DNA of 64,000 nt, taken from Sulfitobacter litoralis. Lineage in GTDB: Bacteria > Pseudomonadota > Alphaproteobacteria > Rhodobacterales > Rhodobacteraceae. The DNA lies in assembly GCF_900103185.1 (NCBI RefSeq), contig NZ_FNJD01000002.1, positions 124,001-188,000 of the forward strand, given 5' to 3'. Positions 1 through 64,000 of the stretch are shown in pieces. The first letter of the stretch is position 1. Each line of letters begins with the position of its first letter. The notes under the pieces are model-generated. The model was not told the origin of the DNA, searched no databases, and worked only from the letters and a program-made list of their open reading frames with translations. Made by a program: the position numbers and the translations under genes.

Positions 1-144
1 ACTGAAATGGTTATGCCCGGCGACAACCTGCAGTTCGACGTTGAGCTGATCGCCCCCATCGCGATGGAAGACGGTCTGCGTTTCGCGATCCGCGAAGGCG
101 GCCGCACCGTTGGCGCGGGCGTTGTTTCCAAGATCAACGAATAA
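1..144 (+). CDS. tuf: Elongation factor Tu, C-terminal end (partial)
   Basis: The first 47 codons in frame 1 encode the end of EF-Tu domain 3 (TEMVMPGDN, then [18 protein letters not shown] and the final KINE), stopping at TAA 142-144. EF-Tu is the GTPase that brings aminoacyl-tRNA to the ribosome. The 5' part lies outside the window. Its place just before rpsJ is the usual str-S10 order. A strong terminator follows, so this copy ends its own transcript. Confidence 0.97.
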
Positions 145-183
145 GCCAATCAGCGGGTTACCCCGCTGACAGCTGACAAAACG

Positions 184-215
184 AAGGCCGCTCCTGCAAG
201 GGGGCGGCCTTTTTT
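184..215 (+). terminator. Intrinsic terminator after tuf
   Basis: An 8-bp stem AAGGCCGC/GCGGCCTT (184-191 with 204-211) closes a 12-nt loop and runs straight into a T tract. It lies about 40 nt after the tuf stop and separates tuf from the next gene. Confidence 0.9.
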
Positions 216-242
216 GCGGGCGACCTGCGGCCAAGCTGTATT
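214..242 (+). promoter_or_regulatory. Candidate promoter of the Pycsar-effector-like gene
   Basis: TTGCGG (214-219), a 17-nt spacer and TGTATT (237-242) lie 38 nt before the ATG at 281. The -35 begins in the T tract of the tuf terminator. The match is moderate and untested. Confidence 0.3.
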
Positions 243-280
243 GTGTCGCATAGAGATCTTTACCCTAGGAAGAGGCAGCC

Positions 281-814
281 ATGATGTTTCCCAGCTCTGA
301 TGCCAGCAGCGCTGCGCACCGCCGGCAGTATTTTCAGATCGCACTGGAAGAGGCGCAGGCCACGGTGCGGGGTTATGATACAAAAGCTCAAATTGTCGGT
401 ATCGGATATACATTTACTCTGAACATCGTTGCGGCGGTTGTGGGTGGCTTGCCCGGCGCTGACCAGTCCGGGATCATGTACGTACTGGTCTTCTGGTCCG
501 TGGTCATGGCCCCGCTGTTTCTATTTGGCTATGTGCTTTACCCATCGCGGCGATCTGTTTCGAAGGTGCCGGACGGCGGAGCTGCAGGCGTGTGTCGCGC
601 GCTTTATGTCCAGACCTCGCGTTATCCCACGGTCGAATCGCTTAGGTCCGCCGTGGCCGAGGTGGATTGGGAAGACGAGCTCGCTTATGAGCTGTTGATG
701 GTGTCCAAACTACGCGAGCAAAAACGCGCGCGCTTTATTGTTGCGCTCGTTGCGACAGTCCTGTCGTTTATCGTGCTTGCGCTGCGCCATATTTGGCCTT
801 TTTTCCTACTTTGA
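281..814 (+). CDS. Pycsar-effector-like (DUF5706-type) membrane protein, orphan
   Basis: A 177-residue protein with predicted membrane helices at about 38-58, 65-87 and 152-172. The segment before and into helix 1 (EEAQATVRGYDTKAQIVGIG) and the stretch before the last helix (DELAYELLMVSKLREQKRAR) resemble the pattern of the Pycsar effector TM domain (DUF5706): a D-x-KAQ motif at helix 1 and an EL..LSK...K-type segment before the last helix. In Pycsar systems such proteins damage the inner membrane when a cyclase makes cCMP or cUMP during phage infection. No cyclase is nearby, so a defence role is only a guess. The start is supported by AGGAAGAGG five nt before ATG. It sits between tuf and rpsJ with its own promoter-like sequence. 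Confidence 0.75.
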   Translation: MMFPSSDASSAAHRRQYFQIALEEAQATVRGYDTKAQIVGIGYTFTLNIVAAVVGGLPGADQSGIMYVLVFWSVVMAPLFLFGYVLYPSRRSVSKVPDGGAAGVCRALYVQTSRYPTVESLRSAVAEVDWEDELAYELLMVSKLREQKRARFIVALVATVLSFIVLALRHIWPFFLL

Positions 815-871
815 CGATCACCCTAGGCCATGCGAACAGGGCGGATTTGCGCGAAACGTCTGATTCACCCC

Positions 872-900
872 TTGCCACATGGCGTGACCTGACCTATAGA
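872..900 (+). promoter_or_regulatory. Promoter of the S10 operon
   Basis: TTGCCA (872-877), exactly 17 nt, then TATAGA (895-900): the best sigma-70-type match ahead of rpsJ. It implies a leader of roughly 115 nt. The last -10 base is A rather than T. Confidence 0.7.
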
Positions 901-913
901 GCGCAAGTCTCAG

Positions 914-937
914 CGGGGTGCGTTTTTACGCGCCCCG
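914..937 (+). promoter_or_regulatory. Hairpin in the S10 leader
   Basis: CGGGGTGCG (914-922) pairs with CGCGCCCCG (929-937) around a TTTTTA loop, followed by TTT, within the first 40 nt of the predicted rpsJ leader. In E. coli the S10 leader is where L4 represses its operon; a similar role here is only a suggestion. Confidence 0.45.
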
Positions 938-1022
938 TTTGATTTACGACAAAACGCAATGAAGGGCCGTGATGAGGCGTCTCTTCCTCTTCGTTTCTAC
1001 TCCCAATGAGGGATGATGACAT

Positions 1023-1340
1023 ATGGCACAAAGCCAAAACATCCGCATCCGTTTGAAGGCGTTCGATTACCGTGTGCTGGATGCGTCCACACAAGAAATC
1101 GTCAACACCGCCAAGCGTACCGGTGCATCTGTTCGCGGCCCAATTCCGCTGCCGAACAAGATCGAGAAATTCACTGTTCTGCGTGGCCCACACGTTGACA
1201 AGAAATCCCGTGACCAGTTCGAAATCCGCACGCACAAGCGTCTGCTGGATATCGTTGATCCGACCCCCCAGACCGTGGACGCGCTGATGAAGCTCGACCT
1301 GGCCGCTGGTGTGGACGTCGAGATCAAGCTGCAGTCATAA
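1023..1340 (+). CDS. rpsJ: 30S ribosomal protein S10
   Basis: A 105-residue S10 (family about 102-105) with the typical start [14 protein letters not shown], the loop region [23 protein letters not shown] and the end [10 protein letters not shown]10 is part of the 30S head and, as NusE, of antitermination complexes. GAGG lies upstream of the ATG. It opens the S10 operon rpsJ-rplC-rplD-rplW, preceded by its own promoter at 872-900. Confidence 0.97.
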
Positions 1341-1358
1341 GCGTAGGAGGGTAATATT

Positions 1359-2201
1359 ATGTTGCGCTCAGGCGTTATTGCAAAAAAAATGGGCATGACC
1401 CGTTTGTTCATGGAAGACGGCAAGCAGATCCCTGTGACCGTTCTTCAGCTCGACAAACTTCAGGTTGTTGCTCAGCGTACCATCGAACGGGACGGCTACA
1501 CAGCTGTTCAGCTCGGCGCAGGTACAGCCAAGGTTAAACGGACGTCGCAAGCCATGCGCGGTCACTTTGCAGCAGCAAAGGTTGAACCAAAGCGTAAGGT
1601 CGCGGAATTCCGCATCGACCCAGAAGCCATGTTGAACGTCGGCGAAGAAATCATCGCCGATCATTACTTTGCTGGTCAGTATGTTGACGTTGCAGGCACA
1701 TCTATCGGTAAAGGTTTTGCCGGTGCGATGAAGCGCCACAACTTTGGCGGTTTGCGTGCGACACACGGTGTTTCTGTATCTCACCGTTCGCACGGTTCCA
1801 CCGGTCAGTGTCAGGATCCGGGCAAGGTTTTCAAAGGCAAAAAAATGGCCGGTCACATGGGTTCCGCTCGTGTAACAACTCAGAACCTCGAGGTTGTCAA
1901 AACGGACAGCGTACGTGGTCTGATCATGGTCAAAGGTGCCGTTCCAGGCTCCAAAGGTGGTTGGGTGACTGTTAAGGATGCGGTGAAAAAGCCGTTCCCC
2001 GAAGACGCAATCCTGCCCGCCGCTTTGAAATCTGCTGCAGACGAAGCCGCTAAAGCAGCTGAAGAAGCCGCCGCAGCAGCAGCCGCAGAAGCCGAAGCCG
2101 AAGCAGCACGCTTGGCTGAAGAGCAAGCAGCAACCGAAGCTGCCGCCCTTGCAGAAGCCGAAGCATCCATTGAGTCGGACAAGAAGGAAGGTGACGAATG
2201 A
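1359..2201 (+). CDS. rplC: 50S ribosomal protein L3 with Ala/Glu-rich C-terminal tail
   Basis: A 280-residue L3. The core carries the start [14 protein letters not shown], the central [24 protein letters not shown] loop that approaches the peptidyl-transferase centre, and [14 protein letters not shown]. coli L3 is about 209 residues; here about 60 extra residues from near position 218 are almost only Ala, Glu, Lys and Asp, likely a charged helix on the ribosome surface. Such tails occur in related alphaproteobacteria. GGAGG precedes the ATG by 10 nt. The stop overlaps rplD by 4 nt (ATGA), indicating translational coupling. Confidence 0.97.
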
Positions 2202-2815
2202 AACTTGATGTCATCAAACTCGACGGCGGCGCAGCCGGTTCGGTAGACCTGGACGAGGCCCTGTTCGGTCTTGAGCCACGCGCCGACATTCTGCACCGTG
2301 TTGTCCGCTGGCAGCGTAACAACGCGCAGCAGGGTACGCACAAGGTCAAGACACGGTCCGAGGTCAGCTATTCGACCAAGAAGATCTATCGTCAGAAAGG
2401 CACCGGCGGCGCACGCCACGGCGCACGTTCTGCACCGATCTTCCGTAAGGGTGGTATCTACAAGGGTCCGACCCCGCGTAGCCACGGCCACGAACTGACC
2501 AAGAAGTTCCGCAAACTGGGTCTGCGCCACGCTTTGTCTGCCAAGGCAAAAACAGGCAGCCTGGTTATCATCGACGATGTAAACTCGGATGGGAAAACCG
2601 CAGCTTTGGCCAAACAGGTTAAGAACCTGGGCTGGAAACGCGCGTTGATCATCGACGGTGCCTCGGTAAATGAGAACTTCTTGCAAGCCGCGCGCAACAT
2701 CGAAGGTCTGGATATCCTGCCAACGATGGGTGCAAACGTCTATGACATCCTCAAGCGTGATACACTCGTGATCACCAAAGCAGGGATCGAAGCACTGGAG
2801 GCCCGTTTGAAATGA
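2198..2815 (+). CDS. rplD: 50S ribosomal protein L4
   Basis: A 205-residue L4 with the conserved [27 protein letters not shown] loop that lines the exit tunnel. L4 contacts 23S rRNA and is the autogenous repressor of the S10 operon in E. coli. ATGA overlaps join it to rplC upstream and rplW downstream, so the three are probably translated together. Confidence 0.97.
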
Positions 2816-3108
2816 GCGCCAAGCACGAACATTACGATGTGATCCGCAAGCCGATCATCACTGAAAAAGCGACAATGGCTTCCGAGCACAACGCCGTCGT
2901 TTTCGAAGTCGCGATCGACAGCAACAAGCCAATGATCAAAGAAGCTGTTGAAGCTCTCTTTGGTGTCAAGGTGAAGGCCGTGAACACGTCCATCACCAAA
3001 GGCAAGGCAAAGCGTTTCCGCGGCCAGATGGGGCGCCGGAAGGACGTTAAGAAGGCTTACGTTATGCTCGAAGAGGGTAACACCATCGACGTATCCACCG
3101 GTCTGTAA
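2812..3108 (+). CDS. rplW: 50S ribosomal protein L23
   Basis: A 98-residue L23 with [13 protein letters not shown] at the start and the loop [23 protein letters not shown]23 sits at the tunnel exit and binds trigger factor and SRP. It overlaps rplD by 4 nt. In most bacteria rplB follows at once; here a terminator and a DUF1206 gene intervene. Confidence 0.97.
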
Positions 3109-3130
3109 GTCAGACTGGACGCGAAAAATG

Positions 3131-3164
3131 AAAGGCCCCTCACCGCAAGGTGGGGGGCCTTTTC
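3131..3164 (+). terminator. Strong intrinsic terminator after rplW
   Basis: A 14-bp stem AAAGGCCCCTCACC/GGTGGGGGGCCTTT (one G-T pair) with a GCAA loop (3145-3148) and a T run. It ends the first block of the S10 cluster before rplB, splitting the canonical operon. Confidence 0.9.
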
Positions 3165-3312
3165 CTATTTGGCGATTGCGTTTGGAGTGACGATGCCTAT
3201 TTGGGCTCATTCGCGGGAACTTGCCGACCAGCGGTGCGTTGTTGTCCCACATGTCATCAAAGTAAGGGCCCCGCTTTCCGGTGCCGGCTTTGCGCGAAGG
3301 GGTATCGTCACA

Positions 3313-4188
3313 ATGTCGGCCAATAGCCATCAATCCACCCGATCGGAAATTCTATCACACATCGACCCAGATGACTTCTCCTGGGCCGTGCCGATTATGC
3401 GCACTGGCTATGCCGGACGCGGGTTGGTTTATCTGGTGGTTGCTGGATTGTCCTTGTGGTCCGTCTTGTCGGGCGGGCAGGCCGAGGGCACGAAATCAAC
3501 GCTGCAGTCGTTGGATGGGGCGACCGGCTTTGCCGTGATCTTTGCCATTGCTACGGGCATGTTTGCCTATGCGATCTGGCGCGCTGTCGATAGCTTTTGG
3601 GATCTTGAGGCTTACGGGTCCGGCGCGAAAGGTATTGTCGCGCGCATTGGGATGCTGGTCACCGGTATTATCCACGGCGCAATCGGTGCCTTGGCCGTCA
3701 CTGTGCTGGGGGTTTCGTCTTCGGGGTCGAGCAGCAAAGAGCTCTTGAACCAGTTCCTTCAAACGCCGGCAGGCGTCTGGGTTGTCGGCGGGATAGGGTT
3801 GGTCACAATGGGCACCGGATTCTACTATTTCTACAAAGCTGCGACGCAGTCATACCGTGAACATCTGGAAGCCAACCATTTTACCATGCACTGGAACCCG
3901 GCTTTGCGTATCGGTGTCGCCGCGCAGGGGGTTGTTGTGCTGATCATCGGCGGTCTGATCGTTTACGCCGCGATGAGCGCGAATGCATCGGATACCGGTG
4001 GCATTGATGCGGCTTTTGAATGGTTGCACCAGCAGGCCTATGGGCGCATTCTGGTGGGGCTTCTCTGTGCAGGGCTACTGATGTTCTCGTTGTTTTGCTT
4101 CGTGAACGCAGTGTACCGGATTGTCCCGAAGGCAGCTGATCCGTCCGTGCAAAGCGTGGCGCGCAAGATCAAGTCGATGGCACAGTAA
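3313..4188 (+). CDS. DUF1206 family integral membrane protein
   Basis: About 291 residues from the chosen ATG (MSANSHQS), with three similar two-helix repeats: helices near 33-52, 72-92, 113-133, 156-174, 202-221 and 245-267. The repeats begin with patterns like MRTGYAGRGLVYLV and LRIGVAAQGVVVLI, the hallmark of DUF1206, whose function is unknown. AAGGGG lies about 10 nt before the ATG; the frame is open back to 3169, but the upstream part looks non-coding. It interrupts the S10 operon between rplW and rplB on the same strand. Confidence 0.85.
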   Translation: MSANSHQSTRSEILSHIDPDDFSWAVPIMRTGYAGRGLVYLVVAGLSLWSVLSGGQAEGTKSTLQSLDGATGFAVIFAIATGMFAYAIWRAVDSFWDLEAYGSGAKGIVARIGMLVTGIIHGAIGALAVTVLGVSSSGSSSKELLNQFLQTPAGVWVVGGIGLVTMGTGFYYFYKAATQSYREHLEANHFTMHWNPALRIGVAAQGVVVLIIGGLIVYAAMSANASDTGGIDAAFEWLHQQAYGRILVGLLCAGLLMFSLFCFVNAVYRIVPKAADPSVQSVARKIKSMAQ

Positions 4189-4196
4189 GACGCATC

Positions 4197-4249
4197 AGGG
4201 TCAGGTCGGTCGGCTTTTGCCGACTATTCCCCGACGCTCCCTTGACCCT
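4197..4249 (+). other. Inverted repeat after the DUF1206 gene
   Basis: AGGGTCA (4197-4203) pairs with TGACCCT (4243-4249), enclosing a smaller hairpin GTCGGC-TTTT-GCCGAC (4209-4224). There is no T tract after the outer stem. It may end the DUF1206 transcript or act as mRNA structure. Its right arm overlaps a TTGACC -35 candidate. Confidence 0.45.
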
Positions 4250-4270
4250 CGGGTGATCCTACCCTAAACG
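4242..4270 (+). promoter_or_regulatory. Candidate promoter of the rplB block
   Basis: TTGACC (4242-4247), 17 nt, then TAAACG (4265-4270). The -35 is near perfect, the -10 weak and without a final T. A restart of transcription is needed here because a terminator precedes the DUF1206 gene. Confidence 0.4.
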
Positions 4271-4284
4271 ACCCCATCGGCAGT

Positions 4285-4304
4285 GCCCCGGATTCGTCCG
4301 GGGC
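4285..4304 (+). other. UUCG hairpin in the rplB leader
   Basis: GCCCCGGA-TTCG-TCCGGGGC, an 8-bp stem with an extra-stable UUCG tetraloop, followed loosely by GTTTT. It is either a weak terminator for the DUF1206 gene or a structured leader of the rplB transcript. The rest of 4305-4460 shows nothing else recognisable. Confidence 0.5.
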
Positions 4305-4460
4305 TGTGTCGTTTTGCGCGTTGGTAGGTTCTAGCCGCACGCAACGTCCGGCAAAGGGGTTCTTTGTCTGGCATTTCAAATTGGGGACCTTCGGGGCCCT
4401 ACAACCATCTCGGCACCATCACGACGGGGCCGGGGACAAGCAAAACGGAAGACAGAGAAC

Positions 4461-5303
4461 ATGGCACTCAAGTCGTACAAACCGACGACGCCAGGCCAGC
4501 GTGGGCTGGTACTGATCGACCGTTCGGAGCTTTGGAAAGGCCGCCCGGTCAAATCCCTTACACAGGGTTTGACCAAATCAGGCGGTCGGAACAACACCGG
4601 ACGGATCACAATGCGTCGCACAGGCGGTGGGGCAAAGCGCCTTTACCGTATCGTCGATTTCAAACGCAACAAGCTGGACATGTCCGCTGTTGTCGCACGG
4701 ATCGAATATGACCCTAACCGGACCGCATTCATCGCACTGATCCAGTACGAAGACGGCGAACAGGCTTACATCCTGGCACCACAGCGTATCGCTGTCGGCG
4801 ACAAGGTGATTTCCTCGGCCAAGGCCGACATCAAGCCTGGTAACGCTATGCCATTTTCGGGCATGCCTATCGGTACAATCGTTCACAACATCGAAATGAA
4901 GCCAGGCAAAGGCGGCCAGATCGCACGCGCCGCCGGTACCTACGCACAGTTCGTAGGCCGTGATGGTGGATACGCTCAGATCCGTTTGTCCTCGGGCGAA
5001 CTGCGTCTGGTGCGTCAGGAATGCATGGCCACCGTTGGTGCCGTGTCCAACCCTGACAACTCCAACCAGAACTACGGTAAAGCGGGCCGCATGCGTCACA
5101 AGGGCATCCGCCCTTCGGTACGTGGTGTTGTTATGAACCCGATCGACCACCCTCACGGTGGTGGTGAAGGCCGTACCTCGGGTGGTCGTCACCCTGTTAC
5201 GCCCTGGGGCAAGCCCACAAAGGGTGCAAAAACCCGCAACAAGAACAAAGCGTCCAGCAAGCTTATCCTACGCTCGCGCCACGCCAAGAAGAAGGGGCGT
5301 TAA
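4461..5303 (+). CDS. rplB: 50S ribosomal protein L2
   Basis: A 280-residue L2 with the start [15 protein letters not shown], the OB-fold region and the conserved C-terminal [26 protein letters not shown], whose His supports peptidyl transfer. It leads a block rplB-rpsS-rplV-rpsC-rplP with gaps of 3, 3, -1 and 13 nt, typical of one transcript. Confidence 0.97.
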
Positions 5304-5306
5304 TAG

Positions 5307-5585
5307 ATGTCTCGTTCAGTATGGAAAGGTCCTTTTGTTGACTCTTATGTCCTCAAAAAGGCCGAAGCCTCCCGCGAAAGCGGTCGCAGCGAAGTGATCA
5401 AAATTTGGTCGCGCCGTTCCACGATCTTGCCACAGTTTGTTGGCCTGACGTTCGGTGTGTACAACGGTCATAAGCACATCCCTGTAAACGTCAGCGAAGA
5501 GATGATTGGTCAGAAGTTTGGTGAGTATTCGCCAACTCGCACCTATTATGGTCACGCAGCCGACAAAAAAGCGAAGCGGAAATAA
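5307..5585 (+). CDS. rpsS: 30S ribosomal protein S19
   Basis: A 92-residue S19 with [11 protein letters not shown] at the start and the conserved KTWSRRST-like stretch ([15 protein letters not shown]) and YNGHKHIPV. It binds the 30S head with S13. It starts 3 nt after rplB. Confidence 0.97.
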
Positions 5586-5588
5586 GCC

Positions 5589-5969
5589 ATGAGCAAGGAT
5601 AAGAATCCCCGCCGCGTGGCCGATAACGAAGCCCGCGCAAAACTGCGCATGCTTCGCACAAGCCCGCAGAAACTGAACCTCGTCGCCGCGATGATCCGTG
5701 GCAAGAAGGTAGACAAGGCTCTGACGGACCTGACCTTCTCCAAAAAACGGATCGCACTGGACGTGAAGAAATGCCTTCAGTCCGCCATCGCGAACGGCGA
5801 AAACAACCACAACCTTGACGTGGATGAACTGGTCGTTGCCGAAGCATATGTCGGCAAAAACCTGATCATGAAGCGTGGTCGTCCACGTGCGCGTGGCCGT
5901 TTCGGCAAGATTATCAAGCCGTTTTCGGAAATCACGATCGTCGTGCGTCAAGTTGAGGAGCAAGCCTGA
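5589..5969 (+). CDS. rplV: 50S ribosomal protein L22
   Basis: A 126-residue L22 with the N-terminal [19 protein letters not shown] and the hairpin [15 protein letters not shown] that reaches into the exit tunnel, the site where macrolide-resistance changes occur. Its TGA shares one base with the ATG of rpsC. Confidence 0.97.
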
Positions 5970-6676
5970 TGGGTAACAAAGTAAATCCGATCGGTATGCG
6001 TCTTCAGGTCAACCGCACCTGGGACAGCCGCTGGTACGCCGATACGAAGGACTATGGTGATCTTCTGCTCGAAGACCTTGCCATCCGTGACTTCATCAAG
6101 AAAGAATGTGCACAGGCTGGTATCGCCCGTGTGATCATCGAACGCCCACACAAGAAGTGCCGCGTTACGATCCACACAGCGCGCCCCGGTGTGATCATCG
6201 GCAAGAAGGGTGCAGACATCGAAGGTCTGCGCCAGAAAATCGCCAAGATCACCAAATCTGACCTGCACCTCAACATCGTTGAAGTGCGCAAGCCAGAGCT
6301 GGACGCAGCCCTTGTTGGTGAATCCATCGCACAACAGCTGGAACGCCGGGTTTCTTTCCGTCGTGCCATGAAGCGTGCGGTACAGAACGCCATGCGTATG
6401 GGTGCCCTGGGTATCCGCGTAAACGTTGCCGGTCGTCTGGGTGGTGCAGAAATCGCGCGTACCGAATGGTACCGTGAAGGCCGCGTGCCGCTCCACACTC
6501 TGCGTGCAGACATCGATTACGCACATGTCGAAGCGATGACTGCCTATGGCATCATCGGGATCAAGACCTGGATCTTCAAAGGCGAGATCATGGAACATGA
6601 CCCGGCAGCGCGTGACCGTAAGGCACAAGAAATGCAAGACGGCCCAGCACCTCGCGGTGCCGGCGGTCGTCGCTAA
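5969..6676 (+). CDS. rpsC: 30S ribosomal protein S3
   Basis: A 235-residue S3 with the start [12 protein letters not shown], a KH domain with the loop [13 protein letters not shown], and the C-terminal domain [31 protein letters not shown]3 forms part of the mRNA entry and helicase site. It overlaps rplV by one base. Confidence 0.97.
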
Positions 6677-6689
6677 GGGGGAATGAGAG

Positions 6690-7103
6690 ATGCTACAACC
6701 AAAGCGTACTAAATTCCGCAAGCAGCACAAAGGTCGGATCAAAGGTCTGGCAAAGGGCGGGTCTGACCTGAACTTTGGCACCTACGGTCTGAAGGCTCTC
6801 GAGCCCGAGCGGGTCACCGCACGCCAGATCGAAGCTGCTCGTCGTGCCATGACGCGTCACATGAAACGTCAAGGCCGTGTCTGGATCCGCATTTTCCCGG
6901 ATGTACCTGTCACCGCAAAGCCCATCGAAGTTCGTATGGGTAAAGGTAAAGGTTCCGTGGATCGTTGGGTCTGCAAGGTCAAGCCAGGCCGTGTAATGTT
7001 CGAAATCGACGGTGTCGCCGAGGACGTTGCACAAGAAGCTCTGCGTCTTGCTGCGATGAAGCTGCCAATCAAAACACGCGTCGTTGTACGCGAAGATTGG
7101 TAA
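6690..7103 (+). CDS. rplP: 50S ribosomal protein L16
   Basis: A 137-residue L16 with [16 protein letters not shown] at the start, the [28 protein letters not shown] core and GKGSVDRWV. It binds near the A-site tRNA elbow. Gene order elsewhere places rpmC directly next; here a terminator and about 1.7 kb of unrelated genes follow. Confidence 0.97.
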
Positions 7104-7140
7104 GACCTTCGCTTCGACACATGTCGGAGGAATGAATAGA

Positions 7141-7174
7141 AAAGCCCCCGCTGATCCATCAGCGGGGGCTTTTT
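7141..7174 (+). terminator. Strong intrinsic terminator after rplP
   Basis: A stem of at least 12 bp (AGCCCCCGCTGA/TCAGCGGGGGCT) with a TCCA loop and a TTTTT tail. It ends the rplB-rplP block. Confidence 0.92.
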
Positions 7175-7196
7175 CTTTTGTCGGTCGGTGCAGGGT

Positions 7197-7661
7197 TTAG
7201 TTAAACAGCTTGGCGGGGCGGCGCGCCAGTTTCTGCCAGACCATCGCAATGACAATCGTCATGCCGACGTGGCCCACAAAGGATGACTGCGTGTAGGTGC
7301 CAAAACCCATCATAAAGCTACGCCCCATCAGTGGCGCCAAGATGCCTTGGGCGACAAACCATAAGATGACTCCGGCCAAAGCACCCGAGCCGAAATAGCC
7401 GAGCTGTGTAATCCGCTTGGTCAGATAGACTACCGCTGCAAATCCCAATGCCCCGATCAGAAAGTGGATGGCGAAGGCTGCGGCATAGGGCAGGTCGAGG
7501 CTCAAAAGTTTTTTGCCGAGACCAATGACAAGATTGGCCGGCTCTAGCTTGACGCCGAACAGGATCGGGGACGCGAGCCATGCATAGGCTTCGAAGGTGA
7601 GTTCACCAATCAGCCCGGCAAGGGCAAGAGCGGGCAGGGGGCTTTGGTTTGGTCTATCCAC
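7197..7661 (-). CDS. Small integral membrane protein of unknown function
   Basis: About 154 residues from a GTG at 7661 ([26 protein letters not shown]). This start has GGAAG seven nt upstream; an ATG at 7727 with AGGA is also possible but would add a Cys/His-rich, poorly protein-like stretch. Four membrane helices are visible: near the N-terminus, at [30 protein letters not shown], at [19 protein letters not shown] and at [16 protein letters not shown] do not recognise the family with certainty. It is antisense to the ribosomal cluster, in the rplP-rpmC insert. Confidence 0.75.
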
Positions 7662-7874
7662 GTGGGGCTTCCTTATGTGCGCATCGTTTACGGTAACGGG
7701 GTCGAGATGGCACCGAGATACATGCAATCCTAGTCACAAGGTGCTGAACCCGCGGTGACGTGATCCAGCCCGCGATTTTTGAAACATTAATGCGTGATGA
7801 ATAAGCGGCGGCAGGGTCTAGCCAGCGCAAGGCGTGGCGCATAGGCTGGGGTTAACCCGCCTATAGGAGCTGAC

Positions 7875-8087
7875 ATGAAACATGTGCCCAAGCCCACCAC
7901 CGACGAAGACCTGATCAAAGCGTTTCTTGATAAGGGGGGTACGATCAAAAAGGGTAAGACCAAGCCGATGCCGGATGATCTGGGGCTTAGCAACAATCAG
8001 TGGGGCAATAAGCTGACCAAAGAGGAAAAGGCTGCCGTGAAGGAGCAAGAGGCGGCGCGCAAGGCAACGCCGCCCAAGCGTGGTTAA
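7875..8087 (+). CDS. Small Lys-rich hypothetical protein (70 aa)
   Basis: A soluble 70-residue protein, strongly positive (MKHVPKPTTDEDLIKAFLDKGG at the start; EEKAAVKEQEAARKATPPKRG at the end). AGGAG lies six nt before the ATG, and the gene has the strand of the ribosomal genes. No domain is recognised. The stop overlaps the stop of the convergent downstream gene by 4 nt (TTAA). Confidence 0.7.
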   Translation: MKHVPKPTTDEDLIKAFLDKGGTIKKGKTKPMPDDLGLSNNQWGNKLTKEEKAAVKEQEAARKATPPKRG

Positions 8088-8704
8088 CCCCAAGCGTAGT
8101 TGAACGAGACCGAAATACGGTCTTCTTCAGACATGTTCATCGGCACCTCGTGGCGCAGCCAGCTTTCCCAGAGCAGCACGTCACCGACGACGGGCTTCGC
8201 ATAAACGAACTGGCGCAGCTCTTGGGGTGCGTCTTTTTGGCGACCGGGGGCCGCCATCATCATTGGCAGACGCGGATCCTCGAGCTTGAGCGCACTGGTC
8301 CCTTCGGGCATCGCCACATAAGTTGTGCCAGAGATGACCGAATGCGGGTGGATATGCGCGGTATGGATGCCGCCCTCGGGCAGGATATTGATCCAGATGT
8401 CTTCAAGCTTGAGCTTGCGCCCGTCCAGATCAAACGCCAGATCCTTGGCAAAGGCCTTGACGTGCTTATCCAGCGCTTTTTTGACCGTCTTAAAGATCGG
8501 GAACCGCCATGGCAGATCCGTCAAGGACGCATAGCTGGTGTAGCCGGGGAAATCATGTTCCTCGCACCACTCCTGGCCGGCCTCGTCATCCTCGGCAATG
8601 GACAGGCACGCGGCCTCAAGCTCGGACGGGTCGACGGGTTGACCGTGCTCTGACAAAGCGGCGCGGTAAAGACGGGTGACGAAAAGGGATTCTATCTGTG
8701 ACAT
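8084..8704 (-). CDS. TIGR02466-type putative 2-oxoglutarate/Fe(II) oxygenase
   Basis: A 206-residue protein. The motif block IHTAHIHPHSVISGTTYV, the later GDVLLWESWLRHEVPMN and the final RISVSFNYAW fit the jelly-roll fold of the 2OG-FeII_Oxy_5 / TIGR02466 family: the His of HIHPH-S and that of LRHEV are likely metal ligands and the Arg of RISVSFN likely binds 2-oxoglutarate. The substrate is unknown. It is convergent with the 70-aa gene and antisense to its ribosomal neighbours, and is the last gene of the rplP-rpmC insert. Confidence 0.85.
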   Translation of the reverse strand: MSQIESLFVTRLYRAALSEHGQPVDPSELEAACLSIAEDDEAGQEWCEEHDFPGYTSYASLTDLPWRFPIFKTVKKALDKHVKAFAKDLAFDLDGRKLKLEDIWINILPEGGIHTAHIHPHSVISGTTYVAMPEGTSALKLEDPRLPMMMAAPGRQKDAPQELRQFVYAKPVVGDVLLWESWLRHEVPMNMSEEDRISVSFNYAWG

Positions 8705-8761
8705 AGGGCCGTTCTACATCAGCCTGCGCAGCGTGGCGATACGGTTTCGTAGAAACCTCGC

Positions 8762-8790
8762 TTGCCAAAGTGGGGTAGGGCATGTAGAGG
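8762..8790 (+). promoter_or_regulatory. Candidate promoter of the rpmC block
   Basis: TTGCCA (8762-8767), 17 nt, then TAGAGG (8785-8790). The -35 is identical to that of the S10 promoter. It lies 75 nt before rpmC and downstream of the antisense gene, where transcription has to restart. Confidence 0.4.
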
Positions 8791-8865
8791 AACCTTTCAC
8801 ATGAACTCCACCAGAATCATGGTCACCCATAAGGGGCCTACTGGTGATGTCGAAAGGATGAGGCG

Positions 8866-9072
8866 ATGAACGCCAAAGAACTACACGACAAGACGCCGGA
8901 CCAGCTCCGGGATGAGCTTGTTAACCTCAAGAAAGAATCCTTCAACCTGCGTTTTCAGCAAGCCACTGGCCAGCTGGAAAATGCCGCACGTTTGAAGACC
9001 GTTAAGCGTGACGTCGCACGTGTCAAAACCGTTCTTAACCAGAAAGCCGCTGCCGCGGCATCTGCAGAATAG
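8866..9072 (+). CDS. rpmC: 50S ribosomal protein L29
   Basis: A 68-residue L29 with [36 protein letters not shown] and the basic [12 protein letters not shown] end. L29 lies beside L23 at the tunnel exit. It restarts the operon after the three-gene insert and is followed by rpsQ 15 nt later. Confidence 0.97.
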
Positions 9073-9087
9073 TAGGAGCCTGAGAGT

Positions 9088-9327
9088 ATGCCCAAACGTA
9101 TCCTGACAGGCACCGTGACAAGCGATGCCAACGAACAGACAGTAACCGTATCCGTAGAGCGTCGCTTTACACACCCGGTTCTGAAGAAAACCATCCGTAA
9201 GTCCAAAAAGTACCGGGCTCACGATGAGAACAACACATTCAAAGTGGGCGACAGCGTTCGCATCATCGAATGTGCACCAAAGTCGAAAACCAAACGTTGG
9301 GAAGTGCTGCAAGCCGCTGAGGCTTAA
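9088..9327 (+). CDS. rpsQ: 30S ribosomal protein S17
   Basis: A 79-residue S17 with [29 protein letters not shown] and the conserved KYRAHDE and [15 protein letters not shown]. An OB-fold primary binder of 16S rRNA. A 156-nt spacer follows before rplN. Confidence 0.97.
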
Positions 9328-9334
9328 GGCGCTG

Positions 9335-9465
9335 CTCGCTCGGGCCTGAACGTCTTGTTCCCTTGACTCTGAGGGCAGCAAGGCGCAAAGGCACGAGCGA
9401 GAAGCCCATTTCGGGCGGACCAACTTAATCGAAACCCTGGGGATAGGGCACGCATCGCCCCCCAG
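9335..9465 (+). other. Structured spacer between rpsQ and rplN
   Basis: CTCGCTCG (9335-9342) can pair with CGAGCGAG (9394-9401), and CTGGGG (9437-9442) with CCCCAG (9460-9465), the latter closing a nested GGGC/GCCC. No T tract follows either. Likely mRNA structure, possibly for processing or L14-block translation control; no terminator. Confidence 0.4.
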
Positions 9466-9483
9466 AAGGTCGGGAGAAACCAA

Positions 9484-9852
9484 ATGATCCAGATGCAGAC
9501 CAACCTGGATGTTGCTGACAACAGCGGCGCTCGCCGTGTTCAGTGCATCAAGGTATTGGGTGGTTCCAAGCGTAAATACGCATCAGTCGGCGACATCATT
9601 GTCGTGTCGGTCAAGGAAGCCATCCCTCGCGGTCGTGTGAAAAAGGGTGACGTGCGTAAAGCCGTCGTCGTTCGCACAGCCAAAGAAGTTCGTCGTGACG
9701 ATGGCACAGCCATCCGTTTCGATCGTAACGCCGCCGTCATTCTGAACAACTCGAATGAGCCCGTAGGTACACGTATCTTCGGCCCAGTTGTTCGCGAACT
9801 GCGCGCCAAAAACTTCATGAAGATTATCTCGCTTGCGCCGGAGGTGCTGTAA
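9484..9852 (+). CDS. rplN: 50S ribosomal protein L14
   Basis: A 122-residue L14 with [27 protein letters not shown] and FGPVVRELR, the family signatures. It forms an inter-subunit bridge with 16S rRNA. GGGAG precedes the ATG; the TAA overlaps the rplX ATG by one base. Confidence 0.97.
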
Positions 9853-10163
9853 TGGCTGCTAAACTTCGCAAAGGTGACAAAGTCATCGTGCTTGCTGGCA
9901 AGGACAAGGGCAAGACGGGTTCCATCTCGTCTGTTGACCCGAAGGCCAACAAAGCAATCGTAGATGGTATCAACATGGCAATCCGCGCCACGCGTCAGTC
10001 CCAGACGTCGCAAGGCGGCCGTATTCCCAAAGCGATGCCAATCGACCTGAGCAACCTGTCGTTGGTTGATGCCAACGGCAAGGCCACGCGCGTTGGGTTC
10101 AAAATCGAAGGCGACAAGAAAGTGCGCTTTGCAAAAACCACGGGGGACGTGATCGATGCTTGA
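9852..10163 (+). CDS. rplX: 50S ribosomal protein L24
   Basis: A 103-residue L24 starting with the KOW motif ([23 protein letters not shown]), a nucleator of 50S assembly. It overlaps rplN by 1 nt and rplE by 8 nt, so translation of the three genes is coupled. Confidence 0.97.
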
Positions 10164-10719
10164 TAACGCAACATACACACCCCGCCTGAAGGTCGAGTAC
10201 AAGGACAAGATCCGTGCGACGCTGAAGGAAGAGTTCGGTTATAAGAACGAAATGCAGATCCCGCGTCTGGATAAAATCGTCCTGAACATCGGCTGTGGTG
10301 CTGAAGCTGTTCGTGACAGCAAGAAAGCAAAATCCGCACAGGAAGATCTGACAACGATTGCCGGCCAAAAAGCGCTGACAACAGTTGCCAAGAAATCCAT
10401 CGCTGGTTTCCGCGTACGTGAAGACATGCCATTGGGTGCGAAAGTTACCCTGCGTGGCGAACGTATGTACGAATTCCTGGATCGTCTGATCACGATCGCA
10501 ATGCCTCGTATCCGCGACTTCCGCGGCATCAACGGCAAAAGCTTTGACGGCCGTGGCAACTACGCCATGGGCTTGAAAGAGCACATCGTGTTCCCCGAAA
10601 TCGACTTTGATAAAGTTGACGAGACTTGGGGAATGGACATCGTGATCGCCACCACGGCGAAAACCGACGCTGAAGCGAAGGCACTGTTGAAAGCATTCAA
10701 CATGCCCTTCACATCGTAA
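10156..10719 (+). CDS. rplE: 50S ribosomal protein L5
   Basis: A 187-residue L5 with [26 protein letters not shown], the [19 protein letters not shown] segment and the end [12 protein letters not shown]. It binds 5S rRNA and contacts P-site tRNA. The start lies 8 nt inside the end of rplX. Confidence 0.97.
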
Positions 10720-10738
10720 GCGCGGGGAGGATTTAGAT

Positions 10739-11044
10739 ATGGCTAAGAAATCCATGATCGAGCGCGAAAAGAAGCGCGAAGCACTGGTCAAGAAGTACGC
10801 TGAAAAGCGCGCTGCCTTGAAAGAGATCGTAAGCGACGAATCCAAGCCCATGGAAGAGCGGTTCCGCGCTTCCCTGAAGCTGGCGAAACTGCCTCGCAAC
10901 TCCAGCGCTGTGCGTCTGCACAACCGCTGCCAGCTGACAGGCCGTCCACACGCTTATTACCGTAAACTGAAAATTTCGCGGATCGCGCTGCGGGATCTTG
11001 GCTCGAGCGGCCAAATCCCCGGCATGGTCAAGTCGAGCTGGTAA
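10739..11044 (+). CDS. rpsN: 30S ribosomal protein S14 (zinc-free long form)
   Basis: A 101-residue S14 beginning [24 protein letters not shown] with [10 protein letters not shown]-type core ([17 protein letters not shown]). Only one Cys is present in the core, so this is the long form lacking the CxxC-CxxC zinc site. It has GGGGAGG upstream. Confidence 0.97.
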
Positions 11045-11056
11045 GGAGCGCATCAG

Positions 11057-11449
11057 ATGAACGATCCTATCGCAGATATGCTGACACGCATCCGTAACTC
11101 TTCGATGCGCGGCAAATCCACCGTCATGACACCTGCTTCCAAGCTGCGTGCATGGGTTCTGGACGTGCTTGCGGACGAAGGCTACATTCGTGGCTACGAA
11201 GCAAAAACTGGTGTTGATGGCCATCCCGCCATCGAGATCAGCCTCAAGTATTACGAGGGCGAACCTGTTATTCGCGAACTGAAGCGGGTCTCCAAGCCCG
11301 GTCGTCGCGTCTACATGGGCGTCAATGACATCCCCGTTGTCCGTCAGGGCCTCGGTGTGTCGATTGTCTCCACCCCCAAGGGTGTGATGTCGGATCAGAA
11401 TGCACGCAGCCACAATGTTGGCGGCGAAGTGCTCTGCACCGTATTCTAA
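11057..11449 (+). CDS. rpsH: 30S ribosomal protein S8
   Basis: A 130-residue S8 with [14 protein letters not shown] and the C-terminal [16 protein letters not shown] and [10 protein letters not shown]8 binds the 16S central domain and, in E. coli, represses the spc operon by binding rplE mRNA. It lies 12 nt after rpsN. Confidence 0.97.
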
Positions 11450-11459
11450 GGAGAACAAA

Positions 11460-11993
11460 ATGTCTCGTATTGGTAAAAAACCGGTCGACCTGCCAAGCGG
11501 TGTTTCAGCATCCGTGAGCGGGCAGACCATCGAAGTCAAAGGCCCAAAGGGAACCCGTTCCTTCAAGGCGACTGACGACGTTACATTGACTGTCGAAGAC
11601 AACGTGGTCACCATCACACCACGCGGCAAATCCAAGCGCGCGCGCCAGCAGTGGGGCATGAGCCGCACGATGGTCGAAAACCTTGTGACCGGTGTTACCG
11701 CCGGCTTCAAGAAAGAGCTTGAGATCCAGGGTGTTGGTTATCGTGCTGCCATGAACGGCAACACGCTGCGCTTGAACCTGGGCCTGTCGCATGATGTTGA
11801 CTATGTCGCACCTGAAGGTGTGACAGTCACAGCCCCGAAACAGACCGAGATTGTGGTAGAAGGCATTGACGAACAGCTTGTTGGTCAAGTCGCTGCGAAC
11901 ATTCGCGCTTGGCGCAAGCCCGAGCCCTACAAGGGCAAAGGCATCCGCTATAAGGGTGAGTTCGTCTTCCGCAAAGAAGGCAAGAAGAAGTAA
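11460..11993 (+). CDS. rplF: 50S ribosomal protein L6
   Basis: A 177-residue L6 starting [15 protein letters not shown]; an AAGGAG is 7 nt before this ATG, so the longer open frame upstream (inside rpsH) is not used. The C-terminal [15 protein letters not shown] is the family signature. It sits near the sarcin-ricin loop. Confidence 0.97.
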
Positions 11994-12004
11994 GGATAGC
12001 TCAG

Positions 12005-12364
12005 ATGGCAAACAGCAAAAGACAACTGTTTCTGAAACGCCGCCTGCGCGTTCGGAACAAACTTCGCCGGGTCAACGCGGGGCGTCTTCGTCTCTCCGTG
12101 CATCGCTCGAACAAAAACATCAGCGCCCAGCTGATCGACGACGTAAACGGGGTCACACTGGCCTCCGCGTCTTCGATGGAAAAAGACCTGGGTGTTGTTG
12201 GCAAAAACAACATCGACGCAGCGACCAAGGTTGGCTCGGCAATCGCCGAACGTGCTCAAAAGGCCGGTGTGAAAGAAGCATATTTTGACCGTGGTGGTTT
12301 CCTGTTCCACGGCAAAATCAAAGCTTTGGCCGATGCAGCCCGCGAAGGCGGTCTGAAAATCTAA
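12005..12364 (+). CDS. rplR: 50S ribosomal protein L18
   Basis: A 119-residue L18 with [28 protein letters not shown] and the end [24 protein letters not shown]. It carries 5S rRNA into the 50S subunit. It starts 11 nt after rplF. Confidence 0.97.
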
Positions 12365-12372
12365 GCCAACGT

Positions 12373-12397
12373 AGGCGGCACGGGTCACGTGCCGCCT
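12373..12397 (+). other. Perfect hairpin between rplR and rpsE
   Basis: AGGCGGCACG (12373-12382) and CGTGCCGCCT (12388-12397) form a 10-bp stem with a GGTCA loop, 9 nt after the rplR stop. There is no T tract, so it is more likely a processing or mRNA-stability element than a terminator. Confidence 0.6.
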
Positions 12398-12473
12398 CGA
12401 TGATCCGGGGGCTTGGCCCACTTGGATTGACATTATGACGCGCGCAAGCGCAGCACCAAAAGGATGATGCCGC

Positions 12474-13055
12474 ATGGCAAGAGATGACAACCGGGGTGGT
12501 AACCGCCGCAACCAACGCGACGAGACACCCGAATTCGCCGACCGCCTAGTGGCGATCAACCGCGTTTCCAAGACCGTTAAGGGTGGTAAGCGCTTTGGCT
12601 TCGCTGCACTTGTCGTTGTTGGCGACCAAAAGGGCCGTGTAGGCTTCGGCAAAGGCAAAGCGAAAGAGGTTCCAGAAGCCATTCGCAAGGCCACCGAGCA
12701 AGCCAAGCGCCAAATGATTCGCGTTCAACTGCGCGAAGGCCGTACATTGCACCACGACATGGAAGGCCGTCACGGCGCCGGTCGCGTTGTAATGCGGACA
12801 GCACCAGAAGGTACCGGGATCATCGCCGGTGGTCCGATGCGTGCCGTATTCGAAATGTTGGGCATCAAGGACGTTGTATCCAAGTCCATCGGGACGCAGA
12901 ACCCTTACAACATGATCCGTGCCACCATGGACGGTCTGAAAAAAGAATCCTCGCCACGTGCTGTTGCTCAGCGTCGCGGCAAGAAAGTTGCAGACATTCT
13001 GCCCAAGCGTGAGGACAATGTTGAATCGTCCGCACAAGTGGCTGAGGAGGCATAA
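12474..13055 (+). CDS. rpsE: 30S ribosomal protein S5
   Basis: A 193-residue S5 with [27 protein letters not shown] and [19 protein letters not shown], both family signatures, and a short acidic C-terminal tail. S5 guards accuracy at the mRNA entry. The gap from rplR is 109 nt and holds the hairpin above. Confidence 0.97.
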
Positions 13056-13057
13056 GC

Positions 13058-13246
13058 ATGGCTAAGACAATCGTTATCAAGCAGGTTGGTTCGCCAATCC
13101 GCCGCCCCGCCGACCAGCGCGCTACGTTGATTGGTTTGGGCCTTAACAAAATGCACCGTGTACGTGAACTGGAAGACACACCTTCCGTTCGCGGCATGAT
13201 CCGCAAGATCTCTCACATGGTAGAGATCATCGAAGAAAAAGGCTGA
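13058..13246 (+). CDS. rpmD: 50S ribosomal protein L30
   Basis: A 62-residue L30 with [30 protein letters not shown] and the end [13 protein letters not shown]. It starts 2 nt after the rpsE stop. A strong terminator follows, before rplO. Confidence 0.96.
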
Positions 13247-13298
13247 ACGCTTTCGCCTGAAAGTGAAGGGTTCCGATGACGCCCTTTTGCCAATCTAT

Positions 13299-13329
13299 AA
13301 CGCCTCGCAGAACACTGCGAGGCGTTTTT
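13299..13329 (+). terminator. Strong intrinsic terminator after rpmD
   Basis: A perfect 12-bp stem AACGCCTCGCAG/CTGCGAGGCGTT with an AACA loop and a TTTTT tail. It divides the spc operon between rpmD and rplO, genes that are normally co-transcribed. Confidence 0.92.
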
Positions 13330-13364
13330 CGTTAAGCCGGGTTGTGCCGGTGAGGGCAGGGGGC

Positions 13365-13393
13365 TTGAAACCGCTGTCTCTCCCGTTTATACG
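13365..13393 (+). promoter_or_regulatory. Promoter of the rplO-secY-adk block
   Basis: TTGAAA (13365-13370), exactly 17 nt, then TATACG (13388-13393), about 35 nt after the rpmD terminator and about 100 nt before rplO. The final -10 base is G rather than T. Confidence 0.65.
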
Positions 13394-13399
13394 CCGCCC

Positions 13400-13451
13400 A
13401 GTGGCCACCAATCCGCCACGAGAATCATATGAAACGCCGCGTTTGGCCACT
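13400..13451 (+). other. Inverted repeat in the rplO leader
   Basis: AGTGGCCA (13400-13407) and TGGCCACT (13444-13451) are exact inverted repeats 36 nt apart in the predicted rplO 5' leader. They could form a leader stem-loop or an operator; nothing decides between these. Confidence 0.4.
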
Positions 13452-13491
13452 CCCGTCGCTGGGGGCCACATCCGGCAAAAGGAGAAGCGAC

Positions 13492-13974
13492 ATGAAACTT
13501 CATGAACTGTCTGATAACGAAGGTGCCAACAAGAAACGCAAGCGCGTTGGCCGTGGTCCTGGTTCCGGCACCGGTAAAATGGGTGGCCGTGGTATCAAAG
13601 GTCAAAAATCCCGTTCGGGTGTCGCGATCAAAGGTTTCGAAGGCGGTCAAATGCCTTTGTACCAACGTCTTCCTAAGCGTGGCTTTACCAAGCCGAACCG
13701 GAAGTCCTATGCGGTTGTGAACCTGGGCCTGATCCAGAAATTCATCGACGCGAAAAAGATCGACGCTTCTGCTGCGATCACCGAAGATGCACTGATCTCT
13801 TCGGGTCTGGTACGTCGCAAACTGGACGGCATCCGTGTTTTGGCGAAAGGCGACTTCAACGCCAAGGTTGATCTTCAGGTATACGGCGCGTCCAAATCCG
13901 CGGTCGAAGCGGTCGAAAAAGCGGGCGGCAAACTGACCGTCGCAGCACCTTCCGCGGCAAACGCAGACGCGTAA
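13492..13974 (+). CDS. rplO: 50S ribosomal protein L15
   Basis: A 160-residue L15 from [40 protein letters not shown] is 10 nt before this ATG, so the in-frame ATG at 13429 is rejected. It contains [19 protein letters not shown]15 is a late-assembly 50S protein. The gene restarts transcription after the rpmD terminator. Confidence 0.96.
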
Positions 13975-14038
13975 CCCGACCTTTTGCCTTGTGAGCGGGA
14001 CGCGTCCCGCTTACATAGTCAATCGAGTTTTCCCAAAT

Positions 14039-14073
14039 GCCGCCCGCCGGAAAACGGCCTGGGCGGCGTTTTT
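14039..14073 (+). terminator. Terminator-like hairpin between rplO and secY
   Basis: GCCGCCC (14039-14045) pairs with GGGCGGC (14061-14067), with an inner GCCG/CGGC, then GTTTTT. It ends only 22 nt before the secY start. As secY must be expressed, this is probably a partial terminator that lowers secY relative to rplO. A second small hairpin (GCGGGA-CGCG-TCCCGC) lies near 13995-14010. Confidence 0.65.
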
Positions 14074-14094
14074 GCAAAGAAAGAGCCCTATATC

Positions 14095-15459
14095 ATGGTA
14101 TCAGCCGTCGAAAGCATGGCCGCCAACACCAGTTGGTCCGCGTTGGGCAAGGCAACAGACCTGCGCAACCGGATTCTATTCACTCTGGGGTTGTTGATCG
14201 TTTATCGCCTTGGCACGTTCATTCCGGTTCCCGGGATCGACGGCACCGCCCTGCGCCAATTTATGGAAAGCGCGGGTCAAGGGATCGGCGGCATGGTGTC
14301 CATGTTCACCGGCGGCGCTCTTGGCCGTATGGGTATCTTCGCTTTGGGTATCATGCCCTATATCTCCGCATCGATCATCGTTCAGTTGATGACTTCGATG
14401 GTCCCCGCGCTTGAGCAGCTTAAGAAAGAGGGCGAGCAGGGGCGTAAAAAGATCAACCAATACACACGCTTCGGCACCGTCGCACTGGCGACACTGCAGG
14501 CCTATGGCCTTGCGGTATCGCTAGAAGCTGGTGATATCGCCGCCGATCCGGGCATGTATTTCCGCATTGCGTGCATGATTACGCTGGTCGGCGGGACCAT
14601 GTTCCTGATGTGGCTGGGCGAGCAGATCACAGCACGCGGCATCGGCAACGGTATCTCATTGATTATCTTCGTCGGCATCATTGCCGAGGTGCCAGCCGCA
14701 ATCGCTCAGTTCTTTTCGTCTGGCCGGTCCGGTGCGATCAGCCCGGCGGTGATCGTCGGTGTTCTTGTCATGGTGATCGTGACGATCATGTTCGTCGTCT
14801 TCATGGAGCGCGCCTTGCGCAAAATCCACATCCAATATCCGCGCCGTCAGGTCGGCCAGAAGATGTACGACGGAGGGTCATCGCATCTTCCGGTCAAGGT
14901 GAACCCGGCGGGCGTTATCCCGGCGATTTTCGCAAGCTCGCTTCTGTTGCTTCCGATCACGATCAGCACGTTCTCTGGGAATTCCACCGGCCCGGTAATG
15001 TCGGTCCTCTTGGCAAATTTCGGACCAGGGCAACCCCTATACCTGTTATTCTTCGTCTTGATGATTGTCTTTTTTGCTTATTTTTATACCTTCAACGTCA
15101 GCTTTAAACCTGATGATGTCGCGGATAACCTGAAAAACCAGAACGGCTTCGTTCCCGGTATCCGCCCCGGCAAGAAAACAGCCGAATATCTTGAATATGT
15201 GGTTAACCGCGTCTTGGTACTTGGGTCTGCATATCTGGTTGCGGTGATGCTGCTGCCCGAAATTCTGCGGGGTCAGTTCGCAATCCCATTCTATTTCGGC
15301 GGTACATCGGTGCTGATCGTTGTGTCGGTCACCATGGATACCATCCAACAAGTACAAAGCCATTTGCTGGCACATCAGTATGAAGGTCTGCTTGAACGTT
15401 CCCAACTGCGTGGTAAGTCTGGCAAACCACGGAAAAAACGGAGCCCGGTACGTCGATGA
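14095..15459 (+). CDS. secY: Protein translocase subunit SecY
   Basis: A 454-residue SecY with ten membrane helices, the channel-forming subunit of SecYEG in the inner membrane. The signatures [12 protein letters not shown] after helix 1, [14 protein letters not shown] in helix 2, and [37 protein letters not shown] are visible. The first likely start is ATG 14095 ([14 protein letters not shown]); a Met seven residues later is possible. Its stop overlaps adk by 4 nt. Confidence 0.96.
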
Positions 15460-16103
15460 ACATTATTCTCTTAGGACCACCCGGAGCGGGTAAAGGTACA
15501 CAAGCGCGTCACTTGGTAGAGACACGTAACATGGTTCAGCTCTCTACCGGCGACATGCTGCGCGAAGCCAAAGACAGCGGGACCGAGATGGGCAATATGG
15601 TTGCCGATGTCATGGCCCGCGGCGATTTGGTCACCGACGAGATAGTGATCGGCCTCATCCGCGAAAAACTCGAAGACACGACCGACCACGGTGGTTTCAT
15701 CTTTGACGGGTTCCCGCGCACATTGGCGCAGGCCACAGCGCTTGGTGAGCTGCTGGAAGCGACAGGCAAGCCATTGGACCACGTGATCCAGCTGGGCGTC
15801 GACGACGAAGCGCTGGTCGCACGGATCTCCGGGCGCTCTACCTGTGGCAACTGTGGTGAAGTCTATCACGACGTCACCAAGCCACAGCCAGCCGACGGCA
15901 AATGCGAGAAATGCGGCGCATCCGACTTCAAACGCCGTGCAGATGATAACGAGGAAAGCCTCCGGAATCGTTTGATGGAATACTACAAGAAAACCTCTCC
16001 GCTGTTGGGGTACTATTACGCGCATAATATGCTCACGCGCGTTGATGGTCTGGCCGATATCAAAGAGGTTCAGGACAGCATCACGAAGGTTTTGGACGCA
16101 TAA
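15456..16103 (+). CDS. adk: Adenylate kinase with zinc-binding lid
   Basis: A 215-residue long-form adenylate kinase (ATP + AMP = 2 ADP). P-loop GPPGAGKGT at 7-15, DGFPRT at 84-89. The lid holds four cysteines, C130-x2-C133 and C150-x2-C153, the zinc-lid type rather than the H-bonded lid of E. coli. It overlaps secY by ATGA; the secY-adk-rpsM order is typical of alphaproteobacteria. Confidence 0.97.
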
Positions 16104-16127
16104 TCCAAGCATCAAGCAATGGTAGAC

Positions 16128-16155
16128 AACGGCGCGTTTTCCGACGCGCCGTTTT
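16128..16155 (+). terminator. Intrinsic terminator after adk
   Basis: AACGGCGCGT/ACGCGCCGTT, a perfect 10-bp stem with a TTTCCG loop, followed by TT. It closes the rplO-secY-adk transcript. Confidence 0.8.
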
Positions 16156-16227
16156 GCCGTTTCTTGGGGCAGGGCAGGCGGGTATTCGATCGCAATACCA
16201 ATCCATACGCTCTGCCGTCGCTATGGG

Positions 16228-16256
16228 TTGACGCGCCGGTTAATTCCCCATAACCA
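16228..16256 (+). promoter_or_regulatory. Candidate promoter of the alpha operon
   Basis: TTGACG (16228-16233), 17 nt, TAACCA (16251-16256). The -35 is strong and the -10 poor. The 311-nt gap between adk and rpsM holds the adk terminator, this site and a leader hairpin, and nothing coding that I can support. Confidence 0.35.
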
Positions 16257-16329
16257 GCCGTATCTCGTATGAGAATCGAATTGCAACGGGCACCGATCAT
16301 ACCCTGCGCATGAACACCTGATCAGCTGG

Positions 16330-16356
16330 AGCCCGACGGCACAAACGCCTCGGGCT
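16330..16356 (+). promoter_or_regulatory. Leader hairpin before rpsM
   Basis: AGCCCGA (16330-16336) pairs with TCGGGCT (16350-16356), with an inner GGC/GCC. In E. coli the rpsM leader binds S4 to repress the alpha operon; rpsD is not in this cluster, so that link is uncertain here. Confidence 0.45.
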
Positions 16357-16414
16357 TCACGTTGTGAAAAAAGGGTCTGGTATGACGGACCCGCAACGAA
16401 AAGGAAGCACCCAC

Positions 16415-16783
16415 GTGGCACGTATTGCCGGCGTAAACATCCCGACTGCAAAGCGGGTTCCAATCGCCCTCACATATATCACCGGTATCGGTAACTCCTC
16501 CGCAGCTGCTATTTGCGAAGCTGTTGGCATCGATTCCACCCGTCGTATCAACGAACTTTCGGACGCTGAAATCCTGAAGATCCGCGAATTCATCGACGAG
16601 AACTACACCGTTGAAGGTGACCTGCGTCGTGATACGCAGATGAACATCAAGCGTCTGATGGACCTTGGCTGCTACCGTGGTTTGCGCCACCGTCGCAACC
16701 TGCCGGTTCGTGGTCAGCGTACTCACACCAACGCTCGTACGCGCAAAGGCCCTGCAAAGGCCATTGCTGGTAAGAAGAAGTAA
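16415..16783 (+). CDS. rpsM: 30S ribosomal protein S13 (GTG start)
   Basis: A 122-residue S13 from a [29 protein letters not shown] matches the usual N-terminus [10 protein letters not shown], and AAGGA lies 9 nt upstream. The in-frame ATGs at 16364 and 16382 would add unrelated residues. The end [24 protein letters not shown] is typical. S13 contacts tRNA in the 30S head. Confidence 0.95.
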
Positions 16784-16798
16784 GGGAGGGTCTGATCA

Positions 16799-17188
16799 AT
16801 GGCACGCGAAAAGACAAAGACGAAGCGTAAGGTTTCCAAGAACATCGCCGCAGGTGTGGCGCATGTTAACTCCAGCTTCAATAACACGAAAATCCTGATC
16901 TCCGACGTTCAGGGCAACGCAATTGCATGGTCCTCAGCTGGTACCATGGGCTTTAAAGGGTCGCGTAAATCGACACCTTATGCGGCTCAGATGGCTGCTG
17001 AAGATGCAGGCAAAAAAGCTCAAGACCACGGCGTGAAAACGCTGGAAGTCGAAGTGCAAGGCCCCGGTTCGGGCCGCGAAAGCGCCCTGCGCGCACTGGC
17101 TGCTGCCGGGTTCAACATCACATCCATCCGTGACGTGACCCCAATGGCGCACAACGGCTGCCGCCCTCCGAAACGCCGCCGCGTTTAA
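16799..17188 (+). CDS. rpsK: 30S ribosomal protein S11
   Basis: A 129-residue S11 with [41 protein letters not shown] and the end [12 protein letters not shown]. It lines the mRNA path on the 30S platform. It starts 15 nt after rpsM. Confidence 0.97.
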
Positions 17189-17206
17189 GAGATTAAGTTA
17201 CAAAAG

Positions 17207-17230
17207 GGGCCGCGCGTTCGCGCTCGGCCT
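17207..17230 (+). other. UUCG hairpin between rpsK and rpoA
   Basis: A stem of about 10 bp with one mismatch (GGGCCGCGCG against CGCTCGGCCT) around a TTCG loop, followed by CTTACTGCTTT rather than a clean T tract. It may attenuate or process the transcript ahead of rpoA. Confidence 0.5.
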
Positions 17231-17304
17231 CTTACTGCTTTGTTGAAACCTCGGGAGTTCTTCGCCATTTGGACATGGGGCGCAGGACAGGAATGGAGGG
17301 ACGT

Positions 17305-18321
17305 ATGATCCACAAAAATTGGGCTGAATTGATTAAGCCACAGCAGTTGGACGTGAAGCCGGGCAATGACCCAGCACGTCAGGCGACTGTCATTGCCGAG
17401 CCGCTCGAGCGTGGCTTTGGTTTGACAATGGGCAACGCGCTACGCCGCGTTCTGATGTCGTCGTTGCAAGGCGCTGCCATTACTTCCGTACAAATTGATA
17501 ATGTTTTGCACGAATTTTCGAGCGTTACTGGCGTTCGTGAAGATGTCACCGACATCGTTCTGAACCTCAAAGGCGTTTCGCTGCGCATGGAAGTCGAAGG
17601 GCCAAAGCGCCTGTCGATCTCTGCCAAAGGCCCAGGTGTTGTCACTGCCGGTGACATCTCTGAAAGCGCCGGTATCGAAATTCTGAACCGCGATCACGTC
17701 ATCTGCCACTTGGATGACAATGCTGACGTTTACATGGAACTGACGGTTAACACCGGCAAGGGCTATGTTGCGGCAGATAAGAACAAGCCAGAAGATGCGC
17801 CTATCGGCTTGATCCCGATCGACGCCATCTATTCGCCGGTCAAAAAAGTGTCCTATGACGTGCAACCGACCCGCGAAGGTCAGGTGCTTGATTATGACAA
17901 ATTGACGATGAAAGTCGAGACCGACGGGTCCATCTCACCTGACGATGCCGTGGCATTTGCCGCGCGGATCCTGCAGGACCAGCTGGGCATTTTCGTTAAC
18001 TTCGACGAGCCGGAATCCGCATCGCGTCAAGACGACGACGACGGTCTGGAATTCAACCCGCTGCTACTGAAGAAAGTAGATGAGCTGGAATTGTCTGTCC
18101 GTTCGGCAAATTGCCTGAAGAACGACAACATCGTCTACATCGGCGATTTGATCCAGAAGACCGAAGCAGAAATGCTGCGCACACCGAACTTTGGCCGCAA
18201 ATCCTTGAACGAAATCAAGGAAGTGTTGTCGGGCATGGGTCTGCACCTTGGCATGGACGTCGAGGACTGGCCGCCGGACAACATCGAAGACCTCGCGAAG
18301 AAGTTCGAGGATTCGTTCTAA
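17305..18321 (+). CDS. rpoA: DNA-directed RNA polymerase subunit alpha
   Basis: A 338-residue alpha subunit. The N-terminal dimerisation domain (to about 235) shows [30 protein letters not shown]; a linker rich in Asp (RQDDDDG) follows; the C-terminal domain has [23 protein letters not shown] and [13 protein letters not shown], which bind UP elements and activators. GGAGGG lies four nt before ATG 17305; the in-frame ATG at 17269 has no such site and would add non-conserved residues. Confidence 0.96.
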
Positions 18322-18326
18322 GAGAT

Positions 18327-18356
18327 TTGACGGGTGGGGTTGTTCCCGCCCGTCAA
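18327..18356 (+). other. 12-bp hairpin between rpoA and rplQ
   Basis: TTGACGGGTGGG (18327-18338) pairs with CCCGCCCGTCAA (18345-18356), one G-T pair, loop GTTGTT, without a T tract. A second hairpin GTTGGCG/CGCCAAC (18384-18404) follows. Their place suggests stability or processing control of rpoA relative to rplQ. Confidence 0.6.
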
Positions 18357-18453
18357 TACGACCGGGCACCTGCCCCAAGGAGAGTTGGCGCTACGCACGC
18401 CAACCAGACAAAGTAAAACCGCCCGTAGAGGGCATCAAATTGGAGACTAGAAA

Positions 18454-18873
18454 ATGCGTCACGCACGTGGTTACCGCCGTCTGAATCGTACACATGAACA
18501 CCGCAAGGCGTTGTTCTCGAACATGGCGGGCTCGCTCATTGAGCACGAGCAAATCAAAACAACCTTGCCTAAGGCAAAAGAATTGAAGCCAATCATCGAA
18601 AAGATGATCACATTGGCAAAGCGCGGCGACCTGCACGCGCGTCGTCAAGCTGCAAGCAAGCTGAAGCAAGATCAGTATGTCGCGAAACTCTTCGACATCC
18701 TGGGCCCACGCTACAAAGACCGTCAGGGTGGCTATGTCCGCGTCCTGAAGGCCGGCTTCCGTTATGGCGACATGGCACCTATGGCCATCATCGAATTCGT
18801 AGATCGCGACCGCGACGCGAAGGGTGCAAACGATAAGGCACGCGTCGCGGCCTATGAGGTTGCCGAAGACTAA
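18454..18873 (+). CDS. rplQ: 50S ribosomal protein L17
   Basis: A 139-residue L17 with [46 protein letters not shown], the family N-terminus. It lies near the tunnel exit. The last gene of the alpha operon, 132 nt after rpoA and directly before a strong terminator. Confidence 0.97.
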
Positions 18874-18899
18874 AGCTATCAGCTTTTGTCGCGAATTTT

Positions 18900-18928
18900 A
18901 AAAGCCCCTGCCTGCGCAGGGGCTTTTT
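18900..18928 (+). terminator. Strong intrinsic terminator after rplQ
   Basis: AAAAGCCCCTGC/GCAGGGGCTTTT, a perfect 12-bp stem with a CTGC loop and a T tail. It marks the end of the ribosomal super-locus. Confidence 0.92.
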
Positions 18929-19011
18929 GCATTTATGCCTTCGGCGAGGATTTAGGCCCATTTGGAACATGGGTGTTGCGCAAGCGCAAAGGGCTGCGCA
19001 TATCTGAGGGT

Positions 19012-20382
19012 ATGAGAATACTCCTGATACTACTGACCATCTTATCCTTTCCCGTCGCCGCGCAGACTGTGCCCAGTTCGCCCGCGCAGGTCCAGTTGAG
19101 CTTTGCGCCGCTGGTGCGCGAAGCGACTCCGGCCGTGGTGAACATCTATGCACGTACCATCGTAGAGCAAAGCCGAACGCCGCTGCAGGCGGATCCGTTT
19201 TTCGAACGGTTTTTCCGCCGACCTGATTCGGGGAGACCACGTGTCCAAAACTCTCTTGGGTCCGGCGTGATCTTGTCTGAGGACGGGATTGTCGTGTCGA
19301 ACTATCATGTCGTTGGTATGGCCACCGACATCCGCATCGTACTGGCCGACCGACGCGAGTTCTCGGCCACTGTGTTGCTGAGTGATGCTGAAAGCGATTT
19401 GGCGATCCTGAAGATTGATGACGTAGCCGGGCTTGCCCATCTGCCGTTGCGCGACAGTGATACGGTAGAGGTAGGGGAGCTTACGCTTGCAATCGGCAAC
19501 CCTTTCGGGGTCGGGCAAACCGTAAGTAGTGGCATTGTGTCTGGCCTTGCGCGATCGGGCGGGATGAACGGCGGCGGGCAGGGGTATTTCATCCAGACCG
19601 ATGCGCCGATCAATCCGGGCAATTCGGGCGGTGCTTTGATAGATGTGCAGGGGCGGTTGATCGGGATCAATACGTCTATTCTGACGCGGTCGGGTGGGTC
19701 CAACGGCATCGGCTTTGCTATTCCGGCGAATCTGATCGCGGCGTTCATGACGCAGGCGCGCGACGGGGCGGCTGAATTTACCCGTCCGTGGGCGGGGATG
19801 AGCGGGCAGCCAGTCGATGCGGATATGGCTGGCCCCTTGGGGTTGGATCGCCCGGGTGGCATCATCGTGTCGGGAATGCATCCGGCGAGCCCGTTTTTGC
19901 AGGCAGGTGTGGCTGTGGGCGATGTAATCACCGCCGTTGACGGTCAAGAGGTCCATACCCCCGCCGAGATGATCTATCGCATGAGCGTGGCGGACATGGG
20001 GGCGCAGGCGCGCGTTACCAAACTTCGGGATGGCAAAACGGCAGAGGTCGCTGTGGCCTTGATCGCAGCACCAGACGAACCGCCGCGACAGACGCTGGCG
20101 CTGCATGAAAGTAGCCTTTTGCCGGGGTTAACGCTCGCGCGGATCAACCCCGCGGTAATGGCTGAATTGAACTTGCCGCTTGAGGTGACGGGTGTAGCCG
20201 TGATGGATAGCGGGCCCTATGGCGCGCGCGTCGGCTTGCGACAGGGTGACGTGATCCTCGCGGTAAATGGCGCAACGGTCGCAACGCCTGCCGACGTGAG
20301 CGACCAGATGGCAGGAAGCCGTCAGGTGTCGATGGTGGTACAGCGCGGCGTGCAGCGACTGTCGCTGCAGTTCCGAGTGTAG
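19012..20382 (+). CDS. DegP/DegQ-type periplasmic serine protease
   Basis: A 456-residue S1C protease. A short signal peptide (MRILLILLTILSFPVAAQ) leads to the trypsin-like domain with the triad His in SNYHVV, Asp in ESDLAIL and Ser in GNSGGAL, then two PDZ-like domains (about 270-360 and 375-455; GVAVGDVITAVDG and LRQGDVILAVNG). Such enzymes degrade or refold damaged envelope proteins. GAGGG precedes ATG 19012. The final stop is 4 nt before rarA. A second HtrA-type gene lies at 51.7-52.9 kb. Confidence 0.93.
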   Translation: MRILLILLTILSFPVAAQTVPSSPAQVQLSFAPLVREATPAVVNIYARTIVEQSRTPLQADPFFERFFRRPDSGRPRVQNSLGSGVILSEDGIVVSNYHVVGMATDIRIVLADRREFSATVLLSDAESDLAILKIDDVAGLAHLPLRDSDTVEVGELTLAIGNPFGVGQTVSSGIVSGLARSGGMNGGGQGYFIQTDAPINPGNSGGALIDVQGRLIGINTSILTRSGGSNGIGFAIPANLIAAFMTQARDGAAEFTRPWAGMSGQPVDADMAGPLGLDRPGGIIVSGMHPASPFLQAGVAVGDVITAVDGQEVHTPAEMIYRMSVADMGAQARVTKLRDGKTAEVAVALIAAPDEPPRQTLALHESSLLPGLTLARINPAVMAELNLPLEVTGVAVMDSGPYGARVGLRQGDVILAVNGATVATPADVSDQMAGSRQVSMVVQRGVQRLSLQFRV

Positions 20383-20386
20383 CATA

Positions 20387-21694
20387 ATGGCGGATCTATT
20401 CGGCTCTGACGCGCCTGTTGTAGAAAGCGGGCACCGCCCACTGGCGGACAGGTTGCGTCCACAAAGTTTGGCCGAGGTGATCGGCCAGTCGCAGGTGTTG
20501 GGCGCGGATGCGCCGTTGACCGTGATGTTGGAGTCGGGGTCACTGGGATCTTTGATTTTCTGGGGGCCACCTGGCGTCGGCAAAACGACGATCGCACGGT
20601 TGCTTGCGGATGAGACAGACCTGCATTTTGTCCAAATCAGCGCGATATTCAGCGGCGTGCCCGAGCTACGCAAAGTCTTTGATGCTGCGAAAATCCGGCG
20701 GCAAAACGGGCAGGGCACCTTGTTGTTCGTCGATGAGATCCATCGCTTCAACAAGGCACAGCAAGACGGGTTCCTGCCTCATATGGAGGACGGGACGATC
20801 TTGCTCGTCGGGGCCACGACTGAGAATCCGTCTTTCGAGCTGAACGCTGCTGTCTTGAGCAGGTCGCAGGTTCTGGTGCTTGAGCGTTTACCTCTGTCTG
20901 ATCTGGAACGTATGGCCCAAAGGGCCGAAAAAGAGCTCGGGCGGGGCCTGCCCCTGGATGGCCCTGCGCGGGAAAACCTGCTGGAGATGGCCGATGGCGA
21001 CGGGCGTGCCCTGCTGAACCTGATCGAACAGGTCGCCGCGTGGAAGGTGGACGGAAAGCTTGACGGTAAGGCGCTGTCAGCGCGTCTGATGCGCCGCGCG
21101 GCACAGTATGACAAAGGCGGCGATGCGCATTATAACCTCATATCTGCACTGCACAAATCCGTTCGGGGCTCCGATCCGGATGCTGCGCTTTACTGGCTCG
21201 CGCGTATGCTGGAAGGTGGTGAGGACCCGCGGTATCTGATGCGTCGGATCACGCGCATGGCTGTCGAGGACATCGGGCTCGCTGATCCGCAAGCGCAGTC
21301 TGTGTGTCTGCAGTCGTGGGAAACCTACGAGCGGCTCGGGTCCCCCGAGGGGGAATTGGCGATTGCGCAGGCGCTGACCTATCTGGCGCTGGCCCCGAAA
21401 TCGAACGCCGCTTATGTGGCCTATAAGGCGGCGCGGCGGGCAGCGAAGCAGACCGGGTCCGCCCCGCCGCCAAAACATATCATGAATGCGCCCACCAAGA
21501 TGATGAAAGAGCAGGGCTATGGCGCGGGGTACGCCTATGACCATGACGCCGAAGACGGGTTCTCGGGGCAGAACTATTTTCCTGACGGGATGGAGCGGCC
21601 GCAGCTTTACCAACCTGTCGAACGCGGCTTTGAACGGGATCTGAAAAAACGGGTCGATTATTTCGAAAAGCTGCGGGCAGCGCGGAAAACTTGA
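20387..21694 (+). CDS. rarA: Replication-associated recombination protein A (AAA ATPase)
   Basis: A 435-residue RarA/MgsA family clamp-loader-like ATPase: N-terminal PLADRLRPQSLAEVIGQ, Walker A GPPGVGKTT near 60-68, Walker B LLFVDEIHRFNKAQQD near 111, sensor GATTENPSFELN, and the C-terminal KHIMNAPTKMMKEQGYGAGYAYDHD typical of the family. It acts at stalled replication forks. It follows the protease gene by 4 nt. Confidence 0.95.
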   Translation: MADLFGSDAPVVESGHRPLADRLRPQSLAEVIGQSQVLGADAPLTVMLESGSLGSLIFWGPPGVGKTTIARLLADETDLHFVQISAIFSGVPELRKVFDAAKIRRQNGQGTLLFVDEIHRFNKAQQDGFLPHMEDGTILLVGATTENPSFELNAAVLSRSQVLVLERLPLSDLERMAQRAEKELGRGLPLDGPARENLLEMADGDGRALLNLIEQVAAWKVDGKLDGKALSARLMRRAAQYDKGGDAHYNLISALHKSVRGSDPDAALYWLARMLEGGEDPRYLMRRITRMAVEDIGLADPQAQSVCLQSWETYERLGSPEGELAIAQALTYLALAPKSNAAYVAYKAARRAAKQTGSAPPPKHIMNAPTKMMKEQGYGAGYAYDHDAEDGFSGQNYFPDGMERPQLYQPVERGFERDLKKRVDYFEKLRAARKT

Positions 21695-21725
21695 CATTCG
21701 GGGCGTGAACCGTGAGAGACCGCAG

Positions 21726-22106
21726 ATGATTTCAACCCTGTCACTTGTAGCCATGGGTGGCGCGATCGGCGCCTCCTTGCGGTATCTGTTCGGTGTCGCA
21801 GCGATGCGGCTGACCGGGCCGTCCGATTTTCCGCTGGCAGTCTTGACGGTCAACATTATCGGGTCGTTTATTATGGGCCTGTTTGTAGTGTTTGCTGCAC
21901 ACAAAGGGCTCACGCAGTTTAGCCCTTTTGTGATGACCGGTGTGCTTGGCGGCTTTACGACCTTCTCGTCGTTTTCGCTTGAGACGGTAACCTTGATCGA
22001 GCGCGGCCAGATCGGGGCGGCAGGGATATATATGGCACTGTCCGTCGGGCTATCAGTGCTGGGATTAATGCTGGGCCTTATGATGGCCAGAGGGGTATTT
22101 GCATGA
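21726..22106 (+). CDS. crcB: Fluoride ion channel CrcB/Fluc
   Basis: A 126-residue four-helix protein with GGAIGASLRY, the Asn motif PLAVLTVNIIGSF and GVLGGFTTFSSFSLE, all typical of the dual-topology Fluc channel that exports fluoride. The start ATG 21726 gives the usual family length; an in-frame GTG at 21705 would add seven residues. No fluoride riboswitch motif is evident. It overlaps the next gene by ATGA. Confidence 0.92.
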   Translation: MISTLSLVAMGGAIGASLRYLFGVAAMRLTGPSDFPLAVLTVNIIGSFIMGLFVVFAAHKGLTQFSPFVMTGVLGGFTTFSSFSLETVTLIERGQIGAAGIYMALSVGLSVLGLMLGLMMARGVFA

Positions 22107-23152
22107 GCCGGGTTCAACATCTGGTCGTAGAAGAAGGCGACGGGGATCAGCGGTTGGACCGCTGGTTCAAACGGACATTTCCGCTGATTGGCCAAGGGCT
22201 GATTGAAAAGATGTGCCGCAAGGGCGATATTCGCGTTGACGGTGGGCGGGTCAAAGCCTCCTCCCGGCTGGAGGTGGGGCAAACCGTGCGCATCCCGCCG
22301 CTGCCCGACGCAGAGGCACCACCGCCGCCAAAGCGGACACGAATTTCTGACGCCGACACCAAGTTTATCCGGTCCTGCGTCATATACCGCGACGATCATA
22401 TCATTGCCTTGAACAAGCCGCCCGGATTGCCCGTGCAAGGCGGGTCTGGCCAGTCAGACCGCCATGTTGACGCGCTTGCCGATGCCCTGATGTTCGAGCT
22501 TGATGAGAAGCCGCGCCTTGTGCACCGCTTGGACAAAGACACTTCGGGCGTCTTGATCATGGCGCGGACACGGTCGATTGCCGCGTCCCTGACGTCGTCG
22601 TTCCGCCACCGCGAGACCCGCAAAATCTACTGGGCCGCCGTCGCAGGCGTCCCGCATCCGAGGAACGGAACGATTAAATTCGGTCTGGTCAAAGCCTTTG
22701 GGCACGGGGCTCGTGGCGAGGGTGAAAAGATGTACTGCGTTCATCCGAAGGACATGGAATCCACCGAAGGTGCCAAACGTGCCACCACCGATTATGCGAC
22801 CCTTGCACAGGCTGGCAAACGGACCTGCTGGATGGCGCTGATCCCGGTAACGGGTCGGACACACCAGCTGCGTGCGCATATGGCTGAAATCGGGCATCCC
22901 ATTGTTGGGGATGGCAAATATGGCGGATCCGGTCAGGAAAACATGGGCGATGGCTGGGGCGCGCAGCTGGGGGGGGACATCTCTAAGAAGTTGCATCTGC
23001 ACGCGCGGTCCCTGACGCTAGAGCATCCGGTGACTAAAGCGCGTCTGAACCTGACTGCGCCGTTGCCTGATCACATGGCGCGCACCTGGGACACCTTCCA
23101 GTGGGTGCCTTCAGATGTGCCCGCCGACCCGTTCGAGGAGGATTGGGCGTGA
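22103..23152 (+). CDS. RluA-family (RluC-type) pseudouridine synthase
   Basis: A 349-residue protein. The N-terminal S4 domain (DQRLDRWFKRTFPLIGQGLIEKMCRKGDIRV) binds RNA; the catalytic domain has HRLDKDTSGVLIMART with the active-site Asp, and the later GRTHQLRAHMAEIGHPIVGDGKYGG. It probably modifies 23S rRNA; RluC is the nearest guess for the site. It is joined by 4-nt overlaps to crcB and the ATP12 gene. Confidence 0.92.
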   Translation: MSRVQHLVVEEGDGDQRLDRWFKRTFPLIGQGLIEKMCRKGDIRVDGGRVKASSRLEVGQTVRIPPLPDAEAPPPPKRTRISDADTKFIRSCVIYRDDHIIALNKPPGLPVQGGSGQSDRHVDALADALMFELDEKPRLVHRLDKDTSGVLIMARTRSIAASLTSSFRHRETRKIYWAAVAGVPHPRNGTIKFGLVKAFGHGARGEGEKMYCVHPKDMESTEGAKRATTDYATLAQAGKRTCWMALIPVTGRTHQLRAHMAEIGHPIVGDGKYGGSGQENMGDGWGAQLGGDISKKLHLHARSLTLEHPVTKARLNLTAPLPDHMARTWDTFQWVPSDVPADPFEEDWA

Positions 23153-23862
23153 GCGACTGGAAGGCAAAACGCTTTTGGAAAGATGCGACTGTCGTCGAAA
23201 CTGACGGCGGCTTTACCGTCGAGCTGGATGGACGGGGGATCAAGACACCGGCGAAGCGTTTGCTGGTGGTCCCGACCCGCGCCATGGCAGAGAAGGTCGC
23301 TGACGAATGGCAGGCGCAAGACGGGGTGATTAAACCTGACACTATGCCAGCTACGAAAACCGCCAATGCGGCGATCGATAAAGTCGCGGCCCAGCACGCT
23401 GAAGTGGCGGATATGCTGGCGGCATATGGAGATTGTGATCTGTTGTGCTACCGTGCGGATAGTCCGGCCGAGTTGGTGGCGCGTCAGGCTGACCGATGGG
23501 ATCCGATTCTGGAGTGGGCACAGGACGTTCTAGGCGTTGGCTTGCAGACCCGTACGGGGATCATGCACGCGCCGCAGTCGCCATCGGATGTAGAGATAAT
23601 GTCTAAGCGTACGCATTCGCTTAACAATTTTCAATTGGCGGCATTTCATGATCTTGTCAGCCTTTCAGGATCGCTCATCTTGGGATTTGCAGCCGCGCTT
23701 GACGCCAGAGACGCGGAATCAATTTGGGACCTTTCGCGGCTGGACGAGCTTTGGCAGGCCGAACAATGGGGCAATGACGACGAAGCCGATGCGTTGGCCG
23801 CAGTGAAAAAGGCTAGTTTTTTGCACGCTAAGTTGATGTTTGACCTGAGCTTGCCCGAATAG
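23149..23862 (+). CDS. ATP12-family F1-ATPase assembly chaperone
   Basis: A 237-residue protein from a GTG overlapping the previous stop (GTGA), with GAGGA upstream. KRFWKDATVVETDGGFTVELDGRGIKTPAKRLLVVPTRAMAEKVADEW and CDLLCYRADSPAELVARQADRWDP are the signatures of ATP12, known from mitochondria and alphaproteobacteria, which binds the F1 alpha subunit during assembly. Confidence 0.93.
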   Translation: MSDWKAKRFWKDATVVETDGGFTVELDGRGIKTPAKRLLVVPTRAMAEKVADEWQAQDGVIKPDTMPATKTANAAIDKVAAQHAEVADMLAAYGDCDLLCYRADSPAELVARQADRWDPILEWAQDVLGVGLQTRTGIMHAPQSPSDVEIMSKRTHSLNNFQLAAFHDLVSLSGSLILGFAAALDARDAESIWDLSRLDELWQAEQWGNDDEADALAAVKKASFLHAKLMFDLSLPE

Positions 23863-24047
23863 GTTTCACGGTGACCCCAATCCGAACGGTTGTGGGCGTT
23901 TTTTAGGCGCAGCGGCTTGACGTTCCGGCGTAACTTCGCCCAAACTCTCTTCCACTGACGGGGATAACCCCGCCAAAACATCTCCGGTCCGAAAAGGTGC
24001 CGGTTGAGCCGCCCTAAAACGTGGCGGAAAATCAGGAAGAGGTTAAA

Positions 24048-25064
24048 ATGAATAAATCCGTATTTTTTGGTGCGCTAACAGTAGCTGGCCTTGCGGCTGG
24101 CGCTGCTGCTGCGTCCACGCTTGACGATGTCAAAGCGCGCGGCAAGCTGAACTGCGGCGTTACCACAGGTCTGGCCGGTTTTGCTGCCCCCAACGCCAAT
24201 GGCGAATGGGAAGGCTTTGACGTTGCAGTATGCCGTGCGGTAGCTGCTGCTGTACTGGGCGACCCGAACGCTGTCGAATTCGTTCCTACAACCGGCAAAA
24301 CCCGTTTCACCGCGCTGGCGTCGGGCGAGATCGATTTCCTCGCACGTAACACCACATGGACCTTCAGCCGGGACGTCGACCTCAAGTTCGACTTTATCGG
24401 CGTTAACTACTATGACGGCCAAGGCTTCATGGTACCAAAAGAGCTTGGCGTTTCCTCTGCCAAGGATCTGGATGGTGCGACTGTCTGCATCCAAACCGGC
24501 ACCACAACCGAGCTGAACCTTGCGGACTTCTTCCGCAACAACAACATCAGCTACGAGCCCGTGCCTGTTGAAACAAACGCCGAAGGCCAACAGCAGTATC
24601 TGGCCGGTGCGTGCGACACCTATACAACCGACGCGTCCGGTCTGGCCGCGACACGTGCGACCTTTGAAAACCCAGGCGAACACATCATCCTCCCCGAGAT
24701 CATCTCCAAGGAGCCTCTGGGCCCATTGGTGCGACACGGCGACAACGATTGGGGCGACGTCACCCGCTGGGTGCTGTATGCTCTGATCGCGGCGGAAGAA
24801 CTGGGCGTCACATCGGCAAACGTCGAAGAGATGACCACAAACACAACCAACCCTGAGGTCGCCCGTCTTCTTGGCACTGAAGGTACATTGGGTGAGATGC
24901 TGGGTCTTGAAGCCGACTTTGCGAAGAAAGCTATCGCTTCTCAAGGTAACTATGGTGAAATCTTTGCCAAGAACATCGGCGAAGAGACCCCAATCGGTCT
25001 GGCACGTGGCCTGAACGCTCAGTGGACAGATGGCGGCCTGATGTACGCGCCTCCTTTCCGCTAA
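24048..25064 (+). CDS. aapJ: General L-amino-acid ABC transporter, periplasmic binding protein
   Basis: A 338-residue binding protein of the AapJ/BztA family with a signal peptide (MNKSVFFGALTVAGLAAGAAAA). TLDDVKARGKLNCGVTTGLAGFAAPN, EGFDVAVCRAVAAAVLGD and FTALASGEIDFLARNTTWT are characteristic. AGGAAGAGG precedes ATG 24048. It captures a broad range of L-amino acids for AapQMP. The 185-nt upstream gap has a TTGACG at 23917 but no clear -10. Confidence 0.95.
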   Translation: MNKSVFFGALTVAGLAAGAAAASTLDDVKARGKLNCGVTTGLAGFAAPNANGEWEGFDVAVCRAVAAAVLGDPNAVEFVPTTGKTRFTALASGEIDFLARNTTWTFSRDVDLKFDFIGVNYYDGQGFMVPKELGVSSAKDLDGATVCIQTGTTTELNLADFFRNNNISYEPVPVETNAEGQQQYLAGACDTYTTDASGLAATRATFENPGEHIILPEIISKEPLGPLVRHGDNDWGDVTRWVLYALIAAEELGVTSANVEEMTTNTTNPEVARLLGTEGTLGEMLGLEADFAKKAIASQGNYGEIFAKNIGEETPIGLARGLNAQWTDGGLMYAPPFR

Positions 25065-25077
25065 ACACATTCGTCGG

Positions 25078-25104
25078 AGGGCGCGGAGCATTTCCGCGCC
25101 CTTT
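25078..25104 (+). terminator. Hairpin between aapJ and aapQ
   Basis: AGGGCGCGGA/TCCGCGCCCT, a 10-bp stem with a GCATT loop and a short T run. It likely stabilises or partly terminates after aapJ, giving more binding protein than permease. Confidence 0.7.
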
Positions 25105-25188
25105 GCGCCTTTAAGACGCCAAAAATAAACCCGGCCCGCGACATCGAATGATGCGTGAATAACAGGTCCGGCACACAGGGAAAATCTG

Positions 25189-26403
25189 ATGACGACAATG
25201 TCCGACCCTCAACAGGGCTCGTTCCGGCTGTCGATGTTGCTAAACGACACCCGCTATAGATCCTATACTTTTCAGTTCATCGCGCTGATTTTGCTTATCG
25301 CGTTGATGGCTTTTCTGGGCATTAACCTGGTGCGAAATCTTGCTGAAGCTGGATTGAACATCTCTTACGGGTTTTTGAACGTACCTGCCGGTTATGACAT
25401 TAACCAATCACTAATCGACTATAACAGCCAATCATCGAACCTGCGTGCGGCGATGGTCGGTATCATAAACACCCTTCTTGTCGCCTTTCTGGCCTGCATA
25501 ACCGCGACAATCCTCGGCGTGATCGCCGGTGTAGCACGGTTGTCCAAGAACTGGCTCGTTTCGAAATTGATGTCGGTTTACGTCGAGATATTCCGGAATA
25601 TTCCGGTGCTGATCTGGATTTTGATGATCTACACTTTGATGACCGCTGTTTTGCCAGCGCCAAATCAATTCCGCGGCGACAACGCTACCTCAAGCATGCT
25701 GTTTGACGCCTTTGCCTTTACCAACCGCGGTATATACATCCCCGCGCCCGTTTGGGGCCCCGGATCAATGATCGTCGTGGCGACCTTCATCCTCTCGATC
25801 GTTGCGACGATTATATACCGCCGCTACGCCGTCAGCCTTCTATTCCGGACAGGCAAGCTGTTGCCAATGGGCTGGCCGACAATCGCCATCCTGCTTGTTC
25901 CGAGCATCTTGATATTTTTCATCATGGGTAGTCCCATTGCACTAGATTACCCAGAGCTTAAAGGGTTCAACTTCCGCGGCGGTTTGCAGATCGGCGCACC
26001 ACTGATCGCGTTGTGGTTGGCTTTGTCGGTCTACACTGGTGCATTCATCGCTGAAAACGTGCGCGCCGGTATTCAAGCCATTTCTAAAGGTCAGACTGAA
26101 GCTGCGTCTTCACTTGGGCTACGTCCAAAGCGTGTCATGAACCTCGTGGTTTTGCCTCAGGCGCTTCGGGTCATTATCCCACCACTGATCTCGCAGTACC
26201 TCAACATCACCAAGAATTCTTCCTTGGCGATCGCTGTTGGGTATGCCGATATCACCGCGACGCTGGGAGGGATCACCCTTAACCAGACGGGTCGCGCGAT
26301 CGAATGCGTGCTTTTGCTGATGCTTTTCTACCTCACGATTTCGCTGTCGATTTCGGCAATAATGAACGTTTACAACAATTCTGTCAGCTTGAAGGAACGG
26401 TAG
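25189..26403 (+). CDS. aapQ: General L-amino-acid ABC transporter, permease
   Basis: A 404-residue inner-membrane permease. The long N-terminal part has NLVRNLAEAGLNISYGFLNVPAGYDI typical of AapQ; the permease core contains YVEIFRNIPVLIWIL and the coupling motif EAASSLGLRPKRVMNLVVLPQALRVIIPPL that docks on AapP. It pairs with AapM, one base after its stop. Confidence 0.95.
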   Translation: MTTMSDPQQGSFRLSMLLNDTRYRSYTFQFIALILLIALMAFLGINLVRNLAEAGLNISYGFLNVPAGYDINQSLIDYNSQSSNLRAAMVGIINTLLVAFLACITATILGVIAGVARLSKNWLVSKLMSVYVEIFRNIPVLIWILMIYTLMTAVLPAPNQFRGDNATSSMLFDAFAFTNRGIYIPAPVWGPGSMIVVATFILSIVATIIYRRYAVSLLFRTGKLLPMGWPTIAILLVPSILIFFIMGSPIALDYPELKGFNFRGGLQIGAPLIALWLALSVYTGAFIAENVRAGIQAISKGQTEAASSLGLRPKRVMNLVVLPQALRVIIPPLISQYLNITKNSSLAIAVGYADITATLGGITLNQTGRAIECVLLLMLFYLTISLSISAIMNVYNNSVSLKER

Positions 26404-26404
26404 G

Positions 26405-27700
26405 ATGTCAGATACACACGCCGCCTCTGTCCCTTATGTGCGGGACACTATGTTGCCACAGAACGCGCCCCCTTCGACCGCACAGGGGCCTGTCAAATGG
26501 GTTCGAGAAAGTCTGTTTTCTTCGATCCCTTATACAATCCTGACGCTCGCAGCGCTTTATGTCATCTATCTGATCCTTTCCGGCTTCCTGCCCTGGTTAC
26601 TGGGGGGCGTTTGGACGACATCCAATATCCGGGAATGTCGCGAAGTATTGGATGGGGCACAGGCAGGGTGCTTCTCCGTCCTGACTGAGCGCTGGAACCA
26701 ACTGCTTTTCGGGATTGCGTATCCCCAAGACGGTTACTGGCGCCCGACAGCGGCGTTTGTGCTGTTGTTTGTCGCGGTGGCACCGGTGCTGTTTGGCAAT
26801 CTGCCGCGCTGGCTTATCCTCTTTACCGTTCTATATCCTTTCATTGCATTCTGGCTGATATGGGGCGGATCCCTTTTCGTGCCGCTGTCGGCGCTGTTGG
26901 CGGCTCTTATCGGGTATGTGATCTACAGCAGAATCGTTAAAAAAAGCTTTGCTGGCGCATTTTTTGCAGGTCTTCTTGCGGGCGGCGTGGCGTGGGTGGT
27001 CTTCAGCTTCATCACGCCACAACTCTCGGGGGTGCTCGCACTCGAACCGGTGGCCTCGCGAAACATGGGGGGCTTTATGCTCAACATGATACTGGGCGTC
27101 ATTTGTGTATCCCTTTCACTGCCATTGGGAATCCTGCTGGCGCTTGGGCGTCAATCGAGCCTTCCTATCATCAAGCTGATCTGCGTTGTTTTCATTGAGT
27201 TTATTCGTGGCGTGCCACTGATCACGCTCCTCTTTGTTGCTAACGTGGTGTTGGCCTACTTCCTGCCACCTGGCACCAACTTTGATCTGATCCTTCGTGT
27301 CATCATCATGATCACGATGTTCGCGTCGGCCTATATTGCCGAGGTTATCCGGGGCGGGTTGGCAGCGTTGCCGAGGGGGCAATACGAAGCCGCAGATAGC
27401 CTCGGGCTCGATTATGCGCAGGCGATGCGCCTGATCATCCTGCCGCAAGCGCTGAAAATCTCGATCCCGGGGATCGTGAACGTGGCTGTCGGGCTGTTCA
27501 AGGATACTACGCTGGTCTCGATCATTTCGATGTTCGATCTCGTGGGGATGATCCGCGGCCCGATCCTAGCCTCTACGGATTGGAATGGCGTTTATTGGGA
27601 ACTCTGGGGTTTTGCTGCCCTTCTGTTCTTCGTCGTTTGCTACGGCATCTCGCAATATTCACAATGGCTGGAACGTCAACTCCAGACCGACCACCATTAA
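26405..27700 (+). CDS. aapM: General L-amino-acid ABC transporter, permease
   Basis: A 431-residue permease with extra N-terminal helices, FIEFIRGVPLITLLF, the coupling segment EAADSLGLDYAQAMRLIILPQALKISIPGIVN and the AapM-type end LVGMIRGPILASTDW. It forms the channel together with AapQ. Confidence 0.95.
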   Translation: MSDTHAASVPYVRDTMLPQNAPPSTAQGPVKWVRESLFSSIPYTILTLAALYVIYLILSGFLPWLLGGVWTTSNIRECREVLDGAQAGCFSVLTERWNQLLFGIAYPQDGYWRPTAAFVLLFVAVAPVLFGNLPRWLILFTVLYPFIAFWLIWGGSLFVPLSALLAALIGYVIYSRIVKKSFAGAFFAGLLAGGVAWVVFSFITPQLSGVLALEPVASRNMGGFMLNMILGVICVSLSLPLGILLALGRQSSLPIIKLICVVFIEFIRGVPLITLLFVANVVLAYFLPPGTNFDLILRVIIMITMFASAYIAEVIRGGLAALPRGQYEAADSLGLDYAQAMRLIILPQALKISIPGIVNVAVGLFKDTTLVSIISMFDLVGMIRGPILASTDWNGVYWELWGFAALLFFVVCYGISQYSQWLERQLQTDHH

Positions 27701-27715
27701 GGAAAGACTTTAATC

Positions 27716-28486
27716 ATGGCTGAACAAGCTCAAGCGCTGAATGTCTCGAACGAGGTCGCGATCAGCATCGAAAACATGAATAAATGGTATGGTACGTTTC
27801 ACGTACTGCGGGATATCGACCTGACCGTTTATCGTGGGGAACGCATTGTGATCGCTGGGCCGTCGGGGTCGGGGAAATCAACGTTGATCCGCTGCATCAA
27901 CGCATTGGAAGAACACCAAAAAGGCCGAATTGAAGTGGATGGCACCGTGCTGTCTTCTGATGTCAAGAATATCGATAAAATTCGATCCGAAGTGGGGATG
28001 TGCTTCCAGCACTTTAACCTATTTCCCCATCTGACAATTCTTGAAAACTGTACATTGGCACCCATTTGGGTCCGAAAGACGCCGAAAAAGGAAGCTGAGG
28101 AAATCGCGATGCATTTCCTCGAGAAGGTTAAAATCCCTGATCAGGCAGACAAATACCCCGGTCAGTTGTCTGGCGGCCAACAGCAGCGGGTCGCCATTGC
28201 ACGTAGCTTGTGCATGCGTCCTCGCATCATGCTGTTTGATGAGCCGACCTCTGCCCTAGATCCTGAGATGATTAAGGAAGTGCTCGATACGATGGTTGAG
28301 CTCGCGGAAGAAGGGATGACCATGCTGTGTGTGACGCACGAAATGGGTTTCGCGCGACAGGTCGCCAATCGGGTCATCTTTATGGATGAGGGCCAAATCG
28401 TTGAGCAAAACGAACCTGAAGAGTTCTTTAACAACCCTCAAAGTCCGAGGACCAAGCTATTCCTTAGCCAGATTCTAGGGCACTAA
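27716..28486 (+). CDS. aapP: General L-amino-acid ABC transporter, ATPase
   Basis: A 256-residue ATP-binding subunit: Walker [11 protein letters not shown]-loop [11 protein letters not shown], signature LSGGQQQR, Walker [15 protein letters not shown] and the switch His in [11 protein letters not shown]. The last gene of aapJQMP, followed by a strong terminator. Confidence 0.96.
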
Positions 28487-28492
28487 GCTAGG

Positions 28493-28520
28493 AGGGCGGG
28501 AGTTGTTCCCGCCCTTTTTT
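28493..28520 (+). terminator. Intrinsic terminator after aapP
   Basis: AGGGCGGGA/TCCCGCCCT, a 9-bp stem with a GTTGT loop and a run of six Ts. It directly abuts the end of the convergent phosphatase gene. Confidence 0.92.
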
Positions 28521-29021
28521 CTACCCTGCAAGCATACGCGGTGTGATATGCGCCTCTATCTCGCCGCTATCCCAATGCACATTCTTCCAGTCGTCCACGT
28601 CGAACGCTAACACCAGCGTAGCACCAGGAGGCGTGGCACCCGAATATTGCGCTGTGAGGCCCGCACGGGGCAGCAGGTTCGCAATCTCGTTCACGCCGGG
28701 GTTGTGCGCGATCAACAACACAGTGGTGCCCTCAGCGCCATGGATGTGCGCCAACAAACGTTCCCTATGAGCAAGATAAAGGCGGTCTGTAAAGATTCGC
28801 TTAACATCAGTCGGGATGTCCAAAAGAGAGAGCGTTTCCGACGTACGCCGAGATGCTGAGCAAAGCGCAAGATCTGGCCTGTAGCCCTCTGCAACGAGCC
28901 ACTGGCCAACTGATACGGCGTCTTGTCGCCCTTTATCATCCAAAGGTCGATCAAAATCAGTGGATACCCCTGCCGGCCAGCCAGCTTTAGCGTGGCGCAT
29001 TAAAATAAGCCGTCGCATCAA
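28521..29021 (-). CDS. SixA-like histidine phosphatase
   Basis: A 166-residue histidine-phosphatase-fold protein with the catalytic LMRHAKAGW (His10), the second pocket CSASRRTSETL and LLIAHNPGVNEIA. The small size and RHAK motif fit the SixA group, which removes phosphate from phospho-His of phosphotransfer proteins; the exact substrate is unknown. It converges on aapP and lies upstream of nothing else on its strand, ending at the aapP terminator. Confidence 0.88.
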   Translation of the reverse strand: MMRRLILMRHAKAGWPAGVSTDFDRPLDDKGRQDAVSVGQWLVAEGYRPDLALCSASRRTSETLSLLDIPTDVKRIFTDRLYLAHRERLLAHIHGAEGTTVLLIAHNPGVNEIANLLPRAGLTAQYSGATPPGATLVLAFDVDDWKNVHWDSGEIEAHITPRMLAG

Positions 29022-29111
29022 CGCTTCCTTAATTTATCGTTCGCATAAACAAGGGGGCAGAGTGTCTAAAGCAGGGAGGTAGCGATATGTAACACACTGA
29101 TAAATGGTCCG

Positions 29112-29975
29112 CTATTGACCGCGGATAATACTCCCAGCACCATGTTCGGTGAACAGCTCGAGCAAGCAGGCGTTCGGGGCTCGCCCGTCCAGAATAACGG
29201 CTGCCCGTACGCCACCGTCGATTGCGTCAAGCGCGGTCTGTGTCTTGGGAATCATGCCGCCAGCAATAGTGCCGTCTGAAACCATCTGACGGATTTGCGT
29301 CGCAGTGAGCTCTGTCAGTACGTCCCCTTCAGCATTTTTTACGCCTGCAACGTCTGTGAGAAGAAGCAACCGATCTGCTTTTAGCGCAGCGGCGATAGCG
29401 CCTGCAGCGGTATCGCCGTTAATATTAAACGTTTCGCCATTCCGACCCATACCAAGGGGGGCAATCACTGGAATAATACCTTTATCCGCTAGATCGCGCA
29501 GCAAGCGTGGGTTCACTTCAGTCGGTGCACCGACCAATCCAAGCTCGGGGTCTTCTTGGTCACAAATGATAAGCCCGCTATCCTTACCCGATACACCCAC
29601 ACAGCGCCCGCCTTGCGCCGTAATGGCCTGAACGATACGTGCATTAACCAACCCAGACAGAACCATCTCGACGACTTCCATCGTCGCGGCATCGGTGACG
29701 CGTTTACCGTTGATAAACTCGGATGTGATATTCAGCCGACCCAACATATCATTGATCATGGGGCCGCCACCATGAATGATAACGGGATTCACGCCGACTT
29801 GGCGCATAAGTGCTACATCACGCGCGAACTCTTCCATGGCGTCATCGCTGCCCATGGCATGGCCGCCAAGTTTGATTACAACGGTGGCATCAGCGTAACG
29901 TTGCAAATAAGGGAGCGCTTGGCTCAGGGTGCGCGCGGTGGCGATCCAATCGCGGTTCATTTCTCGTTTTCTCAT
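29112..29975 (-). CDS. argB: Acetylglutamate kinase
   Basis: A 287-residue amino-acid kinase (N-acetylglutamate + ATP to the 5-phosphate, second step of arginine synthesis). [10 protein letters not shown] near the start, [38 protein letters not shown] and [26 protein letters not shown] are diagnostic. A start five codons later (MNRDW) is possible. It follows engB on the same strand by 29 nt. Confidence 0.96.
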
Positions 29976-30004
29976 TCTCTGCCTCGGTGAACGCGGAGAT
30001 ACCG

Positions 30005-30655
30005 TTACTCCAACGTAGCGATAATGGCACGGAGCGTAGGGATGCCCCAGCCCTTTTCAGACGAGGTGACTACGATTTCAGGGTAAGCCGCTGGATGTTT
30101 GGCAAGCGCGCCGCGCACCTGTTCCAGAATTTTTTCTCGTTCGACTTCTTTAACTTTATCCGCTTTCGTCAGCACGCATTGAAATGTCACGGCCGAGCTA
30201 TCCAGCAATGACATGATTTCGTCATCAACCTTTTTTACGCCGTGGCGTGCATCAATCAATACGAAGGCACGCCGCAAAGTCTGGCGACCGGATAAATACT
30301 GTTTCAACAATCGCTGCCATTTTTCAACAATGGGCAGAGGCGCATTCGCATAGCCATAGCCAGGCAAGTCGACGAGGTAATGCTCCTCGGCAGCTGTGAA
30401 ATAGTTGATTTCCTGTGTGCGACCGGGGGTATTCGATGCGCGCGCCAAGGCTTTCATACCGGTTAGCGCATTTATAAGTGTAGATTTCCCGACGTTCGAG
30501 CGGCCTGCAAAACAAACTTCCATTCGGTCAGCAGGGGGTAGGCCGTCCATGGCGACAACGCCCTTTACGAACAAGGTCTCGCCTGCAAACAGCATGCGAC
30601 CTTTTTCGAGCGCGCGCGCATCAGGCTCATCGGCGATGCTGAACTGAACTTGCAT
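30005..30655 (-). CDS. engB: Ribosome-biogenesis GTP-binding protein EngB/YihA
   Basis: A 216-residue TrmE-Era-type GTPase: G1 GRSNVGKST (51-59), G2/G3 [12 protein letters not shown] and DLPGYG, G4 TKAD. It aids 50S assembly. It is separated from the MOSC gene upstream by 3 nt, so the two share a transcript. Confidence 0.96.
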
Positions 30656-30658
30656 ATG

Positions 30659-31400
30659 TTAAAGTACCTTTACCTGGTCACCGATAAAGACGGGACCCGT
30701 TTCAATAACCTCGGCATATACGCCGAAATCCTGGTGACCCCAACCCTTCAATATGCGTAACATTTCGATATCGCGTTCGCCAGTTTTTGGGTTCGCGGTT
30801 GTCGCCCGACATCTTTCCGTGCGTTCACGGATACGTAGTACCACGCTGCCGATCGCGACCTCTTTACCGACCCAATCTAGTTCGTCCCACGGGCTTCCCG
30901 TGTCAAACCAGACGTTGCCGCGCCAGCGATGGGGGCGAAACCGGTGTTCCTGCCGCATCCGACACGGCACGCAAGGACGCGTAATTACATAGGCTTACAG
31001 ACGGGTATGGGGTGTCGGTAAACCCGCGCCCATCCAACCTGAAAATTGCACTTGGTTGTGCTCTGTTTTCGGGGACAAGGGGTGCGACCCATTCCAGAAA
31101 TCTGCTGGTTTCACGATCGGGATGGAAGGTAAGTGAGGGGCGGTCTGGGTGGTGCAACGTAAGCAGTTCGTGCGCGCTGTCAAAGGCGGCTGTTATGGCC
31201 ATTAGCGCTGGCGCTTTGGATCCGGTGCTAAAATTGGCGCAATGCGCCCACTCGGTTCCGTCGGTGCGTGCGGCGTCGTGCACGACGGCCCAGGTCCGGT
31301 CCCATGGCATAGACTGCCCTGCGGTGAGCGTAGTGTGGGCCAGCTCCTCGCGACCATGGCTCTTGAGCGGGTAGCGATAAAGCTGGGCAACCGTCGTCAT
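30659..31400 (-). pseudogene. MOSC-domain protein, frameshifted by one extra base
   Basis: Two adjoining frames make one protein. The first (31400 to 30903, MTTVAQLYRYPLKSHGREELAHTTL) is the MOSC N-terminal domain up to GTPVS; the second continues PHRWRGNVWFDTGSPWDELDWVGKEV and CRATTANPKTGERDIEML with the MOSC Cys, ending at 30659. Removing one base from the run of five Gs at 30931-30935 (Cs in the gene) restores VSPHRWRGN without a gap. MOSC proteins carry sulfur from molybdenum-cofactor enzymes. Either a true inactivating frameshift or a sequencing error. Its ATG overlaps the yidC stop by one base. Confidence 0.88.
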
Positions 31401-33208
31401 TATTTCGGGTCGCCTTTACGTCCGAGCTTTATGCTCCCTTTAATATTGCCAAGAATATCGGGCTTATACCCTTGGCTTCGCATGATCAGATATTGTTGCG
31501 TAAAGGTGATCGTGTTGTTTGCTATCCAGTAAACAACAAGACCGGACGCAAACCCGCCGAGCATGAACATAAACACCCAAGGCATCCATGCGAAGATCAT
31601 CTGCTGAGTTGGGTCGGTGGGGGCCGGGTTAAGTTTTTGCTGCAAGAACATGGAAACACCGAGCAACAGCGGAAGGATACCGATAAAGACAAGTGCAAGG
31701 ACTGTCCCAGCTTCGGGAGCGCCCCATGGCAAAAGGCCGTACAGGTTGTAGATCGAGGTGGGGTCTGGTGCACTTAGATCCTGAAACGGACCGAAGAAGG
31801 GCGCGTGGCGCAGCTCGAGCGTCACAAAGATCACTTTATAGAGAGAGAAGAAAATCGGAATCTGCATTAAGATCGGGAGACACCCTGCGGCGGGGTTTAC
31901 CTTCTCCCTCTTATAAAGCTCCATCATGCCCTGTTGAAGCTTCTGGCGATCGTCCCCAGCATCCTTCTTTAGCTTCTCCATCTGCGGCTGAAGTTCTTTC
32001 ATCTTCGCCATCGACACATATGACTTATACGCCAGCGGGAAGAGCAGGGCCTTGATCAAAAGCGTCAGCCCGATGATCGCAACTCCCATATTTCCGATCA
32101 GCAGGTTAAGGTGGTGCAGAACCCAGAAGATCGGTTTCGTCAGGAAAAAGAACCAGCCCCAATCGATAGAGTCGATGAATTTATACACACCCTGAGCTTC
32201 ATACGCGCGCAGGATCTCCCATTCTTTGGCACCAGCGAAAAGCTGCGTTGAGACAGTGGCAGCTTGGCCGCTGGCGACAACTTGTGTCGGCATCACTGCT
32301 TCGGTCTGGAAAATTTCTGTACGAGGCAGGTACTTGACCGTCAAGCGGGTTGGCTGGGCTGGATCAGGGATAAGATTGGTCATGAAATAGTGACCGGTAA
32401 AGCCGATCCAGCCATTGGTAACACCGTCAATGCGTTTGGAGGGCACGCCATTTACAACATCTAGATCGGGGATATCGTCCCAAGCGGTCTCAAGCAGTTC
32501 ACCATTATTCATGGTGACTAAACCTTCGTGCAGAATGAAGAAGTTCTGAGCGTCGCTTGGGATACCATGACGTGCGATAAGGCCGTAAGGTGCAAGTGAA
32601 ACCGAGTTTTCAGCCGAGTTTGTAATGGTTTGGTCGATCTTGAACATATAGTTCTCATCGATCGAAATTGTGCGCGAAAAGACCTGGCCGGCCTCATTAT
32701 CCCAAGTTAGCGTGACAGGCGCGTCAACCGACAGCGTTTCACCATCGCTGAGCGACCAAAGAGTGCTCGGGCCGGGGACTTGATCGGGTGAGATGCCCGC
32801 GCCGGGTGCCCAGCCATAAAGCGCGTAATAAGCGTCGGTAGAGCCTGCGGGAGATAGCAATCTTACAGTCGGGGCGTCTTCCTCGATCGTTGTGTTATAG
32901 TCTTTTAGGTACAGATCATCCACTCGGCCACCAAGCAACGATATAGAGCCAGCGATACGGGCAGTCTCGACAGCAATACGCGGCGCTGTATCTAGGGCCT
33001 CTGTAGAAGACGCGCTGTCTTCGGCTGGTATGCTCGCCGACCCAGCGTTCGCTGGAACAACAGCCTCTGACGCGTTTGCATCAGTGGTTTGCAGCGGAGG
33101 CTCAGAGAGGGTTTCGGTTTCCTGAGGTGGGAACAAAACGAACCACCCTAGGATGACTATGAAACTGAGAACCGTCGCAAAAATGAGATTCTTGTTTTGA
33201 TCGTCCAT
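31400..33208 (-). CDS. yidC: Membrane protein insertase YidC
   Basis: A 602-residue YidC from MDDQNKNLIFATVLSFIVILGWF. The first helix anchors a large periplasmic domain (to about 360), then five core helices with INSIDWGWFFFLTKPIF-like KFIDSIDWGWFFFLTKP, LAYKSYVSMAKMKELQPQM and NPAAGCLPILMQIPIFFSLYKVIF. The start 33208 is chosen over the open frame upstream because this is the standard N-terminus. It inserts and folds membrane proteins, alone or with SecYEG. Confidence 0.96.
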   Translation of the reverse strand: MDDQNKNLIFATVLSFIVILGWFVLFPPQETETLSEPPLQTTDANASEAVVPANAGSASIPAEDSASSTEALDTAPRIAVETARIAGSISLLGGRVDDLYLKDYNTTIEEDAPTVRLLSPAGSTDAYYALYGWAPGAGISPDQVPGPSTLWSLSDGETLSVDAPVTLTWDNEAGQVFSRTISIDENYMFKIDQTITNSAENSVSLAPYGLIARHGIPSDAQNFFILHEGLVTMNNGELLETAWDDIPDLDVVNGVPSKRIDGVTNGWIGFTGHYFMTNLIPDPAQPTRLTVKYLPRTEIFQTEAVMPTQVVASGQAATVSTQLFAGAKEWEILRAYEAQGVYKFIDSIDWGWFFFLTKPIFWVLHHLNLLIGNMGVAIIGLTLLIKALLFPLAYKSYVSMAKMKELQPQMEKLKKDAGDDRQKLQQGMMELYKREKVNPAAGCLPILMQIPIFFSLYKVIFVTLELRHAPFFGPFQDLSAPDPTSIYNLYGLLPWGAPEAGTVLALVFIGILPLLLGVSMFLQQKLNPAPTDPTQQMIFAWMPWVFMFMLGGFASGLVVYWIANNTITFTQQYLIMRSQGYKPDILGNIKGSIKLGRKGDPK

Positions 33209-33322
33209 TTGACCGTCACCTGATGCCTGTAATATCAGCGTGGGTTCAACAGAGTAAGGTGCCAAAGGTCAAGTAAATTCGGCCCTTGCATCCGAGCGCT
33301 TCCCGTAAAGTGGATCTTATTG

Positions 33323-34375
33323 TCAGGCAATGTCACCGAAGGCCCGTGGCAAATAATCGAGTTTTTTGATGTGCGTATGCATCCAGCCGACGACCTGTTC
33401 CGGGGGCATAGGTTGCGCGATTCCGGGACCTTGAACGTTGTCGCAACCAAGTTGGGACAATAGTTCATGTTCTCCTGAGGTCTGCACACCGCAAGCAAGA
33501 GTTTCGGTGCCCAGATCTTGTGCCATTGCGAGGACAGTGGACAAAATGAGACGACGGTTGATGCTTAAGTTCGCTCCGGTCGTTAGCGATGGATCAATTG
33601 CTACGACGTTTATATCATATTTCTGAACGATCTCTACACAACGAGGGCCGCTGCCGAATCCATTTAGTCCGGTTTGGCTGCCCAGCTCATGAAGCTTCCG
33701 AAGAAGCATGATCACCGGTGGCCCGGGTTGGCGCTGACAAAGATAGGATGGGAGCGCGATGCGCAAAAAGCGGGGAGGGAGATCGAGCCGCTCAAGTTCC
33801 CATTCTACCTTCTGTAATAGTAGTGGATCATCCATCTGTGAAGGCGCGAGGTTGTAGATTATCTGAACTGAAGAACGACAGGTGCGCGGCAGCTTCTTTG
33901 CTTCCAAAAGAATTGTTGAGAGAGGGAAAAGTGGCTCGCTATCCGTCTCACTTGGTGCTCCCATCGACGTGCCATTTTGTTGATGAGGTATGATCGACTC
34001 GACACATGAAGCGCGTATTGCGCAAAAACCACTTACCTCACCCGAGTGCGTCGAAATTTGTGGTTGGAATAGCACTGGATCATGCTGGTGCCGGGCCGGA
34101 CGTGAACGTGATATGCTATTGATCACAGGCGCTGCAACGGGCCTCACTGCATCTTGCCGCGAGGCATAGGTTGATTGAGCGACAGCGCGGGACCGTCCTA
34201 AGAATAGATATATTAGCGGGAGCAAGACCGCGCCCACGAAGGCGAACCCCTGCCATCCGAACCACAGGAATGCCAATGCCAAGGCAATCCCGATTGTGAA
34301 GCCTGCGGGCGCGAAAACGCGTTTCCCTTTGTGCAGAAAAGATTTGGCGAACTCATTGATATCGTCTTGTTTCAA
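33323..34375 (-). CDS. Membrane-anchored protein with a degenerate EAL domain
   Basis: About 350 residues, with two N-terminal membrane helices (AGFTIGIALALAFLWFGW and GFAFVGAVLLPLIYLFL), a linker and an EAL-like domain. Family landmarks are recognisable but altered: the EAL position reads GFCAIRAS, the DDFGTG loop reads LNGFGSG, the AEGVET site reads ACGVQTSGE, and the end is GCDNVQGPGIAQPMPPEQ. Metal-binding acids are missing, so it is probably not an active c-di-GMP phosphodiesterase but may bind a nucleotide or partner. Starts are both TTG (34375 after GGGGG, or 34411). It lies between ttcA and yidC on their strand. Confidence 0.8.
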   Translation of the reverse strand: MKQDDINEFAKSFLHKGKRVFAPAGFTIGIALALAFLWFGWQGFAFVGAVLLPLIYLFLGRSRAVAQSTYASRQDAVRPVAAPVINSISRSRPARHQHDPVLFQPQISTHSGEVSGFCAIRASCVESIIPHQQNGTSMGAPSETDSEPLFPLSTILLEAKKLPRTCRSSVQIIYNLAPSQMDDPLLLQKVEWELERLDLPPRFLRIALPSYLCQRQPGPPVIMLLRKLHELGSQTGLNGFGSGPRCVEIVQKYDINVVAIDPSLTTGANLSINRRLILSTVLAMAQDLGTETLACGVQTSGEHELLSQLGCDNVQGPGIAQPMPPEQVVGWMHTHIKKLDYLPRAFGDIA

Positions 34376-34492
34376 AGCAGCCCCCGACTGACATATTACC
34401 GGTTTAGGCAATAGGGGGCATGTCTGATGAAAAGGTTAATGTTCGCCTTTTGGTCTGTATAATTTGCTTCAAATTCCGAAGAGTTTCGGGGT

Positions 34493-35320
34493 TTACTTCG
34501 CCCGTTCGAGGCCCGCAAAATCAAACAGCTCCGGATCCAAAAGATGCGAGGGGCGCGCATTCATAAGTGCGCGAAACATCACCTGACGGCGCCCGGGACT
34601 GTTTGCTTCCCAGCCGTCTAAAATCGCTTTCACCTGCTGGCGTTGTAACCCGTCTTGCGAGCCACATAGATCACACGGAATGATTGGATAATTCATGGCA
34701 GTTGAAAATTTTTCGCAATCGGCTTCCGCGACAAGAGCCAGCGGACGGTATAGGAACAGGTCGCCTTCTTCATTCAGAAGCTTCGCTGGCATGGTCGCCA
34801 AGCGCCCGCCATGAAACAAATTCATAAAGAAAGTTTCTAGGATGTCATCCCGGTGATGGCCAAGAACCACGGCGGTGCAGCCTTCCTCACGTGCGATTCG
34901 ATAAAGATGCCCACGGCGGAGCCTGCTGCACAACGCACAGAATGTGCGACCTGCGGGGATCTTGTCTGTAACGATTGAGTAGGTGTCTTGATATGCAATA
35001 CGGTGCTTTACCCCCATTTTGTCGAGGAAAGCAGGCAGGACTGTTGCCGGAAAATTGGGCTGACCCTGGTCAAGGTTGCACGCGATAAGCTCTACCGGGA
35101 GGAGCCCACGCCATTGTAGCTCGTGTAGAATGGCCAGAAGAGTATAACTATCTTTCCCGCCAGACATGCAAACCAGCCATTTACCACCGGGTTCGACCAT
35201 CCCGTATTGCTCAATCGCCTCGCGGGTTAGCCGCACGAGTCGTTTGCGCAGCTTCCGAAATTCGGTGCTTTGTGGTGCACCATGGAAAAGCGGGTGGATA
35301 TCTTCGGGATGATCAAGCAT
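34493..35320 (-). CDS. ttcA: tRNA 2-thiocytidine biosynthesis protein TtcA
   Basis: A 275-residue PP-loop enzyme that thiolates C32 of some tRNAs. PP-loop SGGKDS (53-58), the CxxC pairs C128-ALC131 and C216-DLC219 for the iron-sulfur cluster, and [14 protein letters not shown] are all present. It follows yidD on the same strand by about 110 nt. Confidence 0.95.
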
Positions 35321-35431
35321 GTGGGTGGCTTAGTGCAACTGTGTTGGCCGATCAAGCGTCGCTGCGTCGTTATCGATACTACGACGTCGTGCAGGCGAAC
35401 TCTAGCGCCAGGCAATAGGACAGTCGCTAGT

Positions 35432-35644
35432 TTACTCAGGAACGTTGTCGATGCCGCTGCTCCCCCATGGGTGGCAGCGAGCGATGCGTTTCAGGGTAAG
35501 CCAACCCCCTTTAGTAGCACCGTGCTTGGAGAGGGCTTCTAGTGCGTAGGCGCTGCAAGTGGGGTGGTATCGACAGTTGTAGCCGACCCATGGGCTGAAA
35601 ATTAGGCGGTACCCCCTGATAGGCAGTGCCAATAGACGTGCCAT
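35432..35644 (-). CDS. yidD: Membrane protein insertion efficiency factor YidD
   Basis: A 70-residue protein [38 protein letters not shown], with the conserved C-RYHPTCS-Y and the amphipathic start typical of YidD, which sits at the inner membrane and helps YidC-dependent insertion. The start at 35644 gives the usual length; the longer open frame upstream overlaps rnpA and is rejected. It starts 5 nt after the rnpA stop. Confidence 0.93.
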
Positions 35645-35649
35645 AGGGC

Positions 35650-36081
35650 TCACTTTTGAGGACCACTGCGCTGCTTGCCATGCAGAATACCCAAAGCTTT
35701 GACAAAATCCGATTGCAACGTATTGAAGGGGAGCGATGCAGTGGCACCACTGCGGCCCACGAGCACATAATCCATACCATCGCGTCCCTGATGTGGAAGC
35801 GTCAGGCGGGCAAGCTCGCGCAAGCGCCTTTTGGCGCGATTGCGGGCGACGGCGTTGCCGACTTTCTTGGAGCACGTAAAACCTACGCGTATTCCCTCCG
35901 CTTCACCGTCAGCACGTCTGCGCATCTGAAGGATAAAGCCGGGCATCGCTGCCCGAGGGGCACGCGAGGCCCGCTGGAAGTCGGGCCTATTTTTCAGCGT
36001 TTCCAAACGAAAAGAAACCGCCGGAAGCGTTTCCTCTGGTGTGGCGCATCTGCCATCCATAGGTGCCTCTGACGGTGTCAT
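35650..36081 (-). CDS. rnpA: Ribonuclease P protein component
   Basis: A 143-residue protein with [28 protein letters not shown] and the RNA-binding motif [24 protein letters not shown]. It supports the RNase P RNA in maturing tRNA 5' ends. The first 25 residues are poorly conserved, so a start further in is possible. It follows rpmH by 25 nt, the usual rpmH-rnpA order. Confidence 0.94.
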
Positions 36082-36106
36082 ATCTTTTAAAAACCGAAGT
36101 CGCGTA

Positions 36107-36241
36107 TTACGCGCTCAGTTCTTTCCGGCCTTGTGCACGGCGCGAGTTAATGATCTTGCGACCCGCTTTGGTTGCCATGCGTGCGCGGAAACCGTGGCGC
36201 CGTTTGCGCACAAGGTTTGAAGGTTGATAGGTGCGTTTCAT
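36107..36241 (-). CDS. rpmH: 50S ribosomal protein L34
   Basis: A 44-residue basic protein [30 protein letters not shown] ending [11 protein letters not shown], the standard L34. It is the first gene of the rpmH-rnpA-yidD block, and is often strongly expressed. Short, but the match is unmistakable. Confidence 0.97.
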
Positions 36242-36309
36242 CGCTCCGACTCCACTTTATACTTTAGCACGCCACCAGATTCGGCGCGTCACTGTCATTT
36301 CAAGCCCTG

Positions 36310-36338
36310 CTCCTAAAGCTGCAGCACGGGCAAGTCAA
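36310..36338 (-). promoter_or_regulatory. Candidate promoter of rpmH-rnpA
   Basis: On the minus strand TTGACT (36338-36333), then a 17-nt spacer and TAGGAG (36315-36310), or 16 nt and TTAGGA. The -35 is good, the -10 weak. It would give a leader of about 60 nt. Confidence 0.3.
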
Positions 36339-36394
36339 ACCCTTGGAGCCGATATTTCGACCTTTGCAACAAATTAAGCCAGCTTATCTGCCCG

Positions 36395-36427
36395 ATGTTA
36401 CAGTTTTCTTGGGAATTGCCGTAACAT
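36395..36427. promoter_or_regulatory. ATGTTAC/GTAACAT inverted repeat
   Basis: ATGTTAC (36395-36401) and GTAACAT (36421-36427) are exact inverted repeats 19 nt apart, in the 298-nt gap between divergent rpmH and the TVP38 gene. The arrangement fits a dimeric regulator site; no regulator gene is adjacent. The rest of the gap shows nothing else clear besides the rpmH promoter. Confidence 0.35.
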
Positions 36428-36539
36428 GGTCCTAAAAGCCGCCTCCACATCAACCACACGTGAGGACCCTATCTGAATGGCAATATTTGACCCATCTAAT
36501 AGGGAGCAGCTTATAGTGTTTTGAAAGTGACCCGACAAT

Positions 36540-37274
36540 ATGCCCGCACAAGCCTCTGAAAAACCTTTATGGTTTCGCTATTTACCCTTTGTGGGCATTC
36601 TGGTGGTCGCAGTGTTGGGGTTCTTTGCCCTGCGCGATTACCTCACTTTCGAGACATTGCGCGACAACCGCGAGGCGCTGATCGCATTCCGCGATTCGCA
36701 CTATGGGCTTACGGTTCTCGTTTTTCTGGGCATTTATATTGCGATTGTCGGATTTTCTCTTCCGGGGGCTAGCATCGCAACGATCACCGGCGGTTTCCTA
36801 TTTGGGACGGTGTTCGGGGTTCTGGTTAATGTGACCGGCGCGACGTTGGGGGCGGTTGTGATCTTTCTTGCCGCGCGCATGGGGCTGGGGGCCGCATTAA
36901 AAGCGCGAATGGACGCATCGGACGGGCTGGTGCGTAGGATCAAGGCAGGTATTGACGACAACCAATGGTCGATGCTGTTCTTCCTGAGGCTGGTCCCCGT
37001 GGTGCCGTTCTTCCTGGCGAACCTTATCCCTGCATTCCTTGGCGTGCCGATCCATCGCTTTGTAATTTCGACTTTGTTAGGTATTATCCCGGGCTCGCTG
37101 GTGTTCACCTCGATCGGGGCAGGGCTGGGGACGGTGTTTGCACAGGGTGCAACGCCAGACTTTGGCATTATCTTTGAACCGCATATTCTACTACCTATTC
37201 TGGGGCTCTGCGCTTTGTCGGTGCTGCCCGTCGTGTTGAAAGCTGTCACCGGCAAAAAGGAACTTTTGAAATGA
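36540..37274 (+). CDS. TVP38/TMEM64 (VTT-domain) membrane protein
   Basis: A 244-residue inner-membrane protein with the VTT/DedA-like core: GFSLPGASIATITGGFLFGTVFGVLVNVTGATLGAVVIFLAARMGLG, then FFLRLVPVVPFFLANLIPAFLGVPIHRFVISTLLGIIPGSLVFT, which contains the family re-entrant arms. The substrate is unknown; relatives are linked to lipid scrambling and undecaprenyl or ion transport. It overlaps the oxidoreductase gene by 4 nt, a frequent partnership. Confidence 0.9.
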   Translation: MPAQASEKPLWFRYLPFVGILVVAVLGFFALRDYLTFETLRDNREALIAFRDSHYGLTVLVFLGIYIAIVGFSLPGASIATITGGFLFGTVFGVLVNVTGATLGAVVIFLAARMGLGAALKARMDASDGLVRRIKAGIDDNQWSMLFFLRLVPVVPFFLANLIPAFLGVPIHRFVISTLLGIIPGSLVFTSIGAGLGTVFAQGATPDFGIIFEPHILLPILGLCALSVLPVVLKAVTGKKELLK

Positions 37275-38689
37275 ATCGCATCAAAACCGACCTGTTGATC
37301 ATTGGCGCAGGCTCTGGTGGACTGTCCGTCGCGGCGGGGGCCTCGCAAATGGGGGCTGACGTTGTCCTGCTCGAAGGGCATAAGATGGGCGGCGACTGTT
37401 TGAACTTTGGTTGCGTGCCGTCGAAGGCGTTGATCGCCACGGGCAAGGCCGCCTATGGCCAGCAGCATAGTGCGCAATTTGGCGTGACCAACGCGGGCGG
37501 CGAGGTCGATTATGCCGCGGCCAAGGACCATGTGGCAGATGTGATCGCGCAGATCGCGCCCGTCGACAGCCAAGAGCGGTTTGAAGGCTTTGGTGTCAAG
37601 GTCATCCGTGAATACGGGCGTTTCATTTCGGATGATGAAGTTCAGGCCGGCGATACGATCATCAAAGCGCGACGCATCGTCATTGCGACGGGGTCTTCAC
37701 CCCTCGTGCCCCCAATTTCTGGCTTGGACAAAACGCCTTATGAGACAAACGAGACGCTGTTCAATTTGCGCGAAAAGCCCGATCATCTGCTGATCATCGG
37801 TGGCGGTCCCATCGGCATGGAGATGGCGCAGGCGCATATTCGCATGGGTGTTAAAGTCACCGTGATTGAGGGCGATAAAGCTCTGTCCAAGGATGATCCG
37901 GAACTCGCGGCGATCGTGTTGCAAACCCTTAAGGATGAGGGCGTAGAGATTGCCGAGGGCGCACAGGCCGCAGAAATCCGGGGCGACATCGGCGCGATTG
38001 AGGTCGAAGCCAAGGACGGGCGCGTTTTCAAAGGGTCGCATCTTTTGGTCGCTGTTGGCCGCAAAGCGAACATGGATCGGCTGGAGCTAGATAAAGCAGG
38101 CATCGAGCCAATCAAAAACGGGATCAAGGTAGACGATTCCCTGCGCACCACCAATCGCAAAGTCTATGCGATTGGTGACGTTGCCGGTGGGATGCAGTTT
38201 ACGCATGTTGCTGGTTACCACGGGGGGGTCGTGATCCGATCGCTAATGTTCGCGCTGCCGGCCAAGGCGAAAACGGCGCATATCCCTTGGGCCACTTACA
38301 CTGATCCTGAATTGTCACAGGTCGGCCTGAGCGAGGCGCAAGCTAAGGAAAAGCATGGCGACAAGCTTGAGGTTGTCCGGTTTCACTATAACCACAACGA
38401 CCGCGCCATTGCTGAACGCAAAACCAAGGGGCTGATTAAGGTCATGGTGGTCAAGGGGCGTCCCGTCGGCGCAAGCATTGTTGGCTACCAAGCAGGGGAG
38501 TTGATCAACCTATGGGCTTTGGCGCTGGCAAATAACATGAAAATGAGCCAGATTGCCTCTATGGTTGCACCTTACCCTACCATCGGCGAAATCAACAAAC
38601 GTGCGGCAGGGGCATATTTCAGCCCGCGGCTGTTCGAAAGTGATTTGGTCAAGACTGTCGTTCGGTTGGTGCAGCGGTTCATCCCATAA
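37271..38689 (+). CDS. FAD disulfide oxidoreductase (mercuric-reductase/Lpd-like)
   Basis: A 472-residue class I pyridine-nucleotide disulfide oxidoreductase: FAD motif GAGSGGLSVAAGASQMGADV, redox-active GGDCLNFGCVPSKAL, NAD(P) motif GGGPIGMEMAQ, YAIGDVAGG and the dimer domain end VAPYPTIGEINKRAAGAYF. It lacks the MerA heavy-metal-binding N-terminus and vicinal C-terminal cysteines, and the His of the His-Glu pair found in lipoamide dehydrogenase (HPT) is Ala-Pro-Tyr here. Substrate unknown. Coupled to the TVP38 gene. Confidence 0.9.
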   Translation: MNRIKTDLLIIGAGSGGLSVAAGASQMGADVVLLEGHKMGGDCLNFGCVPSKALIATGKAAYGQQHSAQFGVTNAGGEVDYAAAKDHVADVIAQIAPVDSQERFEGFGVKVIREYGRFISDDEVQAGDTIIKARRIVIATGSSPLVPPISGLDKTPYETNETLFNLREKPDHLLIIGGGPIGMEMAQAHIRMGVKVTVIEGDKALSKDDPELAAIVLQTLKDEGVEIAEGAQAAEIRGDIGAIEVEAKDGRVFKGSHLLVAVGRKANMDRLELDKAGIEPIKNGIKVDDSLRTTNRKVYAIGDVAGGMQFTHVAGYHGGVVIRSLMFALPAKAKTAHIPWATYTDPELSQVGLSEAQAKEKHGDKLEVVRFHYNHNDRAIAERKTKGLIKVMVVKGRPVGASIVGYQAGELINLWALALANNMKMSQIASMVAPYPTIGEINKRAAGAYFSPRLFESDLVKTVVRLVQRFIP

Positions 38690-38700
38690 AGCGCGCATTA

Positions 38701-40095
38701 ATGCTTAAATCTCTCTCTGGCCGGCTTCTTATTCTGACCACCATCTTTGTGATGCTGGCTGAAGTGTTGATCTTTGTGCCTTCTATCGCGCGGTTTCGCG
38801 AAGAATACATGATGAACCGGTTGGAGCGGGCGCAGATCGCATCGCTCACCGTGCTGGCGAGCGATATGATCGACCCCGAGCTTGAGGCAGAATTGCTGCG
38901 TACTGCGCAGGTTTTCAATGTGGTGCTGAGGCGGGACCGGATTCGCCAATTGGCGCTGTCATCCCCGATGTCGCAGACGATTAAAGAGACTTACGATCTG
39001 CGCGACGCCTCTGCCTGGGTGCTGATTCGCGACGCTTTTCGCCAGTTGGCGGAAACAGAGCCGGGGGTGATCCGGGTGATCGGTGCCCCTGTGCAAGATG
39101 CAGGCTTGCTTATCGAAATCACGATGGAGGCAGCGTCTCTGCGTACTGCCATGATCGACTATGGCATCCGGATCCTCGTTCTGTCGGCAGCGATCTCTAT
39201 GATGACAGCCTTCTTGCTGTTCCTGACGATGCGGGCCTTCCTTCTTAAGCCGATCAAGGGCGTGGTGGGGCACATGCAGAATTACGCGCTCGCCCCCGAA
39301 GACGCGCGGCGGATCATTTCACCCTCTGCCGGCGTCACAGAGGTCCGCGAGGCCGAGGAAGCGTTGATGAAGCTGGAAACCGAGCTGACCCAAGCCCTGC
39401 GGCAAAAGGAACGTTTGGCTCAGCTGGGCCAGGCGGTCAGCAAGATCAGCCATGATTTACGCAATATTCTCACATCAGCACAGCTGTTTACGGATCGCAT
39501 CGAAATGTCCGAGGATCCGACGGTCAAACGTATGGCTCCCAAGCTGGTAAGCTCCATCACCCGCGCCGTGCATCTATGCGAATCCACCTTGGCATTCGGG
39601 CGCGCTGAAGAACCAAGCCCGACGCTGACAGTGACGCCGCTCCTGCGTATTGTAGATGATGTCGTTGATAGCGAACGGTTGGCTGTTAACGGGGCGGATC
39701 TGACATTCACCTGTGACGTGCCGCCTGATCTGCATGTGCGCGCCGACCCAGAACATTTGTTCAGGGTTCTTGCGAACCTCGTGCGCAATGCACGTCAGGC
39801 AATAATCGGCACCGGGCAGCAGGGCGAAATTCTGATCACCGCAAGGGACGAAGCGAGCGATTGGATCATCCGCATCAGTGACAACGGCCCGGGATTGCCT
39901 CTTAAAGCGCGTGAACATCTTTTTACAGCATTCAAAGGCGGTGCACGCAAAGGCGGATCGGGTTTGGGGCTCGCCATCGCGGCAGAGCTGGTGCGCGGTC
40001 ACGGCGGCACGTTGGAGCTGTCAGAGACGGGCGGCTCGGGCACCGTGTTTACCCTGACATTACCCAAGGGCGATGGCTCTATCAAATTTGTTTAA
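38701..40095 (+). CDS. Sensor histidine kinase (orphan)
   Basis: A 464-residue kinase: helix at 8-28, a periplasmic sensor region (about 30-155), helix near 158-180, a HAMP-like segment, the phospho-acceptor box LGQAVSKISHDLRNILTS, and the ATP-binding boxes LVRNARQAII, ISDNGPGLP and GSGLGLAIAAEL. No response regulator is next to it. It starts 11 nt after the oxidoreductase stop, so all three genes are probably one operon that it may sense for. Confidence 0.92.
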   Translation: MLKSLSGRLLILTTIFVMLAEVLIFVPSIARFREEYMMNRLERAQIASLTVLASDMIDPELEAELLRTAQVFNVVLRRDRIRQLALSSPMSQTIKETYDLRDASAWVLIRDAFRQLAETEPGVIRVIGAPVQDAGLLIEITMEAASLRTAMIDYGIRILVLSAAISMMTAFLLFLTMRAFLLKPIKGVVGHMQNYALAPEDARRIISPSAGVTEVREAEEALMKLETELTQALRQKERLAQLGQAVSKISHDLRNILTSAQLFTDRIEMSEDPTVKRMAPKLVSSITRAVHLCESTLAFGRAEEPSPTLTVTPLLRIVDDVVDSERLAVNGADLTFTCDVPPDLHVRADPEHLFRVLANLVRNARQAIIGTGQQGEILITARDEASDWIIRISDNGPGLPLKAREHLFTAFKGGARKGGSGLGLAIAAELVRGHGGTLELSETGGSGTVFTLTLPKGDGSIKFV

Positions 40096-40121
40096 AGAAA
40101 ATTCGCGTTCGGCAAAAGAAG

Positions 40122-40153
40122 GGGTTGCAAACCCCCGCGCCCAGAACTAAACC
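40122..40153 (+). promoter_or_regulatory. Hairpin and candidate tRNA-Arg promoter
   Basis: GGGGTT-GCA-AACCCC (near 40121-40135) may end the kinase transcript. It overlaps TTGCAA (40125-40130), a 17-nt spacer and TAAACC (40148-40153), placing a start about 7 nt before the tRNA. Confidence 0.4.
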
Positions 40154-40163
40154 CCGCCTTAAC

Positions 40164-40240
40164 GGACCGATAGCTCAGCTGGATAGAGTACCTGACTACG
40201 AATCAGGGGGTCGGGGGTTCGAATCCTCCTCGGTCCGCCA
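40164..40240 (+). tRNA. tRNA-Arg (anticodon ACG)
   Basis: A full cloverleaf of 77 nt including an encoded CCA: acceptor GGACCGA/TCGGTCC, D-arm GCTC-AGCTGGATA-GAGT, anticodon arm CCTGA-CTACGAA-TCAGG with ACG at 40198-40200, and T-arm with TTCGAAT. ACG is read after A-to-inosine editing at position 34 and decodes CGU/CGC/CGA. Confidence 0.97.
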
Positions 40241-40386
40241 CTTTCAAACATCGTTAGATTTTGAAATTGGCGGCATGCTAGTCCTCATTTTAAAATCAAA
40301 TTGATCACCCTGCACGCATGATCGCGCGCTGGGCTGTTTGTGTTTAATTGTCTGATTTTATAGGGAGTTGCCCTTTGGGGCGAGGT

Positions 40387-40416
40387 AACCCGCGCGGGTG
40401 CAAGGGCGCGCGGGTT
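40387..40416. other. Bidirectional GC-rich hairpin downstream of tRNA-Arg
   Basis: AACCCGCGCG/CGCGCGGGTT, a perfect 10-bp stem, sits between the tRNA and the convergent dehydrogenase gene. There is no T tract on either strand, but it may still block read-through. The rest of 40241-40444 shows nothing recognisable. Confidence 0.5.
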
Positions 40417-40444
40417 GTGGGCGTGGGTGCCTAAAGCGACAGAC

Positions 40445-41692
40445 TTAGGCGATAGCCTCGTCCCAGCCAGTGTCCTGATCCGCCAGTTTGACACGGGTCG
40501 GCAGGCCGATGGTGTCGAGCAGGGCAAAGAGCGGCTTTGGGTCCAGCTCTTCGACGTTAAGCATCGTGCCGGTATCATAGGTGCCATCTACAATCAGCAT
40601 AGCCATCGCCACGGGGGGCACGCCAGCGGTATAGGAAATGCCTTGGCTGCCGACCTCGTTATACGCGTCTTTGTGATCGGCGACGTTGTAGACAAACACC
40701 TCTACGTCCTTGCCGTCCTTGGTGCCTTTGACCAGATCGCCAATGCAGGTCTTGCCAGTATAGTTCGGCGCAAGGGTAGACGGGTCGGGCAGCACGGCTT
40801 TGACCACCTTCAGCGGCACGACCTCAAGCCCTTCGGCGGTGACCACGGGCTGTTCGGACAATAGGCCAAGGTTTTGCAGCACGGTGAAAACATTGATGTA
40901 GTGATCGCCAAAGCCCATCCAGAAGCGCACATCGGCCTGCGGGTAATTCGCTGCAAGCGAGTGCACCTCGTCATGGCCTGACATATAGGCCTTTTGCTTG
41001 CCAACGACGGGCAGATCCCATTCGCGGCCGACCTCGAACATCTTGTTCTCTTGCCACGCGCCTTCCTGCCAGCTGTAGACCGTGCCGGTGAATTCTCGGA
41101 AGTTGATCTCTGGGTCGAAGTTGGTCGAGAAATACTTGCCGTGGCTGCCCGCGTTGATGTCGACGATGTCGATGGATGTCACATCGTCCATGAATTCGTC
41201 CACGGCGAAACGGGCGAAGGCGTTAACCATACCGGGATCAAAGCCCGCGCCCAGAATTGCGGTTGTGTTCGCCTTGGCGCAATCCTCGCGGCGTTTCCAT
41301 TCATAGTTGCCGTACCAAGGCGGCGTTTCGCATATTTTGGTCGGATCTTCGTGAATGGCCGTGTCGATATAGGCGACGCCGGTGCGAATGCAGGCTTCAA
41401 GCACGGTCATGTTCACGAAAGGGGAGCCGACGTTAATCACAATTTGCACGCCAAGGTCGTTAATCAGCGCCTCTACCGCGTCGCTGTCCATACCGTCGAC
41501 CGCATGGGCATCAAAAACGCCGTCCTGTTTCATCGCGCCTTTGGCATGCACGCTTTCAATGATCGCCTCGCATTTTGAAACTGTGCGGCTGGCGATATGT
41601 AGATCGCCCAACACGTCATTATTTTGCGCGCATTTATGCGCGACGACCTGCGCGACGCCACCGGCACCGATGATAAGAACATTGCGTTTCAT
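40445..41692 (-). CDS. Carboxyspermidine/carboxynorspermidine dehydrogenase
   Basis: A 415-residue saccharopine-dehydrogenase-family enzyme: Rossmann start VLIIGAGGVAQVVAHKCAQN, GSPFVNMTVLEACIRTGVAYIDTA, ILGAGFDPGMVNAFARFA, and the C-terminal GISYTAGVPPVAMAMLI. This pattern is the CANSDH/CASDH type, which condenses putrescine or diaminopropane with aspartate semialdehyde using NADPH. In alphaproteobacteria it makes carboxyspermidine for spermidine. It lies 30 nt after its partner decarboxylase, on the same strand. Confidence 0.9.
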   Translation of the reverse strand: MKRNVLIIGAGGVAQVVAHKCAQNNDVLGDLHIASRTVSKCEAIIESVHAKGAMKQDGVFDAHAVDGMDSDAVEALINDLGVQIVINVGSPFVNMTVLEACIRTGVAYIDTAIHEDPTKICETPPWYGNYEWKRREDCAKANTTAILGAGFDPGMVNAFARFAVDEFMDDVTSIDIVDINAGSHGKYFSTNFDPEINFREFTGTVYSWQEGAWQENKMFEVGREWDLPVVGKQKAYMSGHDEVHSLAANYPQADVRFWMGFGDHYINVFTVLQNLGLLSEQPVVTAEGLEVVPLKVVKAVLPDPSTLAPNYTGKTCIGDLVKGTKDGKDVEVFVYNVADHKDAYNEVGSQGISYTAGVPPVAMAMLIVDGTYDTGTMLNVEELDPKPLFALLDTIGLPTRVKLADQDTGWDEAIA

Positions 41693-41722
41693 GTATTCAT
41701 TACACCTCTTGTAAGGAAAGGG

Positions 41723-42817
41723 TTAGGAGAGGGCGGACTTAAAATCCTCGTAGTCGAATGACCGGACCGATGTAATCGTTCCATCAAGTTCACGAATGGC
41801 GATGCCGGGCATCTTGACGCCGTTGAACCAGTTCTTCTTGACCATAGTATAGCCCGCAGCGTCCTGAAACGAAATGCGGTCACCGGGTTTTAGCGGCGCG
41901 TCGAACTTGAACTCGCCAAAGATGTCGCCCGCAAGGCAGGATTTACCGCAGATCATCCAGTCGTGGGCACCGGTGTTCGGGGCCACCTTGGCGGGCTCAC
42001 GGTAAATCAGCAGATCCAACATGTGCGCCTCGATAGAGCTGTCGACGATGGCAAGGTTCTTGCCGTTATGCAGGGTATCAAGCACGGTCGTCTCTAACGT
42101 CGCAGCGCCGGTGATCGCGGCCTCTCCGGGTTCAAGGTAGACCTGAACGCCATAGGTGTCGGACAGGGTTTTCAGCCGCGCGGCCAGACGGTCCAACGGG
42201 TAGCCTTTGCCGGTGAAATGGATGCCGCCGCCAAGGCTGATCCAGTCCATCCGGTGGATCGTGTCGCCAAAGCGGTCTTCGATCAACGTCAGCATATCCG
42301 CGAACCGGTCGAAATCGTCATTCTCGCAATTGTTGTGAAACATCAGACCCGTAATGCGGTCGGCCACGGCGGCGATCTGCGCCGGATCATGTTCGCCCAA
42401 ACGGCTGAAGGGGCGGGCGGGATCGGCCAGATCGAATTCCGATGTCGACACACCGGGGTTCACCCGCAGCCCGCGCGTATGCCCTGCCGATGCCGCATCG
42501 AAACGGTCCAGCTGGCCGATGGAGTTGAAGATGATCTTGTCGCTATTGGCCAGCACCTCGGCGATCTCGTCATCATCGTAGGCCACTGAATAGGCGTGGG
42601 TTTCGCCGCCGAATTTCTCGTAACCCAGCTTGACCTCATACAGCGAGGAGGACGTGGACCCATCCATATATTGCGCCATGAAATCAAAGACTGACCATGT
42701 GGCAAAACATTTCAACGCCAGCAAGGATTTCGCGCCCGACGCCTCGCGCAGCCAGGCGATCTTTTCCATGTTGGTCTGGAGGCGGGATTTGTCGATCAGA
42801 TAATATGGGGTCTTCAT
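41723..42817 (-). CDS. nspC: Carboxy(nor)spermidine decarboxylase
   Basis: A 364-residue PLP enzyme of the alanine-racemase-fold decarboxylase group: N-terminal TPYYLIDKSRL, PLP lysine in LALKCFATWSVFDF (Lys36), the FHNNCEN-like MFHNNCEN loop, SLGGGIHFTGKGYP and the C-terminal KSCLAGDIFGEF with the catalytic Cys. AAAGGA lies 8 nt before ATG 42817; the longer frame upstream is not conserved. With the dehydrogenase it forms the alternative spermidine or norspermidine route. Confidence 0.93.
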   Translation of the reverse strand: MKTPYYLIDKSRLQTNMEKIAWLREASGAKSLLALKCFATWSVFDFMAQYMDGSTSSSLYEVKLGYEKFGGETHAYSVAYDDDEIAEVLANSDKIIFNSIGQLDRFDAASAGHTRGLRVNPGVSTSEFDLADPARPFSRLGEHDPAQIAAVADRITGLMFHNNCENDDFDRFADMLTLIEDRFGDTIHRMDWISLGGGIHFTGKGYPLDRLAARLKTLSDTYGVQVYLEPGEAAITGAATLETTVLDTLHNGKNLAIVDSSIEAHMLDLLIYREPAKVAPNTGAHDWMICGKSCLAGDIFGEFKFDAPLKPGDRISFQDAAGYTMVKKNWFNGVKMPGIAIRELDGTITSVRSFDYEDFKSALS

Positions 42818-42948
42818 GGCAGATCCTTTACAAAACGACGCAGACGCGGTGCGCGTTCCGATTAGGGGATGTTGCCGTTCAACGCAAACTCTGATGCGTC
42901 GCGCGACTATCACGAAAGGACCGTGATCGGCCCTCCTTCAGCGCCAGA

Positions 42949-43809
42949 TCAATTGCTGCGGAAGATACGGGATTCGCCGATCATCTGTTCAAGCGCTGCG
43001 ATCCTCTCGGCGCTTTGGTCAGAGCTGCGCGATTGCACATCGGCGACCAGCGCTTCGATCAGAAAGTTGATCGCCAGCGTTGAATCCCAGCTCGACGGGA
43101 CCTCTACCATGGCGCGGAAACAGTGGCGGGCGTGTTTTTCGATGGGCGATCCCCATGCGTCGGTGAACAGCACGATGGTCGCCCCCTGCTTCACCGCGAG
43201 ATCCGCCAGCTTTTCGAGCTCTTTCTCGTAGCGGCGGATGTCGAACACGATCAACACCGCGCCTGCGTCCATATCGAGCAAGGATTGCGGCCATGCACTG
43301 GGGGAGGAATCAAGCAGCGTAACCTGCGGTCGGATGATCTGTAGGTGATTGAAAAAATAATGCGCGTTGGACCGCGTGATGCGTCCACCCAACAGAAAAA
43401 GCCGGTGCGAAGGATCAGAGAGCAGCGCCGCAACATCGTCAAACTCGGCCAGATCGAGCCGTTCCAGCGTGCGGTTCACATTGCCCGACACAGCCTGAAT
43501 AAAGCGTGACACCATGTGATCGCTGCTGTCGCTGGGGGTCTCGAGCTTGGCCAGTGGTTTTTTCATCCGTGCGCCGATTTCACCGCGGATGGCGTCTTGC
43601 ATATCAGAGTACCCGTCGAACCCAAGCTTGCGTGCAAGCCTCACGATTGTGGGCGATGATACCTCGGCCAACTCAGCGAGACGGTTGATAGATTGCAGCC
43701 CCGTAAGCAGCTGGTCGTCCAGCAAAACAGCCGACAGTTTTCGTTCTGCCGCCGTCAGCTCGGCCTGCTTTTCTTTCAGCAGGTCGCGGACCAGTACTTT
43801 TTTATGCAA
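42949..43809 (-). CDS. MurR/RpiR-family transcriptional regulator
   Basis: A 286-residue regulator: HTH domain (about 1-80, INRLAELAEVSSPTIVRLARKLGFDGYSDMQDAIRGEI) and a C-terminal SIS domain (LFLLGGRITRSNAHYFFNHLQ, VLIVFDIRRYEKELEKLADLAVKQGATIVLFTDAWGSPI) that usually binds a phosphosugar or other small ligand. It is divergent from the hydrolase-TRAP-ligase operon by 114 nt, and most likely controls it and perhaps the polyamine genes behind it. Confidence 0.92.
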   Translation of the reverse strand: MHKKVLVRDLLKEKQAELTAAERKLSAVLLDDQLLTGLQSINRLAELAEVSSPTIVRLARKLGFDGYSDMQDAIRGEIGARMKKPLAKLETPSDSSDHMVSRFIQAVSGNVNRTLERLDLAEFDDVAALLSDPSHRLFLLGGRITRSNAHYFFNHLQIIRPQVTLLDSSPSAWPQSLLDMDAGAVLIVFDIRRYEKELEKLADLAVKQGATIVLFTDAWGSPIEKHARHCFRAMVEVPSSWDSTLAINFLIEALVADVQSRSSDQSAERIAALEQMIGESRIFRSN

Positions 43810-43854
43810 GTCATGTTCCTTTCGGTACAGCGCGTGGTGGTGTGAAGCAAAGAT

Positions 43855-43890
43855 TACAGAAAAAATCTTGACAGGCTAGAAAATTCTGTA
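43855..43890. promoter_or_regulatory. Candidate RpiR operator over a TTGACA -35
   Basis: TACAGAA (43855-43861) and TTCTGTA (43884-43890) are exact inverted repeats flanking TTGACA (43868-43873), the best -35 for the operon starting at 43924. AGAA-AA-TTCT (43879-43888) is a second half of the same pattern. A repressor bound here would cover the -35. No convincing -10 follows. Confidence 0.5.
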
Positions 43891-43923
43891 GTGATTGTGA
43901 GGCAACAAATTGACAGGGTCACC

Positions 43924-44691
43924 GTGACTGACACCGATTGGAATGCCGTAAACATCATAAACCCGCAGGGGCAGGGGGGCTGGTTGCTGGTGTGTGAACA
44001 CGCCTCGCGCCGGATTCCTGATGCGCTAGGCGGGTTGGGGCTGTCATCTGCGGCGGGCGGGTCGCATGCGGCTTGGGACATCGGCGCGCTGGATGTGGCG
44101 CACGCGCTGTCAGATGCGCTGGACGCGCCTTTGGTTGCGGGCGATATTTCGCGGCTGGTCTATGATTGCAACCGCCCGATAACAGCCCCCGACTGCGTTC
44201 CGGCGCGCAGCGAAGTCTATGATATTCCCGGCAATGCGGGGCTGGATGATGCCCGCCGGCAGCAGCGGTATGACCAAGTACATACGCCGTTCCATGATGC
44301 GGTCACCAAAGTGCGCACCAGCTGGAAACCGACCCAAGCAGCACCGGTGTTGGTCACGATCCACAGCTTTACGCCTGTCTATAACGGGGCGACCCGCGCG
44401 GTCGAGCTGGGCTTTCTCTACCACGCTCAGCCCGCCGCGGCGCAGGCGTTGCTGGCGGTCGAACAGGCACGCGGGCGCTATGCCTCGGCGCTGAACGAAC
44501 CCTATGCAGCGACAGACGGCGTGACCTATACGCTTGAAAAACATGGCGAGGCGCAGGCGCTGCCCGCCGTGATGATCGAGATACGCAATGATCTGATCGA
44601 CACACCCGAAAAAGCGCAGGCCATGGCAGGGCATCTGGCCGAGAGCCTGACCCGAGCCTTTCCCGCCCCCAACAGCGAGGCCGCCAGATGA
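43924..44691 (+). CDS. N-formylglutamate amidohydrolase-family hydrolase
   Basis: A 255-residue protein from a GTG after AGGG. It has the family signatures WLLVCEHASRRIPDALGGLGL, AWDIGALDVAHALSDALDAPLVAGDISRLVYDCNRP and TIHSFTPVYNG. The founding enzyme HutG hydrolyses N-formylglutamate, but no hut genes are here. First in an operon with a glutamate ligase and two oxidoreductases, it may instead cleave a gamma-glutamyl amide; this is inference from context. It overlaps dctQ by ATGA. Confidence 0.88.
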   Translation: MTDTDWNAVNIINPQGQGGWLLVCEHASRRIPDALGGLGLSSAAGGSHAAWDIGALDVAHALSDALDAPLVAGDISRLVYDCNRPITAPDCVPARSEVYDIPGNAGLDDARRQQRYDQVHTPFHDAVTKVRTSWKPTQAAPVLVTIHSFTPVYNGATRAVELGFLYHAQPAAAQALLAVEQARGRYASALNEPYAATDGVTYTLEKHGEAQALPAVMIEIRNDLIDTPEKAQAMAGHLAESLTRAFPAPNSEAAR

Positions 44692-45209
44692 AGGCGATGC
44701 GCAGATACATTCGGGTGGTGGATGGCTTCAACTATGGCCTAGGCCGGATCATGATGTACGGGATTTTCGTCCTGATGGGGATCCTGTTGTGGTCGTCGTA
44801 TAACAAAACCTTTGCATCGCCACAACTTTGGACGCTGGAAATGGCACAGTTTGTGATGGTGGGGTATTACATCCTGGGCGGGCCGTATGCGCTGCAGATG
44901 GGCGCGAATGTGCGGATGGATCTATTTTATGCCGAGCTGACCCCGCGCAAAAAGGCGTGGACCGATTGCATCACTGTATTGTTCCTGCTGGTCTATCTGG
45001 TGATCCTGCTGTGGGGCGGTATCGAATCCACAATGTATTCCTTCAAATACGGCGGAGAGCGCAGCCCGACCGCGTGGCGCCCCTATATGTGGCCGGTCAA
45101 AGTGACCATGTGCATCGGCATCACCTTAATGCTGCTTCAAGCTGTCTCTGAGCTGTTCAAGGACATCCTTTTCCTTAAATCCGCAGAGGACACGCGCGAT
45201 GCCCTATGA
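44688..45209 (+). CDS. TRAP transporter small membrane subunit (DctQ)
   Basis: A 173-residue protein with four helices (FVLMGILLWSSYNKTF, MVGYYILGGPYALQMGANVRMDLFY, FLLVYLVILLWGGIE, VTMCIGITLMLLQAV) and the DctQ motif ALQMGANVRMDLFY. It pairs with DctM in a sodium-driven secondary transporter. It overlaps both neighbours, by 4 nt and 11 nt. Confidence 0.92.
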   Translation: MKAMRRYIRVVDGFNYGLGRIMMYGIFVLMGILLWSSYNKTFASPQLWTLEMAQFVMVGYYILGGPYALQMGANVRMDLFYAELTPRKKAWTDCITVLFLLVYLVILLWGGIESTMYSFKYGGERSPTAWRPYMWPVKVTMCIGITLMLLQAVSELFKDILFLKSAEDTRDAL

Positions 45210-46524
45210 GTTGATCGCCATCCTGATGTTTTCGACCATGATGCTGATGCTGCTGACTGGGCAGCGGGTGTTCGGGGCGATCGGCTTTGTCGCGGTGATT
45301 GCGGCGCTGTTTCTTTGGGGGGATCGCGGCGGCTATGACATCGGCTTCTCTGCCGCGATTAAGCTGATGCGTTGGTATCCGCTGCTGACCCTGCCGATGT
45401 TCATCTTCATGGGTTACGTGCTGTCGGAAAGTAAAATTGCCGACGATCTATATAAAATGTTTCACGTGTGGATGGGCGGTTTGCGCGGCGGGCTGGCCAT
45501 CGGGACGATCGGGCTGATGGTGTTGATTTCCGCCATGAACGGCCTGTCGGTGGCGGGCATGGCGATCGGTGCAACAATTGCGCTGCCCGAGCTTTTGAAG
45601 CGAAACTATGACAAACTGATGGTGACCGGGGTCATTCAAGCAGGATCGAGCCTTGGCATCCTCGTGCCGCCTTCGGTCGTGCTGGTGCTCTATGCGATGA
45701 TCGCGCGGCAACCTGTGGGGCAGCTGTGGCTGGCGGGCGCGATCCCGGGGCTGATGATGGCCACGATGTTCATCATCTATATCGCCATCCGCTGTCGCAT
45801 GAATCCCGATCTGGGCCCGACCCTGTCCGCCGAAGAGCGCGATGTGGGCTGGCCTGAAAAGCTGCGTCTGTTACGTGCGGGCCTGCTGCCTGTGGTGATC
45901 TTTGCCGTGATGATGGTGCCGTTTGTGAACGGCTGGACCTCGCTTGTCGAAAGCTCTGCCATTGGGGCAATCGCCGCATTTGTAGCGGCTGTGCTGAAAG
46001 GGCGGATGACGCGCACCGTTTTTGAAAACTCTGTGCGCCAGACCCTTGCGATCACCTGTATGTTCATGTGGATCATCCTCGCCGCGCTGGCCTTTGGTGC
46101 GGTGTTCGACGGGCTTGGGGCGGTCAAGGCGATTGAAAACCTGTTTACCGAACAATGGGGCCTGAACCCTTGGGTGATCCTGATCCTGATGCAGCTGTCG
46201 TTTCTGATCATGGGGACGTTTCTGGACGACACGGCGATGCTGGTCATCGTGGCCCCGCTCTATGTACCGCTGGTGGGCGCGCTCGGGTTCGATCTGGTGT
46301 GGTATGGTGTGCTTTATACGATCACCTGCCAGATCGCCTATATGACGCCGCCCTTCGGCTATAACCTGTTCTTGATGCGCGCCATGGCCCCGCCAGAGAT
46401 CACGATTCGCGACATTTACCGGTCGATCATCCCCTTTGTTGGCGTGATGGTACTGGCGCTCGCGGTCGTCATGATCTTTCCGCAGATCGCGCTTTGGCTG
46501 CCGAACTATGTCTACGCGAAATAA
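45199..46524 (+). CDS. TRAP transporter large membrane subunit (DctM)
   Basis: A 441-residue permease with about 12 helices: LPMFIFMGYVLSESKIADDLY, GLSVAGMAIGATIALPELLKRNYDKLMVTGVIQAGSSLGILVPPSVVLVLY and FLDDTAMLVIVAPLYVPLV, all typical of DctM. It forms the transport path with DctQ and takes ligand from DctP 68 nt downstream. Confidence 0.94.
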   Translation: MPYELIAILMFSTMMLMLLTGQRVFGAIGFVAVIAALFLWGDRGGYDIGFSAAIKLMRWYPLLTLPMFIFMGYVLSESKIADDLYKMFHVWMGGLRGGLAIGTIGLMVLISAMNGLSVAGMAIGATIALPELLKRNYDKLMVTGVIQAGSSLGILVPPSVVLVLYAMIARQPVGQLWLAGAIPGLMMATMFIIYIAIRCRMNPDLGPTLSAEERDVGWPEKLRLLRAGLLPVVIFAVMMVPFVNGWTSLVESSAIGAIAAFVAAVLKGRMTRTVFENSVRQTLAITCMFMWIILAALAFGAVFDGLGAVKAIENLFTEQWGLNPWVILILMQLSFLIMGTFLDDTAMLVIVAPLYVPLVGALGFDLVWYGVLYTITCQIAYMTPPFGYNLFLMRAMAPPEITIRDIYRSIIPFVGVMVLALAVVMIFPQIALWLPNYVYAK

Positions 46525-46591
46525 GCATTACCAACCAAGTGGTCAGAGAAGCTGGCCCGTTTCAACCCAACCCCAACAAGGAGTATGAGAC

Positions 46592-47629
46592 ATGACAACG
46601 AGACGTAAGTTCCTGAAAGGTGCCGCCATTGCCGGCCCCGCGACCCTTGCCGCGCCGTCAATCCTGCACGCCCAAGAGCCGATACGCTGGCGTTTCCAGA
46701 CCTATGCGGGGTCTGCGCTCGGGGAAGAGGTGACCAAACCCGCCATCGACGCGATCAACGCGGCGGCACAAGGCGAGCTTGAGATCGAATTGTTTTATGC
46801 GGACCAGATCGTCCCCACGGGCGAGCTTTTCCAAGCATTGCAGCGCGGCACCATCGATGGCGTGCACTCGGATGATGACTCCATGGCGTCGCCCACGCCT
46901 GTACGGTCCTTCGGCGGGTATTTCCCGCTGGCGACGAAACACGCGCTCGACGTGCCGGTGCTGTTCAATCAATACGGTCTGGCAGACATCTGGCGCGAGG
47001 AATACGCCAAGGTCGGCGTGCATTGGCTGTCTGCGGCGGGGCAAGACCCGTGTAACTTCAACACCGTCAAGCCGATCAAATCGCTGGCCGACATGGACGG
47101 GCTCAAGCTTTATACCTTCCCGACGGCGGGCCGCTTCCTGTCGCAATTCGGCGTCGTGCCGGTCAACATCCCCTACGAGGACGCCGAAGTCGCGGTGCAG
47201 ACGGGCGAGCTGGACGGTATGGCGTGGTCGGGCATCACCGAAGACTACACCGTCGGCTGGGCCGATGTGACCAACTACTTCTGCACCAACAACATCTCGG
47301 GCGCATGGATCGGGTCGTTCTTTGTCAACGCCGAGAAGTGGGCAGAGCTGCCGGATCACCTCAAGCAGATCGTAAACTCCGCGATCGAGGCAAGCCACAC
47401 CTACCGCAACCAGTGGTACTGGGGCGGCGAGGCGCGCCTGCGTGCATCGGGTGAGAAGCTGGAGCTGACATCCGTACCGCAGGACGAATGGAAAGTGGTC
47501 GAGGAAGCGGCCGTGAAATTCTGGGACGAGATGGCGGAAGAAGGCGAAACCGCCGCCAAGATCGTGCAGATTTTCCGCGACTATAACAACGTCATCTCGA
47601 AAGCGGGCCCGCCCTATACTTTCGGCTGA
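46592..47629 (+). CDS. TRAP transporter substrate-binding protein (DctP), Arg motif altered
   Basis: A 345-residue binding protein with a twin-arginine signal (TTRRKFLKGAAIAGPATLAAPSILHAQ). FALQRGTIDG-like LFQALQRGTIDGVHSD, SLADMDGLKLYTFPTAG and AVQTGELDGMAWSG mark the family. In related proteins the segment reads LK(M/Y)R, whose Arg binds the ligand carboxylate; here it is LKLY. With several Asp residues in HSDDDS, this suggests a non-acid, perhaps amine, ligand. Exported folded by Tat. Confidence 0.92.
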   Translation: MTTRRKFLKGAAIAGPATLAAPSILHAQEPIRWRFQTYAGSALGEEVTKPAIDAINAAAQGELEIELFYADQIVPTGELFQALQRGTIDGVHSDDDSMASPTPVRSFGGYFPLATKHALDVPVLFNQYGLADIWREEYAKVGVHWLSAAGQDPCNFNTVKPIKSLADMDGLKLYTFPTAGRFLSQFGVVPVNIPYEDAEVAVQTGELDGMAWSGITEDYTVGWADVTNYFCTNNISGAWIGSFFVNAEKWAELPDHLKQIVNSAIEASHTYRNQWYWGGEARLRASGEKLELTSVPQDEWKVVEEAAVKFWDEMAEEGETAAKIVQIFRDYNNVISKAGPPYTFG

Positions 47630-47653
47630 TCCGACTTTGACATCATGACCATA

Positions 47654-47677
47654 GGGGCGGCGCATCTGTGCCGCCCC
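47654..47677 (+). other. Hairpin between dctP and the ligase gene
   Basis: GGGGCGGC/GCCGCCCC with an 8-nt loop, 25 nt after the dctP stop and without a T tract. Such a stem often protects the upstream mRNA and raises binding-protein yield. Confidence 0.6.
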
Positions 47678-47702
47678 CTCACATCAAAAGGGACGTTTGC
47701 AG

Positions 47703-49064
47703 ATGGGCAACCTTACTTTCGACACGCTCAAGGACCTGGCCGCCAAAGGCGAGGTGGACACGGTGCTGGTGGCACTGGTGGACATGCAGGGCCGCCTGAT
47801 GGGCAAGCGTTTTCACGTTACGAATTTCATCGATCATTCTCACGCGGAAACCCATTGCTGCAATTATCTGCTGGCAACCGATCTGGTGATGTCCACGCCC
47901 GAGGGCTTTGCCTCGACCAGCTGGGAAACCGGATATGGCGACTATGTGCTGCGGCCCGATCTGTCTACCATGCGCCATGTGCCGTGGCTGGAAAAAACCG
48001 TGTTGGTGCTTGGCGATGTGCTGGATCACCACACCCACGAACCTGTCTCCCATTCGCCGCGCGCCATGCTGAAAAAGCAGATCGCCCGACTGGACGCGCT
48101 TGGCTTTGATGCGATGATGGCAACCGAGCTTGAGTTCTTTCTGTTCGAGGGCGACTACCGCACCTTGCAGAAAGAGAAATACGCCAACCTCGTGCCGCTG
48201 AACGGGCACAACGAGGACTACTGCCTGTTCCAAACCACCAAGGAGGAAAGCTTCCTCCAGCCGCTGCGCAACCATCTGGTAGGGGCGGGGATTCCGGTCG
48301 AATGCACAAAGGGCGAGGCCGAAGTCGGCCAGCAAGAGCTTAACATCCGCTATGCCGACGCGCTGGCTTGTGCCGATCACCACACAATTTCGAAACAAGC
48401 GGTGAAAGAGATCGCCTATCAGCAGGGGTTCTCTGCCTCCTTCCTGTCCAAGTGGTCGGCGGATAAGGTGGGGTCGTCCAGCCACGTGCATATGTCGCTG
48501 TGGAAAGACGGCACGCCCGCGTTCTATGACAAGGATGCAAAGCTGGGCATGTCGCAGATGATGCAGCATTTTATGGCGGGTCTGATCGCCTATGCCCCTG
48601 ATATCACCTATTTCTTCGCGCCCTATATCAACAGCTACAAACGCTTTGCCAAAGGCACCTTTGCGCCCACGAAAACCGTCTGGTCTGTCGATAACCGCAC
48701 CGCGGGCTTCCGGCTGTGTGGCGATGGCACCAAGGGGATTCGTGTTGAATGTCGCATCGGCGGGTCTGACCTGAACCCCTATCTGGCGCAGGCTGTGCTG
48801 CTTGCGGCAGGGCTGAAGGGGATCGAGGAAAAGCTGCCCCTGCAAGAGCCGACGTTGGGCGATGTCTACGAAGACGCCAACGTCACCGAAATCCCCCGCA
48901 CCCTGCGTGCCGCGACCCAAACGCTGCGCAACTCTGCCATGTTGCGCGAGGCCCTTGGCGACGACGTGGTCGACCACTACACCCGCGCAGCCGAATGGGA
49001 GCAGGAGGAATACGACAAGGTCGTGACCGACTGGGAAATCAACCGCGGATTTGAGCGAGCATAA
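47703..49064 (+). CDS. Glutamine-synthetase-family ligase (probable gamma-glutamyl-amide synthetase)
   Basis: A 453-residue GS-fold protein: beta-grasp start with LVALVDMQGRLMGKRF, ATELEFFLF, AEVGQQELNIRYADAL, SHVHMSLWKDG with metal and ATP residues, INSYKRFAKGTFAPT and the end VECRIGGSDLNPYLAQAVLLAAG. It lacks the adenylylation tyrosine loop of GlnA and groups by look with PuuA, IpuC and GMAS, which link glutamate to an amine. Next to dehydrogenases and a TRAP transporter, a catabolic gamma-glutamylation role is likely. The amine is not known. Confidence 0.88.
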   Translation: MGNLTFDTLKDLAAKGEVDTVLVALVDMQGRLMGKRFHVTNFIDHSHAETHCCNYLLATDLVMSTPEGFASTSWETGYGDYVLRPDLSTMRHVPWLEKTVLVLGDVLDHHTHEPVSHSPRAMLKKQIARLDALGFDAMMATELEFFLFEGDYRTLQKEKYANLVPLNGHNEDYCLFQTTKEESFLQPLRNHLVGAGIPVECTKGEAEVGQQELNIRYADALACADHHTISKQAVKEIAYQQGFSASFLSKWSADKVGSSSHVHMSLWKDGTPAFYDKDAKLGMSQMMQHFMAGLIAYAPDITYFFAPYINSYKRFAKGTFAPTKTVWSVDNRTAGFRLCGDGTKGIRVECRIGGSDLNPYLAQAVLLAAGLKGIEEKLPLQEPTLGDVYEDANVTEIPRTLRAATQTLRNSAMLREALGDDVVDHYTRAAEWEQEEYDKVVTDWEINRGFERA

Positions 49065-49067
49065 ACC

Positions 49068-50444
49068 ATGACAAACACTTTGAAATGTATCTCACCGATT
49101 GACGGATCGGTTTACCTTGAACGCCCTGTCCTGTCGCTGGAGGCGGCACGCGATGTCTGCGCCCGCGCCAAGGCAGCACAAGGCGCATGGGCCGCGCGCC
49201 CCTTGTCCGAACGTGTCCAACTGGTGCGCGACGCCATTGCCGAGGTGGGCAAAACCACCGATCGTATGGCGCAGGAACTGGCGCATCAGATGGGTCGACC
49301 CGTGCGCTATGGCGGCGAGTTTGGCGGCTTTGCCGAGCGCGGCAACTATATGGCCGACATTGCCGAAAAGGCGCTGGCCCCGACGATTGTTGAAGACAGC
49401 GACAAGGCCACCCGCAAGATCACCCGCGAAGCGCGCGGCGTAGTGCTGGTCGTGGCCCCGTGGAACTACCCTTATATGACGGCGATCAACACGGTCGCGC
49501 CAGCGCTGATCGCAGGTAATACCGTGGTGCTGAAACACGCCACCCAAACCCTGCAAGTGGGTGAACGTCTGGCCGAAGCTTTCCACGCCGCAGGTATCCC
49601 CGACGATGTCTTCCAGAACGTCTTTCTTGATCACGACACCACCTCGGCGCTGATCGCTGAACGGCAGTTCGGCTTCGTGAACTTCACCGGCTCGGTCGGG
49701 GGCGGCAAGGCGATGGAGGTGGCCGCCGCAGGCACCTTCACCCCCGTCGCGACGGAACTGGGGGGCAAAGACCCCGGCTATGTGCGCGCCGACGCGGATG
49801 TTGACGCCGCCGTTGACGGGCTAATGGATGGGGCGATGTTCAACGCGGGGCAATGCTGCTGCGGTATCGAACGGATTTATGTGCACGAAAGCCTGTATGA
49901 TGCCTTTGTCGAAAAGGCCGTGGCTTGGGTCAATGCGCTCAAGCTTGGCAACCCGCTTGAGACGGATACCGATATCGGCCCCATGGCGAACGTCCGTTTT
50001 GCCAAAGAAGTCCGCGCCCAGATTTCCGAGGCTGTCGGGGCCGGTGCCACCGCATTGATTGAGACCTTTGAGGCGGATGACGGCGGGGCGTATCTTACGC
50101 CGCAGATCCTGACCAACGTCACCCATGACATGCGCGTGATGCGCGACGAAAGCTTTGGCCCTGTCGTTGGCATCATGCCCGTCAAGGACGACGCCGAAGC
50201 GATTGCGCTGATGAACGACTGCCAGTTCGGCCTGACCGCCGCGATCTTTACCAAGGATGCCGATGCTGCCGATGCCATCGGCGCGCAGCTGGAAACCGGC
50301 ACTGTGTTCATGAACCGCTGCGATTACCTTGATCCGGCCCTGTGCTGGACCGGCTGCAAGGATACAGGGCAGGGCGCGGGCCTGTCCGAGCTTGGCTATC
50401 AGGCGCTCACGCGCCCCAAATCTTACCACCTGAAAAAGGCTTGA
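49068..50444 (+). CDS. NAD(P)-dependent aldehyde dehydrogenase
   Basis: A 458-residue enzyme: VVAPWNYPYMTAINTVAPALIAGNTVVLKHA (cofactor binding), the general base Glu230 in ATELGGKDPGYV, and the nucleophile Cys264 in FNAGQCCCGIERI. Three adjoining cysteines at the active site are unusual in look. It likely oxidises the aldehyde formed by the next gene's product; the substrate is inferred from context. It follows the ligase gene by 3 nt. Confidence 0.93.
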   Translation: MTNTLKCISPIDGSVYLERPVLSLEAARDVCARAKAAQGAWAARPLSERVQLVRDAIAEVGKTTDRMAQELAHQMGRPVRYGGEFGGFAERGNYMADIAEKALAPTIVEDSDKATRKITREARGVVLVVAPWNYPYMTAINTVAPALIAGNTVVLKHATQTLQVGERLAEAFHAAGIPDDVFQNVFLDHDTTSALIAERQFGFVNFTGSVGGGKAMEVAAAGTFTPVATELGGKDPGYVRADADVDAAVDGLMDGAMFNAGQCCCGIERIYVHESLYDAFVEKAVAWVNALKLGNPLETDTDIGPMANVRFAKEVRAQISEAVGAGATALIETFEADDGGAYLTPQILTNVTHDMRVMRDESFGPVVGIMPVKDDAEAIALMNDCQFGLTAAIFTKDADAADAIGAQLETGTVFMNRCDYLDPALCWTGCKDTGQGAGLSELGYQALTRPKSYHLKKA

Positions 50445-50449
50445 TCCTT

Positions 50450-51595
50450 ATGGCACTGCAAAACAACTGGTCCTACCCCACCGCCATCCGCTTTGGCGCG
50501 GGCCGTATTTCTGAAATCGGAGAGGCCTGCGTGGCCACGGGGATGAAAAACCCCTTGCTGGTGACGGACAAAGGTCTTGCCTCGATGGAGATCACGACGC
50601 GCACGCTGGACCTGCTGGACGGCGCAGGCTTTGGCCGTGCGATGTTCTCGGAAGTGGACGCGAACCCGACCGAACTGAACCTCGAGGCGGGGCTTAAGGT
50701 CTACCGCGAGGGCGGGCACGACGGTGTGATCGCCTTTGGCGGTGGCTCTGGCCTTGATCTGGGCAAGATGGTCGCCTTCATGGCGGGGCAGTCGCGGCCT
50801 GTGTGGGATTACGAAGATGTGGGCGATTGGTGGACCCGCGCCGATGCCGACGCCATCGCACCGATCATCGCCGTGCCCACAACCGCCGGTACAGGGTCCG
50901 AAGTCGGCCGCGCATCAGTGCTGACCAATTCGAAAACCCACGTCAAAAAGATCATCTTCCACCCCAAAGTGCTGCCCAGTGTCGTGATTTGCGACCCTGA
51001 GCTGACGGTAGGCATGCCCAAACATATCACCGCAGGCACCGGCCTTGATGCCTTTGCCCATTGCGTCGAGGCGTTCAGCAGCCCGCATTACCACCCCATG
51101 TCGCAGGGTATCGCGCTAGAGGGCATGCGGCTGGTCATCGACTATCTGCCGCGTGCCTATGCGGATGGGACAGACATCGAAGCGCGCGCGCAGCTGATGT
51201 CGGCGGCGGCGATGGGGGCGACGGCGTTCCAGAAGGGTCTGGGCGCGATTCACGCCATGAGCCACCCGATCGGCGCGGTGTTCAACACGCACCACGGTAC
51301 CACCAATGCGGTCTGCATGCCTGCTGTACTGGACCTGAACGAGCCTGAAATCCGCGAACGCTTTGACCGCGCGGCAGGGTATCTGGGGATCGACGGCGGC
51401 TATGACGGCTTCCGCGCCTTCGTGCAGAAGTTCAACGACAGCTTCGGTATCCCGCGCAAACTGTCGGATATGGGCGTGAGCGCAGACCGGATCGACGATC
51501 TGGTCGCGATGGCGCTTGAAGATCCGTCGTGCGGTGGCAACCCTGTGACATTGACCACGGAGAACCTTCGCAAGCTGTTCGAGGCGACAATCTAA
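50450..51595 (+). CDS. Iron-type (group III) alcohol dehydrogenase
   Basis: A 381-residue enzyme from MALQNNWSYPTAIRFGAGRI. NAD-binding FGGGSGLDLGKMVAFM, PTTAGTGSEVGRASVL, and the metal ligands in GTGLDAFAHCVEAFSS and AIHAMSHPIGAVFNTHHGTTNAV. It would oxidise the alcohol before the aldehyde dehydrogenase acts. The start is 5 nt after the previous stop; the frame is open further upstream but overlaps that gene. Confidence 0.94.
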   Translation: MALQNNWSYPTAIRFGAGRISEIGEACVATGMKNPLLVTDKGLASMEITTRTLDLLDGAGFGRAMFSEVDANPTELNLEAGLKVYREGGHDGVIAFGGGSGLDLGKMVAFMAGQSRPVWDYEDVGDWWTRADADAIAPIIAVPTTAGTGSEVGRASVLTNSKTHVKKIIFHPKVLPSVVICDPELTVGMPKHITAGTGLDAFAHCVEAFSSPHYHPMSQGIALEGMRLVIDYLPRAYADGTDIEARAQLMSAAAMGATAFQKGLGAIHAMSHPIGAVFNTHHGTTNAVCMPAVLDLNEPEIRERFDRAAGYLGIDGGYDGFRAFVQKFNDSFGIPRKLSDMGVSADRIDDLVAMALEDPSCGGNPVTLTTENLRKLFEATI

Positions 51596-51621
51596 ACCTC
51601 CGTAGAAGGCCCAAAAGAAAG

Positions 51622-51650
51622 CCACCCCCGACGTTCTGCGTCGGAGGTGG
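51622..51650 (+). terminator. Hairpin ending the TRAP-ligase operon
   Basis: CCACCCCCGACG/CGTCGGAGGTGG, 12 bp with one mismatch and a TTCTG loop, 26 nt after the last stop. It lacks a T tract, and GC-rich repeats (GGGCGG/CCGCC, near 51668-51690) follow before the convergent protease gene. Confidence 0.6.
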
Positions 51651-51747
51651 TCTGCCGCACCGGGGGGACGGGCGGTGGGGCCCGCCGCGTTGGGGAACGC
51701 GGTCGGGCAAATCCAGCAGGGAACGAGGTAAGCCCGCTGGAAGACGC

Positions 51748-52866
51748 TTACGCTTTTTGATCGGCCAATGTGCCTATGGTGACCGTCCGCGTGACCTCTT
51801 TGCCCTTGTGCAGGACCATGACCTCGGCTTCGGCTTCCGGATCGGTTTCGGCCACAGCGCGGGTCAGATCGCGCAGTTCCTTGATCTCTGTGTCGTTGAA
51901 CGACAGGATGATATCGCCTTTCTCAAGACCCGCTTTCTTGGCCGGGCTGTCATCGCCGATGGCTTCGATCACCGCCCCTTTCGGCGCGTCCAGCCCCAGC
52001 ACCTGCGCGACCTCGGCCGTCATCGGGCGGATTTGAACGCCAAGCCAGCCGCGGGTGATTTCCCCGTCGTCGGACAGGTCGGCCACGATGTCCTGCACCA
52101 GATCGGATGGTACGGAAAAGCCGATCCCGACAGAGCCGCCATCAGGCGACAGGATCGCCGTGTTCACGCCAATCACCTCGCCGGCGTTGTTGAACAGGGG
52201 CCCACCCGAGTTGCCTCGGTTGATGGCGGCATCCGTCTGGATAAAGTCGTCATAGGGGCCCGCGTTGATATTGCGCGATTTGGCCGAGATGATGCCAGTG
52301 GTGACAGTGCCGCCCAGACCAAAGGGGTTGCCCATAGCGACGACCTCGTCGCCGACGCGCATGTCATCGGACGACCCGAATTTGACAGCGGGCAGGTCCA
52401 CGTCCGCTTCGACCTTGAGCACGGCGATATCGGTCAGGACGTCGCTGCCGACAACTTTGGCATCAAAGCTGCGCCCGTCGGCGAGTTTGACCTTAACGGT
52501 ATCGGCACCTGCGACAACGTGGTTGTTCGTCACGATGGCCCCGTCCTTGGATACGATAAAGCCTGACCCAAGCCCGTGCATCGGCTGCGCACTGGTCGGC
52601 CCCTGTGGCATCAGTTGTTCAAACCGTTTGCGCAGTTCTTCGGGCATGCCTTCGGGTAGTTGCACTTGCGCGTTGGCTTGTTCCGCGGTGCCGGTCACCT
52701 CGATAAATACGACGGCGGGCGAGATTTCTTCGACCAGATCGGCATAGCCGCCAGCCGGTACGGCCAACGCGGCTGTGGGTGCAAGCGTCACCGCCGAGGT
52801 TGAGGCAAGGGCCGCCGCCAGTACAAACGGTGCGGCACGGCGGGGGGAGGAAAAGAGAGATGTCAT
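51748..52866 (-). CDS. HtrA/DegQ-type periplasmic serine protease, one PDZ
   Basis: A 372-residue S1C protease with a signal peptide (RRAAPFVLAAALASTSAVTLAPTAALA), triad His in VTNNHVVAG, Asp in TDIAVLKV and Ser in RGNSGGPLFN, and a single C-terminal PDZ (GLEKGDIILSFNDTEIKEL). It is shorter by one PDZ than the other protease at 19.0-20.4 kb. AAGGA is 8 nt before ATG 52866. It is divergent from a two-component system, as CpxRA-linked degP often is. Confidence 0.93.
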   Translation of the reverse strand: MTSLFSSPRRAAPFVLAAALASTSAVTLAPTAALAVPAGGYADLVEEISPAVVFIEVTGTAEQANAQVQLPEGMPEELRKRFEQLMPQGPTSAQPMHGLGSGFIVSKDGAIVTNNHVVAGADTVKVKLADGRSFDAKVVGSDVLTDIAVLKVEADVDLPAVKFGSSDDMRVGDEVVAMGNPFGLGGTVTTGIISAKSRNINAGPYDDFIQTDAAINRGNSGGPLFNNAGEVIGVNTAILSPDGGSVGIGFSVPSDLVQDIVADLSDDGEITRGWLGVQIRPMTAEVAQVLGLDAPKGAVIEAIGDDSPAKKAGLEKGDIILSFNDTEIKELRDLTRAVAETDPEAEAEVMVLHKGKEVTRTVTIGTLADQKA

Positions 52867-53023
52867 TTGGGGTTCCTTCGTCTTCAGGGATGACACCTAA
52901 ATGGCAGCCCATTCTAACAGCGCGTTTCCGTCAGCTATACAAATGTGTTAACTTGCCTCTCGCGGGTGGCAGCGCGCCCTATATCAGGTATCCAAGGATC
53001 AACGCTGCAATGGACCCCTGCTT

Positions 53024-53695
53024 ATGAAACTGCTTGTCGTCGAAGATGATGCCACCACCGGATCCTATATCGCACGGGGTCTGCGCGAAGAGGGGCATAC
53101 CGTCGATCTTGTCGCCGAAGGGCGCGAAGGGCTGATACAGGCGACCTCCGGCAGCTATGACGTGCTGATTGTTGACCGGATGCTGCCGGAGATCGACGGG
53201 CTGACGTTGGTCAAGACCTTGCGCGGTGCGGGGAACCTGACACCGGTATTGTTTCTGACTGCCATGGGCAGCGTTGATGACCGTATCAGTGGGCTGAATG
53301 CAGGCGGCGACGATTATCTGGTCAAGCCCTTTGCCTTTGGCGAGCTTTCTGCCCGTGTCACCGCTCTTGCGCGCCGTCCGCAGGCGATGGAGCAGGAAAC
53401 CGTGCTGCGTGCAGGCGACCTTGAAATGCATTTGATCACCCGCAAGGTGACCCGTGCCGGACAGGAAATCGACCTGTTGCCGCGGGAATTCGCCTTGCTG
53501 GAACATCTACTGCGCCGCAAGGGCAGGGTGCAGACCCGCACGATGCTGCTGGAAGCGGTATGGGACATCAGCTTTGACCCGATGACCAACGTGGTCGAAA
53601 CCCACATCAGCCGGCTGCGTGCCAAGGTCGACAAACCATTTGACCGCGAGCTGATCCAGACCGTGCGCGGTGCTGGCTACCGGATTGACGGATGA
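53024..53695 (+). CDS. OmpR-family response regulator
   Basis: A 223-residue regulator: receiver domain with acidic pair EDD, phospho-acceptor Asp51 in LIVDRMLPEIDG, Thr in FLTAMG, Lys in YLVKPF; winged-helix domain with EFALLEHLLRRKGRVQTRTMLLEAVW and VVETHISRLRAKVD. It overlaps its kinase gene by ATGA. It probably controls the divergent protease and possibly the oxidase operon downstream. Confidence 0.95.
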   Translation: MKLLVVEDDATTGSYIARGLREEGHTVDLVAEGREGLIQATSGSYDVLIVDRMLPEIDGLTLVKTLRGAGNLTPVLFLTAMGSVDDRISGLNAGGDDYLVKPFAFGELSARVTALARRPQAMEQETVLRAGDLEMHLITRKVTRAGQEIDLLPREFALLEHLLRRKGRVQTRTMLLEAVWDISFDPMTNVVETHISRLRAKVDKPFDRELIQTVRGAGYRIDG

Positions 53696-55035
53696 GGTCG
53701 CGTCTCGCGCAGCTCTGGCGGTCTATGCCGGTGCGGCTGGCGCTGCTGCTGGTGCTGCTGTTCTCGACCGTCAGTCTGATGGGATTGGCGGCCAGCTATG
53801 CGGTGACGCAAAATTCATTTGAAGCCGCAATTCGTGCGGACCTTGAACAGGATATCGCGGGGTTTCGCGCCGCCCCCAATGCCCGCGCGGTGGCCCTGCT
53901 GGTCGACGCTGAATCGCGTGATGCCGATCCTAGCCGCGTGGTGCTGAGCTATATCACCCCCTCCGGTCGCATCTATGGCAACGGGGCCATCGCCCGTGAT
54001 GACGAAGGCTATCACATCGTGTCGCTGGCCGAAGGGCGGGCGGAATATGACGGGGTTTATCTGTCGCTGACAACGCGGCTTTATGGCGGGCAGCTGACCG
54101 TCGCGCGCAGCCGCGCCCAAATCGAAGGGCTGCGCACGGTGTTCCTGAATATCCTGCTGATCAGCCTGCTGCCCACGGTGCTGGTCGCCTTGTCGGGGGG
54201 GCTCTATCTGGCGCGGCGCAGCAAGCGGCATGTGGATGTCATCGGGCGTACGCTGGATGATCTGACGACCGGCGACCTTGCGGCACGCGTGGCCGTGTCG
54301 CCGGGGTGGGCGGATGATTTGCAGCGCATCGGCAGCAAGGTAAACCAGATGGCGGGCGCGCAAGAGGCGCAGACCCAGATGCTGCGGCAGGTATCGTCAG
54401 ACATTGCCCACGACCTAAAGACCCCGATCCAGCGGGTGGCCGTGCATCTGGATGATCTGGCCCGTACCCTGCCCGAAGACACGGACGAAGGGGCCTTGCT
54501 GGCCAAAGCGCAGGACGAGGTTGCGGGGATCGCTTCGGTATTCCAGTCGCTGCTTCAGATTGCCTCGGTCGAGGCAGGGTCGCCCAAGACGCATTTTGCC
54601 CCCGTTGATCTGAACCGGCTCTGCCTAACCCTGACGGAGGTTTATGACCCTGCCGCCGCTGCAAAAGACCAGACATTAGACAGTGTTGTACCCGACGCGC
54701 AGCTGACCGTGGAGGGGGACAAGAACCTGCTGGGGCAGATGATGTCGAACTTGCTGGAAAATGCGATGCGCCACACCCCTGCGGGCAGCGAGATTACCCT
54801 AACGCTTTACCGCGCCAACGACCGGCCGGTGATCGAAGTCGCTGACAATGGTCCCGGCATCCCCGAACACGCCCGCACCAAGGTGTTGCAACGGCTGTAC
54901 CGTCTGGACGCCAGCCGCCACACGCCGGGCAACGGCTTGGGGCTGAGCCTTGTTGAAGGCGTGGTCAAGCTGCACGGTGGACAGATTGCGCTGCTCGATA
55001 ATGCGCCGGGGCTGCGTGTGCGCATCACGCTTTAA
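53692..55035 (+). CDS. Sensor histidine kinase paired with the regulator
   Basis: A 447-residue kinase: helices at about 13-37 and 158-180, a periplasmic domain between, HAMP (RTLDDLTTGDLAARVAV), phospho-acceptor box SSDIAHDLKTPIQRV, and ATP boxes LLENAMRHTP, VADNGPGIPEH and GNGLGLSLVEGV. The signal is unknown; the linked HtrA gene suggests envelope stress. Confidence 0.94.
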   Translation: MRSRLAQLWRSMPVRLALLLVLLFSTVSLMGLAASYAVTQNSFEAAIRADLEQDIAGFRAAPNARAVALLVDAESRDADPSRVVLSYITPSGRIYGNGAIARDDEGYHIVSLAEGRAEYDGVYLSLTTRLYGGQLTVARSRAQIEGLRTVFLNILLISLLPTVLVALSGGLYLARRSKRHVDVIGRTLDDLTTGDLAARVAVSPGWADDLQRIGSKVNQMAGAQEAQTQMLRQVSSDIAHDLKTPIQRVAVHLDDLARTLPEDTDEGALLAKAQDEVAGIASVFQSLLQIASVEAGSPKTHFAPVDLNRLCLTLTEVYDPAAAAKDQTLDSVVPDAQLTVEGDKNLLGQMMSNLLENAMRHTPAGSEITLTLYRANDRPVIEVADNGPGIPEHARTKVLQRLYRLDASRHTPGNGLGLSLVEGVVKLHGGQIALLDNAPGLRVRITL

Positions 55036-55059
55036 CCCCTCGGCCTTGTGCGGCGATTT

Positions 55060-55078
55060 GAGCATGTGACATATGCTC
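55060..55078. promoter_or_regulatory. GAGCAT/ATGCTC palindrome before cioA
   Basis: GAGCAT-N7-ATGCTC, exact 6-nt arms, lies 68 nt before cioA, within the only gap (110 nt) that can hold its promoter. It does not match an FNR box. A regulator site is possible. Confidence 0.35.
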
Positions 55079-55145
55079 GGTGCGGCGCTATCTAGGGTGT
55101 AAGGGCCAAACCCCTTGTTTTTGGCCATACATTACGAGGTACGAC

Positions 55146-56561
55146 ATGCTTGATGGGTTTTCCGCCGAGGTTCTGGCACGGGTCCAATTCGCCTTTACCG
55201 TTTCGTTTCACATTATCTTTCCGGCATTCTCGATCGGGTTGGCCAGCTTTCTGGCTGTCGTGAACGCGCTTTGGCTTTGGACCAAGGACGAGACCTATCG
55301 GGTCCTTTTCGACTATTGGAAAAAGATCTTTGCGGTCGCCTTTGGGATGGGCGTCGTGTCGGGCATTGTCATGTCGTATCAGTTCGGGACCAACTGGTCG
55401 GTCTTCTCGGATAAGGCGGGGCCGGTGGTCGGACCGTTGATGGCGTATGAGGTGTTGTCCGCCTTCTTCCTCGAGGCCGGTTTTCTGGGAATTATGCTGT
55501 TTGGCCTGAAACGCGTCGGACCAGGGTTGCATATGTTTGCCACAGCGATGGTGGCCTTTGGCACCTTGCTGTCGGCCACGTGGATCCTGTCGGTGAACAG
55601 CTGGATGCAGACCCCCGCGGGCTATGGGATCAATGATGTGGGGCAGTTCATTCCGCTGGATTGGTGGAAGATCGTGTTCAACCCGTCCTTCCCCTACCGT
55701 TTACTGCACATGGTGCTGGCGGCCTATCTGACCACGGCGCTGGTCGTGGGGGCCGTGGGCGCGTGGCATTTGCTGAAAGACAATCAGGGGCCGGCGTCGC
55801 GGCGGATGTTCTCTATGGCGATGTGGATGCTGCTGTTGGTCACGCCCTTGCAGATTGTGGCGGGCGATTTTCACGGCATCAACACGCTAGAGCATCAGCC
55901 CGCCAAGGTGATGGCGATGGAGGGGCACTTTGACAGCCACCCCGAGGGCGCGCCGCTGATCCTGTTCGGCATTCCCAATCAGGCAGAAAAACGGGTCGAT
56001 TATGCGATCGAAGTGCCAAAACTGTCGTCGCTAATCCTCAAACACGACTTGAACGCTCCGCTGGACGGGTTGGACACGATCCCCGACGAGGACGAACCTC
56101 CCGTTGCGATCGTTTTCTTCTCGTTTCGCGTCATGGTGGGCTTGGGCTTTGCCATGCTGGCGTTGGGCCTTTGGGGCGGGTTCGCGCGCTGGCGCGGCAA
56201 ACTGCATAGTTCGCGGATGTTACACCGTGCGGCGATCGTCATGGGGCCGATGGGCTTTGTTGCAGTGCTGGCCGGATGGATCACAACCGAAGTCGGGCGC
56301 CAGCCCTTTACCGTCTATGGTCTGCTGCGCACCTCCGACAGCCTTGCGCCCGTCAGCGCACCTGCGGTTGGCGCGTCGCTGATCGCTTTCATCGTGGTCT
56401 ATTTCTTCGTCTTCGGGGCGGGGGTGTTCTATATTCTCGGGTTGATGCGCAAACGTCCTCATGTGGGTGCCAAGGGAGAGATCACCGATGGCCCCGTTCG
56501 GGCTGCCGGTACCACCACTGTGGCGCAAGACAAGAGCCAAGATATGGCAGAGCAAGAGTAG
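55146..56561 (+). CDS. cioA: Cyanide-insensitive bd-type quinol oxidase, subunit I
   Basis: A 471-residue CydA-family protein from MLDGFSAEVLARVQFAFTVSFHIIFPAFS, which holds the heme b595 His, and YRLLHMVLAAY with the heme b558 His. The Q-loop after GIPNQAEKRVDYAIEVPKL is short, the mark of the CIO type rather than E. coli CydA. It reduces oxygen with quinol without pumping protons. GAGG precedes the ATG. Followed by cioB after 10 nt. Confidence 0.93.
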   Translation: MLDGFSAEVLARVQFAFTVSFHIIFPAFSIGLASFLAVVNALWLWTKDETYRVLFDYWKKIFAVAFGMGVVSGIVMSYQFGTNWSVFSDKAGPVVGPLMAYEVLSAFFLEAGFLGIMLFGLKRVGPGLHMFATAMVAFGTLLSATWILSVNSWMQTPAGYGINDVGQFIPLDWWKIVFNPSFPYRLLHMVLAAYLTTALVVGAVGAWHLLKDNQGPASRRMFSMAMWMLLLVTPLQIVAGDFHGINTLEHQPAKVMAMEGHFDSHPEGAPLILFGIPNQAEKRVDYAIEVPKLSSLILKHDLNAPLDGLDTIPDEDEPPVAIVFFSFRVMVGLGFAMLALGLWGGFARWRGKLHSSRMLHRAAIVMGPMGFVAVLAGWITTEVGRQPFTVYGLLRTSDSLAPVSAPAVGASLIAFIVVYFFVFGAGVFYILGLMRKRPHVGAKGEITDGPVRAAGTTTVAQDKSQDMAEQE

Positions 56562-56571
56562 GAAACAGCAG

Positions 56572-57579
56572 ATGTTTGGATTAGAACTTTCGTTTATCTG
56601 GGCCGGCATCATCGCGCTTGCGGTGCTGATTTATGTCATTCTCGACGGGTTTGACCTTGGGGTCGGGCTGCTGTTCCCGCTGTCCAAGGACGAGGGCGAG
56701 CGTGATGTGATGATGAACTCTGTCGCGCCGATCTGGGACGGGAACGAGACGTGGCTGGTTCTGGGCGGTGGCGGCTTGTTTGCCGTGTTCCCGCTGGCCT
56801 ATGCCACCGTTATGCCCGCGCTTTATATGCCGATCATCCTGATGCTATTGGGGCTGGTCTTTCGCGGCGTCGCCTTTGAATATCGCTGGCGCACCATCCG
56901 GGGTAAACCGTTGTGGGATATCTCGTTTTTCGGCGGATCGCTGGTGGCCTCCATGTGTCAGGGGATCGCGCTTGGGGCTTTGGTCCAGGGGATAGAGATC
57001 GAAAACCGCGCCTATGCGGGTGGTTGGTGGGACTGGCTGACGCCGTTTTCCGTGCTGACCGGTTTCGCCGTGACCGTGGGCTACGCGATGCTGGGTGCCA
57101 CATGGCTGAACATGAAGCTTGAAGGGCGTATTCAGGCGCATATGCGGCGGTTGGCCTGGCCGTTTGCCATCGCAACGCTGGTGTTCATGGGGCTGGTCAG
57201 CCTTTGGACGCCCTTCTTGAATGACGCGTTCTTTGGCCGCTGGTTCGCCTTTCCGACGGCGATCTTCAGCATTCTGGTGCCCGGTCTTGTAGCCGCGGCG
57301 ATCTATGGCCTGTTTCACGGGTTGCAACGCCATTGGGATCTGACGCCGTTTCTGTGTGCGCTAGCGCTGTTCGTGCTGGGCTTTATCGGGATCGGGATCA
57401 GCTTTTACCCCTATATCGTGCCCTCTTCGCTGACCATCGTCGAAGCCGCTGCCCCCGACAGCAGCCTTAAATTCGCGTTGGTGGGCACGTTGGTGCTGCT
57501 GCCGATGATCCTGTCTTATACGATCTATACCTACTGGGTCTTTCGCGGGAAAATTGACCCCGAAGAGGGATACCACTGA
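56572..57579 (+). CDS. cioB: Cyanide-insensitive bd-type quinol oxidase, subunit II
   Basis: A 335-residue CydB-family protein: IYVILDGFDLGVGLLFPL, NSVAPIWDGNETWLVLGGGGLFAVFPLAYA and FRGVAFEYRW are typical. It has about nine helices and pairs with CioA. Its TGA shares a base with the small DUF2474 gene. The longer open frame upstream lies inside cioA and is rejected. Confidence 0.94.
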   Translation: MFGLELSFIWAGIIALAVLIYVILDGFDLGVGLLFPLSKDEGERDVMMNSVAPIWDGNETWLVLGGGGLFAVFPLAYATVMPALYMPIILMLLGLVFRGVAFEYRWRTIRGKPLWDISFFGGSLVASMCQGIALGALVQGIEIENRAYAGGWWDWLTPFSVLTGFAVTVGYAMLGATWLNMKLEGRIQAHMRRLAWPFAIATLVFMGLVSLWTPFLNDAFFGRWFAFPTAIFSILVPGLVAAAIYGLFHGLQRHWDLTPFLCALALFVLGFIGIGISFYPYIVPSSLTIVEAAAPDSSLKFALVGTLVLLPMILSYTIYTYWVFRGKIDPEEGYH

Positions 57580-57689
57580 TGCGACGCAGCTGGATGGCAC
57601 GCACAGGCTGGTTTGTACTGATCTGGGTGCTGAGCGTCGCAGCGCTTGGGGTTGTGGCCTACGGTATCAGGTTGATGGTCATCCCCTGA
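57579..57689 (+). CDS. DUF2474 small membrane subunit of the bd oxidase
   Basis: A 36-residue single-helix protein, MRRSWMARTGWFVLIWVLSV then the rest of the helix and GIRLMVIP. The GWFVLIW pattern and position right after cioB (TGATG overlap) fit DUF2474, thought to be the counterpart of CydX that stabilises the oxidase. It is too short for most gene finders. Confidence 0.88.
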   Translation: MRRSWMARTGWFVLIWVLSVAALGVVAYGIRLMVIP

Positions 57690-57731
57690 GGGGCTCAAGA
57701 CGGGGCGCATTTGCCGTTGGGTAATTTCACG

Positions 57732-57778
57732 AGGGCCGGAGCAGGGGGTTGCAAAGCCGCCGACGCTCTGGCCCTTTT
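57732..57778 (+). terminator. Terminator after the cio operon
   Basis: AGGGCCGGAGC/GCTCTGGCCCT, 11 bp with one wobble, a 22-nt loop and a TTTT tail. It ends the cioAB-DUF2474 transcript. Confidence 0.75.
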
Positions 57779-57803
57779 GCGTTGAATAACCCAAGGAGCC
57801 CCC

Positions 57804-58766
57804 ATGCGTGCCATGCAAGTCACCGCTTATGATCAGCCTTTGTCAGAGCAAGAGCTGGAAATGCCCGTGCCCGCCGCTGGCGAGGTGCTGATCAAGGTCG
57901 AAACCTGCGGCCTTAACTTCGGCGATCTGTTGATGATCAAAGGCACATACCAGCAAAAGCCCGATCTGCCCTTTACACTGGGGATGGAACTGGCGGGCAG
58001 CGTTGCCGCCGTGGGCGAAGGGGTTACCGATCTTGCCGTCGGTCAGCGTATCGCGGCGTATAGTGGTCTGCTGGGGCTGGCGGAATATGCGGCCATTCCC
58101 GCCAATGTTTGCGTGCCGATTCCCGATGACATGCCCGCACAGGATGCCGCTGCCTTTCTTGTGGCCTATGGCACCAGCCATGTGGCGCTGGACTATAAGG
58201 CGCGGCTGAGACCTGGTGAACGACTGCTGGTGCTGGGGGCCTCGGGCGGGGTGGGTCTGACCGCGGTTGAGCTGGGCAAGCTGATGGGGGCAGAGGTCAT
58301 CGCCTGCGCCCGTGGGGCCGCCAAGCTAGAGATTTGCCGCGCCGCCGGTGCGGATCATCTGATTGATTCAGAAACGGATGACATCCGCGAGGTGGTCAAA
58401 TCCTTGGGCGGGGCGGATGTGGTCTATGATCCTATCGGGGGCGACCAGTTCAAAGCCGCCCTGCGTGCCTGCAACCCCGAAGCCCGTATTCTGCCGCTTG
58501 GGTTTGCCTCGGGCGAGGTGCCGCAAATCCCTGCCAATATCTTGTTGGTCAAAAACATCCATGTGCTGGGGTTTTTCTGGGGCGGGTATAAGAACTTTAA
58601 ACCGCAGGTGCTGACCGACAGCTTCAAGGTGCTGATCGACTGGTATAGCTCGAGCAAGATAAAGCCCCATGTCAGCCATGTATTGCCGTTGGATCAGGCG
58701 AACGAAGCGCTGGATTTGCTGCGCACGCGCAAGGCGACGGGCAAGGTCATCGTGCAGGTCAGCTAG
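57804..58766 (+). CDS. Quinone-oxidoreductase-like MDR dehydrogenase
   Basis: A 320-residue medium-chain dehydrogenase of the zinc-free QOR type: GROES-like start, GLNFGDLLMIKGTYQQKPDLPFTLGMELAG, and the NADPH site LVLGASGGVGLTAVELGKLMGAEV. No zinc-ligand cysteines are seen. It probably reduces quinones or enones with NADPH. Its stop overlaps that of the convergent transporter by 4 nt (CTAG). Confidence 0.9.
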   Translation: MRAMQVTAYDQPLSEQELEMPVPAAGEVLIKVETCGLNFGDLLMIKGTYQQKPDLPFTLGMELAGSVAAVGEGVTDLAVGQRIAAYSGLLGLAEYAAIPANVCVPIPDDMPAQDAAAFLVAYGTSHVALDYKARLRPGERLLVLGASGGVGLTAVELGKLMGAEVIACARGAAKLEICRAAGADHLIDSETDDIREVVKSLGGADVVYDPIGGDQFKAALRACNPEARILPLGFASGEVPQIPANILLVKNIHVLGFFWGGYKNFKPQVLTDSFKVLIDWYSSSKIKPHVSHVLPLDQANEALDLLRTRKATGKVIVQVS

Positions 58767-59743
58767 TGGCGCCGCCCCGTCGGTGACTTGACCGCGACCT
58801 TAGCTTTCTGCCGTTCGCGCAGGAACACGAACAGACCAGATCCGAGGATCAGGCCGATGCCAACCCAGACCTCCCACACGGGCAAGTCGCCGAAAATGAC
58901 CAGCCCCCAGAGCACGGCCAGTGGCAGACCGATATATTCAAACGGCGCGACTGTGGCGGCGTCGGCGATGCGGTACGCTTGGCTGAGGCAGTATCCGATG
59001 ACCGCCGCATTGCACCCGAGGGCGAGGAAAATCCATGCGTCACCTGCGGCAGGCCAAACCCAAGCGCGCAGCAAAAACACCATCGACGGCGTGCTGTCGG
59101 TCGCGACAAAGCTGCCATCCCCCGCGACCAAGAAAAAGCCGAGCGACACACACAGGAACACGCCTTGAATATAGACCGACAGGGCCGAGGCCTTGCTATG
59201 CACCCCCAGCTTGCGCGTCATCAATTGGTTCAGCGCATAGGTCAACGCCGAGACCACAGGCAACAACAGCACCAACCGCGAGGCCTGTAGCGCCTGCGCA
59301 TCGGCCCAAGGGCGCTGCATGATGATCACGCCGACGAATCCGACGGCCACCGCGCTAAGCCGCATGACGCTGACCTTTTCGCCAAGGATCGGGATCGACA
59401 ACAGCGTGATGAACAGCGGGGCAACAAAGAACAGCGCCGTGGCATCTGCCAGCGGCATCGCGGCGAGGGCAAGAAAGAAGGTCATATTGGCGATCACCAC
59501 CAGCAATCCGCGCAGCACGTGCCAATGAGCCTGACGGGTTTTCAGGATGCGCCAGCCACCCTCGATCTGCACCAAAGCCAATCCAACGATGATGCCGATC
59601 AGGGCCCGCGCAAAGACGATTTCATGCAAGGGATAGCCCCCCGACAGTTGCTTGATCAGCATGTCGTTGATCGAAATCGCAAATATCCCCGCGAGGACAA
59701 AAACGATCGCGGCACCAGCGCGGTTTTGTACGTGTACTTCCAT
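58763..59743 (-). CDS. EamA/DMT-family transporter
   Basis: A 326-residue protein with ten predicted helices in two EamA repeats (the first ending LLSIPILGEKVSVMRLSAVAVGFVGVIIM, the second ending LPLAVLWGLVIFGDLPVWEVWVGIGLILGSGLFVFLRER). Members export metabolites such as amino acids; the substrate is unknown. It is convergent with the QOR-like gene and divergent from the CoxG-like gene. Confidence 0.9.
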   Translation of the reverse strand: MEVHVQNRAGAAIVFVLAGIFAISINDMLIKQLSGGYPLHEIVFARALIGIIVGLALVQIEGGWRILKTRQAHWHVLRGLLVVIANMTFFLALAAMPLADATALFFVAPLFITLLSIPILGEKVSVMRLSAVAVGFVGVIIMQRPWADAQALQASRLVLLLPVVSALTYALNQLMTRKLGVHSKASALSVYIQGVFLCVSLGFFLVAGDGSFVATDSTPSMVFLLRAWVWPAAGDAWIFLALGCNAAVIGYCLSQAYRIADAATVAPFEYIGLPLAVLWGLVIFGDLPVWEVWVGIGLILGSGLFVFLRERQKAKVAVKSPTGRRH

Positions 59744-59848
59744 TCCACCGCTCTACCATGTCGCGAAATCCTGTCCAGCGCGTTTCGCCTTGGCGTCGTC
59801 AATTGAACTGCGCTAGGCTGTGGCAAAACCCCCAACGGAGAGCGCCCC

Positions 59849-60373
59849 ATGAAAATGTCAGAGACCCGCCAGATCGCAGCCAGCCCGGCCGACGTATACG
59901 CCGCGCTGCTGGACCCTGACATGTTGATCAAATGCGTGCCGGGGGCGACCGAAGTCACGGGCTCCGCCGAGGAAGGGTTCGAGGCGACGGTTGTGCAAAA
60001 GGTCGGCCCCGTCAAAGCGACGTTCAAGGGGCAGGTCACCATGACCGATATGGTGCCCGACCAGTCGATCAAGATCAGCGGCGAAGGTAAGGGCGGGGCC
60101 GCGGGCTTTGCCAAGGGCGCGGCGGACGTGTCGCTTGCCCTTGTCGATGGCGGCACCGCGCTGACCTATGACGTCGAAGCCAAGGTGGGTGGCAAACTGG
60201 CGCAGCTTGGCAGCCGGATCATTGACGGGTTTGCCAAAAAAATGGCGGATCAGTTTTTTAATAACCTGCAAGAGACACTTGAAGGCCCCGCGGAGGCGGT
60301 ATCTGCCGAGGCCGTTGAAGGGGCGGAGGCATCTGCAGAGAAAAAGGGCTGGTTCGGTCGCAGCAAAAGCTGA
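59849..60373 (+). CDS. CoxG-family SRPBCC protein (orphan)
   Basis: A 174-residue START-fold protein: [62 protein letters not shown] and [24 protein letters not shown] are typical of CoxG, which helps anchor or mature CO dehydrogenase. No coxMSL genes are in the window, so its role here is open. A short Ala/Glu-rich stretch precedes the basic end. Confidence 0.9.
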
Positions 60374-60438
60374 CGGGTTGGGCCTGTTCACTCTGCCGTA
60401 ATCAGTCTAGTTTCCGGCCAACAACACCGGAGACGCCA

Positions 60439-61368
60439 ATGCCCGACATCGTAAAGATTACCGACCTGCGCAAGGCCTATGCAGATGGGTTCGAGGCGCT
60501 GAAAGGCGTGTCGCTGAACATCCGTGAGGGCGAGATTCTTGCCTTGCTTGGCCCCAATGGCGCAGGAAAAACGACCCTGATTTCAACGGTATGCGGAATT
60601 ACAACCGGCACTGGCGGCAGCGTTACGGTGGGCGGTTTTGACACGGTCACCGAATACCGTGGCGCACGCTCGATGATCGGGCTGGTCCCGCAAGAGATCA
60701 ACCTTGAACCCTTCGAGAAAGTCATCAGCACTGTGCGCTTCTCGCGCGGGTTATTCGGTAAGCCCAAAGATGATGCTGCAATTGAGAAGATTCTGCGGCA
60801 GCTGTCGTTGTGGGACAAAAAAGACAGTCAGATTCGTGCCTTGTCCGGTGGGATGAAGCGGCGCGTCCTGATCGCCAAAGCATTGGCGCATGAACCTCGG
60901 GTCTTGTTCCTTGACGAACCCACCGCCGGTGTCGACGTCGAGCTGCGCCGCGATATGTGGAACATCGTCGCCGATCTAAAGGCCAGTGGCGTCACCATCA
61001 TTCTGACAACCCACTACATCGAAGAAGCCGAGGCGATTGCCGACCGGATCGGTGTGATTGCCCACGGCGAGCTGCTGTTGGTCGAGGATAAAGACAAGCT
61101 GATGTCGCGTATGGGCAAAAAGCAACTGGTCGTCCAACTGACCCAGCCGATTGACGCAATTCCCGCAAGCCTTGCGTCTGATGCGCTGACCCTGTCTGGC
61201 GACGGGCACGCGCTGATCTATTCCTATGACACGCGGGCAGAGCGAACGGGGATTACGAAGCTCCTATCTGACGTGGCGGCTGCGGGCTTGGTTCTGTCTG
61301 ATCTAGAGACCTCGCAAAGCAGTCTCGAGGATATTTTCGTCGATCTGGTAAAGGAGGACGCGGCATGA
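60439..61368 (+). CDS. ABC-2 type exporter, ATP-binding subunit
   Basis: A 309-residue ATPase: Walker [11 protein letters not shown]-loop VPQEIN, signature LSGGMKRR, Walker [18 protein letters not shown] and switch His [10 protein letters not shown], with a C-terminal regulatory region. The order and look match the YadG type. It overlaps its permease by ATGA. The substrate is unknown. Confidence 0.94.
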
Positions 61369-62126
61369 ACTGGATCGCAGTCAAATCTATCTATGCATTT
61401 GAAATGGCGCGCTTCTTTCGCACTATCACGCAAAGCTTGATCTCGCCAGTGCTGTCCACATCGCTGTATTTCGTGGTGTTTGGTGCCGCCATCGGCAGCC
61501 GTATCCAAGAGGTCGAGGGCATCAGCTATGGTGCGTTTATCGTGCCCGGTTTGATCATGCTGAGCGTCATCACGCAGTCGATCTCGAATGCGTCCTTTGG
61601 GATCTATTTCCCCAAGTTTATCGGCACGGTGTTCGAGCTTTTATCTGCGCCCGTTAACTTTATCGAAATTGTTTGCGGATATGTCGGGGCAGCGGCGACG
61701 AAGGCGTTGTTTATCGGGGTGATCATTCTGATTACGGCGTTTTTCTTTGTAGATATCACCATTCAGCATCCTATCTGGATGGTGACCTTTCTGGTGCTGA
61801 CCTGCATCAGCTTTTCGTTGATGGGATTCATCATCGGTATTTGGGCGGGCAACTTTGAACAGTTGCAGCTTGTCCCGTTGCTGATCGTGACGCCTTTGGT
61901 TTTCCTTGGGGGGTCATTCTATTCGATCTCCATGCTGCCGCCGGTGTGGCAGGTGATCTCGCATTTCAACCCTGTGGTCTATCTGATCTCGGGCTTTCGC
62001 TGGGCATTCTTCGGATCGGCAGATGTACCAATTGTGACCAGCTTGTTTGCCATTGCAGGCTTTACGGCGCTGTGTTTGGCGGTGATTGGCTGGATTTTCC
62101 GGACCGGCTGGCGGATTAGGCAGTAA
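61365..62126 (+). CDS. ABC-2 type exporter, permease
   Basis: A 253-residue six-helix permease of the YadH type: [66 protein letters not shown] and [37 protein letters not shown]. It forms the exporter with the ATPase gene just upstream. Confidence 0.94.
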
Positions 62127-62178
62127 GTCTCGCGTGGCCTCCTTGTTTGCCGGTATGGTGCACTCTACATGGGAAGGT

Positions 62179-62976
62179 ATGAGAAAATACCTTCCCTTTT
62201 TGGCCTCCCGCCCGACGGTTTCCGTGGTGCGGTTGTCTGGTGTGATTGGTGGCCGCACACGCGGTGGCCTGAACGACAGCGGTATCGGCCCTGCCATCGA
62301 TAAAGCCTTCAATCGCGGTAAGCCCGCTGCTGTCGTGCTTGAGATCAGCAGCCCCGGTGGCAGCCCTGTCCAATCTTCGTTGATCGGCGCGCGTATCCGT
62401 CGCTTGGCCGAGGAAAAGAACATCCCTGTCATCGCCTTTGTCGAAGATGTCGCGGCATCTGGCGGATATTGGTTGGCTGCGGCGGCAGATGAAATCTATG
62501 CCGATCCCAGCTCTGTTTTGGGGTCGATCGGTGTCATTTCGGCATCTTTTGGCGCGGACGAGTTGATCCAGCGCCATGGGGTTGAACGGCGGGTTTATAC
62601 CGCTGGTCAGTCGAAATCGATGCTGGACCCTTTCCGCCCCGAAAAGCCCGAGGACGTCGCGCGGCTGAAACAACTGCTGGACGACATCCACGAGAATTTC
62701 ATCGACCACGTAAAATCACGTCGCGGCGCAAAACTGGCCCCTGATACGGATCTTTTTACTGGCGAGGTATGGCTGGCGAAGCGTGCAACCGAACTGGGCT
62801 TGATCGATGGCATCGGTCATCTTCGGCCGATGATAAAACAACGTTTTGGCGACAAGGTGAAATTCAACCGCTACGGCACGAAGAAGGGGCTGTTGTCCCG
62901 CTTTGGCGCGCAGGTCATCGGCGACGCGGTAGACAGTATCGAAGAACGCGCGGCCTATGCGCGGTTTGGGCTCTGA
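62179..62976 (+). CDS. SppA-type (S49) signal peptide peptidase
   Basis: About 265 residues from MRKYLPF. The S49 core shows LEISSPGGSPVQSSLIGARIRRLAEEKNIPVIAFVEDVAASGGYWLAAAAD with the catalytic Ser in ASGGY, and the Lys in GQSKSMLDPFRPEKPEDV. LFTGEVWLAKRATELGLIDGIG closes the fold. Short SohB/SppA-like enzymes cut leftover signal peptides at the membrane. The start is uncertain: 62155 and GTG 62134 are also open, and none has a good ribosome site. Confidence 0.88.
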   Translation: MRKYLPFLASRPTVSVVRLSGVIGGRTRGGLNDSGIGPAIDKAFNRGKPAAVVLEISSPGGSPVQSSLIGARIRRLAEEKNIPVIAFVEDVAASGGYWLAAAADEIYADPSSVLGSIGVISASFGADELIQRHGVERRVYTAGQSKSMLDPFRPEKPEDVARLKQLLDDIHENFIDHVKSRRGAKLAPDTDLFTGEVWLAKRATELGLIDGIGHLRPMIKQRFGDKVKFNRYGTKKGLLSRFGAQVIGDAVDSIEERAAYARFGL

Positions 62977-62979
62977 CGC

Positions 62980-63147
62980 ATGATCTTTAAAATTGTCTTA
63001 TTGTTTCTGGTCGCCATGGGCACGCTTGCATGGTTCGGAAAAATGCACTGGCTAGGCAGCAAGCGTCTGAGCCAGACGAAATGTAACAATTGTGGACGCT
63101 ATCGCATTGGGAAATCTCCGTGCGGATGCGGGGGTAAACGCGGATGA
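62980..63147 (+). CDS. Small Cys-rich membrane protein (55 aa)
   Basis: MIFKIVLLFLVAMGTLAWFG forms a membrane helix; the basic C-terminal part has CNNC then CGCGGKRG, four cysteines that could bind zinc or another metal. It starts 3 nt after the protease stop and overlaps the antiporter gene by ATGA, so it is very likely real and co-translated. The family is not recognised by name. Confidence 0.7.
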   Translation: MIFKIVLLFLVAMGTLAWFGKMHWLGSKRLSQTKCNNCGRYRIGKSPCGCGGKRG

Positions 63148-64000
63148 TTATGCCTTGGGTTCTAAGTGTTTTGGGGCTGGTGATTTTGTTGCTGGCCGGG
63201 GATGCGCTGGTAAAAGGGGCGGTGAACCTGTCCCTGCGCCTTGGCGTGCCCGCTTTGATCGTCAGCCTGACGATTGTCGCTTTCGGGACGTCTGCGCCTG
63301 AACTGCTGGTGTCGATTAAAGCGGTGTTGGATAATGCTCCGGGGATCGCTCTGGGCAACGTTGTGGGGTCGAACACGGCGAACATTCTATTGGTGTTGGG
63401 CGTGCCGGCCTTGTTAGCCACGATGCACACATCTGAATGCAACACCCGTAAAACCTTCAACATGATGATCATCGCCTCGCTTTTGTTTATCGCGCTTGCC
63501 ATGCGCGGTGTGTTTGATCTGTGGGCCGGTTTCATCCTGTTGGGGGCGTTGGCCTTTGTTCTGTTCGATATGTACCGTGACAGCAGAAAGCACCGCCACG
63601 CTTGCAAGGGCGCTGACGTCGGTGATCTGGACGAGCCCGAGGGGGCAGACCCTGATATGCCGGGCTGGCGTATCGCTGTGTTTCTGGTGCTCGGGCTTGT
63701 GGGGCTGCCGCTTGGTGCAGGACTGCTGGTCGACAATGCGTCGATCATCGCACGGGCGTATGGTGTGAGCGATACGGTCATCGGTCTGACGCTCGTGGCC
63801 ATCGGCACCTCGATGCCAGAGCTTGCGACGACCGTGATGGCCGCGCTCCGGCGTCAGGCTGATATCGCTTTGGGGAACGTGATCGGGTCGAACCTTTTCA
63901 ATCTTCTCGGCATCATCGGGGTGGCGAGCCTTGTGGGACCGATCACTGTTGATCCGGAATTCTTGCGGATTGATCTGTGGGTGATGTTGGGTGCGTCCCT
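63144..64000 (+). CDS. Ca2+/Na+ antiporter, CaCA family (partial)
   Basis: The first 285 residues (MIMPWVLSVLGLVILLLAGDALVKGAVNL) of a YrbG-type antiporter. Both alpha repeats are visible: SLTIVAFGTSAPELLVS with GNVVGSNTANILLVLG, and VAIGTSMPELATTVMAALRRQADIALGNVIGSNLFNLLGIIG. It exchanges Ca2+ for Na+ or H+ across the inner membrane. A Cys/His-bearing loop (RKHRHACKGADVGD) lies between the halves. The 3' end is beyond the window. Confidence 0.93.
   Translation, partial: MIMPWVLSVLGLVILLLAGDALVKGAVNLSLRLGVPALIVSLTIVAFGTSAPELLVSIKAVLDNAPGIALGNVVGSNTANILLVLGVPALLATMHTSECNTRKTFNMMIIASLLFIALAMRGVFDLWAGFILLGALAFVLFDMYRDSRKHRHACKGADVGDLDEPEGADPDMPGWRIAVFLVLGLVGLPLGAGLLVDNASIIARAYGVSDTVIGLTLVAIGTSMPELATTVMAALRRQADIALGNVIGSNLFNLLGIIGVASLVGPITVDPEFLRIDLWVMLGAS

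Follow-up and report, generated by a model that had tools for sequence, protein, structure and literature searches.

A probable ethanolamine-utilization operon of the EtoVWX type in Sulfitobacter litoralis

The window analyzed here, a stretch of 64,000 nucleotides from S. litoralis, contains a gene cluster in which a TRAP transporter is encoded beside a glutamine synthetase (GS)-family ligase, two dehydrogenases, and an FGase-family hydrolase, which raises the questions of what compound the cluster serves and whether such a system is new. All eight genes are open frames at the coordinates and in the order given in Table 1, with spacings between the operon genes of -11 to +73 bases, and the frames and Pfam matches confirmed the single operon with a divergent RpiR regulator that had been claimed in a preliminary description of this DNA. 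A promoter scan of 42700-51800 gave no match of the sigma-70 type, the expectation from shuffles being 3.0. One candidate substrate is ethanolamine, which is released from phosphatidylethanolamine, a main membrane lipid.

Table 1. Features of the operon and of its upstream region (window positions)
Feature	Coordinates	Strand	Basis or remark
RpiR/MurR-family regulator, HTH_6 + SIS, divergent	42949..43809	-	Counterpart of MED193_10021, same place in the Fig. 5 legend of PMC10132767
Candidate RpiR operator, inverted repeat TACAG-N26-CTGTA around TTGACA box (43868-43873)	43855..43890		Repeat conserved in relatives
FGase-family hydrolase, expected gamma-glutamylglycine amidohydrolase (GGAH), GTG start	43924..44691	+	PF05013, E 4.4e-37
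TRAP small permease DctQ (EtoV)	44688..45209	+	PF04290
TRAP large permease DctM (EtoW)	45199..46524	+	PF06808
TRAP solute-binding protein DctP (EtoX), expected ethanolamine binder	46592..47629	+	4uab/4xf5 best solved relative
GS-family ligase, expected ethanolamine gamma-glutamylase (ETAGA)	47703..49064	+	PF00120; 64.6% to Csal_0679/5dm3; tree
Aldehyde dehydrogenase, expected gamma-glutamylacetaldehydeamide dehydrogenase (GAADDH)	49068..50444	+	PF00171; role from PMC10132767
Iron-containing alcohol dehydrogenase, expected gamma-glutamylethanolamide dehydrogenase (GETADH)	50450..51595	+	PF00465, PF25137; ATG 50450; role from PMC10132767

The cluster is very probably the published EtoVWX ethanolamine-utilization operon of marine alphaproteobacteria, which would convert ethanolamine to glycine by means of a temporary glutamate tag. 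In Phaeobacter sp. MED193, these eight genes occur in identical order, with RpiR first (EtoVWX/ETAGA/GAADDH/GETADH/GGAH; MED193_10021-10056), and are described as an ethanolamine operon (Westermann et al. 2023, PMC10132767), and the comparison by gene content and order revealed no difference. According to that account, MED193 EtoX binds ethanolamine with a Kd of 7.9 uM, five of the eight operon proteins are up on phosphorylethanolamine, EtoX is also up under phosphate starvation, and the operon is linked to the coupled turnover of marine phosphorus, nitrogen, and carbon. Since this gene order was already in print, the system cannot be called undescribed, a possibility raised in the preliminary description; the kind of operon is known, and the S. 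litoralis copy is one more carrier. What remains beyond the published work would be the candidate RpiR site and the predicted activities of the late enzymes. The pathway is credited to Vetting et al. 2015 by PMC10132767, where its status in Chromohalobacter salexigens is "demonstrated," and it is "predicted in an in silico approach" according to PMC6529630 and "proposed" according to PMC9397018, in Table 2 of which C. salexigens appears with PF00120, PF00465, PF00171, and PF05013, the same four enzyme families found here.

In the proposed pathway, periplasmic ethanolamine would be captured by EtoX and imported by EtoVW, and the GS-like ligase would spend ATP to join it to the gamma-carboxyl of glutamate. 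The iron-containing alcohol dehydrogenase would then convert gamma-glutamylethanolamide to the aldehyde, from which the aldehyde dehydrogenase would form gamma-glutamylglycine, and the FGase-family enzyme would split the latter into glycine and glutamate, which would be recycled. The substrate in S. litoralis and every enzymatic step are predictions, and for the substrate and the activities of the last three enzymes it is homology that points the way. The hydrolase is 46.7% identical to Atu2144/2odf, and its MED193 counterpart is named GGAH (PMC10132767); the sections of the pathway literature that we drew on contain no assays of the aldehyde dehydrogenase, alcohol dehydrogenase, or FGase steps. 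The preliminary description had anticipated this chemistry (TRAP import, gamma-glutamylation, two oxidations, and a final hydrolysis in which an FGase-family enzyme sets glutamate and an amino acid free), in agreement with reports and proposals in the literature and with homology, and had named ethanolamine first among the likely substrates, a choice that the published operon of the relative likewise favors. Earlier publications (PMC10132767, PMC6529630, PMC9397018) already contain both parts that it took to be unusual, the TRAP importer and an FGase-type hydrolase for gamma-glutamylglycine.

As described in PMC6529630, the GlnA4 (SCO1613) pathway of Streptomyces coelicolor shares with the present one the GS-like gamma-glutamylation, and a dehydrogenase, an aldehyde dehydrogenase, and an FGase-family hydrolase are predicted there; different from our operon, its regulator is EpuRI (PMC9397018) instead of RpiR, and the relevant text of PMC6529630 makes no mention of a TRAP importer. 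The PuuABCD system of Escherichia coli likewise uses glutamate as a temporary tag on the amine, but with the oxidase PuuB in place of the iron-containing alcohol dehydrogenase and PuuD in place of the FGase-family enzyme, and the two ligases are 26.3% identical.

Pfam-level names alone would also fit an ordinary glutamine synthetase next to a dicarboxylate TRAP transporter, a reading that we find scarcely credible in view of both proteins. The best solved relative of the window's DctP is Csal_0678 (4uab; E 5.7e-146, the next being 1.4e-17), with 63.8% identity. Csal_0678 was solved with ethanolamine, the ligand being held by Glu220 (PMC12410723), and Glu217 of the window EtoX aligns with the glutamate that we took, from the tag length, to be native Glu220. 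This clamping residue is kept in the alignment in 106/106 related loci (105 distinct). Moreover, the arginine usual in TRAP binders (SiaP Arg147), whose equivalent was located at position 174 by alignment to 2zzv, is absent from the window EtoX, where a Tyr is found instead; across the loci, the position is Tyr in 83/106 and Phe in 23/106. This pattern agrees with the arginine rule for carboxylate-binding TRAP binders and with the account of Csal_0678, both given in PMC4646407. Thus, sequence search and alignment place the window EtoX with the Csal_0678/EtoX type, and an ordinary dicarboxylate binder, which the preliminary description had named as the outcome that would speak against it, would not be expected from an ethanolamine-binding relative and a Tyr in place of Arg. 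In the structure model of EtoX (mean pLDDT, 67.5), residues 214-227 fall under 50, and for this reason the pocket was examined by alignment alone.

A second structure of Csal_0678, 4xf5, contains what we take to be 2-amino-1-propanol. It is therefore possible to conceive of the same chemistry with a C3 amino alcohol of this kind as the main natural substrate, which would be accepted by the logic of the pathway and yield gamma-glutamylalanine and then alanine, ethanolamine coming second. We consider this very unlikely, given that the relative's EtoX binds ethanolamine and that its operon proteins respond to phosphorylethanolamine (PMC10132767).

The ligase, like EtoX, leads to C. salexigens and, together with the four enzyme families, supports the assignment to the EtoVWX operon. 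It is 64.6% identical to Csal_0679 (5dm3, by its title), its closest solved relative by sequence, whose locus tag follows Csal_0678 and which is given as a putative glutamine synthetase in PMC5299690; identity to E. coli GlnA is 26.0%. A fold search with the ligase had a Brucella chain, 11zs, as first match and Csal_0679 as second. The ligase model (mean pLDDT, 80.7), like that of EtoX, is of middling quality, and apart from identifying the closest PDB relatives the two models contribute little. In the ligase tree, which compares operon ligases with E. coli GlnA and PuuA and with the three other GS of the same genome and has long outgroup branches, 26/26 operon ligases, including Csal_0679, share one side (support, 97/94), with the comparison sequences on the opposite side; the grouping with GlnA that would have spoken against the preliminary description is not seen. 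An ordinary GlnA was rejected on this tree, on the score for TIGR00653 (243.6 bits, below the cut-off of 429.15), and on the presence of a separate GlnA above that cut-off elsewhere in the genome (C16). The supposed lack of the GlnA regulatory loop holds in part: the NLYDLP motif of E. coli GlnA is indeed lost, but the Tyr column is still filled by Tyr and the loop is merely two residues shorter.

The overall logic shared with PuuA and GMAS, together with polyamine genes adjoining the operon at 40445-42817, could suggest a PuuA-like system for polyamines or methylamine. We regard such a system as exceedingly improbable: no amine oxidase or PuuD-type hydrolase was found by Pfam among the operon's genes, the polyamine link through neighbors was dismissed because nspC lies on the fetched stretch in 1/80 loci, and PuuA identity was rejected on the low sequence identity and on the supported branch of the tree, which lacks GMAS. 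On NF045547 (PuuA), the ligase scores 197.4 of 650 bits, a cut-off that is little informative because E. coli PuuA itself scores 198.7. The Eut route was also set aside, since EutB gave 0 matches in the genome, with the E. coli control detected, and hence no ammonia-lyase route was found.

The gene set proved to be conserved together, as the preliminary description required: the complete eight genes, in the same order and strand, occur in 66/80 related loci, a co-occurrence far beyond chance. Among the 14 incomplete loci, the missing genes fall, as read from the lengths, where the stretch or contig ends in 10 (L002, L005, L008, L015, L031, L044, L056, L063, L070, and L079), and part of the set is missing for another reason in L043, L055, L071, and L074. 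One identical stretch is counted twice (L025 and L096), so that 106 loci correspond to 105 distinct binding proteins, 97 ligases to 96, and 91 hydrolases to 90. An EtoX relative is present in 108/198 sampled genomes of the host's family, S. litoralis included, and the ligase is absent from some of these 108. The clamping Glu is also kept in 14 loci without a detected ligase, one of which (L079) stops right after DctP, and therefore the pocket is no proof of the catabolic route. Around ligase-less EtoX copies, the longest neighboring frames, mostly wrong-strand-looking, gave Pfam matches at 1e-10 for 4/10, two of the four being a transhydrogenase pair in L097.

Regarding regulation, RpiR would control the operon, perhaps through the repeat spanning the TTGACA box; its site, its ligand, and the sense of its action are inferred. 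It is possible to hypothesize that the conserved inverted repeat may be the RpiR operator. A more far-reaching proposal, that the system of this clade takes a wider range of amino alcohols (e.g., 2-amino-1-propanol and serinol) and that RpiR acts through TACAG-N26-CTGTA over TTGACA, appears unlikely to us, and the wider ligand range may already have been reported in Vetting et al. 2015. With the spacer relaxed to 18-30, the repeat occurs in 15/91 intergenic regions of relatives, against a mean of 0.145 and a maximum of 2 of 91 in shuffles; in particular, it is found in 13/20 relatives whose RpiR is at least 68% identical and in 2/71 others.

In the operon under study, we recovered with family scans every gene family that the preliminary description had reported: besides the hydrolase and the regulator, PF04290, PF06808, PF03480, PF00120, PF00171 and PF00465 were matched, and neighboring genes overlap or are separated by gaps of at most 73 bases. 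The same order, gene for gene, is described for the ethanolamine operon of Phaeobacter sp. MED193 in the relevant passages of PMC10132767, namely, RpiR (10021), gamma-glutamylglycine amidohydrolase (10026), the TRAP transporter EtoV, EtoW and EtoX (10031, 10036 and 10041; DctQ, DctM and DctP in the window), ethanolamine gamma-glutamylase (10046), gamma-glutamylacetyl-aldehydeamide dehydrogenase (10051) and gamma-glutamylethanolamide dehydrogenase (10056).

Features of the operon and its flanks (window coordinates)
Feature	Position	Strand or orientation	Basis
Carboxynorspermidine synthase-like and decarboxylase NspC genes, adjoining the operon	40445-42817	-	
Regulator, HTH_6+SIS	42949-43809	divergent from operon	family scan
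Inverted repeat TACAG-N26-CTGTA, between RpiR and FGase; candidate operator	43855-43890		
TTGACA, inside the inverted repeat	43868-43873		
FGase-family hydrolase, PF05013	43924-44691		family scan
12-pair hairpin, between Fe-ADH and the next gene	51622-51650		
DegP-like gene	51748-52896	-	by eye

The operon is an already known system; the proposed gamma-glutamylation mechanism was right or very nearly so, and the claim that the system was undescribed fails, since the MED193 operon had been published. Vetting et al. 2015 reportedly announce in their abstract a previously unknown pathway by which ethanolamine serves as a nitrogen source. It is to that work that the pathway is attributed in the sections of PMC10132767 concerned. 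The same sections list 10026, 10041, 10046, 10051 and 10056 as increased on phosphorylethanolamine, with EtoX increased under phosphate starvation as well, and report a Kd of 7.9 +/- 1.9 uM for EtoX and ethanolamine and no binding of four named analogues. Elsewhere, in the portions bearing on this system, a gamma-glutamylglycine hydrolase of the formylglutamate-amidohydrolase family was predicted earlier in Streptomyces (PMC6529630), the Chromohalobacter salexigens entry comprises PF00120, PF00465, PF00171 and PF05013 (PMC9397018), and Csal0679 is given merely as a putative glutamine synthetase (PMC5299690).

The best solved relative of the window DctP is 4uab/4xf5, titled Csal_0678 (63.8% identity; E 5.7e-146, against 1.4e-17 for the runner-up). 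According to the part of PMC12410723 dealing with 4uab, this protein binds ethanolamine with Glu220 as a platform. A glutamate of the window DctP aligns with index 217 of the 4uab chain, which, from the tag length, we infer to be native Glu220, and it is kept in 106 of 106 loci (105 distinct, L025 and L096 being the same stretch), a set made of the 80 best by DctP similarity, 6 of 17 plasmid records and 20 of 109 binding-protein places hand-chosen to span the identity range. At position 174, which aligns with the TRAP arginine, 83 of these loci have Tyr and 23 have Phe. Of 198 sampled genomes in the family, 108 contain a relative of the binding protein (threshold E 1e-60).

The ligase falls below the cut-offs of the NCBIfam models for GlnA (243.6 bits; cut-off 429.15) and type III GS (237.8; 469.6). 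It reaches 197.4 of 650 bits on the gamma-glutamylputrescine synthetase model, which is non-discriminating here because Escherichia coli PuuA itself scores only 198.7. By sequence, its best solved relative is 5dm3, titled Csal_0679 (672.9 bits), followed by the Brucella melitensis chain 11zs (571.2 bits), which ranks first in the fold search. In a tree of 31 rows chosen out of 97 aligned ligases, 26 operon ligases are split with support 97/94 from E. coli GlnA, PuuA and the three other GS of the genome (one GlnA and two more); three rows on the non-operon side have branches >3, so that their own placement is unsure. EutB was not found in the genome.

The operon FGase shares 46.7% identity with Atu2144 (2odf) and 19.4% with the other FGase-family protein of the genome, whose nearest model is HutG, under the cut-off (99.6 of 278.75 bits). 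Residues H26, D81, N83, R84, H147, R158 and E219 are among those that it has in common with these two proteins and that are invariant across all 91 rows (90 distinct); from this conservation, the operon FGase is predicted to have a functional active site.

Among the 80 loci with the most similar DctP out of 406, 66 carry all eight genes in the same order and strand. Ten of the remaining 14 appear to be truncated where the stretch or contig stops, and four are true departures: L043 lacks the FGase at its usual position; L055 has an ALDH match of only 76 residues; L071 lacks ligase, ALDH and Fe-ADH downstream of the TRAP genes, with no FGase found in the 1.1 kb upstream of them, beyond which the contig ends; and L074 (7956-13278), a Roseobacter MAG, keeps RpiR, FGase and TRAP genes, but its stretch yielded no ligase, ALDH or Fe-ADH. 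The second set of 26 loci (plasmid records and hand-picked places; one duplicate) contains the full gene set in 13, ligase, ALDH and Fe-ADH with neither FGase nor RpiR detected in 2, and TRAP genes with no detected ligase in 11, one of which (L097) retains FGase and RpiR. On a Chelatococcus plasmid (L089:2503-9053), an EtoX-type TRAP set (54% DctP identity) without ligase lies near eutBC, which independently hints at ethanolamine as a cargo of this transporter family. In L090:911-9041 and L089:4763-13207, EtoX-type TRAP genes accompany a DeoR/GlpR regulator, two FAD/NAD(P) oxidoreductases and an FGGY kinase, partners unlike those in the window.

With spacers of 18 to 30, the repeat pattern is present in intergenic regions of 15 of 91 relatives, whereas 200 rounds of shuffling averaged 0.145 and never exceeded 2 of 91; the shuffling preserves single-base content only, and the rows are related to one another. 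The pattern was defined post hoc from an alignment containing 8 of the 15 matching loci; L060 and L075 belong to that alignment, yet do not match. It occurs in 13 of 20 loci whose RpiR is at least 68% identical, whereas only 2 of 71 others have it. Since the repeat reaches an alternative GTG start of FGase at 43891, which it abuts, the start at 43924 is favored.

Upstream, the polyamine genes score 444.6 of 800 bits (synthase-like) and 410.3 of 409.05 bits (NspC); they are probably unrelated to the operon because nspC lies within the fetched stretch in only 1 of 80 relatives. Downstream, the hairpin is terminator-like on the minus strand.
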